From: Paludibacterium purpuratum
GTDB lineage: Bacteria > Pseudomonadota > Gammaproteobacteria > Burkholderiales > Chromobacteriaceae
Length of the DNA stretch: 64,000 bases
Direction: 5' to 3'
Assembly: GCF_004363805.1 (NCBI RefSeq)
Contig: NZ_SNZP01000002.1
Span: forward strand, 186,001 to 250,000
Shown here one piece after another: positions 1-64,000 of the stretch (positions within the stretch are counted from its first letter, which is position 1; each line of letters opens with the position of its first letter). The notes under the pieces are model-generated. The model saw only the letters and a list, made by a program, of their open reading frames with translations. It ran no database searches and was not told where the DNA came from. The position numbers and the translations under genes are program-made.

Positions 1-1687
1 TGAACCAGCCACCCAAACGAGCCAGCAGACCCGGTTCGGCGGCGATGGCGCGTTCGCTCGTGCGTGCGGCGGACTGCGGCGCCGGCTGCTGCGGCGTAAT
101 GCCCTTGACGGCCGCTTCTTGGCGTTCGACCTTCGGTTTTTCTTGGCCGAAGTTGGTGACAATGTCTTCTTCCTGGACTTCGACGCGGCTATAGCTCGGC
201 GCATCGCCCAGTTCGGTCAGGTCGTCGTGACGCAGACGAACGATCTTGTAATGCGGCGTTTCCAGGTAGATGTTCGGGATCAACACCACGCTGACGTCCA
301 GGCGCTCTTCGATCATGTGGATCTCGGCGCGCTTCTCGTTCAGCAGGAACGTAGCGACGTCCACCGGCACTTGGGCATGCACGGCACCGGTGTTTTCCTT
401 CATCGCCTCTTCTTGGATGATGCGGAGGATGTGCAGGGCCGAGGATTCGGTGCCGCGGATAAAGCCGATACCATGGCAACGCGGGCACGGCTGATGGCTA
501 GTTTCGCCCAGCGACGGTTGCAAGCGCTGACGAGACAGCTCAAGCAGGCCGAAGCGCGACAGTTTGCCCATCTGAACACGAGCGCGGTCATGCTTGAGCA
601 CTTCGCGCAGGCGGTTTTCGACATCGCGCTGGTTCTTGGCGCTTTCCATATCGATGAAATCGATGACGATCAACCCGCCCAGGTCGCGCAAACGCAATTG
701 GCGAGCGATTTCTTCGGCGGCTTCGAGGTTGGTCTTGAACGCGGTTTCCTCGATGTCGGCACCCTTGGTGGCGCGCGCCGAGTTCACGTCGACCGATACC
801 AGCGCCTCGGTGTGATCGATGACGATGGCGCCGCCCGACGGCAGCTGCACACTGCGAGAAAAAGCGGTTTCGATCTGGTGTTCGATCTGGAAACGGGAGA
901 ACAGCGGCACCTGATCCTTATACAACTTCACACGGCTCAGGGTATTGGGCATGACGTGGCTGATGAACTGGCGGGCCTGGTCATGAATTTCGTCGGTATC
1001 GATCAGGATTTCGCCAATATCGGCGTGGTAGTAGTCGCGAATGGCGCGAATCACCAGGCTGCTTTCCTGCAAGATCAGGAACGGCGCGCTCTGAGCCCCG
1101 GCGGCGCCCTCGATGGCACGCCACAATTGCAGCAGGTAGCCCATGTCCCATTGCAGCTCTTCGAAGCTGCGGCCGATACCGGCGGTACGGGCGATCAGAC
1201 TCATGCCCTGAGGCGCTTCCAGTTGGCCGAGCAGATCCTTCAACTCCTGGCGCTCTTCACCCTCGATGCGGCGGGAAACGCCGCCACCGCGCGGATTATT
1301 GGGCATCAACACCAAATAGCGGCCGGCCAGACTGATATAGGTGGTCAGCGCCGCGCCCTTGTTGCCGCGTTCGTCCTTCTCCACCTGGACGATGACTTCC
1401 ATGCCTTCGCGCAGCACATCCTGGATGCGCGGACGACCGCCATCGTAGTTCTGGAAATAGGCGCGGGAGACTTCCTTGAAAGGCAGGAAACCATGGCGTT
1501 CGGTGCCATAATCGACAAAGCAGGCTTCCAGCGAGGGCTCGATTCGAGTAATCACGCCCTTGTAGACGTTCCCTTTGCGTTGCTCCTTGCCGACCGTTTC
1601 GATATCGAGATCGATGAGCTTCTGCCCATCGACAATCGCAACGCGCAGCTCTTCAGCTTGCGTTGCGTTAAATAACATCCGTTTCAT
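1..1687 (-). CDS. rne: Ribonuclease E, N-terminal catalytic part (3' end outside window)
   Basis: Endoribonuclease E starts mRNA decay, processes rRNA and tRNA precursors, and scaffolds the degradosome. The minus-strand reading begins [24 protein letters not shown], the usual RNase E start. An S1 domain follows ([23 protein letters not shown]), then the DNase I-like catalytic core with VIDFIDM and the zinc-link CPRCHG. About 562 residues are visible and the frame is still open at base 1, so the disordered C-terminal scaffold is missing. The start at 1687 has AAGGAA about 5 bases upstream. It diverges from rluC, a very common arrangement. The 518-residue plus-strand frame across it is only its antisense shadow. 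Confidence 0.96.
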
Positions 1688-2183
1688 TTTATTTTCCTTG
1701 CGCGGCACTCACGCAAGGCACAGCAAGTATTTGACGGCCCAGTGGCTAAAATGGGCGCTTTCCGAAAGAAGTGTTTGTATAAAGAACAAAGTAAATCAAT
1801 ATATCAAGCCGACTTCCTGAAGTACGTCACACGGACGATGCATAGTTTTCTATCGCGCGCCGATCCGTCCTGCGTGGACCTTTCGACGGCATGCCGCCCG
1901 TGCCGGGTCAAACTTTGCTATGGCAACCCCTGACTGGCTTATGCATCAGGAGATGGAATACTGGTGAGTGCGCTATGTGTCCAAATGCATTACCATCGCT
2001 GCTTTTCGGTGAGCGAGTTAACCTCGGCTGCATGTGCAGATAGCGGCGTCAGGTCAGGGCCATCGCCCTGCCGGCCGGATCGCTGCACAGCAGCAGCGTC
2101 TTTGAGCGGACACCGCTCGCGACCTTGCTCTGCAGGTTTCGCCGTGACCATTTTTTTGGTCAAGCGCAGGAAGTATAAGCAAA
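1688..2183. other. rne-rluC divergent spacer, 496 bases, probable long rne leader
   Basis: No convincing gene lies here. In enterobacteria rne has a long structured 5' leader through which RNase E regulates its own mRNA. A spacer this long in front of rne agrees with that, but the sequence alone does not prove it. The middle is more AT-rich than its surroundings. A short hairpin (TGACCA, six T, TGGTCA, about 2144-2161) sits just before the rluC ribosome binding site. Confidence 0.5.
1778..1807 (-). promoter_or_regulatory. Candidate sigma70 promoter for rne
   Basis: Read on the minus strand, TTGATA (1807-1802) and TTTATA (1783-1778) are 18 bases apart, a plausible -35/-10 pair in the AT-rich part of the spacer. 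A start near 1770 would give an rne leader of roughly 80 bases. This is pattern matching only. Confidence 0.3.
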
Positions 2184-3128
2184 ATGACTGATATTCGCAA
2201 AGATTCCGTTTCCTTCCATCAAGTCGGCGAAGAAGCGGCTGGACAACGGATCGACAACTACTTGGTACGCCTGCTTAAAGGGGTGCCGAAAAGCCATATC
2301 TACCGCATTCTCCGCTCCGGCGAAGTACGCGTGAATAAGGGGCGCGCCGACGCCTCGCGCCGCCTAGAGGCCGGCGACACCTTGCGCATTCCACCGATTC
2401 GCTTGGCCGAGCGCGGCGAGAGCGTGGTACCGGGCGCCACCTTCCCCGTCGTCTACGAGGACGACGCCATGCTGGTCATCGACAAACCCGCCGGCGTGGC
2501 CGTGCACGGTGGCAGCGGCGTCTCGTTCGGCGTCATCGAACAATTGCGCCGCGGACACCCGGAATACCGTTACCTGGAGCTGGTACACCGGCTCGACCGC
2601 GAGACTTCCGGACTCTTGATGCTGGCCAAGAAGCGTTCTGCGCTGGTCAAATTGCACGATATGATGCGCGAGAACGTGCCCGATAAGCGCTACCTGGCGC
2701 TAGGCGTCGGCCACTGGAACGCACAGACCAAGCACGTCAAGCTGCCGCTCTACAAATTCACCACGGCCGACGGCGAACGCATGGTCAAGGTCGCGGAAGA
2801 TGGCCTCACCGCCCACACGATCTTCAATATCGAGCGACGCTTTCGCGACTTCACCCTGGTCGAAGCCCGGCTGCGCACCGGCCGCACGCATCAGATCCGC
2901 GTGCACATGGCCGCCAATGGCTGCCCGATCGCCGGCGACGAGAAGTACGGCGACTTCGCACTCAACAAGACCCTGGCCAAGCGCGGGCTGAAACGCATGT
3001 TCTTGCACGCCTGGCGCCTGAGCCTGCCTCACCCGCTGACCGGTGCGCCGCTGGAACTGTCGGCGACGCTGCCACCCGAACTGCAACGTTTCCTGGACAT
3101 ATTGCAAAACGATGAGCCAAACGTTTGA
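2184..3128 (+). CDS. rluC: 23S rRNA pseudouridine synthase RluC
   Basis: RluC converts uridines 955, 2504 and 2580 (E. coli numbering) of 23S rRNA to pseudouridine. The 314-residue protein has an N-terminal S4 RNA-binding domain (about residues 18-75, with RILRSGEVRVNKGR). The RluA-family catalytic domain follows, with HRLDRETSG and the presumed catalytic Asp at about 138. RTGRTHQIRVHM and KYGD are further family motifs. The length is normal for RluC. RluC rather than RluD is supported by the position opposite rne. Its end overlaps the downstream HAD gene by 17 bases, so the two are probably translationally coupled. Confidence 0.94.
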   Translation: MTDIRKDSVSFHQVGEEAAGQRIDNYLVRLLKGVPKSHIYRILRSGEVRVNKGRADASRRLEAGDTLRIPPIRLAERGESVVPGATFPVVYEDDAMLVIDKPAGVAVHGGSGVSFGVIEQLRRGHPEYRYLELVHRLDRETSGLLMLAKKRSALVKLHDMMRENVPDKRYLALGVGHWNAQTKHVKLPLYKFTTADGERMVKVAEDGLTAHTIFNIERRFRDFTLVEARLRTGRTHQIRVHMAANGCPIAGDEKYGDFALNKTLAKRGLKRMFLHAWRLSLPHPLTGAPLELSATLPPELQRFLDILQNDEPNV

Positions 3129-3771
3129 TTTGATCGTCTTCGATTGGGACGGCACGCTGATGGACTCCACCGCGCACATCGCGCGCGCCATTCAAGAAGC
3201 CTGCGCCGAACTCGGCCTGACGGTACCGGATGCGCGCCAGGCGCGCGCGGTCATCGGGCTAAGCCTGGCCGAGGCGCTGTCGGCCGCCTGCCCCGACCTG
3301 CCCTCCTCGCGCTACCCGGAGATGATCGCCGCCTATCGCAAGCACTTCTTCGTCGGCGACGAAGAGATCGACCTGTTCGAAGGCGTACCCGAGGCATTGA
3401 GCGAGCTGTCGGGCGGCCGCGCGCTACTCGCGGTCGCCACCGGCAAGAGCCGACGCGGCCTGGAACGCGCGCTCGCGGCCACCAACCTGGTGCCGGTATT
3501 CGCCGCCACGCGCACCCAGGATGACTGCCCGTCCAAACCGCACCCGGCCATGCTGCTGGAACTGATGGCGCAACTGGGCGCCGAACCCGCACGCACGCTG
3601 ATGATCGGCGACACCACCCACGATCTGCTGATGGCCGAAGCCGCCGGCACGCATGCCGCCGGGGTTCTGAGCGGCGCGCATTCGCGCGACGAATTGGCGA
3701 GCTGCCCCAACCTTGGCCTGTTCGAAGACTTCGGAGCGCTCTACGCATGGCTGAAGACCCGAACTGCCTGA
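3112..3771 (+). CDS. HAD-superfamily phosphatase, phosphoglycolate-phosphatase-like
   Basis: A 219-residue haloacid-dehalogenase-type hydrolase. Motif I is FDWDGTLMDS near the N terminus, with nucleophile and acid/base Asp. Motif II is VATGKS, followed by a SKPHP lysine and motif III MIGDTTHDLLMA. The substrate is not deducible; Gph-like or pyrophosphatase-like activity is usual for this subfamily. A longer in-frame start at 3043 exists, but it would lie deep inside rluC. The ATG at 3112, overlapping the rluC end by 17 bases, fits the conserved N terminus. It belongs to the rluC operon and overlaps the next gene by 25 bases. Confidence 0.88.
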   Translation: MSQTFDLIVFDWDGTLMDSTAHIARAIQEACAELGLTVPDARQARAVIGLSLAEALSAACPDLPSSRYPEMIAAYRKHFFVGDEEIDLFEGVPEALSELSGGRALLAVATGKSRRGLERALAATNLVPVFAATRTQDDCPSKPHPAMLLELMAQLGAEPARTLMIGDTTHDLLMAEAAGTHAAGVLSGAHSRDELASCPNLGLFEDFGALYAWLKTRTA

Positions 3772-4136
3772 TCTGCGCATCGGATGCCGTGCTCGAGCGG
3801 GGCACGGCTTTTCGTTTCGAGATTCCGGCAGAACCGCGCAACCTGCCGGCCTTCGTCATCCGCTACCAAGGCAAGGTGTACGGCTACATCAACGCCTGCC
3901 GTCACATGCCGGTGCAACTGGACTGGCGCGAGGGCGAAGTTTTCGACCTGAGCGGCCATTTTCTGATCTGCAGCTTGCACGGCGCACGCTATCTGCCCGA
4001 CAGTGGCTTGTGCATCGGCGGCCCATGCAGGGGACAGCGGCTTTTGCCACTTACAACCAAAGAGGCGAACGGGATGATATATTATGTCAAACCAATCACA
4101 GCCCCCGTCCGCCCCAACCCGGAGTCCACTGAGTGA
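3747..4136 (+). CDS. Small Rieske [2Fe-2S] protein
   Basis: A 129-residue stand-alone Rieske domain. The cluster ligands are visible as C51-R-H53 and C75-S-L-H78, the standard C-x-H and C-x2-H pair. Their spacing is typical of Rieske ferredoxins rather than cytochrome bc1 proteins. There is no signal peptide or membrane segment, so it should be a cytoplasmic electron carrier or a regulatory subunit. It overlaps the HAD gene upstream and the peptidase downstream (GTGA), so it is inside the rluC operon. Its partner is unknown. A HAD-Rieske-S49 order after rluC recurs in betaproteobacteria, from general knowledge. Confidence 0.87.
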   Translation: MAEDPNCLICASDAVLERGTAFRFEIPAEPRNLPAFVIRYQGKVYGYINACRHMPVQLDWREGEVFDLSGHFLICSLHGARYLPDSGLCIGGPCRGQRLLPLTTKEANGMIYYVKPITAPVRPNPESTE

Positions 4137-5068
4137 GCGATCAAAACTGGGAACGCACCTTGCTTGAACAATTGGCCGGCGCCGCGCTGGTCGAACAGCG
4201 GCGCGCCCGCCGCTGGAAAATCTTCTTCCGCCTCTCCTGGCTGTTACTATTCGCCGCCATCGCCGCCTCCATTTTCTGGCGTGGCGAGGACAAATCGGTC
4301 TCGCGCCTGACCGGCACCGGTCACGCCGCTATTTTGCGACTGGATGGCGAAATCAGCAGCGAGAACGACACCGCCGAGAAAATGATCCAGGGACTCGCCG
4401 ACGCCTACGCCGACAAGGGCACGCGCGGCATCATCCTGCGCGCCAACAGCCCTGGCGGCAGCCCGGTACTGTCCGGCATGGTCTACGACGAGATCCGTCG
4501 CCAGAAAAAACTGCATCCGAGCATTCCGGTCGTCGTCGTCGTCGAGGAGATGTGCGCCTCGGGTTGCTACTATATTGCCAGTGCGGCCGATAAGATCTTC
4601 GTCGACAAAGCCAGCGTCGTCGGCTCGATCGGCGTACTGTCCGATGGTTTCGGTTTCACCGGCCTGATGGATAAGCTCGGCATCGACCGACGGCTGAAGA
4701 CCTCCGGCGAGAACAAGGCCATGGGGGATCCCTTCTCTCCGGTCAATCCGAAGCAGGAGGTCGTCCGCCAGCAATTGCTCGACGACATCCACGCCCAATT
4801 CATCAAGGCGGTACGCGATGGCCGAGGCGCGCGACTGAAGGAAACGCCCGACATGTTCAGCGGCCTGATCTGGCTTGGAGAGAAGAGCATCCCGCTCGGC
4901 CTGGCCGATGGCTACGGCACCGTGGCATCGGTGGCGCTGAGCGAATTGAAGACCGATCAGACCGAGGATTTCACGCCGACCGACGATCTGGGCAGCCGTG
5001 TGGCACGCCGTTTCGGGGTAGCGTTCGGCACCGGACTCAAGAGCTTGTTCGACCCCCGGTTGTTCTGA
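4133..5068 (+). CDS. sppA: S49-family signal peptide peptidase, SppA-like, membrane anchored
   Basis: A 311-residue short-form SppA peptidase, which would digest cleaved signal peptides in or near the inner membrane. One transmembrane segment lies at about residues 32-48. The S49 domain then shows a catalytic Ser in CASGCYYIAS (about S143) and the general-base Lys in ENKAMGDP (about K195), as in one-domain bacterial SppA. The start is GTG at 4133, overlapping the Rieske stop codon, with GGAG 8 bases upstream. The product lacks the second S49 repeat of the 67-kDa enterobacterial enzyme. Confidence 0.9.
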   Translation: MSDQNWERTLLEQLAGAALVEQRRARRWKIFFRLSWLLLFAAIAASIFWRGEDKSVSRLTGTGHAAILRLDGEISSENDTAEKMIQGLADAYADKGTRGIILRANSPGGSPVLSGMVYDEIRRQKKLHPSIPVVVVVEEMCASGCYYIASAADKIFVDKASVVGSIGVLSDGFGFTGLMDKLGIDRRLKTSGENKAMGDPFSPVNPKQEVVRQQLLDDIHAQFIKAVRDGRGARLKETPDMFSGLIWLGEKSIPLGLADGYGTVASVALSELKTDQTEDFTPTDDLGSRVARRFGVAFGTGLKSLFDPRLF

Positions 5069-5095
5069 GGACACGCATCAAAAAAGGAAAGCGCT

Positions 5096-5938
5096 ATGGC
5101 CCGCAAACTGCCCGACGATCACGATAACCACGAACGCTGGCTGGTTTCCTATGCCGACTTCATTACCCTGCTGTTTGCCTTCTTCGTGGTGATGTATGCG
5201 ATCTCCTCGCTCAACGAAGGTAAATATCGCGTGCTGTCCACTTCGCTGGTCAACGCTTTCCGCTCCGGCACCAACATCTCGATGAGCAACACCCCGCCCA
5301 GCGGCTCTGCGAATACCTTGATACAGGTACCGGAAACCAAGCCGATCGCCAAGGCGGTGCAAAGCAACGCCCTGCTTCGGGAGCAGGCCAAGCTCGGCAG
5401 CCTGGCGGCCGATATGCGTCGCGTGCTGGAGCCGCTGGTCAAGGGCGGCCAGGTGAAAATCTCTCAGACGACCAAGGGTATCGAGATCGAAATCAAGGAC
5501 AGTGCGCTGTTTCAAACAGGACAGGCCCAACCTTCGACCAGTTCGATCCAGGTCATGACACAGCTCGCCGCGCTGTTGACCCGGGTAGACAACTCGGTGA
5601 GCGTCGAGGGTTTCACCGACAATGTGCCGATCAAGACCGCCAACTTCCCATCCAACTGGGAGTTGTCCGCCGCACGGGCGGGTAGCGTCGTGCGCCTGTT
5701 CCAGGAAAACGGCGTGATGCCGCAACGCTTGGTGGCCGTCGGCCGTGCCGAGAACATGCCGGTGGCCGATAACGGCAGCAGCGATGGCCGAGCGCGCAAC
5801 CGCCGCGTCTCGATCACGGTGTTGACCAATGACGTTTCGTCGACGCCGGGACAGTCGCTGCCGGTCGAACAGATGAAAGCACTACAGGACTTCGCGGCAG
5901 CCTCGGCCCCACAGGCGACGACGCCGACTGCGCAATAA
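5096..5938 (+). CDS. motD: Flagellar stator protein of the MotB/MotD type
   Basis: A 280-residue protein with a cytoplasmic N terminus, one membrane helix (about 18-38) and a periplasmic OmpA/peptidoglycan-binding domain in the C-terminal half. Visible pieces are VEGFTDNVPI, NWELSAARAGSVV and GRARNRRVSI. The proton-channel Asp sits in SYADFITLLFAFF (D21), so the channel half looks intact. The MotD-like N terminus (short, ERWLVSYADF) suggests the MotC/MotD class rather than MotA/MotB. No MotA/MotC gene is adjacent: the neighbours are sppA (27 bases upstream) and rutE. The partner must lie elsewhere. RBS AAAGGAAAG precedes the ATG. Confidence 0.87.
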   Translation: MARKLPDDHDNHERWLVSYADFITLLFAFFVVMYAISSLNEGKYRVLSTSLVNAFRSGTNISMSNTPPSGSANTLIQVPETKPIAKAVQSNALLREQAKLGSLAADMRRVLEPLVKGGQVKISQTTKGIEIEIKDSALFQTGQAQPSTSSIQVMTQLAALLTRVDNSVSVEGFTDNVPIKTANFPSNWELSAARAGSVVRLFQENGVMPQRLVAVGRAENMPVADNGSSDGRARNRRVSITVLTNDVSSTPGQSLPVEQMKALQDFAAASAPQATTPTAQ

Positions 5939-5968
5939 GACAACCTCGCGGACAACGGGAGACCCCGC

Positions 5969-6559
5969 ATGACGACCCCCATCGGAAAATCGGCCCTGGA
6001 TCAGCTGTTTTACAATGCGCGCACGCACAGCCACTGGCAAAAGCGCCCGGTTCCGGAAGCCTTGCTGCACCAATTGTTCGAGCTGCTCAAGCAGTGCCCG
6101 ACTAGCGCAAATTGCTCTCCGGCCCGCTTTATCTTCATCACCAGCAGCGAGGCCAAGGCCCGGCTATTGCCATGCTTGGCCGAGGGTAATCTGGAGAAAA
6201 CCCAAGAGGCACCGATCACCGTCATCGTCGGCATGGATCTGGCCTTCCATCAGCATCTGCCGCGTCTATTCCCCCATGCCGACGCGCAAAGCTGGTTCAA
6301 CGGCCACGACGAATTGATCCGCTCGACCGCATTCCGCAACAGTTCGCTGCAAGGCGCCTATCTGATCATGGCCGCGCGCTCGCTGGGTCTGGATTGTGGA
6401 CCGATGTCCGGCTTCGATGCCGCGCTGATCGACGCCGAGTTTTTCCCGCAGAGCAGCGTACGCACCAACTTCCTGATCAACCTCGGCTACGGCGAAGCAA
6501 GTCGACTCTACGGCCGCTCGCCGCGTTTCGAGTTCAACGAAGTCTGCCAGATCCTGTAA
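5969..6559 (+). CDS. rutE: RutE-type nitroreductase family protein (malonic semialdehyde reductase-like)
   Basis: A 196-residue FMN-dependent nitroreductase-family protein. It matches E. coli RutE along its length, including [36 protein letters not shown] and [12 protein letters not shown]. In the Rut pyrimidine-degradation pathway RutE reduces malonic semialdehyde to 3-hydroxypropionate. No other rut gene is near, so the physiological substrate here is uncertain. The next gene is pyrD, a loose pyrimidine connection that may be coincidence. A hairpin follows the stop. Confidence 0.85.
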
Positions 6560-6582
6560 AATCGCCTGCGCTTCCCATTCCC

Positions 6583-6607
6583 ATGCCCGGCGCACGCCGG
6601 GCATTTT
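6583..6607 (+). terminator. Rho-independent terminator after rutE, in the pyrD leader
   Basis: A perfect 9-bp stem (ATGCCCGGC with GCCGGGCAT plus a closing pair, loop GCAC) is followed by TTT. It ends about 18 bases before the pyrD start, so it could terminate rutE transcripts or act as a leader element for pyrD. Confidence 0.65.
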
Positions 6608-6624
6608 GCTGGAGAAAAACCGCG

Positions 6625-7653
6625 ATGCTCTACCCGCTGTTGCGTCCGCTGCTATTCAAGCTCGACCCGGAAAAGGCGCATGAACTCACACTGCGCTCGC
6701 TCGACCTGACACACCGTCTGCACCTGATGCGACTGGCCACGCCGGCCACGATCGCGGCACCGGTCACGGCCATGGGCATCCAGTTCGCCAACCCCGTCGG
6801 CTTGGCCGCCGGGTTGGACAAGAACGGCGCCCACATCGACGCCCTATTCGACCTGGGCTTCGGCTTCATCGAAATCGGCACGGTCACCCCCCGCGCCCAG
6901 AGCGGCAACGACAAACCGCGCATGTTCCGCGTGGTCGAACATCAGGGCATCATCAACCGCATGGGATTCAACAATCTCGGCGTCGATGCGCTGGTCGAGA
7001 ACGTCCGCCACCGCCGCAACCGGGGCGTGCTGGGCATCAACATCGGCAAGAACGCCGCCACGCCGATCGAGCGTGCGGCCGACGACTACCTTGCCTGCAT
7101 GGACAAGGTGTATCAGCATGCGGACTACATCGCAGTCAACATCTCCTCGCCCAACACCAAAAACTTGCGCCAGCTGCAGCAGGGCGACGAACTGTCCTCG
7201 CTACTCAACGCATTGAAAACCCGCCAGCAGATGCTGGCCGACCGCCATGGACGCTACGTGCCGCTGGCGGTCAAGATCGCGCCAGACCTCGACGCGTCGC
7301 AGATCGCCCAGATAGCGCGCCAGTTGGTCGAGCATCGAATCGATGGCGTGATCGCCGGCAATACCACGCTGTCCCGCGAGGAAATCGCCGGTCATCGCCA
7401 CGCCGCCGAGGCGGGCGGCCTGTCTGGCAAGCCGCTGACGGCTAGGTCGACCGCGCTGATCCAGCAATTAGCGATGGAACTCGACGGCGCTTTGCCTATC
7501 ATAGGCGTAGGAGGTATTTTGTGCGGACGCGATGCCACAGATAAAATCGCCGCAGGCGCCACGCTGGTGCAACTGTATAGTGGACTGGTTTATCGCGGTC
7601 CCGAATTGGTCGCGGAGTCCGTTCGGGCGATCGCGACGCGCACTCACCCCTAG
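6625..7653 (+). CDS. pyrD: Dihydroorotate dehydrogenase (quinone), class 2
   Basis: The membrane-associated FMN enzyme of pyrimidine synthesis, oxidising dihydroorotate to orotate with ubiquinone. The 342-residue protein has the class 2 N-terminal amphipathic extension ([17 protein letters not shown]). FMN and substrate motifs follow ([25 protein letters not shown] with the catalytic Ser near 174, VKIAPDL, IAGNTT, GVGGI). The ATG at 6625 was chosen over the longer upstream frame because it has GGAG about 10 bases upstream and the canonical class 2 N terminus. Confidence 0.97.
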
Positions 7654-7685
7654 CTTGACTGAATTCGTTTAAAGGGAGTTTGAAC

Positions 7686-8156
7686 ATGAATAAAAAAGCA
7701 ATGACCCTGGCGCTGAGCGCCCTGCTCAGCGCCGGCATGCTGACCGGCTGTGCCAGCGACTCGGCAACGGTCTACTCGCAAAACCAGATGCGCCAAGCGC
7801 AAACCGTGCAATTGGGTACCGTGATCTCGGTGCAGCGCGTCAAGCGCGAAGGCAACGATAACGGATTGCTGACCTTGGGCGGCGCGGCACTGGGCGGCTT
7901 GGCCGGCCACAATCTCGGCAACGGCAGCAACGCCAATGCCGCCGGCGCCATCGTCGGCGCACTGGCTGGCGGCTTCGGCGCCCAGGCGGCGCAGAAGAGC
8001 TTGGGCACCAAGGATGCGCTGCAAATCACCGTCAGGCTCGACAGCGGACGTCTGATTTCCATCGTGCAGGACATCGACGTCCAGCTAGTGCCCAAGCAGC
8101 GCGTACAAGTACTGTCCGGTGGCGGCACCGACCGCGTCACGCCGGCTAGCGAGTGA
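7686..8156 (+). CDS. Glycine-zipper outer-membrane lipoprotein, SlyB-like
   Basis: A 156-residue lipoprotein. The signal peptide ends in the lipobox LTGC, so it should be lipidated at about Cys20 and sorted to the outer membrane. The middle is a 2TM glycine zipper (LGGAALGGLAGHNLGNG, AGAIVGALAGGFGA), as in SlyB/Pcp and the 17-kDa antigen family. The exact role of that family is unclear; it is linked to envelope integrity. The ATG at 7686 has AAAGGGAG upstream. A TTG two codons earlier is also possible. A strong hairpin follows. Confidence 0.86.
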   Translation: MNKKAMTLALSALLSAGMLTGCASDSATVYSQNQMRQAQTVQLGTVISVQRVKREGNDNGLLTLGGAALGGLAGHNLGNGSNANAAGAIVGALAGGFGAQAAQKSLGTKDALQITVRLDSGRLISIVQDIDVQLVPKQRVQVLSGGGTDRVTPASE

Positions 8157-8184
8157 TACGGTCCTGACCGCAGGACACCCCCAC

Positions 8185-8217
8185 AGCAACAACGCCCCGG
8201 AATGGGGCGTTGTTGCT
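8185..8217. terminator. Bidirectional terminator between the SlyB-like gene and bpt
   Basis: A perfect 14-bp inverted repeat (AGCAACAACGCCCC and its complement, loop GGAAT) lies exactly between two convergent genes. There is no long T run, but its strength and position suggest it ends both transcripts. Confidence 0.72.
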
Positions 8218-8220
8218 TCG

Positions 8221-8955
8221 TCACGGCCGCGTTGGATCGAAAGACACCCAGCGTCCGCCGCTTAGCCTCTCCAACGGACGGTAGCCCGATTTGTAGGCCA
8301 TCTTGCGGCTTTCGCCGATCCAATAGCCAAGATACAGATGGCGCAAGCCCAACTGGCGCGCAAGATCGATTTGCCACAACACGTTGTAAACACCGTAGCT
8401 GGCATGCGCGTCGTCGGGTTCGTAATAGGTGTACACAGCCGACAAACCGTCGTCCAGGCGATCGATCAAACTGACCATCTTCAGCGTTTCGCCGTCGCGG
8501 AACTCGGCCAACCAACTCTCGACGCCGCTTTTCAGAATGAACTCCGCATACTGCGCCGGATCGTCCTCGGACATGCCGCCACCATGGTGGCGCGCCGCCT
8601 GGTAACGGCGGTAGAGCGCATAGTGTTCGGCGGAATACTTGAGCGGCAACAAACGCACCGACAGGTGGCCATGGCGCTTCCAAGCGCGGCGCTGGCTGCG
8701 GTCCGGCGCAAAATCGTGCACCAATACCCGAACCGGCACGCAGGATTGGCATAGATCGCAATACGGACGGTAGGTATGCAGTCCGCTACGACGAAAACCC
8801 AACTGCACCAGTTGGCTATAGACGCGGCGGTCGATGGACTCGGCGGGGATGGCCACCTGCGAACGCGCCTCGCGCCCCGGCAAGTAGCTGCAGGCATAGG
8901 GCGCGGTCGCGTAGAAATGAATGGCCACAAACTGGCCGGCGTCACGATGGCTCAT
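8221..8955 (-). CDS. bpt: Aspartate/glutamate leucyltransferase Bpt (N-degron pathway)
   Basis: Transfers Leu from Leu-tRNA to proteins with N-terminal Asp or Glu, creating a ClpS/ClpAP degron. The 244-residue protein carries the ATE family features [53 protein letters not shown] and YRPLE. The length is normal for the bacterial Bpt/ATE class. It starts within the last 14 bases of aat and is probably co-translated with it. Confidence 0.93.
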
Positions 8956-9643
8956 TGCGGTAACGATAATCCCACAGGTTGATCGGCTGCGATCTGGCGA
9001 TCTGCTCTTTCAGAGTAGCAAGAAACTCGTCGCGCGGGATCAAACCTGCACCTAGGCTTGCCAAGTGCGGGGTGTACATCTGGCAATCGATCATACCGCA
9101 ACCATGCGCCGCCAAATGACGTACCAAGTGGACGAACGCCAGCTTCGACGCATCTCGGCAGCGGGAAAACATCGATTCGCCGAAGAACATGCCGCCAAGC
9201 GATACGCCATACAAACCGCCGACCAATTCGCCGTCGATCCAGGTCTCGCAGGAGTGGGCGTAACCCGCCTCATGCAACCGGCAATAGGCGTCGACCATCT
9301 CAGGCACGATCCAGGTACCGCGCTGATCGCGCCGAGGCGCGCCGCAGGCCTGCATCACCTGCCGGAAAGCCGTGTCGACGTGGATTTCATAACGGGTATT
9401 GCGCAAGGTCTTGACCAGCGAGCGGCTGACCTTGAGGCAATCGGGAAACAACACCATGCGCGGCGCCGGACTCCACCAAAGAATCGGCTCGTCCGGACCG
9501 TACCAGGGGAAAATACCTTGCGAGTAGGCGGCGAGAAGCCGGGAGATCGACAGATCGCCGCCAGCGGCCAGCAGGCCGGGCGGGTCGTCCAGCGCGGATT
9601 CAGACGGCGGGAAGACCGGCGCGCGCCCAAGCCAGGGAAGCAT
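8942..9643 (-). CDS. aat: Leucyl/phenylalanyl-tRNA-protein transferase
   Basis: Adds Leu or Phe from charged tRNA to proteins with N-terminal Lys or Arg, marking them for ClpAPS. It is 233 residues from the ATG at 9643, beginning [18 protein letters not shown]. Hallmarks are [52 protein letters not shown] and [17 protein letters not shown] longer frame reaches 9679. The start at 9643 is preferred because it gives an ATGA overlap with the fur stop and the family's usual N terminus. Confidence 0.94.
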
Positions 9644-10080
9644 CAGCGCTCCTGCCCGGCTCCATGCTTGCCCAGGCACTCAGGGCATTCGCCATACATA
9701 TACAGCGCGTGCTCCATGATGCGGAAGCCATGCTCGCCGGCGATCCGATCCTGCAGCGCCTCGATTTCAGGGTCGAAGAACTCGACCACACGGCCGCATT
9801 GCACGCATACCATGTGATCGTGGTGGCCGCCCTGGTTCAATTCGTATACCGCCTTGCCGGTTTCGAAATGGTGGCGCACCAGGATGCCGGCCTGTTCGAA
9901 CTGGGTCAGCACGCGATAAATGGTGGCCAGGCCGATGTCGATATTTTCCGCCAACAAACGGCGATACACATCTTCCGCCGACATGTGGCGCAATCCGGTG
10001 GTCTCGAACAGATCCAGGATTTTCAGCCTGGGCCCGGTGGCTTTCAGCCCGATATCTTTGAGGTGACTGGCTTTGCTCAT
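9643..10080 (-). CDS. fur: Ferric uptake regulator Fur
   Basis: A 145-residue metal-responsive repressor of iron uptake genes. The winged-helix DNA-binding domain is at the N terminus ([30 protein letters not shown]). The C-terminal dimerisation and metal domain has [16 protein letters not shown] and a CPEC pair. The start at 10080 ([16 protein letters not shown]) matches usual Fur N termini. An ATG six codons upstream is in frame and neither has a strong Shine-Dalgarno sequence, so the start is not fully settled. It diverges from bamE, a conserved arrangement, and overlaps aat. Confidence 0.95.
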
Positions 10081-10177
10081 CGTGATATAAAGTGGCATCA
10101 GATTTGGGCCATCATAATGCCTTTTGGCTGGTTTGCCTAATTCATCCCGAATTTTTCGCTACTCGTTGTGGAGTCTC

Positions 10178-11364
<1,187 letters not shown>

Positions 11365-11377
11365 GCCGAGCTGTCAG

Positions 11378-12355
11378 ATGCGCCTGTTCACGCTGGTTCT
11401 GCTACTGTCCGTCGCCATTGCGCTAACGGCAGGCGCCGCACTCGTCCTCGCCCCAGGCAGTCACCCGAGCGTCGGCTTGGCGCTGTTCGTTTCCCCAACC
11501 GAGGTGGAACGTCAACTCCTGTGGCAACTGCGCCTACCGCGCCAGGTTCTGTCTTTCTTCGCCGGCGCACTCTTGGCCTCAGCCGGCGGCGCCATCCAGG
11601 CTCGCTTCAGAAACTCCCTGGCCGAGCCGGGTCTGATCGGCATCAGCGGCGGCGCCGCGCTCTCCGCGGCGCTGGCACTGCAGTTCGGCCTGCCGGTTAC
11701 CTGGGTGTCGCTGCTCGCCTTCGCCGGCGGTCTGGGCGCATTGGGCCTCACCTGCCTGATCAGCCGGCAGTCGGTCGACAACGATCGACTGATTCTCGCC
11801 GGCATCGCCGTCAATGCCATTTTCGGCAGCCTACTGACCTTACTGATCACAACCCTGCCCGATGGGTCGCTACGCACTATCACATTCTGGTTGATGGGCA
11901 GCTTCGCCAACGCCGACTGGCCGCAAGCGCGGTTGTTCCTGCTTGCGGCCCCTTGGCTTGTCTGGTTGCTGTTTCGCGAGTGGCGCCTGCTCAACCTCCT
12001 GCAGTTGGGGCCGGAGACGGCGTTCCACCAGGGCTTCGATCCGCGCCGCGGCGGCGCACGTGTGGTACTGTTCGCGGCCATGGCCGTCGCACTGGTGGTT
12101 TCCCACTGCGGCATGGTCGGCTTCATTGGCCTGATGGCACCCCATCTGGCGCGCCAACTGGTCGGTAGCCACGCGCGCCGCCTACAGATCGCCGCGCCAC
12201 TGATCGGCGGCTGGTTGGCCCTACTGGCCGACTGGCTGGCCCAAAGCCTGCTGTACCCGGCAGAGCTGCCAGTCGGCGTCATCACCAGCCTCGCCGGCGC
12301 CCCCTTCTTCCTGTGGCTGCTGCGACAAAGCGGTCGACGGAGTCGTCATGCTTGA
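11378..12355 (+). CDS. FecCD/BtuC-family ABC transporter permease
   Basis: A 325-residue inner-membrane permease of the iron-siderophore/heme/B12 importer family, with about ten hydrophobic segments. Family motifs are RLPRQVLSFFAGALLASAGGAIQ, NSLAEPGLIGISGGA and the ATPase-coupling region GFIGLMAPHLARQLVG. Substrate specificity cannot be read from the sequence. The ATG at 11378 follows dapB by 13 bases, and its end overlaps the ATPase gene by 8 bases. No periplasmic binding protein or TonB-dependent receptor is adjacent, so these must come from elsewhere. No clear Fur box is visible. Confidence 0.9.
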   Translation: MRLFTLVLLLSVAIALTAGAALVLAPGSHPSVGLALFVSPTEVERQLLWQLRLPRQVLSFFAGALLASAGGAIQARFRNSLAEPGLIGISGGAALSAALALQFGLPVTWVSLLAFAGGLGALGLTCLISRQSVDNDRLILAGIAVNAIFGSLLTLLITTLPDGSLRTITFWLMGSFANADWPQARLFLLAAPWLVWLLFREWRLLNLLQLGPETAFHQGFDPRRGGARVVLFAAMAVALVVSHCGMVGFIGLMAPHLARQLVGSHARRLQIAAPLIGGWLALLADWLAQSLLYPAELPVGVITSLAGAPFFLWLLRQSGRRSRHA

Positions 12356-13130
12356 GGCCAGCCACCTGACGCTTCGGCACGATGGGCTCACCTTGCTCGA
12401 CGACCTGTCGCTCACGGCCGCCTGTGGCGAACTCACCCTGATCATCGGGCCGAACGGTGCCGGCAAAAGCACACTGCTATCCCTGCTGTCCGGCCTGAGG
12501 ATGCCGGCGAGCGGCCAAATCCGGCTATGCGGCCACGACCCGTATCGGCTGGGCGCCAGGGAGTTGGCGCGCCTGCGCGCCGTCGTCGAACAGGCACCCG
12601 GTTGGCAGCCGGGGTTCAGCGCGGCAGAGCTGGTCATGATGGGCGGCTACCTACCTGCCGGTCGCCAGGCCGATTGGCGCGATGCGATGCGGCTGATGCG
12701 CTGCGACGCACTTGCCGAGCGGCGCTTGGAAACGCTTTCAGGCGGCGAGCGCCAACGGGTTCACCTGGCACGGGCGCTACTACAACTGCTGTGCTCGGAT
12801 GCGACTCAGCGCTTGCTGCTGCTCGACGAACCGACCGCCGCACTGGATTTCGGGCTGGCGGATGCCCTCATGGCACAACTGCGCGAACTCGCGCAAACCC
12901 ATCGCATCGGTATCGTCGCGGTGGTACACGATTTGAATCTGGCCGGCCGCCATGCCGACCGGATACTACTGATGAAAAACGGCTGCGGTGCAGCCTTCGG
13001 CACACCGAGCGAGGTCATGCGCAAAGAGCGGCTGGAGGCCATCTACGGCGTCCGGCTAGCCGAGCTGATCAGCCAAGACGAACAACTGCGCGCTTTCGTT
13101 CCGCTCTCCGGAACCGACGAGCGCGATTAA
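12348..13130 (+). CDS. ABC transporter ATP-binding protein, FecE/HmuV-like
   Basis: A 260-residue ATPase partner of the upstream permease. Walker A is GPNGAGKST (about 34-42), the ABC signature is LSGGERQRV, Walker B is LLLLDEPTAALD, and the H-loop is VVHDLN. The class is iron-siderophore, heme or cobalamin import; heme-type HmuV is one possibility. The gene overlaps the permease by 8 bases. With no solute-binding protein here, the pair looks like an orphan two-gene cassette. Confidence 0.9.
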   Translation: MLEASHLTLRHDGLTLLDDLSLTAACGELTLIIGPNGAGKSTLLSLLSGLRMPASGQIRLCGHDPYRLGARELARLRAVVEQAPGWQPGFSAAELVMMGGYLPAGRQADWRDAMRLMRCDALAERRLETLSGGERQRVHLARALLQLLCSDATQRLLLLDEPTAALDFGLADALMAQLRELAQTHRIGIVAVVHDLNLAGRHADRILLMKNGCGAAFGTPSEVMRKERLEAIYGVRLAELISQDEQLRAFVPLSGTDERD

Positions 13131-13154
13131 TACCACCCAATTCGAGGATTTCAA

Positions 13155-14273
13155 TTGCGAACACGCCAACTCATCCGCTTGGGGCTGAGCCTTGGGCTTC
13201 TCCCCGTACTCGGGCAGGCCGCTTCGGTCGCAGATACAACCAAACTGATCGACCAATACGCCCGACAGTTGCAACAGGCCGGCCAGCCCGTCGGCCTCAC
13301 CGTCGTGGTGGTCGATGGCAACCAGACCTGGCAACGCTATTTGGGCGAGACCCGCTACGGCAACCGTACACCGCCGCAGCCGGACACGCTGATCCGTATC
13401 GCCTCGATCAGTAAATTGTTTACCGGCGAAGTGCTGGTGACGCTGGCTGCCGAACGCCGGCTCACTCTCGACGACCCGCTACAAAAGTATGCACCGGCCG
13501 GTGTGGTCGTGCCGCAAGGCGGCAAGGGACAGATCATCCGCCTGGTCAACCTGGCGACCCACACCAGCGGTCTGCCGCGCGAAATGCCCGGCCAGCGGCC
13601 AGCCGATGCCCCGGTCTTCTCTTGGCCGACCGAAGGGCAGCGCTGGCAATGGATGGCGAACGGGCGCCTCAATGCCGTGCCGGGCTCGCGTGCGGCCTAC
13701 TCGAACCTGGCCTTCGATTTTCTGGCCGACGCCTTGGCTCGCGCGGGCGGTAAGCCTTACCCGGTGCTGCTGCGAGAAAAGATCACCGCACCGCTGGGCA
13801 TGACCAGCACCACCTTCTCGCCGACGGCTGCGCAATGCGCTCGGTTGATGCAAGGCATCGATGCCAGCCCTTGCACCGACTCCCAACCCGCCGACGGCAG
13901 CGGCGGCATCTATTCCACGCCGCACGACATGGCACTTTGGCTGCAGTCGCAGCTGCGTGCGAAGAGCATCGTGGCGCAACGCGCCCAGCAACTGGTTTAT
14001 CGCCGCAAGGATTTGCGCGCCATCAACGGCATGGATCACGCCGGTCAGGCGGATGCTTTGGGACTCGGCTGGGTCTACATGGAAGCGCGCGACGGCCAAC
14101 CGGCCATGCTGCAGAAAACCGGCGGCGGCGGCGGATTCCTGACCTATGTCGCCATCAACCCACAGCACCGGGTCGGCGTGTTTGTCGCCATGACTCGCAG
14201 TCGCCACGTGTCGCCGCGCGGCATGATCAACCAAGCCAATAAACTGGTTGCCGCACTATCCCAACAGCATTAA
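13155..14273 (+). CDS. ampH: AmpH-like serine hydrolase (class C beta-lactamase fold; DD-carboxypeptidase/endopeptidase)
   Basis: A 372-residue periplasmic penicillin-binding-like protein, close along its length to E. coli AmpH, a peptidoglycan-remodelling DD-carboxypeptidase/endopeptidase. A signal peptide (LGLSLGLLPVLGQAA) leads. The active-site motifs are SISK (about 84-87), AAYSNLAFD and QKTGGGGG. Family signatures TRYGNRTPPQPDT, VNLATHTSGLPRE and DALGLGWVYM are present. The start is TTG at 13155, with GAGGA 6 bases upstream; no better ATG fits the signal peptide. It follows the ATPase gene by 24 bases and may share its transcript. Confidence 0.9.
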   Translation: MRTRQLIRLGLSLGLLPVLGQAASVADTTKLIDQYARQLQQAGQPVGLTVVVVDGNQTWQRYLGETRYGNRTPPQPDTLIRIASISKLFTGEVLVTLAAERRLTLDDPLQKYAPAGVVVPQGGKGQIIRLVNLATHTSGLPREMPGQRPADAPVFSWPTEGQRWQWMANGRLNAVPGSRAAYSNLAFDFLADALARAGGKPYPVLLREKITAPLGMTSTTFSPTAAQCARLMQGIDASPCTDSQPADGSGGIYSTPHDMALWLQSQLRAKSIVAQRAQQLVYRRKDLRAINGMDHAGQADALGLGWVYMEARDGQPAMLQKTGGGGGFLTYVAINPQHRVGVFVAMTRSRHVSPRGMINQANKLVAALSQQH

Positions 14274-14337
14274 ACGCCCTTATTCAGAATGCATGCCTAA
14301 CCGGGTCCTGTGCGGCCCGGTATAACGACAAGGGCGT
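14274..14337 (+). terminator. Nested stem-loops directly after ampH
   Basis: An outer 8-bp stem (ACGCCCTT at 14274-14281 with AAGGGCGT at 14330-14337) encloses a second 6-bp stem (ACCGGG/CCCGGT, 14300-14321). A GCATGC palindrome lies between. It starts one base after the ampH stop and probably ends that transcript, although no T run follows. Confidence 0.45.
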
Positions 14338-14362
14338 CATAATGAAAAAGGAACGTTAGCGG

Positions 14363-14452
14363 ATGAAAATATTCAATGTTGCTATCGCCGGCTGGCCGGC
14401 GCGACATCGCCATGGCTGCTTCTGCAGGCTGGGCACCCTGAATCTATACTGA
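14363..14452 (+). pseudogene. Internally deleted dapB relic (29 codons)
   Basis: A 90-base open frame with AAAGGA upstream. Its last 23 codons align without gaps to the last 23 codons of dapB (11296-11364), with stop codons in register. I count 51 of 69 bases identical, and the shared peptide is AGW-x-ARHRHG-x-F. Its first ten codons read MKIFNVAIAG, like a DapB N terminus (dapB here: [10 protein letters not shown]). The two parts meet at GCCGGC, which is present in both ends of dapB, as expected for an in-frame deletion by short homology. A functional small protein cannot be excluded. Confidence 0.6.
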
Positions 14453-14476
14453 CTGACCGACCTACGGGAGAGCCAC

Positions 14477-15064
14477 ATGCGCCGCTTTTACCTGCTGATC
14501 GTCAGTCTGCTCGTCATCTCGTCAAGCCAGGCCGCGCTGGCCGACGAAGCTCACCAACCACGCTGCGATGCACGGCAGCTGGACATTCGCCTATTGGCCG
14601 TACAAACCCCGGGCATGATGCATGAACGCTGGCTGTTCGGGGTCATCAATCGCGGCAAGCATCCTTGCTACCTGGCGGCGCAAGCGCCCTGGCTATCGGG
14701 CGAAGGCGCGGACGGCGTCGGTGGCTTCGCCGTGGCGCACCTAAAGCGGACCGATTGGCAGGCACTGCCGGCCAATGGAAATCGGCCGCTGATGGCGGCC
14801 GATAGAATTGTCTGGTTTTCGGTGGATCTGACGCATGCCGAAGCGCCCGACTTCGACCGCTTGCACATTCGCTTAGCGGGGCTGGGCCAGCGCACCTTCA
14901 CGCTGCCGATGTCCGGCAATCGCAGTGAAATCCGGCGCATCTCGCCATTGGAGCAAGATGTCAGCCGCTGGCTCGGCGGCGTCGATAGCGTTTGCAGCGG
15001 CGATGCCGGTTGGCATGGCGCCAACTGGGCGGTCAATTTGAACCACACCGTCCACTGCGACTAG
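14477..15064 (+). CDS. Secreted protein of unknown function (DUF4232-like)
   Basis: A 195-residue protein with a clear signal peptide (FYLLIVSLLVISSSQAALA), so probably periplasmic. The mature part begins with Cys-containing PRCDARQLDIRLL, then LFGVINRGKHPCYLAAQAPWL, which resembles the DUF4232 pattern of paired cysteines and a conserved Asn-Arg. Four or five cysteines suggest disulfides. No enzyme motif is visible. RBS GGGAG lies before the ATG. It is convergent with spoVR across only 9 bases and sits just after the dapB relic. I cannot assign a function. Confidence 0.72.
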   Translation: MRRFYLLIVSLLVISSSQAALADEAHQPRCDARQLDIRLLAVQTPGMMHERWLFGVINRGKHPCYLAAQAPWLSGEGADGVGGFAVAHLKRTDWQALPANGNRPLMAADRIVWFSVDLTHAEAPDFDRLHIRLAGLGQRTFTLPMSGNRSEIRRISPLEQDVSRWLGGVDSVCSGDAGWHGANWAVNLNHTVHCD

Positions 15065-15073
15065 TGCCATGCC

Positions 15074-16591
15074 TCAGGCGATCTGAAACTCCTGCGGCAA
15101 CGCCTTGGCTTCGAAGGTCTGGCAGACATGCCCCCCTTCGTCCACGCTCTCCAGCCGAACGTCGAAGCCCCACAGTCGCGCCACGTGCTTTAACACCTCC
15201 TCGGTGCTGCTTTCTTCCAGAGGGCGGCGCTGATACATGCTGTGGCGCAGGGTCAAACTGCGGTCGCCACGCACGTTGACCGACCAGACCTGGATGTTCG
15301 GTTCGCGCGAGCCCAGGTTGTACTGCTCGGACAACTTCTGCCGCACGGCTTGGTACCCCTCCTCGTCGTGGATCGAAGTGATTTCCAGCTTATCGTCCAG
15401 ATCGTTGTCGCGAATGCTGAACAAGCGGAAATTACGGATCAAGTTCGGCGACATGTACTGCGAGATGAAGCTCTCGTCCTTGAAATTGCGCATGGCGAAG
15501 TCCAGCACCTCGCGCCAATCGTGGCCGGCGATATCCGGAAACCAGGCGCGATCCTCGTCGGAGGGCTGTTCGCAGATACGGCGGATATCCTGGAACATGG
15601 CAAAGCCGAGCGCATAGGGGTTGATGCCGCGGTACCACTTGGCGGTGACCGGCGGCTGGTAGATCACGTTGGTGTGCGATTGCAAGAACTCCAGCATCGC
15701 GCCATCGGTGACCAATCCCTTGTCGAACAGCCGATTCATGATGGTGTAGTGCCAAAACGTCGCCCACCCCTCGTTCATCACCTGGGTCTGACGTTGCGGA
15801 TAGAAGTACTGCGCCACCTTGCGCACGATGCGCACGATTTCACGCTGCCACGGCTCCAACAACGGAGCCGATTTCTCGATGAAATACAGCAGGTTTTCCT
15901 GCGGCTCGACCGGGAACCGTTGACTCGCCTTGTCGCTGTCGTCGCGGTCGCGGCGCGGAATCGTGCGCCACAGGTCGTTGACCTGCATCTGCAGGTAATG
16001 CTCGCGTTCCTCCTGGCGCGCCTGCTCCTTGGCCAGCGAAAGCTTCTGAGGACGCTTGTAACGGTCGACGCCATAGCTCATCAGCGCATGGCACGAGTCG
16101 AGCAGACTCTCCACGGCATCGATACCGTAGCGCTCTTCGCAGCGGGCGATATAGCTCTTGGCGAAGACCAGGTAGTCGACGATGGCCGAGGCATCGGTCC
16201 AGGTTTTGAACAGGTAGTTGCACTTGAAGAACGAATTGTGGCCATAGGCGGCATGGGCGATCACCAGCGCCTGCATGGTCATCGAATTCTCTTCCATCAA
16301 GTAGGCGATGCAGGGATTCGAATTGATGACAATCTCGTAGGCGAGCCCCATCTGGCCGCGTTTGTAGCTTTTCTCGGTCGACACGAAGTGCTTGCCGAAC
16401 GACCAGTGATGGTAATTGACCGGCATGCCCACCGACGAGTAGGCATCCATCATCTGCTCGGCGGTGATGACTTCCAACTGAACCGGATAGACATCCAGGC
16501 CGAATTCGCCCACGGCGATGGCGCGAATCTCGCGGTCGTATTCGTCAATCAGATCGAAGGTCCACTCTGAGCCAGTTGAAATCGGCGTCAT
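15074..16591 (-). CDS. spoVR: SpoVR family protein (YcgB-like)
   Basis: A 505-residue SpoVR/YcgB protein. Family stretches are MPVNYHHWSFGKHF, GLAYEIVINSNPCIAYLMEEN, AHAAYGHNSFFKCNYLF and MNEGWATFWHYTIMNRL, with several conserved His and Glu. The biochemical activity is unknown. In non-sporulating proteobacteria it accompanies PrkA/YeaG and YeaH and is linked to stress and stationary-phase physiology. It is the last gene of the prkA-yeaH-spoVR run, 12 bases after yeaH. Confidence 0.94.
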   Translation of the reverse strand: MTPISTGSEWTFDLIDEYDREIRAIAVGEFGLDVYPVQLEVITAEQMMDAYSSVGMPVNYHHWSFGKHFVSTEKSYKRGQMGLAYEIVINSNPCIAYLMEENSMTMQALVIAHAAYGHNSFFKCNYLFKTWTDASAIVDYLVFAKSYIARCEERYGIDAVESLLDSCHALMSYGVDRYKRPQKLSLAKEQARQEEREHYLQMQVNDLWRTIPRRDRDDSDKASQRFPVEPQENLLYFIEKSAPLLEPWQREIVRIVRKVAQYFYPQRQTQVMNEGWATFWHYTIMNRLFDKGLVTDGAMLEFLQSHTNVIYQPPVTAKWYRGINPYALGFAMFQDIRRICEQPSDEDRAWFPDIAGHDWREVLDFAMRNFKDESFISQYMSPNLIRNFRLFSIRDNDLDDKLEITSIHDEEGYQAVRQKLSEQYNLGSREPNIQVWSVNVRGDRSLTLRHSMYQRRPLEESSTEEVLKHVARLWGFDVRLESVDEGGHVCQTFEAKALPQEFQIA

Positions 16592-16603
16592 GGCGCATCT
16601 CCT

Positions 16604-17875
16604 TCAGTGAGTGGCGGGTTGGCGCTTGAACAACTCGCGGAATACCGGATAGATATCCGCCGCGGTGTTGATCTTCTGCATGGCGAAGTGGCGGTTGCGC
16701 TCCTTGACGTTCAGGTATTCATACCACAGGTTCTGCGGCTCGCCGTCGGTGATCTCGATATAGGCGTAATACTGGCAATACGGCAACAGTTGCTCTTCCA
16801 GAATGCGCGCGCAATTGGCCGAATCGCTGTCCCAGTTGTCGCCGTCCGAAGCCTGTGCGGCGTAGATATTCCAATCGCTGGTCGAATAGCGTTTCTGAAT
16901 CACCTCGCGCATCAGATTGAGCGCCGAAGACACCACGGTACCGCCCGACTCGCGCGAGTGGAAAAAGTCGTGCTCGTCGACCTCGACCGCACTGGTGTGG
17001 TGGCGGATGAACACCACCTCGATCTTTTCGTAATTGCGCTGCAGGAACATGTACAACAGGATGAAGAAGCGCTTGGCCATATCCTTCTTGGCCTCGTCCA
17101 TGGAGCCCGACACATCCATCAGGCAGAACATCACCGCCTGGCTGGTCGGCGTCGGCAGCTTGACCCGGTTGTTGTAACGCAGATCGAACGGATCGATGAA
17201 TGGAATGCTGGCCAGCCGCTCGCGTAGCGAATGGATCTTCGCGCGCCGTTCGCGCACCTCGACCGTCGCATCGTCGTCGGATTCGATCAGCGCATCGAGC
17301 TCTTCCTCTGCGTCGTTGAGCTGCGACAATGTCGGCGCCGCCATCGCCACACGCCGCGCCAGCGCACCGCGCAGAGAACGCACGATGCTGATGTTGGTCG
17401 GCGTGCCGTCGTTGGTATAGCCGGCGCGCACCGACTTGAGTTCTTCGATCCCCATGAGTTGGGTCTTGATCAGGTTCGGCAGCGCCAAGTCGTCGAAGAA
17501 CACATTCATGAACTCCTCGTGCGACAGCTCGAAGGCAAAATCGTCCTCGCCGGAACCATCCTTGCTGGCACGACCGCCTCCGCCGCCCGCGCCGCCGCCT
17601 TGCGGCCGATCGATGCGGTCGCCGCGGATATAGTCTTCGTTGCCCGGGTGCACGTTCTCCCACACCCCTCCCTGGCCGTGGTGGAACTGGGGCTCGGAGA
17701 TGTCCTTTACCGGAATCGACACCTTCTCGCCGCTATCGATATCGGTAATGCTGCGCCCCTTGATGGCGCGCGACACGGCCTCCTTGATTTGCGCCTTGAA
17801 ACGGCGCAGGAATCGCTCGCGGTTGACCGCGGACTTGTTCTTGCCGTTGAGACGACGATCGATGAGATGAGCCAT
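16604..17875 (-). CDS. yeaH: YeaH/YhbH family protein (DUF444)
   Basis: A 423-residue DUF444 protein. The N terminus is [20 protein letters not shown] Gly-rich linker with GGGAGGGGG occurs near residues 85-95. The C-terminal half is von Willebrand A-like, with a MIDAS-type motif in [20 protein letters not shown]. It is the usual partner of the PrkA kinase. The ATG at 17875 has GAGG 6 bases upstream, and the extra nine codons of the longer frame have no such support. It lies 65 bases after prkA. Confidence 0.93.
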
Positions 17876-17940
17876 GGCGACCTCGCTTGGGGCGCCCGCC
17901 ACGGGCGCCCCGCTTCAGGGTGGTGGGAGCCGTTGTGCCT

Positions 17941-19869
17941 TCATGAGGACTTGCGCACGCGCAAATACCATTCGCACAACAGCCGCACCTGCTTGGCGGT
18001 ATACCCCTTCTCGACCATGCGATTGACAAAATCCTCGTGCTTCTTGGCGTCCTCGGCACTGGCCTTGGCGTTGAACGAAATGACCGGCAAGAGCTCCTCG
18101 GTGTTGGAGAACATCTTCTTCTCGATCACCGTGCGCAGTTTCTCGTAACTGGTCCAAGTCGGATTTTTGCCGCCATTGCTCGCCCGGGCACGCAACACGA
18201 AGTTGACGATCTCGTTGCGGAAATCCTTCGGATTGGAAATCCCCGCCGGCTTCTCGATCTTTTCCAGTTCGGCATTGAGCGAGTTTCGATCGAAAATTTC
18301 GCCGGTATCCTGGTCGCGATATTCCTGATCCTGAATCCAGTAGTCGGCGAAGGTCACATAACGGTCGAAGATGTTCTGCCCATACTCCGAATAGCTTTCC
18401 AGGTACGCGGTCTGAATCTCCTTGCCGATGAACTCGACGTATTTCGGCGCCATGTACTCCTTGATGAACGACATGTAGCGCTGCTCGGTCTCGGCCGGGA
18501 ACTGCTCGCGTTCGACCTGCTGCTCCAGCACGTACAGCAAGTGCACCGGATTGGCCGCCACTTCGGAATGATCGAAGTTGAACACCTTGGACAGAATCTT
18601 GTAGGCGAAGCGCGTCGACAGCCCGCTCATGCCCTCGTCCACGCCGGCGAAATCCCGGTACTCCTGCAACGACTTGGCCTTCGGATCGGTGTCTTTCAGA
18701 TTATCGCCGTCATACACCTGCATCTTGCTGTAGATGCTGGAATTCTCCGGCTCTTTCAATCTCGAGAGCACCGCGAACTGCGCCATCATCTTCAGCGTGC
18801 CCGGGGCGCACGGCGCGCGGCCCAGCGACGAATTGACGATCAATTTGTCGTAAATGCGGATCTCGTCCTTCACGCGCAGGCAGTAAGGCACCTTGACGAT
18901 GTAAATCCGGTCGAGGAAAGCCTCGTTGTTCTTGTTGTTGCGGAACTGTTTCCATTCGGACTCGTTCGAGTGCGCGAGGATGATGCCGTCGAATGGAATG
19001 GCGCCGAAGCCCTCGGTGCCCTTGAAGTTGCCTTCCTGCGTCGCGGTCAAGAGCGGATGCAGCACCTTGATCGGCGCCTTGAACATTTCCACGAATTCCA
19101 ACAAGCCCTGGTTGGCCAGGCACAGCCCGCCGGAGTAGCTATAGGCATCCGGGTCGTCCTGGGCATATTTCTCCAACTTGCGGATATCCACTTTGCCGAC
19201 CAGCGACGAGATGTCCTGGTTGTTCTCGTCGCCGGGCTCGGTCTTGGCCACCGCGATCTGGCGCAGCACCGACGGATAGCGTTTGACCACGCGGAACTGG
19301 CCGATGTCGCCGTTGAACTCATGCAGCCGCTTGACCGCCCACGGGCTGGGAATCGGTTTCAGATAACGGCGCGGGATATCGTACTGTTCCTCCAGAATCG
19401 GGCCGTCCTCATCGTAATTGAACAGACCGAGCGGCGACTCGTTGACCGGCGAGCCCTTCAGGCAATAGAACGGCACCAGTTCGGTCAGCTCCTTCAGCTT
19501 TTCCGCGATCGACGATTTGCCGCCGCCCACCGGTCCCAGTAGATAGAGGATCTGTTTCTTTTCTTCCAGCCCCTGCGCGGCATGGCGGAAATAGGCCACC
19601 ACTTGCTCGATGACCTCTTCCATACCGTAAAAATCGCGGAAGGCCGGATAGACCTTGATGATTTTGTTGCTGAAAATACGTGACAGGCGCGAATCGTGGC
19701 GGGTGTCGACCAGTTCGGGTTCTCCGATCGCCATCAACATGCGTTCCGAGGCCGTGGCATAGGCCGCGGGGTCACGCTTGCACAATTCGAGATATTCCTG
19801 GATGGTGAACTCTTCTTCGCGTGTCCGATCATAGCGCGTCGCGTACTGACTGAAGATATCCGGGTGCAT
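17941..19869 (-). CDS. prkA: PrkA-type serine protein kinase (YeaG)
   Basis: A 642-residue PrkA kinase with an AAA-type N-terminal module and a C-terminal kinase-like domain. Visible features are YATRYDRTREEEFTIQEYLELC, Walker A GPVGGGKSS, GSPVNESPLGLF, GGLCLANQGLLEFVEM and LAHSNESEWKQF. In E. coli YeaG responds to nutrient and acid stress and is RpoS dependent (known of the family). It heads the prkA-yeaH-spoVR operon. RBS AGGAGAG precedes the ATG. Confidence 0.95.
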   Translation of the reverse strand: MHPDIFSQYATRYDRTREEEFTIQEYLELCKRDPAAYATASERMLMAIGEPELVDTRHDSRLSRIFSNKIIKVYPAFRDFYGMEEVIEQVVAYFRHAAQGLEEKKQILYLLGPVGGGKSSIAEKLKELTELVPFYCLKGSPVNESPLGLFNYDEDGPILEEQYDIPRRYLKPIPSPWAVKRLHEFNGDIGQFRVVKRYPSVLRQIAVAKTEPGDENNQDISSLVGKVDIRKLEKYAQDDPDAYSYSGGLCLANQGLLEFVEMFKAPIKVLHPLLTATQEGNFKGTEGFGAIPFDGIILAHSNESEWKQFRNNKNNEAFLDRIYIVKVPYCLRVKDEIRIYDKLIVNSSLGRAPCAPGTLKMMAQFAVLSRLKEPENSSIYSKMQVYDGDNLKDTDPKAKSLQEYRDFAGVDEGMSGLSTRFAYKILSKVFNFDHSEVAANPVHLLYVLEQQVEREQFPAETEQRYMSFIKEYMAPKYVEFIGKEIQTAYLESYSEYGQNIFDRYVTFADYWIQDQEYRDQDTGEIFDRNSLNAELEKIEKPAGISNPKDFRNEIVNFVLRARASNGGKNPTWTSYEKLRTVIEKKMFSNTEELLPVISFNAKASAEDAKKHEDFVNRMVEKGYTAKQVRLLCEWYLRVRKSS

Positions 19870-19975
19870 GGCTCTCTCCTGGCAAATTGCAGGGAAACGC
19901 AGGACTGCTCATTCGCACCCGGCGCCCCTTGCACAATTTAGAGTGACTGCAGCAAATTCCGTTCTGTTTTTTTAG

Positions 19976-20006
19976 GGTATAGCACAATGACAGGCTGGTG
20001 ACGCAA
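19976..20006 (-). promoter_or_regulatory. Candidate promoter for prkA-yeaH-spoVR
   Basis: On the minus strand an extended -10, TGCTATACC (hexamer TATACC at 19981-19976), lies about 105 bases before prkA. TTGCGT is 19 bases upstream (20006-20001). The CTATAC core resembles RpoS-preferred -10 elements, which would suit this stress operon. Visual match only. Confidence 0.35.
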
Positions 20007-20104
20007 GCCGGAAAGCCCGATAAATCCGTCTTTTCAGACGACAAGTGTCGCGACGGCAGGAAAAATACTGAAGAAACAAAAACAAACGGCAACAAAAAAA
20101 ATCG

Positions 20105-20416
20105 TCAACGGCGCGTGAGAATCTTCGCGCCGATCTCGTACAACCGGTGCCGCTCCAACTCGTTGCAACGACGCACCTCCACTTCGGCTTCGAACGGCCG
20201 GCCGGGCACGCTGCCCACCGCCGGCGTCAACACCAGCACCATCAGATGCTCGCCGTACTGCGGCACATAGGAAGTATGCAGTGCAATACCGTCGACCGAA
20301 ATATCGGCACACTCGCCATAGTGGGTTTCACCGGTATGCAAGGACTTGATGCGTGCCTTGCAGCGCATCGAGACGCGGCGCGAGCCGCGTCGATTGTGAT
20401 AGGAATCAAACGGCAC
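20105..20416 (-). CDS. PilZ-domain protein
   Basis: A 103-residue single-domain PilZ protein, a probable cyclic-di-GMP receptor. The binding pattern is visible as RRGSRRVSMR near the N terminus (RxxxR) and DISVDGIAL (D/NxSxxG) downstream. The start is taken as GTG at 20416 because AAGGGAG lies about 8 bases before it; an ATG at 20434 in frame has no such site. It overlaps the end of the Nudix gene and is probably coupled to it. No effector domain is attached, so the output partner is unknown. Confidence 0.82.
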   Translation of the reverse strand: MPFDSYHNRRGSRRVSMRCKARIKSLHTGETHYGECADISVDGIALHTSYVPQYGEHLMVLVLTPAVGSVPGRPFEAEVEVRRCNELERHRLYEIGAKILTRR

Positions 20417-20960
20417 CGGGCATTCTCCCTTCAAGATGAGCCTGCAGCCAATACAGGCCGACCAGACTCTTGCTGTCGCAGATTGCTCCGTTCAAGGTGC
20501 GGGCGATCACCTCGGCCAAAGGGAGGGTCACCACTTCGAGAAACTCGCCATGATCGAGTTGACGCGCCGACTGGGTCAGCCCGCGCGCCAGGAAATAATG
20601 AATCTGCTCGTCCGCATAGCCGATACATGGATGCGCCGTGCCGAGAAAAGTCCACTCGCTGGCGGAATAGCCGGTCTCCTCCCAGAGCTCCCGCTGCGCG
20701 CAGGCTTCGCGCGTTTCGTCCGGATCGAGCTTGCCGGCCGGAATCTCCAAGAACTCACGCCCGGCCGGGTAACGGTATTGCCGCTCCATCACCAACTGCC
20801 GGTCGTCGGTCAGCGCCAACACCGCCACCGCCCCGGGATGACGGATATATTCGCGCCACCCCTCGCTACCATCCGGCAGTTGAATCCGATCGCGTCGCAC
20901 CTTGAGGAAGCCCCCCTCGAACACCAGTTGCGAATCAATCGTCTTCTCGGTCAAATCCAC
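20406..20960 (-). CDS. Nudix hydrolase, ADP-ribose pyrophosphatase-like
   Basis: A 184-residue Nudix protein. The Nudix box GKLDPDETREACAQRELWEETGY fits the consensus, and is preceded by the ADPR-ase pattern QYRYPAGREFLEIPAGKL. A downstream Pro (HPCIGYADEQIHYF) is about where the ADP-ribose class marker is expected. The likely reaction is ADP-ribose to AMP plus ribose 5-phosphate. It is the first gene of a two-gene unit with the PilZ protein. Confidence 0.88.
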   Translation of the reverse strand: MDLTEKTIDSQLVFEGGFLKVRRDRIQLPDGSEGWREYIRHPGAVAVLALTDDRQLVMERQYRYPAGREFLEIPAGKLDPDETREACAQRELWEETGYSASEWTFLGTAHPCIGYADEQIHYFLARGLTQSARQLDHGEFLEVVTLPLAEVIARTLNGAICDSKSLVGLYWLQAHLEGRMPGAV

Positions 20961-21275
20961 GGCAACCCTTTCAAACCACGAAGAAAAACCAGCAGGGACA
21001 AACGAGGCTCATTGTACCGAGGCCAGCCGCCGGAAAACACAAAATATTGAGTCCATTCTAGTACATGATCTCCAGATGTGCCGAAACCCTGCATACAAGA
21101 CGGCCCGCACTCAGTGCAAAAATACAACGCCACCCGCATGCACGCCCCCCTCCCCAATGTCATATAACACTTGTCAAAGCGGACGAAATAAATTAAACAA
21201 ACGTTTGAATCAATTTGGCGCGCAAAAAGAGCGATGAAGCCGCGCGCCCAACCACAGCCAGACCTGGAGAAACCG
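20961..21275. other. Spacer between Nudix and acyl-CoA dehydrogenase genes
   Basis: About 315 bases without a supported gene. It should hold the divergent promoters. The half nearest the acyl-CoA dehydrogenase is AT-rich (around 21186-21215) and contains the palindromic site listed separately. Nothing else was recognised. Confidence 0.6.
21194..21207 (+). promoter_or_regulatory. Candidate fatty-acid-responsive operator (PsrA-like)
   Basis: The sequence TAAACAAACGTTTG contains a perfect 10-bp palindrome (CAAACGTTTG, 21198-21207). It also fits the published Pseudomonas PsrA pattern of AAAC, 2-4 bases, GTTT. It lies about 70 bases before an acyl-CoA dehydrogenase gene, the kind of target PsrA controls in Pseudomonas. 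No regulator gene is adjacent. Confidence 0.4.
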
Positions 21276-23045
21276 ATGCCTGCCTATCACGCCCCGCTGC
21301 GCGATTTTGACTTTGTATTAAACGAATTGTTCAACGTACAGCAGACCCTGAAGACCCTGCCGGGCTACGAAGACATGGACAGCGAAACACTGGCCTCCTA
21401 CCTGGAAGCCGCGGCCACCTTCTGCGAGAACGAGCTGCAGCCGCTCAATCGCCTGGGCGACGAACAGGGCTGCCAGTTCGATCCGACCGACCACAGCGTC
21501 ACCACTCCGGAAGGCTTCGCCGCCGCTTATCGCCAATATTGCGAACTCGGCTTCCCGGCGCTCGACTGCGACCCGCAGTATGGCGGCCTCGGCATGCCCA
21601 AGATCCTCGCCTTCCCGGCCATGGAAATGCTCTGCTCATCCAACGTCGCCTGGTCGATGTACCCCGGCCTGTCGCATGGCGCCTACGCCGCTATTCACGC
21701 TCACGGCACTGCCGAGCAGAAAAACCACTACCTGCCGAAGTTGGTCGACGGCAGCTACACCGGCACCATGTGCCTGACCGAGCCGCATTGCGGCACCGAC
21801 CTGGGGCTACTCAAGACCAAGGCGGAACCCAACGGCGACGGTAGTTTCGCCATTACCGGCACCAAGATCTTCATCTCGGCGGGCGAGCACGATATGGCCG
21901 ACAACATCGTCCATCTGGTGCTGGCACGCCTGCCGGACGCGCCCAAGGATGTAAAGGGCATCTCGCTGTTCATCGTGCCTAAGTACCATGACGACGGCAG
22001 CCGCAACGAAGTATTCTGCGGCAGCCTGGAGCACAAAATGGGCATCCGCGCCAATGCCACCGCCGTGCTCAACTTCGAGGGCGCCCGCGGCTACCTGCTG
22101 GGCGAGCCCAACAAGGGCCTCTCCTGTATGTTCACCATGATGAACGCCGCGCGCCTGGGCTGCGGCATGCAGGGCCTGGGATTGGGCGAAGCCTCCTATC
22201 AGGGTGCACTGGCCTACGCCAAGGAGCGGCTGCAGATGCGCGCGCTCAACGGTGCCAAGGCGCCGGATAAAGCCGCCGACCCGATCATCGTGCATCCGGA
22301 CGTGCGCCGCATGCTGCTGAGCCAAAAAGCCTATACCGAAGCCGGTCGCGCGCTGACCACCTTCCTGGCGCTACAGTTGGACATCGAGGAAAAGCACCCC
22401 GATGCCGAAGCACGCAAAACCGCAGCCGACCTGGTGGCACTGTTGACGCCGGTCGCCAAGGCCTTCATGACCGACAACGGCTTTGCCGGCACCAATATGG
22501 GTATGCAAGTGCTCGGCGGTCACGGCTACATCCGCGAATGGGGTATGGAACAATTGGTGCGCGACTGCCGCATCGCCCAGATCTACGAAGGCACCAACGG
22601 CATCCAGGCACTGGATCTCTTGGCGCGCAAAGTGCTGGCCGATCAAGGTCAGAAGCTGCGCCAGTTCTCCAGTCTGATCCAGCAGTTCTGCAAAGAGGCG
22701 CAAGCGCGCGCCGAGCTGGCCGAATTCGTCGGCCCGTTGACGCAGTTGATGAAGGATGTCGGCGAGGTCAGCGTCAAGATCGGCATGGCCGCCATGCAGG
22801 ACAAGGACGAAGTCGGCGCCGCCGCCACCGACTATCTGCGGCTGATCGGCCATCTGACCTATGCTTGGCTATGGGCGCGCATGGCCGCCGTCTCGCTGGA
22901 TCATGAAGACGACTTCCACAAAGGCAAGATCGCCACCGCCCGCTTCTACTTCGCTAAGCTGCTGCCGGAAACCCAGGGATTGTTGGCTCAGTTGAAGAAC
23001 GGCGCCAAGCCGCTGATGAAGGATGCGGATCTGGCACTGCTGTAA
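21276..23045 (+). CDS. Long-form acyl-CoA dehydrogenase (FadE-like)
   Basis: A 589-residue FAD-dependent acyl-CoA dehydrogenase for the first step of beta-oxidation. It is longer than the roughly 380-residue short/medium-chain type and carries the C-terminal extra domain of the proteobacterial 590-600-residue class. Motifs: GTMCLTEPHCGTDLG for the flavin/substrate site, GGHGYIREWGMEQLVRD, and IAQIYEGTNGIQALDL with the catalytic Glu. The ATG at 21276 has TGGAGA upstream and gives the family start MPAYHAPLRDFDFVLNELF; the 14 extra upstream codons are not typical. It is a single-gene unit with a possible fatty-acid operator upstream and a strong terminator after it. Confidence 0.92.
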   Translation: MPAYHAPLRDFDFVLNELFNVQQTLKTLPGYEDMDSETLASYLEAAATFCENELQPLNRLGDEQGCQFDPTDHSVTTPEGFAAAYRQYCELGFPALDCDPQYGGLGMPKILAFPAMEMLCSSNVAWSMYPGLSHGAYAAIHAHGTAEQKNHYLPKLVDGSYTGTMCLTEPHCGTDLGLLKTKAEPNGDGSFAITGTKIFISAGEHDMADNIVHLVLARLPDAPKDVKGISLFIVPKYHDDGSRNEVFCGSLEHKMGIRANATAVLNFEGARGYLLGEPNKGLSCMFTMMNAARLGCGMQGLGLGEASYQGALAYAKERLQMRALNGAKAPDKAADPIIVHPDVRRMLLSQKAYTEAGRALTTFLALQLDIEEKHPDAEARKTAADLVALLTPVAKAFMTDNGFAGTNMGMQVLGGHGYIREWGMEQLVRDCRIAQIYEGTNGIQALDLLARKVLADQGQKLRQFSSLIQQFCKEAQARAELAEFVGPLTQLMKDVGEVSVKIGMAAMQDKDEVGAAATDYLRLIGHLTYAWLWARMAAVSLDHEDDFHKGKIATARFYFAKLLPETQGLLAQLKNGAKPLMKDADLALL

Positions 23046-23049
23046 GATC

Positions 23050-23071
23050 GTGCGTTGCTTCGCGAACGCAC
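23050..23071. repeat. Short palindromic repeat, copy 1
   Basis: A 22-base element with arms GTGCGTT and AACGCAC around GCTTCGCG. It is identical over its whole length to 32916-32937. It sits between the acyl-CoA dehydrogenase stop and the terminator. It looks like a REP-type intergenic repeat. Confidence 0.6.
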
Positions 23072-23090
23072 GCTACGCGTGGCGAACAAT

Positions 23091-23121
23091 AAAAAACCCC
23101 GCCATTTTGGCGGGGTTTTTT
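23091..23121. terminator. Bidirectional rho-independent terminator
   Basis: A perfect 13-bp stem (AAAAAACCCCGCC with GGCGGGGTTTTTT, loop ATTTT) has A and T tracts on both sides, placed between two convergent genes. This is a textbook two-way terminator. Confidence 0.92.
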
Positions 23122-23133
23122 ATTGTCGGGGAA

Positions 23134-23802
23134 TCAGTCGTCCTTACCGCAGCAAGCCTTGTACTTCTTGCCGCTGCCGCACGGGCAGGGATCGTTGCGG
23201 CCAACCTTGTCGCCTTCGCGCCGTACCGTGGACGGCGCATTGGCCTTGGCATGCCAATAGCTGAACACCGACTGTACGGCGTCCGGCAACTGCTCCTTGA
23301 AATCGTCCAGCTCCTCGGGACTGAAATCCACCAAGTCGTCGCCATCGTCCTCTTCGAACATGCCGCCCAACGCCATGACCGGCAGCAAGAGCTCTTCGAA
23401 GCCTTCGTCGTCGGCCTTGTCGAACCAGTCGGTCGGCACGCTGTCGAGCGCATACAGATAGGCATTGCACCATGGCCAGTAGTCCGCCTCGTCCGACTCC
23501 TCCTCGGCATACAGGATCAGGTCTAGCGGTTCGCCCGCAGCGAGCGCGTCGCCGGTGGCGCGGTACAGCTTCTCAAGCAGGGCCAGCAGCTCGACCTTGT
23601 CGGCCTCGCTGGCGAAATCCGGCGCATCGCCCAACACCTCGGACCACCAGAACGAAGTCTGGATCTCGTCCGGCCCGCTGGTCAGCGCGGCGAAGAAACC
23701 CTGCACCTCGTCCGGGCGCATGGTGCTGCCCGCGGCGGACAAGGGATTGAGCAGATGTTCCAAGCGGGACAAGTCTTTGTCGTCGAATACGGTTGCGCTC
23801 AT
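23134..23802 (-). CDS. UPF0149/YecA family protein with C-terminal SEC-C zinc motif
   Basis: A 222-residue protein. The N-terminal UPF0149 domain shows [23 protein letters not shown] and an acidic [19 protein letters not shown]. The last 25 residues form a SEC-C metal-binding motif, [18 protein letters not shown], as in the SecA tail. Such proteins (YecA) bind ribosomes or nascent chains in E. coli. The ATG at 23802 has AGAGGA upstream; the 44 extra codons of the longer frame are not supported. Confidence 0.88.
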
Positions 23803-23988
23803 GATGCGTCCTCTTGAAGGGTTGGGGCGAATTGTAGCCAATAACCGCGCCAAGCGCGTCACATTCGTTAAAATTCTTTTTGTCGCCGAACCACGGCGTC
23901 GTCCGGATTGCAAAATTTGCGCTTTGCCGCCCATTAATTAAGATAAAACGCTACAATCGCGACCTCGGGGGGAACAAGAAGAAACATC

Positions 23989-24366
23989 ATGGAACAAGAC
24001 ACCTACAGCATTTCCGAACTGGCTCGCGACCTAGACGTCACCGCGCGCACTATCCGCTTCTACGAAGAGCAAGGGCTGATCGAACCGGAACGCCGCGGTC
24101 TGCAGCGCATCTTCAACCGGCGCGACCGGGCTCGGCTGAAGCTGATCTTGCGCGGCAAACGCATCGGCTTGTCCCTGGCCGAAATCCACGAGATCCTCGA
24201 CCTCTACCAACGCGCCCGCGACGAGGCGCAGCAATCGCATCTGCTGTTGCAGCTCCTGGCCGAACGCCGCCAGCAACTGGAACGGCAACGCCAGGACATC
24301 GACGAAGTACTGAAGGAAATCGACACCCTCTCGGCGCACTGCCGCGAAGTGATCGCCAAGCTCTAA
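23989..24366 (+). CDS. liuR: MerR-family regulator LiuR
   Basis: A 125-residue MerR-type regulator. The N-terminal HTH is YSISELARDLDVTARTIRFYEEQGLIEPERR, followed by a dimerisation coiled coil rich in Leu/Gln/Arg (about 85-120). There is no long effector domain. Its position directly before liuABCDE identifies it as LiuR, the regulator of leucine/isovalerate catabolism in many proteobacteria. A 16-bp perfect palindrome between it and liuA is the likely operator. The upstream run GGGGGGAACAAG may supply its ribosome binding site. Confidence 0.9.
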   Translation: MEQDTYSISELARDLDVTARTIRFYEEQGLIEPERRGLQRIFNRRDRARLKLILRGKRIGLSLAEIHEILDLYQRARDEAQQSHLLLQLLAERRQQLERQRQDIDEVLKEIDTLSAHCREVIAKL

Positions 24367-24406
24367 ACCGCCCTCCCATTACGGCGTTTTCCTCGTCTCA
24401 TTATTG

Positions 24407-24422
24407 ACGTTTACGTAAACGT
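24407..24422. promoter_or_regulatory. Likely LiuR operator
   Basis: A perfect 16-bp palindrome, ACGTTTACGTAAACGT, lies 37 bases before liuA and 41 bases after liuR. MerR regulators bind such palindromes in the promoters they control. The TTTACGTAAA core agrees with what I recall of LiuR sites, though I cannot check a motif database. Confidence 0.7.
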
Positions 24423-24458
24423 AATGGATGATAAAAAAAACACCACGGGAGAAGCCAG

Positions 24459-25595
24459 ATGGATCAACAGAGCCTGGACATGCTGCGCGACAGCGTGCGC
24501 CACTTCGCCGCACAAGAAATCGCGCCGCGCGCCGCCGATATCGACAAGCACAACCTCTTTCCGCCCGATCTGTGGCGCAAACTGGGCGATATGGGCCTCT
24601 TGGGCATCACGGTCGGCGAAGCGTATGGCGGTAGCGACATGGGCTATCTGGCGCAAATCGTCGCCATGGAGGAGATCAGCCGTGCCTCGGCCTCGGTCGG
24701 CCTTTCCTACGGCGCGCATGCCAACCTATGCGTCAACCAGATTTTCCGTAACGGCAGCGAAGCGCAAAAACGGCACTTTCTGCCCAAGCTCATCAACGGC
24801 GAGCACATCGGCGCCTTGGCCATGTCCGAGCCCAACGCCGGCTCCGACGTCGTCAGCATGCAGCTCAAGGCGCGCGAGGATGGCGATCATTTCGTCCTCA
24901 ACGGCGCCAAGATGTGGATCACCAATGGCGGCGACGCCGACGTCCTGGTGATCTACGCCAAAACCAGCGAGCGCGACATCACCGCCTTCCTGGTAGAAAA
25001 GGATATGCCGGGTTTTTCCGCCGGCAGCAAGCTCGACAAGCTCGGTATGCGCGGCTCGAACACCTACCCGCTGTACTTCGACGATTGCCGCGTGCCGCGC
25101 GCCAATGTACTGGGCGAAGTGGGCCAAGGCGTCAAGGTGCTGATGAGCGGCCTCGACTACGAGCGCGCGGTACTGGCCGCAGGTCCGGTCGGCATCATGC
25201 AGGCCTGCCTCGATCTGGCCCTACCCTACCTGAAGGAACGCAAGCAGTTCGGTCGCGCGATCGGTGACTTCCAACTCATGCAAGGCAAACTGGCGGATAT
25301 GTATGTCGCCCTATCCGCCACCCGCGCCTATGTCTACTCGGTGGGCCAAGCACTCGATGCCGGACGCGAAGGCAGGGTCGTGCGCAAGGACGCCGCCGGC
25401 GCCATTCTGTTCGCCGCGGAAAAAGCCACGCAGATGGCGTTGGAGACCATCCAGTGCCTGGGCGGCAACGGCTATATCAACGACTTCCCGGCAGGTCGGT
25501 TGCTACGCGATGCCAAGTTGTACGAGATCGGCGCCGGCACGAGCGAAATCCGCCGCTGGCTGATCGGCCGGGAATTGATGGCGGAACAAGACTGA
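24459..25595 (+). CDS. liuA: Isovaleryl-CoA dehydrogenase
   Basis: Oxidises isovaleryl-CoA to 3-methylcrotonyl-CoA in leucine breakdown, passing electrons to ETF. The 378-residue acyl-CoA dehydrogenase has [61 protein letters not shown] and [16 protein letters not shown]. The catalytic Glu is in [12 protein letters not shown] (about E235), the position characteristic of isovaleryl-CoA dehydrogenases rather than the YEGT position. RBS GGGAG lies about 12 bases upstream. First gene of the liu operon. Confidence 0.94.
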
Positions 25596-25606
25596 CGGAG
25601 CGCGAT

Positions 25607-27205
25607 ATGTCGATTCTCGAAACCCTGCTCGCGCCGCAGTCGGCCGACTTTCAAGCCAATGCCCAAGCCATGCGCCTCTTGGTCGACGACTTGCGTGCAA
25701 CGCTCGCCCAGGTCGCCCAAGGCGGCGGGCACGCGGCGGCGGCCAAACACGTTGCGCGCGGCAAGATGCTGGTACGCGAACGCATCGATCATCTGCTGGA
25801 CGTCGATTCGCCGTTTCTGGAGCTGTCGCCCTTGGCGGCATGGGGCATGTACCGCAACGAAGCGCCGGCGGCCGGCATGGTCTGCGGCATCGGCCGGGTC
25901 AGCGGCGTGGAGTGCATGATCGTGGCCAACGACGCCACGGTCAAAGGCGGCACCTATTATCCGATGACGGTCAAAAAGCACCTGCGTGCGCAGGAGATCG
26001 CGCTGGAGAACCGGCTACCCTGCCTCTACCTGGTCGATTCCGGCGGCGCTTTCCTGCCCTTGCAGGACGAGGTGTTTCCAGACCGCGACCACTTCGGCCG
26101 CATCTTCTATAACCAGGCCAATCTATCGGCCGCCGGCATCAGCCAGATCGCCGTGGTGATGGGATCCTGCACCGCCGGCGGCGCCTACGTGCCGGCCATG
26201 AGCGACGAAACCATCATCGTTCGCGAGCAAGGCACCATCTTCCTGGGCGGCCCGCCGCTGGTACGCGCCGCCACCGGCGAAATCGTCAGCGCGGAGGAAC
26301 TGGGCGGTGCCGACGTGCATACCCGGCAATCCGGCGTTGCCGATCATCTGGCGGAAAACGACGGCCACGCCCTGGCGCTGGCGCGGCGAGCGGTCGCCGG
26401 GCTCAACTGGCGCAAGCAGGGGGTACTCGACCGCATCGCGCCGCGCGCACCGCGCCGGCCGGTCGACGAACTCTACGGCGTCATTCCCTGCGACAGCAAA
26501 AAACCGTTCGATGTGCGCGAGATCATTCTGCGCTTGGTCGACGATTCCGATTTCGACGAATTCAAGCAGAACTACGGCACCACCCTGGTCACCGGCTTCG
26601 CCCGCCTCGACGGCTACCGCGTCGGCATCATCGCCAATAACGGGATCTTGTTCTCCGAATCGGCGCTCAAAGGAACGCACTTCATCGAACTATGCTGCCA
26701 ACGCGGCATCCCGCTGATCTTCCTGCAGAACATCACCGGCTTCATGGTCGGGCGCAAAGTGGAGAACGCCGGCATCGCCCGCGATGGCGCCAAATTGGTC
26801 AACGCCGTTGCCTGCGCGCGCGTGCCCAAGTTCACCGTACTGATCGGCGGCAGCTTCGGCGCCGGCAACTACGGCATGTGCGGTCGCGCCTTCGGTCCAC
26901 GCTTTTTGTGGATGTGGCCCAACAGCCGCATCTCGGTCATGGGCGGCGAACAGGCTGCGGGGGTTCTGGCACAAGTCAAACGCGATCAGTTGGGCGACAA
27001 CTGGTCCGATGAGGAGGAAGCCGCCTTCAAAGCGCCGATTCGCGAGCAATACGAGAAGCAGGGCCACCCCTACTATGCCAGCGCCCGCTTGTGGGACGAC
27101 GGCGTCATCGACCCGGCGCAAACGCGCGACGTCCTGGCGTTGGCCCTGTCGGCCAGTCTGAACGCCGGCATCGACGACACGCGCTTTGGCGTCTTCCGCA
27201 TGTGA
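25607..27205 (+). CDS. liuB: Methylcrotonyl-CoA carboxylase, carboxyltransferase (beta) subunit
   Basis: A 532-residue acyl-CoA carboxyltransferase that moves CO2 from biotin to 3-methylcrotonyl-CoA. Motifs are [66 protein letters not shown] and [40 protein letters not shown]. The ATG at 25607 gives [12 protein letters not shown]; the frame extends upstream into liuA but without support. It lies 11 bases after liuA. Confidence 0.95.
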
Positions 27206-27213
27206 GAACCAAC

Positions 27214-28020
27214 ATGAGCGACACCCTGACCTTGGAAGTAAATGGCGACCAGGCCTGGATCTGGCTGGCACGGCCGGAGGTGCACAATGCCTTCAACCCG
27301 CAACTGATCCACGAACTCACCGAAACCTTGACCGCGCTGCAGGCGCGCGTCGATGTGCGCGTCATCGTCTTGGCATCGCGCGGCAAGAGCTTTTGCGCCG
27401 GTGCCGACCTCAACTGGATGCAAGCCGCCGGCGAGCTGGACGACGTTGCCAACCTGGCCGATGCCCAACGCCTAGCCCAGCTGTTCCGCACGCTGTACCG
27501 CTCGGCCAAACCGGTGATCGCACGCATCCAGGGCGCGGCGCTTGGCGGCGGCATGGGTTTGGTGGCGGCCTGCGATATCGCCGTCTGCACCCCGGCGGCA
27601 CGCTTCGCGCTCTCCGAAGTGCGTCTCGGACTGATCCCCGCGGTCATCGGCCCCTATGTGGCCGAGGCCATCGGCCTGCGTCAGACACGACGCTACACGC
27701 TGACCGCAGAAACCATCGACGCTGCCCACGCGCTCAAGCTCGGCCTGGTACACGAGATGGTCGACGACAGCGAGCTGGACGCCTGTGTCGCCCAGCTCGC
27801 CGGCCACATCGCGCGCGGCGGCCCGCATGCGCTCGATCAGGCCAAAGCATTGCTGCGCGCGCTGGCCGGCGGACCGGGCGACGATGCGGTGCTGGATGAC
27901 TGCGCACGGCGCATTGCCCAACTGCGACAAGGGCCAGAAGCACACGAGGGCCTGAGCGCCTTTCTCGATAAACGCGCGCCCCATTGGCAAGGAGGCCAGG
28001 CATGTTCCGAAAAATCCTGA
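27214..28020 (+). CDS. liuC: Methylglutaconyl-CoA hydratase (enoyl-CoA hydratase family)
   Basis: A 268-residue crotonase-fold enzyme converting 3-methylglutaconyl-CoA to HMG-CoA. The oxyanion-hole and active-site regions are visible as SRGKSFCAGADLNWM and IQGAALGGGMGLVAACDIAV, and SEVRLGLIPAVIGPYV has the catalytic Glu. The C-terminal EGLSAFLDKRAPHW is usual for the family. Specificity comes from the liu context rather than sequence. It overlaps liuD by 19 bases. Confidence 0.92.
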   Translation: MSDTLTLEVNGDQAWIWLARPEVHNAFNPQLIHELTETLTALQARVDVRVIVLASRGKSFCAGADLNWMQAAGELDDVANLADAQRLAQLFRTLYRSAKPVIARIQGAALGGGMGLVAACDIAVCTPAARFALSEVRLGLIPAVIGPYVAEAIGLRQTRRYTLTAETIDAAHALKLGLVHEMVDDSELDACVAQLAGHIARGGPHALDQAKALLRALAGGPGDDAVLDDCARRIAQLRQGPEAHEGLSAFLDKRAPHWQGGQACSEKS

Positions 28021-29969
28021 TCGCCAACCGTGGCGAAATTGCCTGCCGCGTGATCAAGAGCGCGCGCGAAATGGGTATCGCCACCGTGGCGGTGCATGTC
28101 GCGGCCGACGCCGCCGCGCCGTTCGTACAACAGGCGGATGAGGCATGGCGGCTCGCCTCCGACAGTTATCTGGACATCGACGGTATCCTGGCCATCGCAC
28201 AGACCAGCGGCGCCGATGCCATCCATCCCGGCTACGGCTTTTTATCGGAAAACGCCGGCTTCGCGCGCGCTTGCAACGCAGCCGGCATCGTCTTCATCGG
28301 TCCGCACGAAATGGCGCTGGCCACCATGGGCTCCAAGTCGGCGGCCAAGGCACTACTCGGCGAGCGCGGCATTCCGCTCGTCCCCGGTTACCACGGCGAC
28401 GACCAGAACCCGGTACGGCTGGCCGCCGAGGCCGATCGGATCGGCTACCCGGTATTGATCAAAGCCAGTGCCGGCGGCGGCGGCAAAGGCATGCGCATCG
28501 TCACGCACGGCGAGGCGTTCACCGCGCAACTTGCCGCCTGCCAGCGCGAAGCCGCTGCCAGCTTCGGCGACGACCGGGTGCTGATCGAGAAATACCTGCA
28601 AGCGCCGCGCCATATCGAAATCCAAGTGTTCGCCGACAGCCACGGCCAGTGCGTCTACCTGTTCGAGCGCGATTGCTCGGTACAACGCCGCCACCAGAAA
28701 GTCCTGGAAGAAGCCCCTGCCCCCGGCCTGTCGGCCGACATGCGCCGTGCCATGGGCGAGACCGCCTGCCTCGTCGCACGCGCGGTCGATTACCTGGGTG
28801 CCGGTACGGTCGAATTCATCGTCGATGGCGACAGCGGCGCCTACTACTTCATGGAAATGAACACCCGGCTGCAAGTCGAGCATCCGGTCACAGAGATGGT
28901 CACAGGCCAAGATCTGGTGGCTTGGCAGATTCGCGTCGCACAAGGCGAAGCGCTGCCGCTGACGCAAGCACAACTGATGCTGCGCGGCCATGCCATCGAG
29001 GCACGGCTGTATGCCGAAGATCCACAGTCGGGCTTCTTGCCTTCTTGCGGAAAACTGACCCACCTGCGCCCCCCCACGCCATGCGACTGGTTGCGCATCG
29101 ACAGCGGCGTAGCTTGCGGCGACACCATCACGCCGCTGTTCGACCCGATGCTGGCCAAGCTGATCGTCTGGGGCTCGACCCGCGACGAAGCATTGGCGCG
29201 TATGGCGCGCGCGTTGGCCGACTACCAAGTTGCCGGCGTCACCACCAACTTCAGCTTCCTGCGCAAGATCATTACCCATCCGGCATTTTCTAGCGGTATA
29301 GTGGACACGGGTTTCATCGAGCGCCATCAAGCGGAACTCTTGCCGCCCGTCGCCGTGCCAGCACCGCCGGCACTGGCGCTACTGGCCTTGGCGGACACGC
29401 TGGCCGCGCAGCGCAACGACGACAGTCCATGGGGCGGCTCACTACCCGGTTGGCGGCTCGCAGGCGGTATGGCACGCCACCGCTGGCAATACCGCAGCTG
29501 CGAGGAAACGCTGACCGTGACCGTATGCCGCCAAGGCGGTGAATGCCGCATCGAGGTCGGCGACCGAACCTGGCGTATCGAAGAGGCCCAATGGCGCGAC
29601 CCGCAACTGACGGCTCGCCTCGACGGCCGGCGCTTTGCCGCCACAGTGCTGCGCCGCGCACGCAGCCGCACGCTGTTCTGGCAAGGCGAAACCCTGGTGC
29701 TGGAGCACGTCGACCCGCTGGCGGACAACATGGCGCATCATCACAGCGCCGGTCACCTGCGTGCGCCAATGCCGGGCCGCGTGGTGGCGCTATGCGCCGA
29801 TATCGGCGCCAGCGTGAAAAAGGGCGAGGCGCTGCTGATCATGGAGGCGATGAAAATGGAACACACGCTGTTCGCCCCGGCAGACGGCCAGGTCAGCGCT
29901 TACTACTTCGAACCCGGCGCACAGGTCGAAGAAGGCGTCGACTTGTTGGATTTCGAGGCACAGGACTGA
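28002..29969 (+). CDS. liuD: Methylcrotonyl-CoA carboxylase, biotin-carrying alpha subunit
   Basis: A 655-residue subunit combining biotin carboxylase and biotin carrier. The N-terminal domain is FRKILIANRGEIACRVIK. The ATP-grasp region is KASAGGGGKGMRIV, with EMNTRLQVEHPVTEMVTG further on. The C-terminal carrier domain has the biotinylation site EAMKMEHTL about 35 residues from the end. The ATG at 28002 is preceded by AAGGAGG, inside the end of liuC, so translation is coupled. Length and domain order are normal for the MCC alpha subunit. Confidence 0.95.
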   Translation: MFRKILIANRGEIACRVIKSAREMGIATVAVHVAADAAAPFVQQADEAWRLASDSYLDIDGILAIAQTSGADAIHPGYGFLSENAGFARACNAAGIVFIGPHEMALATMGSKSAAKALLGERGIPLVPGYHGDDQNPVRLAAEADRIGYPVLIKASAGGGGKGMRIVTHGEAFTAQLAACQREAAASFGDDRVLIEKYLQAPRHIEIQVFADSHGQCVYLFERDCSVQRRHQKVLEEAPAPGLSADMRRAMGETACLVARAVDYLGAGTVEFIVDGDSGAYYFMEMNTRLQVEHPVTEMVTGQDLVAWQIRVAQGEALPLTQAQLMLRGHAIEARLYAEDPQSGFLPSCGKLTHLRPPTPCDWLRIDSGVACGDTITPLFDPMLAKLIVWGSTRDEALARMARALADYQVAGVTTNFSFLRKIITHPAFSSGIVDTGFIERHQAELLPPVAVPAPPALALLALADTLAAQRNDDSPWGGSLPGWRLAGGMARHRWQYRSCEETLTVTVCRQGGECRIEVGDRTWRIEEAQWRDPQLTARLDGRRFAATVLRRARSRTLFWQGETLVLEHVDPLADNMAHHHSAGHLRAPMPGRVVALCADIGASVKKGEALLIMEAMKMEHTLFAPADGQVSAYYFEPGAQVEEGVDLLDFEAQD

Positions 29970-29974
29970 ATACG

Positions 29975-30886
29975 ATGAGCGACCTGGTCAGAATTGTCGA
30001 AGTCGGCCCGCGCGATGGCCTGCAAAACGAAGCGCGCAGGCTGTCGGTCGAGCAGCGAGTGGACTTGATCGGCCGCCTGGCCGCGGCCGGCCTCTCCGAG
30101 ATCGAAGCCGGCGCCATGGTGTCGCCGAAGCGCGTGCCGCAGATGGCCGAATCGGATGCCGTGCTGGCGCGCCTGGCGCACGATGGCCGGCACCGTTACC
30201 CGGTGCTGGTTCCCAACCTCCAGGGGCTGGATACCGCACTTGCGGCCGGCGCGCGCGACATCGCCGTCTTCGGCGCGGCCAGCGAAACCTTCAGTCAACG
30301 CAATATCCAGTGCAGCATCGCCGAGAGCCTGCGGCACTTCGAAGCGGTGGTCGAGCAGGCCCGCGCGCACGGCATCCGCGTGCGCGGCTATGTCTCCTGC
30401 GTCGCCGGCTGCCCATACGAAGGCGCCATTGCGCCGGGCAAGGTGGCCGACGTGGCACACGCGCTCTACCTGATGGGCTGCGAGGAGATCTCGCTGGGCG
30501 ATACCATCGGCGTCGGTACGCCAGGGAGCATCTTGGCCATGCTGGACGCCGTCGACCGCCGCGTGCCGATGCGGCTCGTCGCCGGCCACTACCACGATAC
30601 TCGCGGCATGGCGCTAGCCAATATTTATGCTTCGCTCGAAGCCGGCGTGCGTTGTTTCGATGCCTCGATCGGCGGTTTAGGCGGCTGTCCCTACGCCGAT
30701 GGCGCCTCGGGCAATGTCGCCACCGAAGAGGTGGCCTACTTACTGGCCGGGCTGGGCTATCAGACCGGCATCGACCTCGAAGCGCTCGCACGAACCGCCT
30801 GGTGGATCAGCGGACTGTTGGGTGGCGAACCGCGCAGCAAACTTGCGCTGGCCATGAAAAAGCACAACGAGGACGCCGCGGTCTAA
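29975..30886 (+). CDS. liuE: Hydroxymethylglutaryl-CoA lyase
   Basis: Cleaves HMG-CoA to acetyl-CoA and acetoacetate, ending the leucine branch. The 303-residue TIM-barrel lyase has the N-terminal IVEVGPRDGLQNE, and SFVSPKRVPQM appears as AMVSPKRVPQM. Metal ligands and catalytic residues lie in HYHDTRGMALANIY, and the signature GGLGGCPYADGASGNVATEEV contains the active-site Cys. It begins 6 bases after liuD. Also named mvaB or hmgL. Confidence 0.95.
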   Translation: MSDLVRIVEVGPRDGLQNEARRLSVEQRVDLIGRLAAAGLSEIEAGAMVSPKRVPQMAESDAVLARLAHDGRHRYPVLVPNLQGLDTALAAGARDIAVFGAASETFSQRNIQCSIAESLRHFEAVVEQARAHGIRVRGYVSCVAGCPYEGAIAPGKVADVAHALYLMGCEEISLGDTIGVGTPGSILAMLDAVDRRVPMRLVAGHYHDTRGMALANIYASLEAGVRCFDASIGGLGGCPYADGASGNVATEEVAYLLAGLGYQTGIDLEALARTAWWISGLLGGEPRSKLALAMKKHNEDAAV

Positions 30887-30924
30887 AACGCGCCGTCCCT
30901 TCCATTCCAGGCAAAGGAGCCTGC

Positions 30925-32889
<1,965 letters not shown>

Positions 32890-32915
32890 CTCGCGTCGAG
32901 TCGCTCGGAGGGATG

Positions 32916-32937
32916 GTGCGTTGCTTCGCGAACGCAC
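32916..32937. repeat. Short palindromic repeat, copy 2
   Basis: Identical in all 22 bases to 23050-23071 (arms GTGCGTT/AACGCAC). It lies between the convergent aacS and GT39 genes and abuts the GT39 stop codon. No other terminator is visible in this 48-base gap, so it may serve as one. Confidence 0.6.
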
Positions 32938-34575
32938 CTACCTGTCGTTTTTCCGGCGTTCCAATACGAAGATCTCGTCGTCCTCGCGCGGGCGGCTGCC
33001 TTGCCATAGCACCTGCCAGTCCGGATCGGGCCGCTCGCTGCGCGGACGCGTCACTAGACGCAGCGGACAATTGGCCGCCGGATCGGTGCGTAACTCGATG
33101 CCGGCGTAGTACTGCCAACTGAGTCGCCCCATCCAATCGCTGGCCTCGGCCGAAATGCAACCGCCGGCTGCGGGCTGTTGCCGCACCATGTCGTCGACCA
33201 CCGGTCGATAACTCTTCAGCGCGTCGAGCCAGGGTAGCCATAGCGTGCCCGCCAAGCCCCAGAACAGTGTGATGCCGGCGACCCAATTGGTGACCGCCTG
33301 ACGGCCGCGCAGATTACGCCGCGTCAACGCCCAGACCCAGACCAGCGTGGCGAACAACGCGCACAATGCCATCGGCACCGATACATGCGGCACATAGTAG
33401 GGACTGAAATAATGCGCCCGACCAGCCAAGCGCGCCGGCCAGCCGAAATTCATCGCCGCCCAGCCGAACCAGATCAGCAGACCAAAGAAACCGAAGGTCA
33501 TCAACCCGAACCAGTTAAGCGCGGCAGCCGCGCCACGACGCAACGAATCCAGCTCGATGGCCGCCATCAGCGCCAACGGCAGCAACAGCGGCATGGTGTT
33601 CTTGGTGGCCTGCACGCCGGATAAGGTCAGCAGCACGATGAACACGCCGAAGAACAGCCCCGGCAATTGCATCATCGGCTGATCCAACTGGCGCCGCCGG
33701 TACAGGCTCCAGCCCGCCAGCGGCCAGGCTGGCCAGGCATACCATAGCGACGTTTTGAAGTAATAGCCGAAATCGTGGAAAAAATCCGGGCGGGCAAAGC
33801 CGGCCATTTCTCCCAAGGCATGATCGCGCCACCATAGCGCGAACAGGTCGGGATAGTAGCGGAGGAACGCCACCGGCCAGACCAACATCAGCGGTAGGCC
33901 GAATAGCAAGGCCATGGTCACCGTCGTGGCGTAACGCTTATTGCGCCAAGCGGGGAAGACCGGCAGCAGCAGCACCACGGCCCACAGCAATGACACGTCG
34001 AGCAGGCTGGAGGCCAGGAACAGTACCGTGCTGCCCAACCCTAGCAAGGCGCCGGACAGCGCCGGCAAACGCAGGCACAGCGCCAGTGCGTAGAAGGCGG
34101 CGGCGAAGCCTGCGAACCCGGCGGCGCTACTGGTCATCTGGTGCCCGGTGTCGATGAGTCCGATGCATCCGATGAGAATCAATACCGCGCTACGGCCGTG
34201 CCGGCGCCCAATCAGTTCGCGCCCGGCCCCGCCGACGCAGCACAGGGCAATGGCCATGAAAAACGGTGTGGCCAGCCGGGCAGCATCGTGCGCAGCCAAT
34301 AACCATGGCGACAACCACCGGACAAACACACTGGCGACCCAGTAATACAACGGTGGATTTTCCAGCCATGGCGAGCCCTGGATGGTCGGCACCAGCCAAT
34401 GGCCGTGCTTGAGCATGTCCAGCACCACGGCCAGGACATACGGCTCGTCCGGCTTCCATGGATCGTGACCGAGAATGCTCGGCCACAGCCAGATAAACGC
34501 CAACAGCAACAACACCCAGGGCTTCTCGGTCGGGCGTGGCAGATTGTTCCGATTGTCGGGGGAGAAAGTCAGCAT
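32938..34575 (-). CDS. GT39/ArnT-like membrane glycosyltransferase
   Basis: A 545-residue polytopic membrane protein with roughly a dozen hydrophobic segments. The first periplasmic loop carries DPWKPDEPYV, matching the acidic D-E motif of dolichyl-phosphate-mannose/ArnT-type transferases. A family-like WLENPPLYYW follows, and the C terminus is a soluble periplasmic tail. Such enzymes move a sugar from a polyprenyl phosphate to lipid A, protein or another envelope acceptor; the donor and acceptor here are unknown. It stands alone between aacS and rpmE. Confidence 0.83.
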   Translation of the reverse strand: MLTFSPDNRNNLPRPTEKPWVLLLLAFIWLWPSILGHDPWKPDEPYVLAVVLDMLKHGHWLVPTIQGSPWLENPPLYYWVASVFVRWLSPWLLAAHDAARLATPFFMAIALCCVGGAGRELIGRRHGRSAVLILIGCIGLIDTGHQMTSSAAGFAGFAAAFYALALCLRLPALSGALLGLGSTVLFLASSLLDVSLLWAVVLLLPVFPAWRNKRYATTVTMALLFGLPLMLVWPVAFLRYYPDLFALWWRDHALGEMAGFARPDFFHDFGYYFKTSLWYAWPAWPLAGWSLYRRRQLDQPMMQLPGLFFGVFIVLLTLSGVQATKNTMPLLLPLALMAAIELDSLRRGAAAALNWFGLMTFGFFGLLIWFGWAAMNFGWPARLAGRAHYFSPYYVPHVSVPMALCALFATLVWVWALTRRNLRGRQAVTNWVAGITLFWGLAGTLWLPWLDALKSYRPVVDDMVRQQPAAGGCISAEASDWMGRLSWQYYAGIELRTDPAANCPLRLVTRPRSERPDPDWQVLWQGSRPREDDEIFVLERRKNDR

Positions 34576-34632
34576 GCGAAAAGGCGGATGGCTGCGTGGG
34601 ACGCTAGCTTAGCACGTTGGACGAAAAATAAA

Positions 34633-34658
34633 AAAGGCAGCCATGAATGGCTGCCTTT
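34633..34658. terminator. Terminator between the GT39 gene and rpmE
   Basis: A perfect 11-bp stem (AAAGGCAGCCA/TGGCTGCCTTT, loop TGAA) has A/T tracts. It ends 21 bases from the rpmE stop and on the minus strand is followed by a TTTTTATTTTT run, so it terminates rpmE. Confidence 0.9.
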
Positions 34659-34679
34659 CTTCCTACTTCGTTCGCGGAA

Positions 34680-34898
34680 TTAGCCGCGCTTGAAGAAGTT
34701 GCCGAACTTTTGGTTGAACTTGTCAACGCGGCCGGCGGTGTCGACGATCTTCTGCTTACCGGTATAGAACGGGTGGCAGTTGGAGCAAACTTCGATGTGG
34801 AAGTTTTCTTTGCCCATCGTGGACTTGGTCACGAAGCTGTTACCGCAAGAGCAGGTCACGGCGACGTCTTGATAATTCGGGTGGATATCGGTTTTCAT
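34680..34898 (-). CDS. rpmE: 50S ribosomal protein L31 (zinc-binding form)
   Basis: A 72-residue ribosomal protein, [22 protein letters not shown]. It keeps the zinc ligands CSC in the first half and CSNC in the second, so it is the C+ type rather than the zinc-independent paralogue. The end [23 protein letters not shown] is typical. The minus-strand frame is open much further upstream, into cysS, but the ATG at 34898 with AAGGGAACCG just before it is certain from the protein. Monocistronic, with its own terminator. Confidence 0.97.
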
Positions 34899-35004
34899 TC
34901 GGTTCCCTTTACTCGGGTACAGGGGTTTTGCCTGTACTACATGACGAAACGGTGGATTATCCGCCGATTGCGCCAGCTTGGCAAGCACATGAGCCGACTT
35001 CGCG

Positions 35005-36378
35005 TCAACTGCGACGCCAAGTCGTGCCGCCGGCGCCATCCTCCAGCACCACCCCGGCCGCGGCCAACTCATCGCGCACCCGGTCGGACTCCGCCCAATC
35101 CTTGCGCGCCCGCGCCAGCCGGCGAGCCTCGATGCGGGCTTCGATCTCTTCGACCGACAGCCCGGCGGCATCGCCCTGCCCACCCTGCAAGAAGGCCTGC
35201 GGCTCGCGTTGCAACAATCCGAGCACGGCGGCCAGCGACTTGAGCCGACCCGCCAGCGCCGACGACTGGGTCTTGTGAACTTCGCCCGCCAACTCGAACA
35301 ACACCGCCATCGCTTCGACAGTGTTGAAATCGTCGTCCATCGCCGCCTTGAAGCGCACGGCGTATTCGTCATGCCACTCGAGCCGCACATCGGTCGGCGG
35401 TACGCTCTTCAGCGCGGTATACAGGCGTGTCAACGCGGCGCGCGCGTCGTCCAGATGGGCATCGGAATAGTTGAGCGGGCTACGGTAATGGGCACGCAAA
35501 ATAAAGAAGCGCACCACCTCCGGGTCGTACTTGGCCAACACCTCGCGGATGGTAAAGAAGTTGCCCAGCGATTTGGACATCTTCTCGTCATCGACGCGAA
35601 TGAAACCGTTATGCATCCAGTAGTTGACGAACGTATGCCCGTGCGCCCCCTCGGACTGGGCGATTTCGTTCTCGTGATGCGGGAACTGCAGGTCGGCGCC
35701 ACCGCCATGGATGTCGAAATGCTCGCCCAGCAGATGCTCGCTCATCACCGAACACTCGATATGCCAACCCGGCCGCCCGGCGCCCCAGGGCGAATCCCAC
35801 GAGGGCTCGCCCGGCTTGGCGGCCTTCCACAATACGAAGTCCATCGGGTCGCGCTTATGCGGGTCGACCTCGACGCGCTCGCCGGCGCGTAGATCGTCCA
35901 GGCTCTTGCCCGACAACTTGCCGTAGCCGTCGAACGCATGCACCGCATAGTACACGTCGCCATTCTCGGCGGCGTAGGCATGACCATTGCCGATCAGGGT
36001 TTCGATCATGCGAATCATGCCGGGCACGAAGGCCGTGGCACGCGGCTCGTGATCCGGTCGCTCGACACCGAGCGCGCCGCTATCCTCGTTCATCGCATCG
36101 ATGAAGCGTTGCGTCAATTCGCCGATACTCTCGCCGTTCTCGGCGGCGCGACGGATGATCTTATCGTCGATATCGGTGATGTTACGTACGTAGTTGACTT
36201 GATAGCCGCTGGCACGCAGCCAGCGCGCCACCATATCGAACACCACCATTACGCGCGCATGGCCCAGGTGGCAGAAGTCGTACACGGTCATGCCGCATAC
36301 GTACATACGCACCTTGTTGGCCTCGATCGGCGTAAAGACTTCTTTCTGGCGGGTCAGCGTATTGTGGAGTTTCAGCAT
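35005..36378 (-). CDS. cysS: Cysteinyl-tRNA synthetase
   Basis: A 457-residue class I synthetase charging tRNA-Cys. The HIGH variant is FCHLGHARV in the first 40 residues. Zinc-site cysteines include [10 protein letters not shown], with the later GWHIECS and HHENE. The KMSKS loop is [11 protein letters not shown]. Length is close to E. coli CysS (461). It starts 3 bases after the glnS stop, so the two synthetases are probably co-transcribed. Its ribosome binding site (GGAG) lies in the glnS end. Confidence 0.97.
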
Positions 36379-36381
36379 CGC

Positions 36382-38067
36382 TTACTTGCTCCAGGTGTCG
36401 CGCAGGCCGACCGCGCGATTGAACACGGCTTTCTTGCCAGGCTGGTGGTCGTAGCGGTCGGCCACGAAGTAGCCGAGACGCTCGAACTGATAGCGGGCTT
36501 CAGGCGCGGCGTCGAGCGCTGTGGCCTCCAGGTAGCCGGTAATCACTCGCAGCGAATCCGGGTTCAGGAACTGACGGAAGTCGACATACTCGCCATCCTC
36601 GCCGCGCACGGCATCGGGGCGCGGTTCGGAGAACAAACGGTCGTACAGGCGCACCTCGGCCGGAATGGCATGGCGCGCGCTAACCCAGTGGATCACGCCC
36701 TTGACCTTGCGGCCTTCCGGGTTCTTGCCCAGCGTGTCGTGATCGATCGAGCACTTGAGTTCGATCACTTGCCCCGCGGCATCCTTGACCACCTCGTCGC
36801 ACTTGATCACGTAGGAATAGCGCAAGCGCACTTCGCCGCCGGGCGTCAGGCGCTGCCAGCCCTTAGGTGGCGCGTCGGAAAAGTCGTCGCGTTCAACCCA
36901 GATCTCGCGCGCAATCGGCACTTCGCGCTCGCCGAACTCCGGATGATGCGGATGATACGGCGCACTCCGCGAGGCGCTCAGACCTTCGGTGTAGTTGGTC
37001 AGCGTCACCTTGATCGGATCCAGCACCGCCATAATGCGCGACGCCTCGCTTTCGAGCGATTCGCGCACCGCGCCTTCCAGCACGCTCATGTCGATGATAT
37101 TGGCGCTCTTGGAGATACCGATACGCTGGGCGAACAGGCGGATACCGGCCGGGCTGTAACCACGGCGGCGCATGCCCTCGACTGTCGGCATGCGCGGGTC
37201 GTCCCAACCGTCGACCAGGCCTTCGGTCACCAGCGCGTTGAGTTTGCGCTTGGAGGTCAAGGTGGAGAGCATCTCCAGACGCGAGAATTCGTATTGACGC
37301 GGATGGCACGGCACGTCGAGGTGATCCAGCACCCAGTCGTACAGCGGGCGATGGTCTTCGAACTCCAGCGTGCACAGCGAGTGGGTAATACCCTCGAGCG
37401 CGTCGGAAATACAGTGGGTGTAGTCGTACATCGGATAAATGCACCACTTATCGCCGGTGCGGTGATGATGCACGCGGCGGATGCGGTAGATCACCGGATC
37501 GCGCAGATTGACGTTGCCCGACGCCATATCGATCTTAAGGCGCAAGGTACGGCTGCCATCCGGGAACTCGCCGTTCTTCATACGCGTGAACAGGTCGAGG
37601 TTTTCCGCCACGGTGCGGTTACGGTACGGGCTGTCGCGACCGGGTTGGGTCAGGCTGCCGCGATATTCGCGCATTTCTTCCGGCGTCAGTTCGCACACAT
37701 AGGCATGGCCAGAGCCAATCAGCGCCACGGCGTAGCCGTACAGGGCATCGAAATAGTCGGAGGCATAGCGCACCTCGCCATCCCAATGGAAGCCGAGCCA
37801 GCGGATGCTGTCCTGAATCGAGCGCACATACTCGTCGGACTCTTTCTCCGGATTGGTATCGTCCATGCGCAGATGGCAGTTGCCCTGGTAATCGTCCGCC
37901 AGGCCGAAGTTCAGACAGATCGACTTGGCATGGCCGATGTGCAGATAGCCGTTCGGTTCCGGCGGGAATCGGGTCACGATCGAGGTATGTCTGCCGGCGG
38001 CAAGATCCTCGTCGATGATGGAGCGGATGAAGTTGCTGACGACAGGCGTGGTGTTTTCCGTGCTCAT
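36382..38067 (-). CDS. glnS: Glutaminyl-tRNA synthetase
   Basis: A 561-residue class I synthetase charging tRNA-Gln. Features are [15 protein letters not shown] (HIGH), the tRNA/Gln-binding [23 protein letters not shown], and the KMSKS-equivalent TSKRKL. C-terminal beta-barrel pieces are [14 protein letters not shown] upstream and [15 protein letters not shown] downstream. The presence of GlnRS fits a gamma/betaproteobacterium. It is divergent from ppk2 with 155 bases between. Confidence 0.97.
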
Positions 38068-38222
38068 TATCTGTTCAGTTGTCAGGTTAATGCGTAATTG
38101 GCCGATTGTACCTGATTTGCGTGGACATGATCAGGCTCATGTTTTATGACAAAAAGGCTATCGACCTACAAATACCAACGCAGTAGCATGGTGTTGTCCA
38201 CTCCAACTGCAGGGGTATTGCC

Positions 38223-39287
38223 ATGACCAATGACAAACCGTTGACCGACACGACCGTCCCCACCGCAGATACCCCCGCGCCGGACACCCCCGCCGCCGCG
38301 CAAGCCGAGCCCGCCAAGCCCCCCCGTGCCGCCAAGCCGCCCCGACAGCGCTCCGAGCGGTCGGAGCGGGCCGCCGCCGCACGCGCTCAGGCCGCCAAGG
38401 AAATCGAGGCCATCAGCCAGGCCCCGATGGCGTTGCAGATTGCCCGCGCGCCGCGCGGCTCATCGGAAGACAGCACCACCGCGCCGCTGCCGCCCAACTA
38501 CCCTTACAAGACCCGCATGCGTCGCCCCGAATACGAGCGCATCAAGGCCGACTTGCAGATCGAACTGCTCAAGGTACAGAACTGGGTAAAAGAGTCCGGC
38601 CAACGCATCGTCATCCTGTTCGAGGGACGCGACGCGGCCGGCAAGGGCGGTACCATCAAGCGCTTCATGGAACATCTCAACCCACGTAGCGCCCGCGTGG
38701 TGGCACTGGAAAAACCGACCGAGGTCGAGCGCGGCCAATGGTATTTCCAGCGTTATATCCAACACCTGCCGACGGCAGGCGAAATGGTGTTCTTCGACCG
38801 ATCCTGGTACAACCGCACCGGGGTCGAACGGGTAATGAGCTTCTGCACCCCCAACGAATACCTGGAGTTCCTGCGCCAGGCGCCGGAATTCGAGCGCATG
38901 CTGGTCAACAGCGGCATTCGGCTATTCAAGTACTGGTTCTCGGTCAGCCGCGAAGAACAACTGCGGCGCTTCATCTCGCGCCGCGACGACCCGCTAAAAC
39001 ACTGGAAACTATCGCCGATCGACATTCAGTCGTTGGACAAGTGGGATGAATACACCTCGGCAAAGAAGGCGATGTTCTTTCACACCGACACCGCCGACGC
39101 CCCCTGGACCGTGATCAAAGCCGACGACAAGAAACGCGCCCGGCTCAACTGTATCCGCCACTTCCTCTGGCACCTGCCCTACCCCGACAAAAACACCCGG
39201 GTCGTGTACGAACCCGACTCGCTCTTGACCGGCCCGGCCTCGCACGTACTGGGCGAACAGGACGAGCAAATCATCGACCGCTTCTGA
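38223..39287 (+). CDS. ppk2: Polyphosphate kinase 2 family protein
   Basis: A 354-residue PPK2 enzyme, which transfers phosphate between polyphosphate and nucleotides. The kinase domain (about residues 95-350) has Walker A EGRDAAGKGGTIKR, FMEHLNPRSARVVALEKP, the lid/Walker B region FFDRSWYNRTGVERVMSF, and SREEQLRRFISRRDDPLKHWKLSP. It is preceded by about 90 residues of Pro/Ala/Arg-rich low-complexity sequence. The nucleotide preference (GDP, ADP or AMP) cannot be read by eye. RBS AGGGG lies before the ATG; a very strong hairpin follows. Confidence 0.92.
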   Translation: MTNDKPLTDTTVPTADTPAPDTPAAAQAEPAKPPRAAKPPRQRSERSERAAAARAQAAKEIEAISQAPMALQIARAPRGSSEDSTTAPLPPNYPYKTRMRRPEYERIKADLQIELLKVQNWVKESGQRIVILFEGRDAAGKGGTIKRFMEHLNPRSARVVALEKPTEVERGQWYFQRYIQHLPTAGEMVFFDRSWYNRTGVERVMSFCTPNEYLEFLRQAPEFERMLVNSGIRLFKYWFSVSREEQLRRFISRRDDPLKHWKLSPIDIQSLDKWDEYTSAKKAMFFHTDTADAPWTVIKADDKKRARLNCIRHFLWHLPYPDKNTRVVYEPDSLLTGPASHVLGEQDEQIIDRF

Positions 39288-39298
39288 CGGAAAAACGA

Positions 39299-39365
39299 AA
39301 AAAAGGGGGTCCGGTCTTTCTTGTTGCATGCTTCAAGCAACAAGAAAGACCGGACCCCCTTTTTT
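39299..39365. terminator. 29-bp perfect inverted repeat between ppk2 and accD
   Basis: The arms at 39299-39327 and 39337-39365 pair without a mismatch over 29 bases around a 9-base loop (ATGCTTCAA). Outer ends are A6/T6 tracts and the core contains GGGGGTCCGGTC. It certainly can terminate transcription from both converging genes. The arms are far longer than a normal terminator and resemble REP/RAYT-associated palindromes. Confidence 0.85.
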
Positions 39366-39372
39366 CAAAAGT

Positions 39373-40242
39373 TTACGCCACCGAAGGTTCGCGCATCAGC
39401 AAAGTCAGCAAATCGGCCACGCGCTGCTTCATCTCGCGCCGATCGACGATCTGGTCGATTGCGCCCTTCTGCATCAGGAACTCCGAGCGCTGGAAGCCTT
39501 CCGGCAATGTCTGGCGCACGGTTTGCTCGATGACGCGCGGGCCGGCGAAGCCGATCAGCGCGCCCGGCTCGGCCAGCACCACGTCGCCGAGGAAGGCAAA
39601 CGATGCCGACACACCGCCCATGGTCGGGTCGGTCAAAATGGAGATGAACGGCAGGCGTGCCTGGGTCAACAGATCGAGCGCCGCGCTGGTCTTGGCCATC
39701 TGCATCAGCGAGTTCAGGCCCTCCTGCATGCGCGCACCGCCGGAAGCCGAGACGCAGATGAACGGTGCACGCGCCTCGACCGCAGCTTCCACGCCGCGCA
39801 CGAATCGCTCGCCGACCACCGAACCCATGGAACCGCCGATGAACTTGAACTCGAATGCCGCGGCAACGGCCGGCACAGACAGGATGCTACCCTGAACGAC
39901 CACCAGCGCGTCATCCTCGGCGGTATCGGCCTGGGCAACGCTCAGGCGATCCACATAGCGCTTGCTATCCTTGAATTTCAGCACATCGACCGGCTTGACC
40001 TCGCTGCCGACATCGCGGCGGCCCTCTGCGTCGAGCAGCATGTCGATGCGAGCACGGGCACGCAACGGGTGATGATGCCCGCACTTCGGGCAGACCTGCA
40101 AATTGGATTCCAGATCGGTGTAATACAGGACGGCTTCGCACGCGGAGCACTTGCTCCACAAACCTTCCGGCACCGCCGACGGTCGATCCGCGCGGCCTTC
40201 GCGCTTGATCTTCGGCGGCAGGAGCTTGTTCAACCAGCTCAT
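39373..40242 (-). CDS. accD: Acetyl-CoA carboxylase, carboxyltransferase beta subunit
   Basis: A 289-residue beta subunit making malonyl-CoA with AccA. The N-terminal zinc ribbon is visible: C32/C35 (KCSAC) and C51/C54 (VCPKC). The crotonase-type domain has [38 protein letters not shown] and [11 protein letters not shown]. It is the last gene of the leu-asd-fimV-trp run. The usual neighbour folC is absent; a convergent ppk2 lies there instead. Confidence 0.97.
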
Positions 40243-40262
40243 GCAGACTCCTTGGACAATTC

Positions 40263-40281
40263 GGCCCGGCGGTGCCGGGCC
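40263..40281 (-). terminator. GC-rich hairpin between trpA and accD
   Basis: A perfect 8-bp stem (GGCCCGGC/GCCGGGCC, loop GGT) lies in the 75-base trpA-accD gap, without a T run. It may weaken read-through from trp into accD rather than end it. Confidence 0.4.
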
Positions 40282-40317
40282 GTCACGTCGGGCCTTGTTC
40301 GCTCCAGAGCAAAGGCT

Positions 40318-41106
40318 CTAGCGAATGGCCGATTTCAATTCGGCCACCAGGCGTGCGAGCCGCTGCTTGGCGGCTTGCGGCTCGGCGGCCTCGATTTCCT
40401 GCACCAGCCGACTGCCGACGACAATCGCGTCGGCGCTGCTTGCCAGCGCACGGGCAGTTTCAGCATCACGAATGCCGAAACCCACCCCGATAGGGACGGG
40501 AATTGATTCCCTAAGGGCCGCAATTTTACCCGTAACTTCAGCAATGTCCAGATGACCGGCGCCAGTTACGCCTTTTAACGACACATAATAGACATATCCG
40601 CGTGCCAGTCGACCGATGCGGGCAACCCGCTCGGGCGGCGTGGTCGGCGCCACCAGAAAGATCGGATCGAGCCCGGCTGCGTTGAGGGCGCCAGTCAGCT
40701 CCTCCGCCTCTTCCGGCGGGCAGTCCACCGTCAGTACGCCATCGACGCCGCTCGCGGCGGCACGTTCGGCGAAACGCTGGAAACCCATCGCGCACACCGG
40801 GTTCAGATAGCCCATCAGCACGACCGGCGTATGGCTATTCTCCAGCCGGAACGCGGCCACCATTTCCAGCACTTGGGCCAAGCTGACATGATGCTTGAGT
40901 GCGCGCTCGGAAGCGCGCTGAATCACCGGACCATCGGCCATGGGATCGGAAAACGGCACGCCCAGCTCGATGATATCGGCGCCGCCGTCCACCAGACCGA
41001 GCATCAGATCGACGGTCAGCTTCGGATTGGGATCCCCGGCGGTGATGAATGGAATCAGCGCCTTTTGCCCGCCAAGCCGGTTGAAACACTCTGCAATACG
41101 CGACAT
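40318..41106 (-). CDS. trpA: Tryptophan synthase alpha subunit
   Basis: A 262-residue TIM-barrel subunit cleaving indole-3-glycerol phosphate to indole. It shows [12 protein letters not shown], the catalytic Glu in [17 protein letters not shown] with the Asp further on (TVDCPPEEA), [10 protein letters not shown] and GFGIRD. It follows trpB by 13 bases in the operon trpF-trpB-trpA. Confidence 0.97.
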
Positions 41107-41119
41107 GCGCCCCTCCCGA

Positions 41120-42319
41120 TTACAGGCTGATGCCGGACAGGCCGGCGATGGTATTGATGTCCTTGTCGCCGCGGCCGGACAGATTGACCAGGATCACCTG
41201 GTCGCGATCCATGGACGGCGCGGCCTTGGCGGCCCAGGCCAGCGCGTGGCTCGACTCCAGCGCAGGAATGATGCCCTCTAGTCGGCAACAGTCGTGGAAC
41301 GCGCGCAAAGCCTCGTCGTCATCGATAGCGGTATATTCGGCGCGGCCACTGTCCTTCAGATAACAGTGCTCCGGCCCGACACCCGGATAATCCAAGCCGG
41401 CCGACACCGAATGGGTCTCGATGATCTGGCCGTCGGCATCCTGCATCAGATAACCGCGAAAACCGTGCAAAACCCCGGGCGTGCCGGCAGAGAGCGGCGC
41501 CGCGTGGCGCACGCCATCGAGCCCCTCGCCTCCCGCCTCGACGCCGACGATACGCACCCCAGGCACATCGATGTAGGGATGGAATAGCCCAATGGCGTTG
41601 GAACCGCCGCCGACGCAGGCCACCACCACATCCGGCTGGCGGCCGATCATCTCCGGCATCTGCACCTTGCACTCCTCGCCGATCACCCGCTGAAAATCGC
41701 GCACCAACATCGGATACGGGTGCGGGCCGGCGGCGGTGCCGAGGATGTAGAACGTCGAGTCGACGTTGGTCACCCAGTCGCGCATGGCCTCGTTAAGCGC
41801 ATCTTTCAGCGTGCGCGAACCGGATTCGACCGGCACCACGGTGGCGCCCAACAGCTTCATGCGATAAACATTGGGCGATTGGCGCTTGATGTCCTCGGAT
41901 CCCATATAGACCACGCACGCCATGCCGTAGCGCGCCGCGACGGTGGCCGAGGCCACGCCGTGCTGGCCGGCGCCGGTTTCGGCGATCACGCGCTTCTTGC
42001 CCATGCGGCGCGCCAACAGCGCCTGGCCGATGGTGTTGTTCACCTTGTGGGCGCCGGTATGGTTCAGATCCTCCCGCTTGAGGTAGATCTGGGCACCACC
42101 AAGCGCCTCCGACCATCGGCGCGCATGGTAGATCGGCGACGGCCGACCGACATAGTGCGCCAACTCTTGGCGATACTCGGCCCAGAAGGCCGGATCGGCC
42201 TTGGCTCGCGCATATTCCGCCTTGAGTTCCTCAAGTGCCGCCATCAACGTCTCGGCGACATAGATGCCGCCGTAGGTTCCGAAATGGCCCCCGGCATCCG
42301 GAAGATCATATTGATCCAT
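41120..42319 (-). CDS. trpB: Tryptophan synthase beta subunit
   Basis: A 399-residue PLP enzyme joining indole and serine. The PLP lysine is in [12 protein letters not shown] (about K92). [14 protein letters not shown], the phosphate-binding [12 protein letters not shown] and [11 protein letters not shown] follow. The ATG at 42319 ([18 protein letters not shown]) overlaps the trpF end by 14 bases and has AAGGAGCG upstream; the longer frame is only trpF read in another frame. Confidence 0.97.
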
Positions 42320-42923
42320 ATTTCGCTCCTTGTATGAATGCCGCCATTCGGCCGGCATCCTTGATCCCCTTTGAAACTTCCACGCCGCTCGACACGTCCA
42401 CCGCGGCGGGACGCACGCGGTGCACGGCATCGGCGACATTATGCTCATCCAGTCCGCCCGACAGGACCAACGGCACCGGCAGATCCGCCGGCAGCAAAGA
42501 CCAGTCGAAACGCGTGCCGGTGCCACCGTGCACGCCATCGACGAAGGCGTCGACCAACAGTCCGCGCGCATCGGCGTATTCGCCGGCGACGGCCGCCAGG
42601 TCCACCCCCGGGCGCATCCGTACCGCCTTCAGATACGGCCGTTGGAACGAGCGACAAAAAGCTGGCGTCTCGTCGCCGTGAAACTGCAGCACGTCGATCG
42701 GCAGCGCCGCGACAACGCGTTCGACTTCCTCGCGCGCCGGATCGACGAACAGCGCCACCACACTGACGAAGGGAGGCAACGCCGCCACCACCGCGTGCGC
42801 CGCATCGAGCGTCACATGGCGCGGGCTCTTATCGTAGAACACCAGGCCGATGGCGTCGGCTCCCAACCGGGCCGCCTCGGCACCGTCCGCGGGGCGCGTG
42901 ATGCCGCAAATTTTCACCCGCAT
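42306..42923 (-). CDS. trpF: Phosphoribosylanthranilate isomerase
   Basis: A 205-residue TIM-barrel enzyme converting phosphoribosylanthranilate to CdRP in tryptophan synthesis. It begins [14 protein letters not shown], with the catalytic Cys in KICG. It also has [18 protein letters not shown], the general acid Asp in [15 protein letters not shown] and [10 protein letters not shown]. It lies 4 bases after truA, and trpB begins inside its end. TrpE, TrpG, TrpD and TrpC are not in the window. Confidence 0.96.
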
Positions 42924-42927
42924 CGTC

Positions 42928-43716
42928 TCATCTCCACAATGTCAGCCGCGCCATGTCGGCCACGGCGGGCAAATTGAATTCTTCCGGATAACCGACACCG
43001 GTCAGGTACAAGCCATCGGGCATGAAGGTCGGCGGTGCTTCGGTACGATCGCGCGCAGCTAGCAGACGCTGCATATCCGCCGTCGTCATGGCCCCCTTGC
43101 CGACATACACCAGTGCGCCGACGATATTGCGCACCATGTGGTGCAAAAAAGCATCCGCGCGCAGATCGAAACGGATCAAGCCCTGGTACGCGCTCAGTTC
43201 GAGCTGCTGCAGATCCTTGACCGGGCTTTTCGCTTGGCATTCGGACGCGCGAAAACTAGAAAAATCGTGGCGTCCGAGCAGACTGGCCGCCGCATCCCGC
43301 ATCGCCTCGACGTCCAATGGCTGGTGAAACCAGCCGACCTTGCCGGCCAACAGAGATGGACGAACAGGATACGACAACAGGTAATAACTGTAACTACGAC
43401 AAAAGGCCGAGAAGCGGGCGTGAAAATCGTCGCCGACCCGCCGCGCCCACAGAACCGACACCGAGGGCGGCAGATGGCTGTTCACGCCGCGGACCCAAGC
43501 GCTGTCCGGCCGCGACACCTCGCAATCGAAATGCACCACCTGCTGCGATGCGTGCACACCGGCATCGGTGCGCCCGGCGGCCACCGTGCTCACCGCCCGG
43601 CCTGCAATCGCCGCCAGCGCTCGGTTGAGTTCATCCTGTACCGTATTGCCGTGTGGTTGCGTCTGCCAGCCCGCGAACGCCCGACCGTCATACTCCACGC
43701 CGAGCGCGATTCTCAT
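42928..43716 (-). CDS. truA: tRNA pseudouridine38-40 synthase
   Basis: A 262-residue TruA enzyme modifying the anticodon arm of tRNAs. It shows GVEYDGRAFAGWQTQPHGNTVQDELNRAL and the catalytic Asp in AGRTDAGVHASQQVVHF. RSYSYYLLS and FLHHMVRNIVGALVYVGKG are further family motifs. Start and length are as expected. The fimV-truA-trpF neighbourhood is conserved in Pseudomonas and relatives. Confidence 0.97.
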   Translation of the reverse strand: MRIALGVEYDGRAFAGWQTQPHGNTVQDELNRALAAIAGRAVSTVAAGRTDAGVHASQQVVHFDCEVSRPDSAWVRGVNSHLPPSVSVLWARRVGDDFHARFSAFCRSYSYYLLSYPVRPSLLAGKVGWFHQPLDVEAMRDAAASLLGRHDFSSFRASECQAKSPVKDLQQLELSAYQGLIRFDLRADAFLHHMVRNIVGALVYVGKGAMTTADMQRLLAARDRTEAPPTFMPDGLYLTGVGYPEEFNLPAVADMARLTLWR

Positions 43717-43914
43717 CGATTCACCATCCTAAATCCAACCGCCATATCCATACCTAAACCCCCACTCTACCTCATGCCACCGTTCTCTGGCCACGGGATG
43801 CCTTCCAAATGCCGCATAGGAGCCGCGAGAAAGAGGACGGGGGATGATGCTTTTTTTGGGGAGGGTATCGCGGTTCAAGCCGCTACGGGCGCGCTTACGG
43901 CGTTCGTTCGAGTT

Positions 43915-45762
43915 TCAGGCGCCCGGATGATGTCGCAGATTCTGCGCCGACTGGCGGTCGCCCATCTCCATGAACAATTGGGCCAATGCCTGCTGATCGA
44001 TCTGCTCAGGCAGTTCAGGCGCCGCCTCGGTGGGGTCGGCCTGCGTATCGCGGAAGGCCACCTGTTCGGCGGCCAGGTCGTCCAACCCGCCAAGCTCCAG
44101 CAACGGGCGCTCCGGCATCGCCTCCGGCATTGGCGCATTTCTGGGCTCGGGCTCAGCGGGCCGTCCCTCCCAATCATGCTCCGGCGCCAATTCGCGTCCC
44201 ATCCTCAACACGCCCTGCCACATCTCGCTATCCGGTTCGAAGCGTTCGCGTGCCGCCTCCGCCTGGTCGATGAATCCCGCCAGGTCGTTTTGGCTCGCCA
44301 GCAGCAACAATAGCCGATAACGTAGATCGTCGCGCGTCGGGTCATAGCGCAACCACTGCCGCAAACCCTCGACGGTCGGCGTGCCCGTTGCCGCGCCATC
44401 CGACGAAGCACCCGGCACCCGCAGGCGACGCCGACGCAGGGCCAACGCGGTCACGGCCGCGGCCACCAATGCCGCACCACCGCCCGCCATCGCCAATGTT
44501 GGCGGCAGCCTGGCCTCGCCAGCAGCCGGCGCTGGCTGGACAGGGGCGGGCACAGGGGTATGGTGGCGCTTGAGATCGGCCAACTTCTGTTCCAGCGCCT
44601 GTGAAACCTCGTGGGCACTGGACAGTAACCGCTCCTGCTGCGCGAGCTTGCCGCGCAACGCCGAGAGCCGCACGGCCTCGGCGTCGCCGCTCGCCGGCGT
44701 CGCGGCAACCGGCGGCGCAAGCGGCGCCGAAGCCGGCGCCCACTGCGCCGGATAACGCAGCAAAGCGCCGGCCAACAGCAGATCCATATCGCCATCGATG
44801 AAGGCACGCGGATTTTCCCGATACAGCCGTCGCATCGCCTCGCCGGGCGAAACCCCCTCATGCCGCAGCCGGCGCACCACGGCGGACAGCGTATCGCCGG
44901 GCAGCACGCGCACAACACGGAAGGCGGCCTTGGGCGAGATCGCACCGAACTCCGCCACGTGAACCGTCTGCCCGCGCAACGTCAGGCGATAACGACGCGC
45001 AGCGCGCGCGTCCCCCAGGCTGACATCCAATCGGAAATCCAATTGCGGTAGATCCAGCGGCAGTTGGGAGTGCAATTGCAGCAAGCGACCGCCATCCGGC
45101 CCCGGCGCCAAGGCATATTTCAGCGAGGACAACAGTGCAAGCATCTCGGGCGACGGTGTGCCTGCGCCGGCGGGCGACACCCGGACGCGCAAACGCGCAG
45201 GATCGATCGGTGCGCGGCCAAGCCAAGCGGCTTCGGCCACCAGCGGTGCGCCCGGCGCCGAATGCACCTTGAGCGCCCCGAGCGCGATATTGTCGACGCC
45301 GCCATGGGCGGCCGGCGAGATCTGCGGCTTCTTATCGTCGTCGCGCACCGGCGCGGGCGACTTATGCGCTGCGCGGCGTGCATCGAGTTGATACTCGCGT
45401 ACCGCGCCGCCCGCATCCCACTGGACCGCCACGGCGAAATCCAGCTCATTCTCGGGCAGGCGTGCCGGTCCGGCCACCAGCACGCCAGTGGGTTTGCCGT
45501 CGGCCGCGCGCTGCAGCGTGAAATGCAACCGGTCGGCCGATGCGCTGAACGGCGACAGCATGGGATAGCGATGACGGTCGGCCAACGCGACGGTCGTATC
45601 GCCAGTCGGCATATCGTCGACAAAGGGAATGATGGCCGAGAAGGCCTCACCAGGCGCGGACAGCACCTCGATCCGACCGAGTCCCGCCAAGGCGCAATGC
45701 GGCCAAACGAACAGCCCGGACACTGCGGCGGCCAGCAGATGGCGCCGGAGAGGACAGGTCAC
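43915..45762 (-). CDS. FimV-like protein with two tandem N-terminal FimV domains
   Basis: A 615-residue envelope protein. A signal peptide (about 1-26) is followed by a FimV-type N domain (about 27-127, GLGRIEVLSAPGEAF). A second similar domain follows (about 159-260, ALGALKVHSAPGAPLVAEA). A LysM-like segment is at about 275-335 (VVRVLPGDTLSAVVRRL), then a short coiled coil, one membrane helix (about 414-434) and a cytoplasmic TPR-like tail. The acidic linker and long C-terminal domain of full FimV are reduced. It lies 79 bases after fimV and is probably a diverged duplicate. FimV/TspA proteins organise pili and polar machinery; its own role is unknown. Confidence 0.8.
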   Translation of the reverse strand: MTCPLRRHLLAAAVSGLFVWPHCALAGLGRIEVLSAPGEAFSAIIPFVDDMPTGDTTVALADRHRYPMLSPFSASADRLHFTLQRAADGKPTGVLVAGPARLPENELDFAVAVQWDAGGAVREYQLDARRAAHKSPAPVRDDDKKPQISPAAHGGVDNIALGALKVHSAPGAPLVAEAAWLGRAPIDPARLRVRVSPAGAGTPSPEMLALLSSLKYALAPGPDGGRLLQLHSQLPLDLPQLDFRLDVSLGDARAARRYRLTLRGQTVHVAEFGAISPKAAFRVVRVLPGDTLSAVVRRLRHEGVSPGEAMRRLYRENPRAFIDGDMDLLLAGALLRYPAQWAPASAPLAPPVAATPASGDAEAVRLSALRGKLAQQERLLSSAHEVSQALEQKLADLKRHHTPVPAPVQPAPAAGEARLPPTLAMAGGGAALVAAAVTALALRRRRLRVPGASSDGAATGTPTVEGLRQWLRYDPTRDDLRYRLLLLLASQNDLAGFIDQAEAARERFEPDSEMWQGVLRMGRELAPEHDWEGRPAEPEPRNAPMPEAMPERPLLELGGLDDLAAEQVAFRDTQADPTEAAPELPEQIDQQALAQLFMEMGDRQSAQNLRHHPGA

Positions 45763-45841
45763 AACGCGACTCCAGCGGCGCGATGCCAGCCCATCGCGCG
45801 AGAAGAACGAGAAAGCCTCCGGATCCGTTTCATGCGATGGC

Positions 45842-48010
45842 TCACCCCATGACCTGCGCCAGCATGTCTTCGGCCTGCTTCTTCAGTTTGCCCTTGGCCT
45901 CGCGGATCAGTTCTTGCAACACCTCGCGCGCGCCTTCGTTATCGCCCATATCGAGATAGACTCGGGCGAGATCCAGCTTGGTGGCCAACGCCTCGTCATC
46001 CTGCGCGAACGGCGAGTCCACATCCTCCACCGTCACCTCGGCCTCCGGCATAGCCTCGGGCTCGGCGGCCGCCTCGGACGCGAGCGCCAGCGCCTCCTCG
46101 AACGGATCGGGCGCCGACACGTCACCGGATGCCGACTGAGGCGCCGGTTCGGCGGCACGCTCGACGGCGGGCTCGGTCGGCATGTCGGGCCAATCCAGAT
46201 TGTCGGCCGGCATGGCCTGCGGCGCCGGAGCGGCCAGGGCCGGATCGTCGAGCATCGATAGATCGGGTTCGCCGAGCAACGCCGCCTCGGCCGCGGGCGA
46301 CTGAATCTTGTTTTCCAGCGAGAAATCGAAATCCAGCAAACTGTGGTCGTCGGCCTTGTTCTCGGCCGGCGGCACAATCGCCGGTTCGTCCATCGAGAAG
46401 TCCAACGCGCCATCGGGCAGCGACAGCGCAGCCTGCTCTGTCTCCGCGGCCGGCGTCTCCAATGCCGAAAAATCCATCATCGGCGTTGCGGCGGCAGGCA
46501 TCGCAACCTCCTCGGGGCGATACAGCGGATTTTCCGGATCGATGCTCGAGCCCATCGCCCGCGCGCGCTCCCAGTGCGCACCGCGACCGTCATAGGCGTC
46601 ATGCACCTCGCGCGCCAGTACTTCGAACTTGGCTGGATCGGGCCGCGCAGCATAGATTTCGAGCAATTTGGCACGCACATCCTGGCGGCCAGGATGCAGA
46701 TCGAGCGCCTTTCTCAATATCTCCTCCGCCTGCTCGTCATGTCCATAGGCCAAATACACCTCGGCCTCGGCCAGCGCATCGCCCTTGCCGCCGGCTTCTG
46801 CCGCGGTCGGATCGGGCTGGGCCACGCCAGTGCTGGCCAGAGGATTCTTCTTGCTGGGCTTGGGCACTTTCTTCCTACCGTTGCCCGGGCCGCCGCGACG
46901 CCCCAGGAAGAAGAACAGTAAAGCGATCGCCAGTACGGAAACGCCGCCGATGGTCAGTACGCGCGGGCTCTTATAGTTGATGCCGTTGGCGACCAGCTTG
47001 GCAACAGCCGCTTCCGAGGCTTGCAGGGACTGAATGCGTCGATTGAGATCCGAAATGTGCTGATTGGCTTTTTGCAAATCCTGGGCGCGCGTCTTCACTT
47101 GCTGCGACAGCGTGTCGATTTGTGCTCGCGCCGCCGCGTCCGACGCGGCGTAGGCGGCGATCTGCGATGCAGCCAGTGGCGGAGGGGGCGGGGGCACTGC
47201 CGGTGCACTCTTGGCAGACTCCGGTGTCTTGGCGGGGGCAACTGCGGCAGCCGCCGCCGGCGGCGTCGCCTGCGGAGCGGAAGCGGACAATGGCGCCAGA
47301 CGTGCGACGGCGGGATGCAAGATCGTTTGGGCTCGCGCTTCGCTCAACGCGCTCATCGTGGCACGGCTGGGAATACTCAGCTTTGCGCCGGCGCGCGGCT
47401 GCGGCGGATCGCCGGCACTGAACTTAGCGCGATTGGCCAGATACAGCGCGGCCATTGCCTGACTTGGACGGATACCCGCCGGGCGAATCTTGGCCGCCAG
47501 CGAGGCGAGTGTGTCCTGCTTGCCGACCGACAACGTGTTACCGGCAGACTTGGCGCCCGCCGGCGAGGAATGCACGGCGCGCGGCGTCGGCACGGCCGCT
47601 TCGGGCGGCACATCGATCACATCGCCCTCGCCGCGCGTCTCCAGCTGCACCTCAAACCCCTTCACCCAACGTGTGCCCGAAGAGCGCAACTGCAGCACGA
47701 ACTGCAGATAGGGGGTACGGATCGGCTTTTGCGAACGGATCGACACCATCGGACCATTGGGGCCGGCGTGCAGAGAGAAGCGCAGTTCGGACAGCTCCGG
47801 GGCGTAGACGAAATTGAGGTCGTCGAAAGCAGCCCGATCGGCTAGGCCAATCCGCCAGTGGGAAGTATCCAGCGACTCGGTATCGTTAAGCGCCACCTCG
47901 GCGCGCAACGGTTCGCCAAGGCGCGAATAAACTCGGATGGGTCCGAAATCGGCCCAGGCACAGACGGAAAACAGAGCGATCGCCAATGCGGCAGTGAATC
48001 GTCTCAACAC
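45842..48010 (-). CDS. fimV: FimV/TspA family polar hub protein
   Basis: A 722-residue protein. A signal peptide (ALAIALFSVCAWA) leads into a FimV N domain (DFGPIRVYSRLGEPLRAEVALN). A LysM-like region follows (QDTLASLAAKIRPAGIRPSQAMAALYLANR), then a Pro/Ala linker, a coiled coil (about 290-335) and one membrane helix (about 351-369). A long acidic cytoplasmic part ends in the conserved FimV C domain (TKLDLARVYLDMGDNEGAREVLQELI). FimV links peptidoglycan to polar proteins and type IV pilus/twitching control. The start is taken as GTG at 48010, after GGGAGGAGA; TTG at 48007 is equally possible. Confidence 0.93.
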   Translation of the reverse strand: MLRRFTAALAIALFSVCAWADFGPIRVYSRLGEPLRAEVALNDTESLDTSHWRIGLADRAAFDDLNFVYAPELSELRFSLHAGPNGPMVSIRSQKPIRTPYLQFVLQLRSSGTRWVKGFEVQLETRGEGDVIDVPPEAAVPTPRAVHSSPAGAKSAGNTLSVGKQDTLASLAAKIRPAGIRPSQAMAALYLANRAKFSAGDPPQPRAGAKLSIPSRATMSALSEARAQTILHPAVARLAPLSASAPQATPPAAAAAVAPAKTPESAKSAPAVPPPPPPLAASQIAAYAASDAAARAQIDTLSQQVKTRAQDLQKANQHISDLNRRIQSLQASEAAVAKLVANGINYKSPRVLTIGGVSVLAIALLFFFLGRRGGPGNGRKKVPKPSKKNPLASTGVAQPDPTAAEAGGKGDALAEAEVYLAYGHDEQAEEILRKALDLHPGRQDVRAKLLEIYAARPDPAKFEVLAREVHDAYDGRGAHWERARAMGSSIDPENPLYRPEEVAMPAAATPMMDFSALETPAAETEQAALSLPDGALDFSMDEPAIVPPAENKADDHSLLDFDFSLENKIQSPAAEAALLGEPDLSMLDDPALAAPAPQAMPADNLDWPDMPTEPAVERAAEPAPQSASGDVSAPDPFEEALALASEAAAEPEAMPEAEVTVEDVDSPFAQDDEALATKLDLARVYLDMGDNEGAREVLQELIREAKGKLKKQAEDMLAQVMG

Positions 48011-48261
48011 ATCGTCTCCTCCCGCCACGGTTTGTCATCCGCGACGTCGATCAGGACACAACATATGGCGAATAAACGCCAAATCTCGCTAAATACTGCA
48101 ATATTAGGATGTGCTGACAGAATTAGCCAGCAGATACGCCCGGCGCGTCCCTTATTTGGCTCGACTTTGACCAAAAAGGGGCCGAATGTCGGCCAGCAGA
48201 CACGACCGCTCCTGCGGCCGTCGTCAATCATGGCCATCCGACGGGGCGCGCTCCGCCATCG

Positions 48262-49275
48262 TCAGCGCAGTTTGCCGGCCGCGAGCAGCGCCTCGGCTAC
48301 CTCGACGCAATTGAGCGCCGCGCCGACGCGTACGTTATCGGCGGTCAGCCAAAACGCCAGGCCGGCCTCGGTCGCGCGCACCCGGCTGACCCAGATGCGG
48401 TCGGACCCGGCCACCTCCATCGGCGTGGCATAGCCATCCTCGCGCTGCGAGTCGTCCACCACATGGATGCCGTTGGCGGCCAAGAGCTTGCGCGCGCGCT
48501 CGACCTCGAGCGGCTGCGACAGCGCCACATTCACCGACCAGGCGTGGCCGAAGAACACCGGCACCCGCACACAAGTCACCTCGACCGGCAGCGCCGGCTG
48601 GCCGAGCAGGCGACGCACTTCGTCGATCACCGACTGCTCTTCGCTGGTGCCGCCGTCGCCCTGTACCTCGCCGATACGCGGCAGCAGGTTGAAGGCAATG
48701 CGCTTGGGGTAAACCGTGGTTTCGACCTCGCGCTGGCCGAACAATGCCGTGGTTTGATCCGCCAGCACCTCCAGCGCCTCCTGTCCGGTGCCCGAAACCG
48801 ACTGATAGGTCGATACGGTGACCCGGGAGAGGCCGTTTGCGGCCAGTGCATTGAGTGCCACCGCCAGCGGCGTGACGGTGCAGTTCGGCACCGACACCAA
48901 CGACACGTCCTCTTGTGCAAGCAGGCCCGCGCCATTGATGCGCGGCACTACGAACGGCACCTGCTCATCGAGACGGAACGCCGAACTGAAGTCGATCACC
49001 GTGGCGCCGGCCGCCCGCGCTTGCGGTGCCAACTGGCGCGACACCTCGCTACCGGCGACGAAAAAGGCCAGGTCGATGTTATCGAACGACACCTCGTCGA
49101 GCGGCTGCACATCGAGCTCCAGATTGCCGTAAGCCACGACCTCGCCTTCATGCTCCGTCCCATCGACGGCGCACACCCGCTTCGCAGGAAACTGGCGTTC
49201 GGCCAAAAGATCGAGAATGGCGCGGCCGATCAGGCCGGTGGCGCCGACAACGGCAACTTGCAGAGCTTGCGACAT
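48262..49275 (-). CDS. Second aspartate-semialdehyde dehydrogenase-like protein (Usg/Asd2)
   Basis: A 337-residue protein of the ASADH family. The NADP-binding start is VAVVGATGLIGRAILDLL. The nucleophile Cys is in SVPNCTVTPLAVAL, the glutamine in YQSVSGTGQEA, and substrate Arg/His in VRVPVFFGHAWSV. So the catalytic set seems complete, unlike E. coli Usg. It more closely resembles the Gram-positive type of ASADH than the neighbour at 49415. The asd-usg-fimV order is known from Pseudomonas. Whether it is enzymatically active is not known. The ATG at 49275 fits the family start. Confidence 0.88.
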   Translation of the reverse strand: MSQALQVAVVGATGLIGRAILDLLAERQFPAKRVCAVDGTEHEGEVVAYGNLELDVQPLDEVSFDNIDLAFFVAGSEVSRQLAPQARAAGATVIDFSSAFRLDEQVPFVVPRINGAGLLAQEDVSLVSVPNCTVTPLAVALNALAANGLSRVTVSTYQSVSGTGQEALEVLADQTTALFGQREVETTVYPKRIAFNLLPRIGEVQGDGGTSEEQSVIDEVRRLLGQPALPVEVTCVRVPVFFGHAWSVNVALSQPLEVERARKLLAANGIHVVDDSQREDGYATPMEVAGSDRIWVSRVRATEAGLAFWLTADNVRVGAALNCVEVAEALLAAGKLR

Positions 49276-49414
49276 GGTGGAAGTCCTTTTGGAGCCAAAG
49301 CAACAGGGGCGCTCGCGCGCCCCTTGGGGATGGCGCAATGCGGCACCGCACGCCGCGATTGCACCCTACGAAACGGGCGCTATTCTACCGCCCTATCCGC
49401 TACGTTTACAGCAT

Positions 49415-50527
49415 TTACCTTTCGAGCAGGATACGCAGCATGCGGCGCAACGGTTCGGCCGCGCCCCACAGCAGCTGGTCGCCAACGGTAAAGGCCGACA
49501 GATAGTCGCCGCCCATGCCCAGTTTGCGCAAACGGCCCACCGGCGTGCGCAGCGTACCGCTGACCGCCGCCGGGCTCAATTCGCGCATCGAAGCCTCGCG
49601 CTCGTTCGGCACCACCTGCGCCCAGGCATGCGCCGAGGCCAGCATGTCGTCGATTTCATCCAGCGGTACGTCATGCTTGAGCTTCACGGTCAGTGCCTGG
49701 CTGTGACAACGCATGGCACCGATACGCACGCACAGACCGTCGACCACGATCGGCGCATCGCCGCGGCCGAGAATCTTATTGGCCTCGGCCTGCCCCTTCC
49801 ACTCTTCCTTCGACTGGCCGTTCCCCAGGTCCTTGTCGATCCACGGAATCAGGCTACCGGCCAACGGCACGCCGAACTGCTTGGTCGGAAAGGCGTCGTC
49901 GCGCAAGGTGGCGGTCACCGCGCGATCGATATCGAGAATCGCGCTGCCCGGATCGGCCAATTGCGGAGCCACCGCGGCATGGAGCGCCCCCATGCCGGAC
50001 AAGAGCTCGCGCATATGCTGCGCGCCGCCGCCCGAAGCCGCCTGGTAGGTCATGGCACTCACCCACTCCACCAGATCGCGCTGAAACAGCCCGGATAGCG
50101 CCATCAACATCAGCGATACCGTGCAATTGCCGCCGATGTAGTTCTTGACGCCGCCGGCGAGCGCCCGGTCGATCACCTGACGGTTGACCGGATCGAGCAC
50201 GATAATGGCGTCGTCGACCATGCGCAAACTCGATGCGGCATCGATCCAATAGCCCTTCCAGCCTGCTGCCCGCAGTTTCGGATACACCTCGTTGGTGTAG
50301 TCGCCGCCTTGGCAAGTGACCACCACGTCCATGGACGACAATGCATCGACCGAATAGGCATCCTTGAGCGGCGGCACATCGCGGCCGATCTCCGGCGCCT
50401 TGCCGCCGACATTGGAAGTGGTGAAAAACACCGGCTCGTCGATATGGACAAAGTCCCGTTCTTCGTTCATGCGCTGCATCAGCACCGAGCCGACCATGCC
50501 GCGCCAACCTACAAATCCCACTCGCAT
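49415..50527 (-). CDS. asd: Aspartate-semialdehyde dehydrogenase
   Basis: A 370-residue enterobacterial-type ASADH making aspartate semialdehyde for lysine/DAP, threonine and methionine. It begins [20 protein letters not shown]. The catalytic Cys is in [15 protein letters not shown], and [13 protein letters not shown] and [15 protein letters not shown] are typical. The ATG at 50527 has AAAGGAAA upstream; six further codons are open upstream but lack support. It provides the semialdehyde from which DapA and DapB (10555 here) make DAP precursors. Confidence 0.96.
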
Positions 50528-50566
50528 CTGTCTATTTCCTTTCAACGTCTATTCTGTTCGCGCAGC

Positions 50567-51631
50567 TTACAGCGCGGCCACGACGGCATCGCCCATCGCG
50601 GCGCAGCCGACCTTTTCGCAACCCGGTTGATAAATGTCGGCCGTACGCAAGCCGGCGGCCAGCACCTTCTTGACCGCGCCTTCCACGCGCAGGGCGGCAT
50701 CGTCGCGATTGAAGGTGTAGCGCAGCATCATCGCCAACGACAAGATGGTCGCCAGCGGATTGGCCAGATCGCGCCCGGCGATGTCCGGCGCCGAGCCGTG
50801 GCTCGGCTCGTACAAGCCCTTGTTGTTCTCGTCGAGCGAGGCCGAGGGCAACATGCCGATCGAGCCGGTCAGCATCGACGCTTCATCGCTCAGGATGTCG
50901 CCGAAGATATTGCCGGTCACCATGACGTCGAACTGCTTGGGGTTGCGTACCAGTTGCATCGCCGCGTTATCGACATACATATGGCTGAGTTCGACCTCGG
51001 GGTATTCGCGCCCGACATCGATCATGATTTCCTTCCAGAACTCGGTGGTCTCCAGCACATTGGCCTTGTCCACCGAGCACAACCGGCGCGAACGTTTCAT
51101 GGCGATGTCGAACGCCACATGGGCAATGCGGCGCACCTCGCTCTCGCTGTAGCGCATGGTGTTATAGGCCTCGCGCTCGCCCAGTTCATTGATCGAAATG
51201 CCGCGCGGCTGGCCGAAATAGATATCGCCGGTCAGCTCGCGCACGATCATGATGTCGAGCCCGGCAACCACCTCGGGTTTGAGCGTCGAGGCAGAGGCCA
51301 GCTCGGGATAGAGCAACGCCGGGCGTAGATTGGCGAACAGTCCCAGGTCTTTGCGGATCGCCAACAGGCCGCGCTCGGGCCGCAACGGTCGTTCGAGCTT
51401 GTCGTACTGCGGCCCGCCGACCGCGCCAAGCAGCACCGCGTCGGCGGCGTGCACCAGTTGGCGCGTCGCTTCCGGGTAGGGATCGCCATGGCGGTCGTAG
51501 GCGGCGCCGCCCAACACGCCCATCTCGGTCTCCACCGGCAGGCCGTCGGTTTTGAGTACGTCGAGCACGCGGCAGGCCTGGGTCACGATTTCCGGGCCAA
51601 TCCCGTCGCCGGGCAAAACGGCAATTTTCAT
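50567..51631 (-). CDS. leuB: 3-isopropylmalate dehydrogenase
   Basis: A 354-residue NAD-dependent oxidative decarboxylase of leucine synthesis. It shows [43 protein letters not shown], the catalytic Lys/Asp in [14 protein letters not shown] and [18 protein letters not shown], and HGSAPDIAG. The start at 51631 has GAGCG upstream and follows leuD by 11 bases. Confidence 0.97.
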
Positions 51632-51642
51632 ATAACGCTCCT

Positions 51643-52278
51643 TTACAGCAACCAGGGCTTGTCGGCGGCAATATGCGCCTCGAAGGCGCGAATCTTGTCG
51701 GCGTGGCGCAAAGTCAGGCCGATTTCGTCCAGACCGTTGAGCAGACAATGCTTGCGATGCTCGGTAATGTCGAAACGGTAGCTGCGTCCGGACGGCGTAT
51801 CTACCGTCTGGCGTGCCAGGTCGATCGACAGCCGATAGCCGGGATGCGTCGCGCACTCGACGAACAGTCGGTCGACCGCATCGGCCGACAACACGATCGG
51901 CAACACGCCGTTCTTGTAGCAGTTATTGAAAAAGATGTCGGCGAAACTCGGCGCGATAATGGCGCGGAAACCATAATCCTCCAATGCCCACGGCGCATGC
52001 TCGCGGCTGGAACCGCATCCGAAATTCTCGCGCGCGAGCAGGATTTCCGCCCCCTGGAAGCGCGGCATGTTGAGCACGAAATCGCCGTTCAGCGGGCGCC
52101 GGCTATTGTCCATGCCCGGTTCGCCATGATCCAGGTAGCGCCATTCGTCGAACAGATTGGGGCCGAAGCCGGCGCGCTTGATCGACTTGAGAAACTGCTT
52201 GGGGATGATCGCATCGGTATCGACATTGGCGCGATCGAGCGGGCACACCAGCCCATCGAGTGTGGTAAAGGCTCTCAT
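51643..52278 (-). CDS. leuD: 3-isopropylmalate dehydratase small subunit
   Basis: A 211-residue swivel-domain subunit partnering LeuC. It has [48 protein letters not shown] and the long C-terminal tail of the proteobacterial form. It sits 9 bases after leuC and 11 before leuB. Confidence 0.97.
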
Positions 52279-52287
52279 GGCGCCTCC

Positions 52288-53694
52288 TCAAAAGGTTCGA
52301 ATGTCGACGAAATGACCGGTCACCGCTGCGGCGGCGGCCATGGCCGGGCTCACCAGGTGCGTGCGCCCGCCCTGCCCCTGCCGTCCCTCGAAGTTGCGGT
52401 TCGAGGTTGCGGCGCAACGCTCGCCGGGCTCCAGTCGGTCGGCGTTCATCGCCAGGCACATCGAGCAGCCCGGCTCGCGCCATTCGAAACCGGCATCGAG
52501 AAACACCTGGTGCAGGCCCTCGGCCTCGGCCTGCGCCTTGACCAGCCCCGACCCCGGCACCACCAGAACCTGGCGCACCGACTCGGCCTTCTTGCGGCCG
52601 CGCACCACGGCGGCGGCGGCGCGTAGATCCTCGATGCGCGAGTTGGTACAGGAACCGATGAACACTTTATCCAGTTTGATATCGCAAATCGGGGTATACG
52701 GTGCCAACCCCATGTAGTGCAACGCGCGCATCAAGCCCTCGCGTCGAATCGGATCGTGCTCGTTCGCGGGATCCGGCACTTGGCCATCGACGCCGCAGAC
52801 CATTTCCGGCGAAGTCCCCCAGGTCACCTGGGGCACCATCTCGGCGGCATCCAGTTCGACCGTGGCGTCGAAGGCGGCATCCGGATCCGACGTCAGCGTG
52901 CGCCAATCTTCGACTGCGCGCTCCCAGTCGGCCGCAGCGGGCGCCAGCGGGCGGCCGCGCAAAAAGTCGATCGTCGTCTGATCCACCGCCACCAGCCCCG
53001 AACGGGCGCCGGCCTCGATGGCCATATTGCAGAGCGTCATACGCCCTTCCATCGACAACGCACGCACCGCCGAGCCGCCGAACTCGATGGCGTAGCCGGT
53101 GCCGCCGGCGGTGCCGATATGGCCGATGATCGCCAGCGCCATGTCCTTGGCGGTAACGCCGACAGGCAGTTCGCCGTCGACGCGCACCAGCATGTTCTTG
53201 GATTTCTTGGCCACCAGACACTGGGTCGCCAGCACATGCTCGACTTCGGAAGTGCCGATGCCGTGCGCCAGCGCACCGAAGGCGCCGTGGGTCGAAGTAT
53301 GGCTGTCGCCGCAAACCACGGTCATGCCCGGCAACGTCGCGCCCTGCTCCGGCCCGATGACGTGCACGATGCCTTGGCGACTGTCGCGGAACGGGAAATA
53401 GGCCCGGGCGCCGAATTCCTGGATATTGGCATCCAGCGTCTCGACCTGCAGCCGGGAAATCGGATCCTGGATACCCAGTTCCCAATGGTCGGTCGGGGTA
53501 TTGTGGTCGGCGGTGGCAACCACCGAGCCGATACGCCAGGGCGTGCGGCCGGCGAGTTTCAACCCCTCGAATGCCTGCGGACTGGTCACTTCGTGCACCA
53601 AGTGACGGTCGATGTACAGCAACACCGTCCCGTCAGCCTCCTCGTGCACGACATGACGTGCCCACAGCTTGTCATACAATGTTTGTCCGCTCAT
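52288..53694 (-). CDS. leuC: 3-isopropylmalate dehydratase large subunit
   Basis: A 468-residue [4Fe-4S] aconitase-family subunit isomerising 2- to 3-isopropylmalate. Cluster ligands are visible at [12 protein letters not shown] and GCSMCLAMN. Substrate motifs are [34 protein letters not shown] and [12 protein letters not shown]. It is the first gene of the leuCDB-asd-fimV-trp block. The 140-base leader has no obvious leucine-rich leader peptide. Confidence 0.97.
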
Positions 53695-53836
53695 CTGTGA
53701 TTTCTCTTTTGTCCAAAATACGAATACGGCATTGCCTCCGTGTCGATCGCTACTCGCCGTACTGCGAGAAAGTCGCCGACAGGTTTAGTTTTGACCATTC
53801 TTGCATAGCAACATCGCCGCGGACAAGCAGCAAAAA

Positions 53837-53863
53837 GCCCGGTTTTTGTCGAAAAAACCGGGC
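53837..53863 (-). terminator. Terminator after the MFS transporter gene
   Basis: A perfect 11-bp stem (GCCCGGTTTTT and complement on the plus strand, loop GTCGA) is followed on the minus strand by CTTTTTG. It separates the MFS transcript from the leuC promoter region. Confidence 0.85.
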
Positions 53864-53913
53864 GTTGGACAAGGTGTCGGATAGATTGGACATTTCGTCC
53901 GGAAAACGATTTT

Positions 53914-55071
53914 TTAGCTCGTGGCCAAGACCTGCCGCGACGGTCGCAAACAGCGCCAGCACACCCCGACGCCAATCAGTGCCGCGCAGGCGGAGAGGCT
54001 GAACACCAGCGGCACGCCGCCATGGGTCCACAGTACGCCGGACAGCAGGCCGCCCAGGCTACCGCCGATGCCGAACGAGAAGATGATGTACAAACCCTGG
54101 CCCTTGGCATGGTGCTGCTCGGCGAAATGGCGATGGATCAAGCCGATGGATGCGGCGTGGTGGATGGCGAAGGTCGGCGCATGCAGCGCTTGCGACAACA
54201 CCGCCAAGAGCGGATTGCCGATCGCCAGCGCCATCAGCGAGAAGCGCAGCACCGCCGCCACCAGCGACAACAGCATTAGCCGTTCCAGCGCAATGGCGCC
54301 CATGATGCGCGGCATGAACCAGAACACACCGATTTCCGCCATGACGCCCACCGCCCATAGCCAGCCGATGGCGCTCTTGTCGAAGCCGGCCTGCCTCAGG
54401 CCGATGGAATAAAAGGTGTAATACGGCCCGAAGGCGAAGGCCATCAGGAAGCAGCATGCGAACAGTGCCGCCACCGGCGGTTGGCGCAGCGTCCCCCAGA
54501 GCGAGGTCTGGCCGCGCGCGCGCGCCGGCGCCGCCACTTCGGGCAGCCGCCAGGCCGACCACAACACGGCGCACAGCAAGCCAAAGGCCAGCCACGGCAG
54601 GCTGGACAAGTGCAGCCAGTCGAGGGCATAGCCGCCCGCCACCGCCAAAATCAGATAACCGATCGAGCCCCATACCCGTACCCGGCTATAGCGCCCGGGC
54701 TCGCTACGCGTCAGGTGTGCCGTACTGGCCTCCACCAGAGGCAGCGACGCCGCCCAGAAGAAATGCACCAGTGCCAGGCAGAAAAACACCCAGACGAAGG
54801 TTTTGGCGTGCAGGCAGATCAACAAGAAGCCCAGCGCGGCCATCAACGAAGTGGCGACCACGATCGGCCGGCGCTGACGCCGTCGATCTGCCAGCCAGCC
54901 CCAGAAGCCCGGCGCGACGATACGCGCCATGGTCGACAAGGCGATCAAGAGCGAGATCTGCCAGGGGCTAAAGGACAGCGACTCGAGATACAAGCCCCAA
55001 AAGGGGTTGAACAGACCGTTGTAGGCGAAATAGCAAAAGTAGTAGGTGGCAAACGGTAGCAGCGAGATCAC
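53914..55071 (-). CDS. MFS transporter, HcaT-like (nucleoside:H+/phenylpropionate symporter subfamily)
   Basis: A 385-residue membrane protein with about 12 hydrophobic helices. It begins ISLLPFATYYFCYFAYNGLFNPFWGLYLESL and contains RIVAPGFWGWLADR (the MFS loop 2-3 pattern), SRVRVWGSIGYL and the C-terminal GIGGSLGGLLSG. These features match the PPP family annotated as HcaT/LacY-like transporters of unknown substrate. It overlaps hslR by 4 bases, so it is the last gene of a FAH-hslR-MFS unit. The substrate cannot be inferred. Confidence 0.85.
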   Translation of the reverse strand: MISLLPFATYYFCYFAYNGLFNPFWGLYLESLSFSPWQISLLIALSTMARIVAPGFWGWLADRRRQRRPIVVATSLMAALGFLLICLHAKTFVWVFFCLALVHFFWAASLPLVEASTAHLTRSEPGRYSRVRVWGSIGYLILAVAGGYALDWLHLSSLPWLAFGLLCAVLWSAWRLPEVAAPARARGQTSLWGTLRQPPVAALFACCFLMAFAFGPYYTFYSIGLRQAGFDKSAIGWLWAVGVMAEIGVFWFMPRIMGAIALERLMLLSLVAAVLRFSLMALAIGNPLLAVLSQALHAPTFAIHHAASIGLIHRHFAEQHHAKGQGLYIIFSFGIGGSLGGLLSGVLWTHGGVPLVFSLSACAALIGVGVCWRCLRPSRQVLATS

Positions 55072-55484
55072 TGGAAGGTATCCTTGAAACGCAGCATGTC
55101 GCGCCGTGCACGCTTGGTGGGCCGCCCCTCGCCATGCGGGAAGCTGGCGCGCTCGGCACGGATGAGCGCCGCGCGCTCCTCGCGCGCCGCCTGGGACTCG
55201 GCGCTTTCGCTATACAACGACTGGGCGTCTTTGGCCGACTTGCGCTGCGTCGACAGGCCGATCACGGTCACATGGTATTCCAACTGGTTGATGCGCAGAT
55301 GCAGCGTGTCGCCGACATTGACCGTGCGCGACGGTTTGACGCGCTCGCTACCGACCAGGACGCGCCCCAGCTCGATGGCTTCGTGCGCCAGTTGCCTGGT
55401 TTTGAAAAAGCGCGCGGCCCACAGCCACTTGTCGAGCCGTATCTTGCCGTCCTCGTCCTCGCCGACCTGGGGCTTACGGCTCAT
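55068..55484 (-). CDS. hslR: Ribosome-associated heat shock protein Hsp15-like (S4 domain)
   Basis: A 138-residue S4-domain protein. The S4 region is IRLDKWLWAARFFKTRQLAHEAIELGRVLVG near the N terminus, and the C-terminal tail is basic (RPTKRARRDMLRFKD). Hsp15 binds 50S subunits carrying stalled nascent chains (known of the family). The ATG at 55484 overlaps the FAH stop codon (ATGA), and the longer upstream frame is the FAH gene in another frame. Confidence 0.92.
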   Translation of the reverse strand: MSRKPQVGEDEDGKIRLDKWLWAARFFKTRQLAHEAIELGRVLVGSERVKPSRTVNVGDTLHLRINQLEYHVTVIGLSTQRKSAKDAQSLYSESAESQAAREERAALIRAERASFPHGEGRPTKRARRDMLRFKDTFQ

Positions 55485-56134
55485 CGCACCACATCCCACT
55501 GCGCCGAGACCAGACCGTCGAGCTCGGCCACCAAATGCGCGCCGGCATGAATCGGCCCCACCCCCTCCGGCGTGCCGGTATAGATCAAGTCGCCGGCTTG
55601 CAAGCCATATTCGGCGGACAACCAAGACACCAGTTCGGCCACACCGTGCAGCATCATGGCGCTATCGCCCCGCTGGCGCACATCGTCGCCCACGGAGAGC
55701 GAGAAACGCAGTCGCGCGGGATCCGGCACCCGACTGGCGGCGACGAAATCCGATACGCAGGCCGAGCCGCGAAACCCCTTGGCACGCGTCCAGGGATGGC
55801 CCTTGGCCTTGAGTTCGCCTTGGATGTCGCGCGCGGTCAAATCCAGGCCGACGCCATACCCCGCCACGGCATCGAGAGCCTGCTCCACCGGCAGGTGGTC
55901 GGCATCGCGACCGATCAACAGTACGAGTTCGCACTCATGATGCACATCGTGCGAATACTTCGGCAGGGTCAAACGACCGCCTGGCCCGAGTAGCGCGCTT
56001 TGCGGCTTGAGAAACACCAGCGGCAAGTCGTCGCGCACATTGTTGAGTTCGGCGATATGCGCGGCATAGTTACGGCCCACGCAGAAAATCGTGGCGACCG
56101 CGACCGGGCGGCCCTCGAGTTTCACCTGCTTCAT
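55481..56134 (-). CDS. Fumarylacetoacetate hydrolase family protein
   Basis: A 217-residue FAH-fold protein of the small YcgM/FAHD1 type. It shows [17 protein letters not shown], metal-binding Glu/Asp in [11 protein letters not shown] and [23 protein letters not shown] and [14 protein letters not shown]. Members act as acylpyruvases or oxaloacetate decarboxylase/tautomerases; which applies is not visible. First gene of the unit with hslR and the MFS transporter, divergent from phaC. Confidence 0.9.
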
Positions 56135-56362
56135 GACATCTCCTTAAATTCCCTGTGCCCTATTATCCCACCAGCCACCCACCTTTCAACATTAAGAAAA
56201 TGGTGCAATGCGCAACACCCCCGCCCGATTGACCAAGATTTTTGCGTAAATGCACGAAGGGCCGAGTGTAAACGTCATAAATTCTTGTTACAGTCGGAAC
56301 AAGCCCGGCCCTCTACCCGCCGCAGAGGTCCAAGACCGAACACCTTGCTTGAGGAGTGGATT

Positions 56363-58111
56363 TTGAGTCAGGACACGACCGTTTCTCTGGATCAGTTCTT
56401 CGAGAATCTTTCCGCCGCCAACCAACAATGGCTGCAGCAGTTCACCGCATCGCTCTCCGGTGCGGACGACGCTTCCCCCTTCACGGCCTGGCAACAGGCA
56501 ATCGGCAGCGCTAATCCGTTTTTCGCGCTGCAGAACAATCTGTACCAGCAGCAGATGAATCTGTGGTTGCAGTTCCTCGGCCAGGGACAAGCGGCACCCG
56601 ATAGCCCGCCCGCCAAGGATCGCCGCTTCGCCGCGCCGGAATGGAACGAACACCCGTTCTACAACTACATCAAGCAGAGCTATCTGAGCACGGCGCAATG
56701 GATGACCCAATTGGTGGATCAAGCGCAATTGGAGGGAGAGAACAAGGACCGGCTGTCCTTCATCACCCGCCAATATCTGGACGCCATGTCGCCCAGCAAC
56801 TTCCTCCTGACCAACCCGGAAGTCATCAAGCATGCCATCGAGACCAAGGGAGAAAGCCTGGTCGAGGGGATGAAGAACATGATGGCCGACATCGAGAAGG
56901 GGCATATCTCGATGTCGGACGAAAGCCGCTTCGAAATCGGCGACAACATTGCCGCCACGCCGGGCCAGGTGGTGTTCCGCAATGAGCTGATCGAACTGTT
57001 GCAGTACACGCCGACCACGTCGCAGGTGTACGAAATGCCGCTGTTGATCGTACCGCCCTGCATCAACAAGTACTACCTGATGGATCTGCAGCCGGAAAAC
57101 TCCATGGTGCGTCATTTCGTCGCCCAGGGTTACCGCGTGTTCCTAGTCAGCTGGCGCTCGGCCGTGCCGCCGATGAAGCACTTCACCTGGGACAATTACA
57201 TCGAGTCGGGCGTACTCGCCGCCGCCGAGGTGGTGCAGAAGATCACCCGCCAGCCGAAGATGAACCTGTTGGGCTTCTGCATCGGCGGCGTGATCCTGGC
57301 CACCGCACTGGCGGTGATGAAGGCGCGCGGCCAGGATTGGGCCAACAGCGCCACCTTCATGACCTCGCTGATCGACCATACCGACCCGGGCGAAATCAAG
57401 GTCTATATCGACGAACACATGATCGAGCAGCGCGAGGCCAAAATGGCGGCCGGCGGCATCATCAGCGGCAAGGAGATCGGCCGTACTTTCGCCTCGCTGC
57501 GCGCCAACGATCTGGTGTGGAACTATGTGGTCAACAACTACCTGCTGGGCAAAACGCCGGCGCCGTTCGACCTGCTCTACTGGAACAACGACGCGGTCGA
57601 CCTGCCCTTGCCGATGCACACCTTCTTCTTGCGGCAGTTCTACCTGAACAACGCGCTGATCCAACCCGGCGGCGTCACGCTCTGCGGCACGCCGATCGAT
57701 CTGTCGACCATCGACATTCCGATCTACATGTTTGCCGCACGCGAGGATCACATCGTGCTGTGGAGCTCTGCCAGCTCGGGCCTCAAGTACTTCACCGGCG
57801 CACCGTCGCGCCGCTTCGTGCTGGGCGCCTCGGGCCATATCGCCGGCTCGATCAATCCGGTCACCAAGGACAAGCGCAATTACTGGGTCAACGACGAATT
57901 GCCGCTCGATGCGGAAGCCTGGCTCGACAACGCCGAGAGCCGCCCCGGCAGCTGGTGGAAAGATTGGGATGCTTGGCTCGCACCGCAATCCGGCAAGCAG
58001 GTGGCCGCGCCCAAGAGCATGGGCAACAAGGCCTACCCGCCGCTGGAAGCCGCGCCGGGCAGCTATGTCCGCGCCAAGGCGATGCCGACGGCGCTGGCCA
58101 ATGTGCAGTGA
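56363..58111 (+). CDS. phaC: Class I polyhydroxyalkanoate synthase
   Basis: A 582-residue PHA synthase polymerising hydroxyacyl-CoA on the granule surface. The lipase-like box is LLGFCIGG, with the catalytic Cys about C306. The N-terminal domain has [14 protein letters not shown] and [26 protein letters not shown]. The catalytic His is in [12 protein letters not shown] and the Asp in [10 protein letters not shown]. The start is TTG at 56363 with GAGGAG 6 bases upstream. The frame is open for 121 further codons but without family-like sequence. phaA follows; phaB, phaP and phaR are not in the window. Confidence 0.94.
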
Positions 58112-58165
58112 TTACCGTCCATAACAGAGATAAGTAGAAGCCTCATCCATCCTTAGGAGAAGCAA

Positions 58166-59344
<1,179 letters not shown>

Positions 59345-59396
59345 TCGGCATCTGACTGACCGGCCTCCCTCGTCCTACGCGGAAGGGGGAGGCAGG

Positions 59397-60197
59397 ATGA
59401 CGCGAACACTGTCCTTCCCGTGGAGCAACACCATGCGCCCACTCAACGTTCTAAGTCTGTTCATCCTGCTCTTTCCATGGCTTTTCATCCGGGTTGGCGG
59501 CGCGGCCGAACCCGTGACGCCGGCGCCAACGCGGATCGCGGTCTATTACAACGTGCGCGCGCCCTATGTAGTGAGCAAACCCGATGGAACGATATCGGGG
59601 CTGACCGGCACACCGACAACCCAGGCCTTTCATGCCGCCCATATACCGGTCGCCTGGGTCCAGATGCCCAGCAACCGGCAACTGATGGCCATCGAGGAAA
59701 ATCTATCTCCAGCCTGCTCGGTGGGTTGGTTTAAAAACGCCGAACGCGTACGCTTCGCCAAATTCACCAAACCCATCTACCGCGATCGACCGACCATCGG
59801 ACTGATCAACACCGCGAGCACCATTCCCCGCCCCCCTATCGCGTTGGCTGCGCTATTGCAGAACACGCAACTGCGCGTCCTCATCAAAGAGGGCTATTCG
59901 TATGGGCCGTACGTCGACCGTTTGCTGCAAAAGAGCAAGGCCGTGCCCGTCCCGACCTCGATGGACAACCTCGTCATGGTGCGCATGGTCGCGCTACGCC
60001 ATGCCGACATGATGTTCGCCGCCGAAGAGGAAGCCGCGGTGCTACTGCAACAATCCGGCATCGACGCCGCCCGCTTCCGGATCTTGCACTTCACCGACAT
60101 GCCGGATGGCGAACAGCGCTATCTGCTTTGCAGCCGCGCCGTGCCAGATCAAGTGATACGCAGCTTGAACGCCGTCATCCCGCCGCTGGCGCCATAG
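59397..60197 (+). CDS. Periplasmic solute-binding-like protein (SBP_bac_3 type)
   Basis: A 266-residue secreted protein. The hydrophobic signal segment is LNVLSLFILLFPWLFI, followed by RIAVYYNVRAPYVVSKPDGTISGLTG, the usual opening of amino-acid-type periplasmic binding proteins or their signalling relatives. Cys residues (SPACSVGW, LLCSR) may form a disulfide. No transporter genes are adjacent, so it may be an orphan receptor. Start: ATG 59397 has a strong GGGGGAGG, but that lies in a hairpin arm. ATG 59433 gives a more typical signal peptide and is a real alternative. Confidence 0.75.
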   Translation: MTRTLSFPWSNTMRPLNVLSLFILLFPWLFIRVGGAAEPVTPAPTRIAVYYNVRAPYVVSKPDGTISGLTGTPTTQAFHAAHIPVAWVQMPSNRQLMAIEENLSPACSVGWFKNAERVRFAKFTKPIYRDRPTIGLINTASTIPRPPIALAALLQNTQLRVLIKEGYSYGPYVDRLLQKSKAVPVPTSMDNLVMVRMVALRHADMMFAAEEEAAVLLQQSGIDAARFRILHFTDMPDGEQRYLLCSRAVPDQVIRSLNAVIPPLAP

Positions 60198-60254
60198 CGC
60201 ATGAGATACGTGGGCGTACCCGGAGCAGGCTCTCGCACCAATAAGACCAAATTC

Positions 60255-60270
60255 GGACTATAATCAGTCC
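60255..60270 (+). promoter_or_regulatory. Promoter -10 box inside a palindrome before the toxin-antitoxin pair
   Basis: GGACT and AGTCC form an inverted repeat with a consensus TATAAT (60259-60264) between and partly within the arms, about 30 bases before the antitoxin start. This is the expected layout for an autorepressed type II toxin-antitoxin promoter. No good -35 box is seen. Confidence 0.55.
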
Positions 60271-60298
60271 ACCCAACTCGCCGGCGTCAGGTGCAATC

Positions 60299-60571
60299 AT
60301 GAAACTCTCCACTCAAATTAAACCCATCAGCTATCTCAAAAGCCACACGGCGGAAATTGTCAAAGAGATCACTGAGAGCCGCGAGCCCTTACTGATCACC
60401 CAAAACGGCGAAGCCAAGCTGGTGGTCATGGATGTGCGCTCTTACGAGGAACAGGAACAAACCCTCGCCCTATTGAAGACTCTCGCCATTGGCAACCATG
60501 AGATCATGCAAGGCGAGTTCCGTAGCACAGAGGAAGTATTTGCCGAGATGGATATGGATGAGCAGCCATGA
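60299..60571 (+). CDS. Type II antitoxin, Phd/YefM family
   Basis: A 90-residue antitoxin-like protein. The N-terminal DNA-binding part is KLSTQIKPISYLKSHTAEIVKEITESREPLLITQNGEAKLVVMD, the classical Phd/YefM fold pattern. The C-terminal tail is acidic (STEEVFAEMDMDEQP), presumably wrapping the toxin. Its stop overlaps the toxin start (ATGA). Base composition is more AT-rich than neighbouring genes, suggesting recent arrival. Confidence 0.88.
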   Translation: MKLSTQIKPISYLKSHTAEIVKEITESREPLLITQNGEAKLVVMDVRSYEEQEQTLALLKTLAIGNHEIMQGEFRSTEEVFAEMDMDEQP

Positions 60572-60894
60572 CCGCCCAAACCGTCTTCCTGCGGTCGGCG
60601 GAAATCGATCTTAAAGCATTGAAACGCTATATTTTGCAAAACTTTGGCCAGGAGGCATGGCTCGCGACCTACGGCCAAATCAAGTCGTCCGTTGCCATCA
60701 TCCAATCCTATCCCGAACAAGGATGGATTCCCGACGAGCTGCAAAGCCTGAACCTTACGCAGTATCGCCAAGTCATCAGCGGAATGAACCGCATCGTTTA
60801 CGAGATTCGTGGCGATATGGCCTACATCCATATCATCTGCGACAGCAGAAAAGACTTGAAAGCACTTCTCATCAGAAGGCTATTACAGGCTTGA
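60568..60894 (+). CDS. Type II toxin, RelE/ParE superfamily
   Basis: A 108-residue RelE/ParE-fold protein. It shows FLRSAEIDLKALKRYILQNFG (the ParE-type N-terminal helices), QYRQVISGMNRIVYEIRGDMAYIHIICDSRKDL and a C-terminal helix LLIRRLL. Basic residues toward the end fit either a ribosome-dependent RNase or a gyrase poison; I cannot tell which. It forms a unit with the upstream antitoxin. Confidence 0.87.
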   Translation: MTAQTVFLRSAEIDLKALKRYILQNFGQEAWLATYGQIKSSVAIIQSYPEQGWIPDELQSLNLTQYRQVISGMNRIVYEIRGDMAYIHIICDSRKDLKALLIRRLLQA

Positions 60895-60928
60895 ACCGCG
60901 CGGAACACGCCGAGCCGTAAAGTAAAAA

Positions 60929-60956
60929 GCCCGCCGGGCGTCTCCACGCGGCGGGC
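60929..60956 (-). terminator. Terminator of argS
   Basis: An 8-bp GC stem (GCCCGCCG/CGGCGGGC on the plus strand) is followed on the minus strand by TTTTTACTTT. It also lies just after the toxin gene and may stop both. Confidence 0.82.
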
Positions 60957-60973
60957 CGTCGATTTCCAATCGA

Positions 60974-62893
<1,920 letters not shown>

Positions 62894-63739
62894 TCAGGCG
62901 GCCTCGGCGGCGAAGGCCATCCGCATTTCGCGTGCCAGCTTGCGCTCGGCGGCGCGCATATACCAATTGACCGCCACCACACCGATGGTTACCGAGGAGA
63001 TGAACAGCGTTGCCAGTGCGTTCATTTCCGGGTTCAGGCCCAGGCGCACACGCGAGAACACCACCAGCGGCAACGTGGTCGAGCCCGGCCCCGACAAGAA
63101 GGCGGTCAACACCAGATCGTCGAGCGACAGGGTGAAGGACAGCAGCCAGCCCGATACCAGCGCCTGCGAGATTAGCGGCAGCGTAATGGCGAAGAAGATC
63201 TTACCCGGCGTTGCGCCGAGATCCATGGCAGCCTCTTCCAGCGACATATCCAGTTCGCGCACCCGCGACTGCACGATGATGGCGACGTAGGACACGCATA
63301 AGGTGGTATGGCCGATCCAAATGGTCATCAGACCGCGCCCTTGCGGCCAACCCAGGAGCTGCCCCATCTGCACGAACAACAGCAGCATGGAGATACCGAT
63401 GATCACTTCCGGCATCACCAGCGGCGCGTTGATCATGGCCGAGAACAGTGTGAACAAGCGGAAGCGGCCGAAGCGCGCCAGCACGAAGCCGGCCACGGTA
63501 CCGACCACCACTGAGGCGGTGGCGGTCAACAACGCGATGCGAATGCTCAACCAGGCGGCGGAGATCAGTTCATCGTCTTCCAACAACGCTGCATACCACT
63601 TGGTGGAAAAGCCGGACCACAAGGTCACCAACTTCGATTCGTTGAACGAATAGATCACCAGCAGCACGATCGGCAGGTACAAGAACAGATAACCTGCGCC
63701 GAGCACGGTGACGGAGAGGGTCTTGTTGGGCTTGATCAT
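62894..63739 (-). CDS. potI: Putrescine/spermidine ABC transporter permease PotI
   Basis: A 281-residue inner-membrane permease with six hydrophobic segments. It has LFLYLPIVLLVIYSFNESKLVTLWSGFSTKWYAALLED near the N terminus. The ATPase-coupling EAA loop is SLEEAAMDLGATPGKIFFAITLP, and TLSLDDLVLTAFLSGPG is typical of PotC/PotI. It begins one base after the potH stop and is the last gene of the operon. Confidence 0.94.
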   Translation of the reverse strand: MIKPNKTLSVTVLGAGYLFLYLPIVLLVIYSFNESKLVTLWSGFSTKWYAALLEDDELISAAWLSIRIALLTATASVVVGTVAGFVLARFGRFRLFTLFSAMINAPLVMPEVIIGISMLLLFVQMGQLLGWPQGRGLMTIWIGHTTLCVSYVAIIVQSRVRELDMSLEEAAMDLGATPGKIFFAITLPLISQALVSGWLLSFTLSLDDLVLTAFLSGPGSTTLPLVVFSRVRLGLNPEMNALATLFISSVTIGVVAVNWYMRAAERKLAREMRMAFAAEAA

Positions 63740-63740
63740 T

Positions 63741-64000
63741 TCAGGACTCCTCCATTTCCTTAGTCTGATAGTGCTGGAACAGCGCCATCGGCACCAGCAG
63801 CAGGATCACCATGGCGCAGGTCACGGCGGAGGCCATCGGCCAGTCGTTATTCTCGAAGAACTCGCTCCACATCTGACGACCGATCATCAATGTCTCCGAA
63901 CCGCCGAGCAACTCCGGAATCACGTACTCGCCGACCGCCGGGATGAAGACCAACAAACTGCCGGCGATGATACCGTTCTTGGATAGTGGCAGGGTCACCT
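63741..64000 (-). CDS. potH: Putrescine/spermidine ABC transporter permease PotH, C-terminal part
   Basis: The visible 86 residues run TLPLSKNGIIAGSLLVFIPAVGEYVIPELLGGSETLMIGRQMW to the stop at 63741, typical of the PotB/PotH C terminus: the end of the EAA loop, then two membrane segments. The gene continues beyond base 64000. The upstream potF and potG parts of the operon are presumably outside the window. Confidence 0.92.
   Translation of the reverse strand, partial: VTLPLSKNGIIAGSLLVFIPAVGEYVIPELLGGSETLMIGRQMWSEFFENNDWPMASAVTCAMVILLLVPMALFQHYQTKEMEES

Follow-up and report, generated by a model that had tools for sequence, protein, structure and literature searches.

A short open frame beside an ampH-like gene of Paludibacterium purpuratum is very probably a worn remnant of a second dapB copy

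In a 64,000-nucleotide stretch of the Paludibacterium purpuratum genome (contig NZ_SNZP01000002.1, positions 186,001 to 250,000; hereafter the window, in whose coordinates all positions are given), the 203-bp spacer between an ampH-like gene, the stop codon of which ends at 14273, and a gene starting at 14477 contains a 29-codon open frame. The frame occupies 14363-14452 (90 bases) on the forward strand, as do the intact dapB, the two flanking genes and the relic segments described below, and reads MKIFNVAIAGWPARHRHGCFCRLGTLNLY followed by a stop codon. Our results indicate that these 90 bases are very probably what is left of a second, decayed copy of the lysine-pathway gene dapB, and they look like genome debris of an ordinary kind, without signs of a function. 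The explanation that we favor, and that we consider likely from the sequence comparisons, is that a copy of the organism's own dapB came to lie between the ampH-like gene and gene 14477, lacks 240 codons of its interior, and has been drifting unconstrained ever since as a non-functional relic.

The probable source is the intact dapB gene at 10555-11364, 3 kb from the relic. Its product matches TIGR00036 (4-hydroxy-tetrahydrodipicolinate reductase) at 319 bits, over the cut-off, and carries both DapB_N and DapB_C; elsewhere in the genome of this organism the DapB_N profile did not exceed its cut-off. A preliminary description of this DNA had aligned the end of the frame with the 3' end of dapB, and our recount gave the same result, with 51 of 69 bases identical between 14384-14452 and 11296-11364, no gaps, and stop against stop. 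The relic tail in the narrower sense (14387-14452) corresponds to the last 22 dapB codons including the stop (11299-11364) and is identical at 50 of 66 bases, a score that none of 2000 shuffles equaled. In dinucleotide shuffles of the 203-bp spacer (n=500), a check suggested by the same description, the best alignment with dapB reached only 38, compared with the 51 observed. At E <= 0.001, the 4.0-Mb genome of this organism yielded a single second match, the dapB tail (E 2.3e-7, 50.9 bits), with scores computed for 40 of the 52 first-look candidates. When the 90-base frame was used as the query at a looser limit, the next match reached 37.4 bits, 13.5 below the dapB tail, and no second relic copy beyond dapB was found among up to 40 scored candidates. 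By its sequence, the relic tail is a genuine dapB 3' end.

No other same-strand pairing of 69 bases in the window, at offsets of at least 200, scored as high as that of the relic with the dapB tail. The runners-up in that comparison scored 47 (21716 and 24764) and 44 (3295 and 62357). Opposite-strand pairings of 62, 46 and 45 were found as well, and these are self-complementary stretches, each pairing with itself. Among the side observations is a near-perfect long hairpin at 39297-39367, with G-rich and C-rich arms, 62 of 69 bases self-complementary in one register and a T run at its end; parts of it recur at three more places in the same genome, on contigs C11 and C14, and we presume that it may be a REP-like element.

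The choice of scoring mattered for these comparisons. With lax gap costs, none of 2000 shuffles reached the score of the relic region against dapB (233), but other 203-bp tiles of the window scored up to 273. Because scores obtained in this way fail to separate real GC-rich sequences from one another, ungapped or stricter scoring was used for later tests. A contiguous copy, in which the bases preceding the tail would come from just upstream in dapB, was ruled out, as only 5 of 21 bases were identical.

The head of the relic (14363-14386) is a probable copy of dapB codons 1-8 (10555-10578). Its 24 bases are identical to those of dapB at 15 positions and differ by seven transitions and two transversions; over the first ten codons of the frame, 20 of 30 bases are identical. 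The preliminary description had likened these ten codons to a DapB N terminus. In support of this, the best placement of 14363-14383 along the whole of dapB falls exactly at the start codon, 10555, but when gaps and any position in dapB were allowed, the head gave no significant match (210 of 2000 shuffles scored equally well). When the alignment was anchored at the ATG, 11 of the window's 2008 other ATGs and 73 of 200,000 composition shuffles equaled the head in raw identity. Its transition-weighted score was reached by 0 of 2008 and 2 of 200,000, respectively, the weights having been derived from the tail but picked after the differences had been seen. Without its last three bases (21 bases remaining), the head was equaled by 106 of the 2008 other ATGs in raw identity and by 8 in weighted score. 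Among 429 ATG starts of frames with at least 150 codons, dapB was the top scorer for the head, and only 3 of 1577 open ATG frames, the relic itself included, fitted the DapB N-terminal profile as well as its NVAI residues. The triplet ATC at 14384-14386 was assigned to the head rather than to the tail, because all three of its bases match the dapB 5' part and only one matches the tail. Taken together, these comparisons make it probable that the head is a dapB 5' end. The G+C content is 37.5% in 14331-14386 and 65% in the tail, so that head and tail may have separate histories.

The two parts meet in a junction zone at 14384-14392, where GTCGGC (10579-10584) of the dapB 5' part and GCCGGC (11299-11304) of the 3' part overlap exactly at CGGC. 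If the frame derives from one copy, codon 8, which ends at 10578, would have been joined to 11299, with the loss of 720 bp in frame (240 codons). An in-frame internal deletion by microhomology at GCCGGC had been proposed previously. A 720-bp in-frame deletion does explain the join, but the repeat is less exact than proposed: it is shared as CGGC, or as CG[T/C]CGGC with one mismatch, which is short for a sequence of 62% GC, and a join at the GCCGGC found six bases deeper in the 5' part would make the relic two codons longer than it is. Because of this base composition, a 4-base match is weak evidence for microhomology, and the junction is compatible with a deletion of this kind without proving it. 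We infer that an originally complete copy lost 720 bp by deletion at the short shared sequence, which brought its two ends together.

We next consider what has happened to the sequence since. The 18 differences between the relic tail and dapB are distributed over the three codon positions as 6/8/4, compared with 1/4/9 and 0/6/9 between the dapB tail of this organism and those of two relatives. Ten of the 15 changed codons replace the residue and five, including the stop, do not. The motif MQDVL, present in 24 of the 25 most relic-like tails listed, is gone from the relic. The pattern points to unconstrained decay and differs from that left by purifying selection on a coding sequence, a reading that has little power with 18 differences in one sequence. 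When the tail was decayed at random by 26%, the frame and its stop were kept in 32% of 20,000 simulations; thus, the open frame needs no selection to account for it. An AAGGA that precedes the ATG by about 10 bases would, together with the AT-rich start region, make translation of the 29-codon frame possible. Its 29 residues, compared with the 269 codons of dapB, represent a gene most of which has been lost, and they would not be able to form a DapB enzyme.

Comparison with relatives bears on the time and the source of the copy. Among 24 other genomes, the dapB genes most like that of this organism are those of G002 and G003, two members of its genus (protein identity 87% and 82%). The gene order bamE, dapB, FecCD permease, ATPase, ampH-like is found in both as well. 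As the preliminary description had recommended, the same place was examined in relatives. In G003, the same two genes flank a spacer of 76 bp (if the gene starts at the matching ATG), compared with 203 bp here, and this spacer contains no relic. Its left part matches 14299-14327 (29 columns; 2 of 2000 shuffles as good), and no match to it was found for 14331-14452 (457 of 2000 shuffles as good) or for the last 24 bases of our spacer (1106 of 2000). Because only the left part matches, the spacer studied here is about 127 bases longer, and 90 of these are the relic. In the stretches retrieved from G002 and G003, the best matches to the relic tail were their own dapB tails (42 and 44 of 69, respectively), and the next best reached 34 and 33.

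We also compared the relic with 67 other dapB tails (51 of 80 loci in one set and 16 of 24 loci from other genomes). The tail of the organism's own dapB was the closest, at 51 of 69 bases, followed by those of G003 (44) and G002 (42), with all others at 38 or below. At the 14 sites where the tails of this organism and G002 differ, the relic agrees with the former at 10, with G002 at 1 and with neither at 3; at the 15 sites that distinguish it from G003, the corresponding counts are 11, 4 and 0. Since the relic sides with its own dapB at these discriminating sites, the copy most likely arose from dapB of its own lineage, after the splits from G002 and G003. Of the two origins suggested earlier, an old duplicate or a dapB from another source, the comparison favors a duplicate from the organism's own lineage. 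Arrival with neighboring genes, as had also been suggested, is not needed to explain the relic; G002 and G003 share the order of the permease, ATPase and AmpH-like genes, and no relic was found in either.

A survey of 60 further genomes of the family, scoring up to 14 candidates per genome, revealed no relic, and at a looser limit the five of them that belong to the genus, for each of which 25 to 40 candidates were scored, gave a best match of 36.5 bits. The frame was likewise not found as a conserved small protein in these 60 genomes, the five of the genus included (at most 40 candidates per genus genome and 14 otherwise); such conservation had been named earlier as an observation that would count against a relic. 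A single match at E <= 0.001 was seen in the family, inside a FecCD permease gene of G070 (L059 2596-2650; 40.1 bits, 77% over 55 bases). This match is probably due to chance, and it illustrates that blastn E-values near 1e-4 are unsafe in GC-rich DNA. The match of the dapB tail to the relic is 10.8 bits above the best among the 60 other family genomes.

The genes on either side were examined too. The upstream neighbor (13155-14273) encodes an AmpH-like D-alanyl-D-alanine carboxypeptidase/endopeptidase (NF007943, 494 bits, cut-off 266); by Pfam it is a Beta-lactamase, and its score of 95 bits for class C beta-lactamase is far below the cut-off of 415. The downstream neighbor (14477-15064) encodes a 195-residue protein that by eye has a signal-peptide-like start. 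It gave no Pfam or NCBIfam match at E <= 0.001, and its best PDB match had an E of 0.69. Among 40 other relatives, only G003 had a homologue, and none was found in 398 other genomes drawn from the order. In both G002 and G003, a gene that we take to be SpoVR-like lies beyond the ampH-like gene; in G003 the gene for the 195-residue protein stands between the two, and G002 is without it.

The remainder of the spacer yielded little. An AT-rich stretch immediately upstream of the relic (14331-14362), which contains the AAGGA, has no counterpart in G003 and no convincing match in the window (best 20 of 32), and against dapB 519 of 2000 shuffles were as good in a gapped alignment. A search with 14318-14386 in the same genome found nothing better than E 0.24 except itself. 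The possibility that this stretch is a copy of the end of bamE found no support, the ungapped best lying near zero; with gaps, 14330-14362 against the bamE end was borderline (62 of 2000 shuffles as good), and 14274-14362 against bamE gave 1434 of 2000. On the other side, the relic ends 24 bases before the next gene, and a duplicate that ran on into the permease gene and supplied the start of gene 14477 was rejected, with these 24 bases matching nothing (1854 of 2000 shuffles as good). Over their first 60 bases, the permease gene and gene 14477 share 29, a value reached by 2 of 366 hydrophobic starts, and when the downstream flanks were included with the two starts, 93 of 2000 shuffles aligned equally well. 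For a copy of the relic's age, about 44 shared bases of 60 would be expected (arithmetic from 74%), compared with the 29 seen. Both starts look like signal or membrane segments. A candidate RNA element was also rejected; the sole Rfam match in the spacer was DUF3577 at E 0.93, with 17 bits against a gathering score of 42.6, and the spacer folded only marginally better than its shuffles (z -1.90). An integron attC site was dropped on inspection, since its inner arms do not pair. A simple scan of 14200-14600 found no promoter-like (sigma-70-like) or terminator-like site, a negative that says little as regards promoters. At 14300-14321, 3' of the ampH-like gene, there is a G+C-rich inverted repeat (ACCGGG...CCCGGT), partly common to G003, which is not a standard terminator because it is without a T run.

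Several other explanations for the frame were weighed. One holds that only the dapB 3' end was copied, as a short templated insertion, and that the head is unrelated AT-rich sequence with an accidental likeness to DapB. The modest identity of the head, its AT-richness and its failure in the free gapped search would fit this, as would the tight boundaries: homology ends within a few bases of the start and stop codons, as expected of short patch copying, and blind DNA duplication need not give such ends, which counts against our favored explanation. Against it stand the placement of 14363-14383 exactly at the dapB start codon, the scarcity of ATGs and shuffles that score as well with the ATG fixed, and the fit of NVAI to the DapB profile, and we therefore regard it as unlikely, if worth keeping in mind. 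Pure chance, by comparison, is scarcely credible. The higher gapped scores of other window tiles under lax gap costs and the G070 match show how far unrelated GC-rich sequences can agree, but with ungapped or stricter scoring no shuffle or other same-strand pair in the window comes near, the match exceeds its closest competitors in other genomes and in its own by the margins given above, the stop is in register, and the source is 3 kb away.

It is also conceivable that the frame, with a ribosome-binding site of its own, is translated into a leader peptide or a new small protein that arose from a shortened dapB. Twenty-nine open codons, the AAGGA, the AT-rich start region and the short distance to the next gene would suit such a role. 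The spread of changes over codon positions, most of them replacing residues, its absence from the relatives searched and the ease with which neutral decay leaves a frame open make it improbable; the lack of a sigma-70-like promoter match adds little. To the more specific proposal that a duplicate deleted in its middle became a new small gene, its 29-residue peptide or leader lying upstream of the orphan, apparently secreted 14477 protein, we would give the least credence of the readings that assign a dapB origin. Acquisition of a dapB fragment from another lineage by horizontal transfer, for which the AT-rich head might speak, appears marginally less probable than a small protein. The tail is nearer to the organism's own dapB than to the 67 other tails, RHRH and ARH occur in none of these 67, and the spacer was unmatched at E 1e-5 in 72,556 plasmid records, a collection from which records near this genome may be missing.

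According to the explanation that we favor, a dapB copy, either whole or consisting of the ends only, would have been inserted between the ampH-like gene and gene 14477 after the split from G002 and G003. It would have lost, or never had, the 240 internal codons and would have drifted without constraint since then. A whole-gene copy that later shrank and two short pieces inserted directly would both fit the sequence, and the genomes compared showed no intermediate with a whole gene.

A lineage-specific gene relic is a known kind of thing. Disabled native duplications are one of three sources of prokaryotic pseudogenes suggested in PMC522871, and the Pseudofinder report gives 238 and 305 intergenic remnants for two genomes (PMC9336565). 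Like the pseudogenes and remnants described there, the present stretch appears to be a disabled native copy that lies between genes and is found by similarity. It differs from those described in being very short, in still being open from start to stop and in apparently joining both ends of one gene. Compared with DapB, the source of its tail and probably of its head, it is missing about 240 of 269 codons and is without the NAD(P)-binding and catalytic domains. No published account of it was found in a limited literature search.

The relic thus offers a small, clean example of duplicate-gene loss in a compact genome, timed against two sister genomes. It also indicates that short intergenic open frames may be nothing more than debris. 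Since about one third of simulated neutral decays keep the frame and its stop, an open frame alone is no argument for a small protein.
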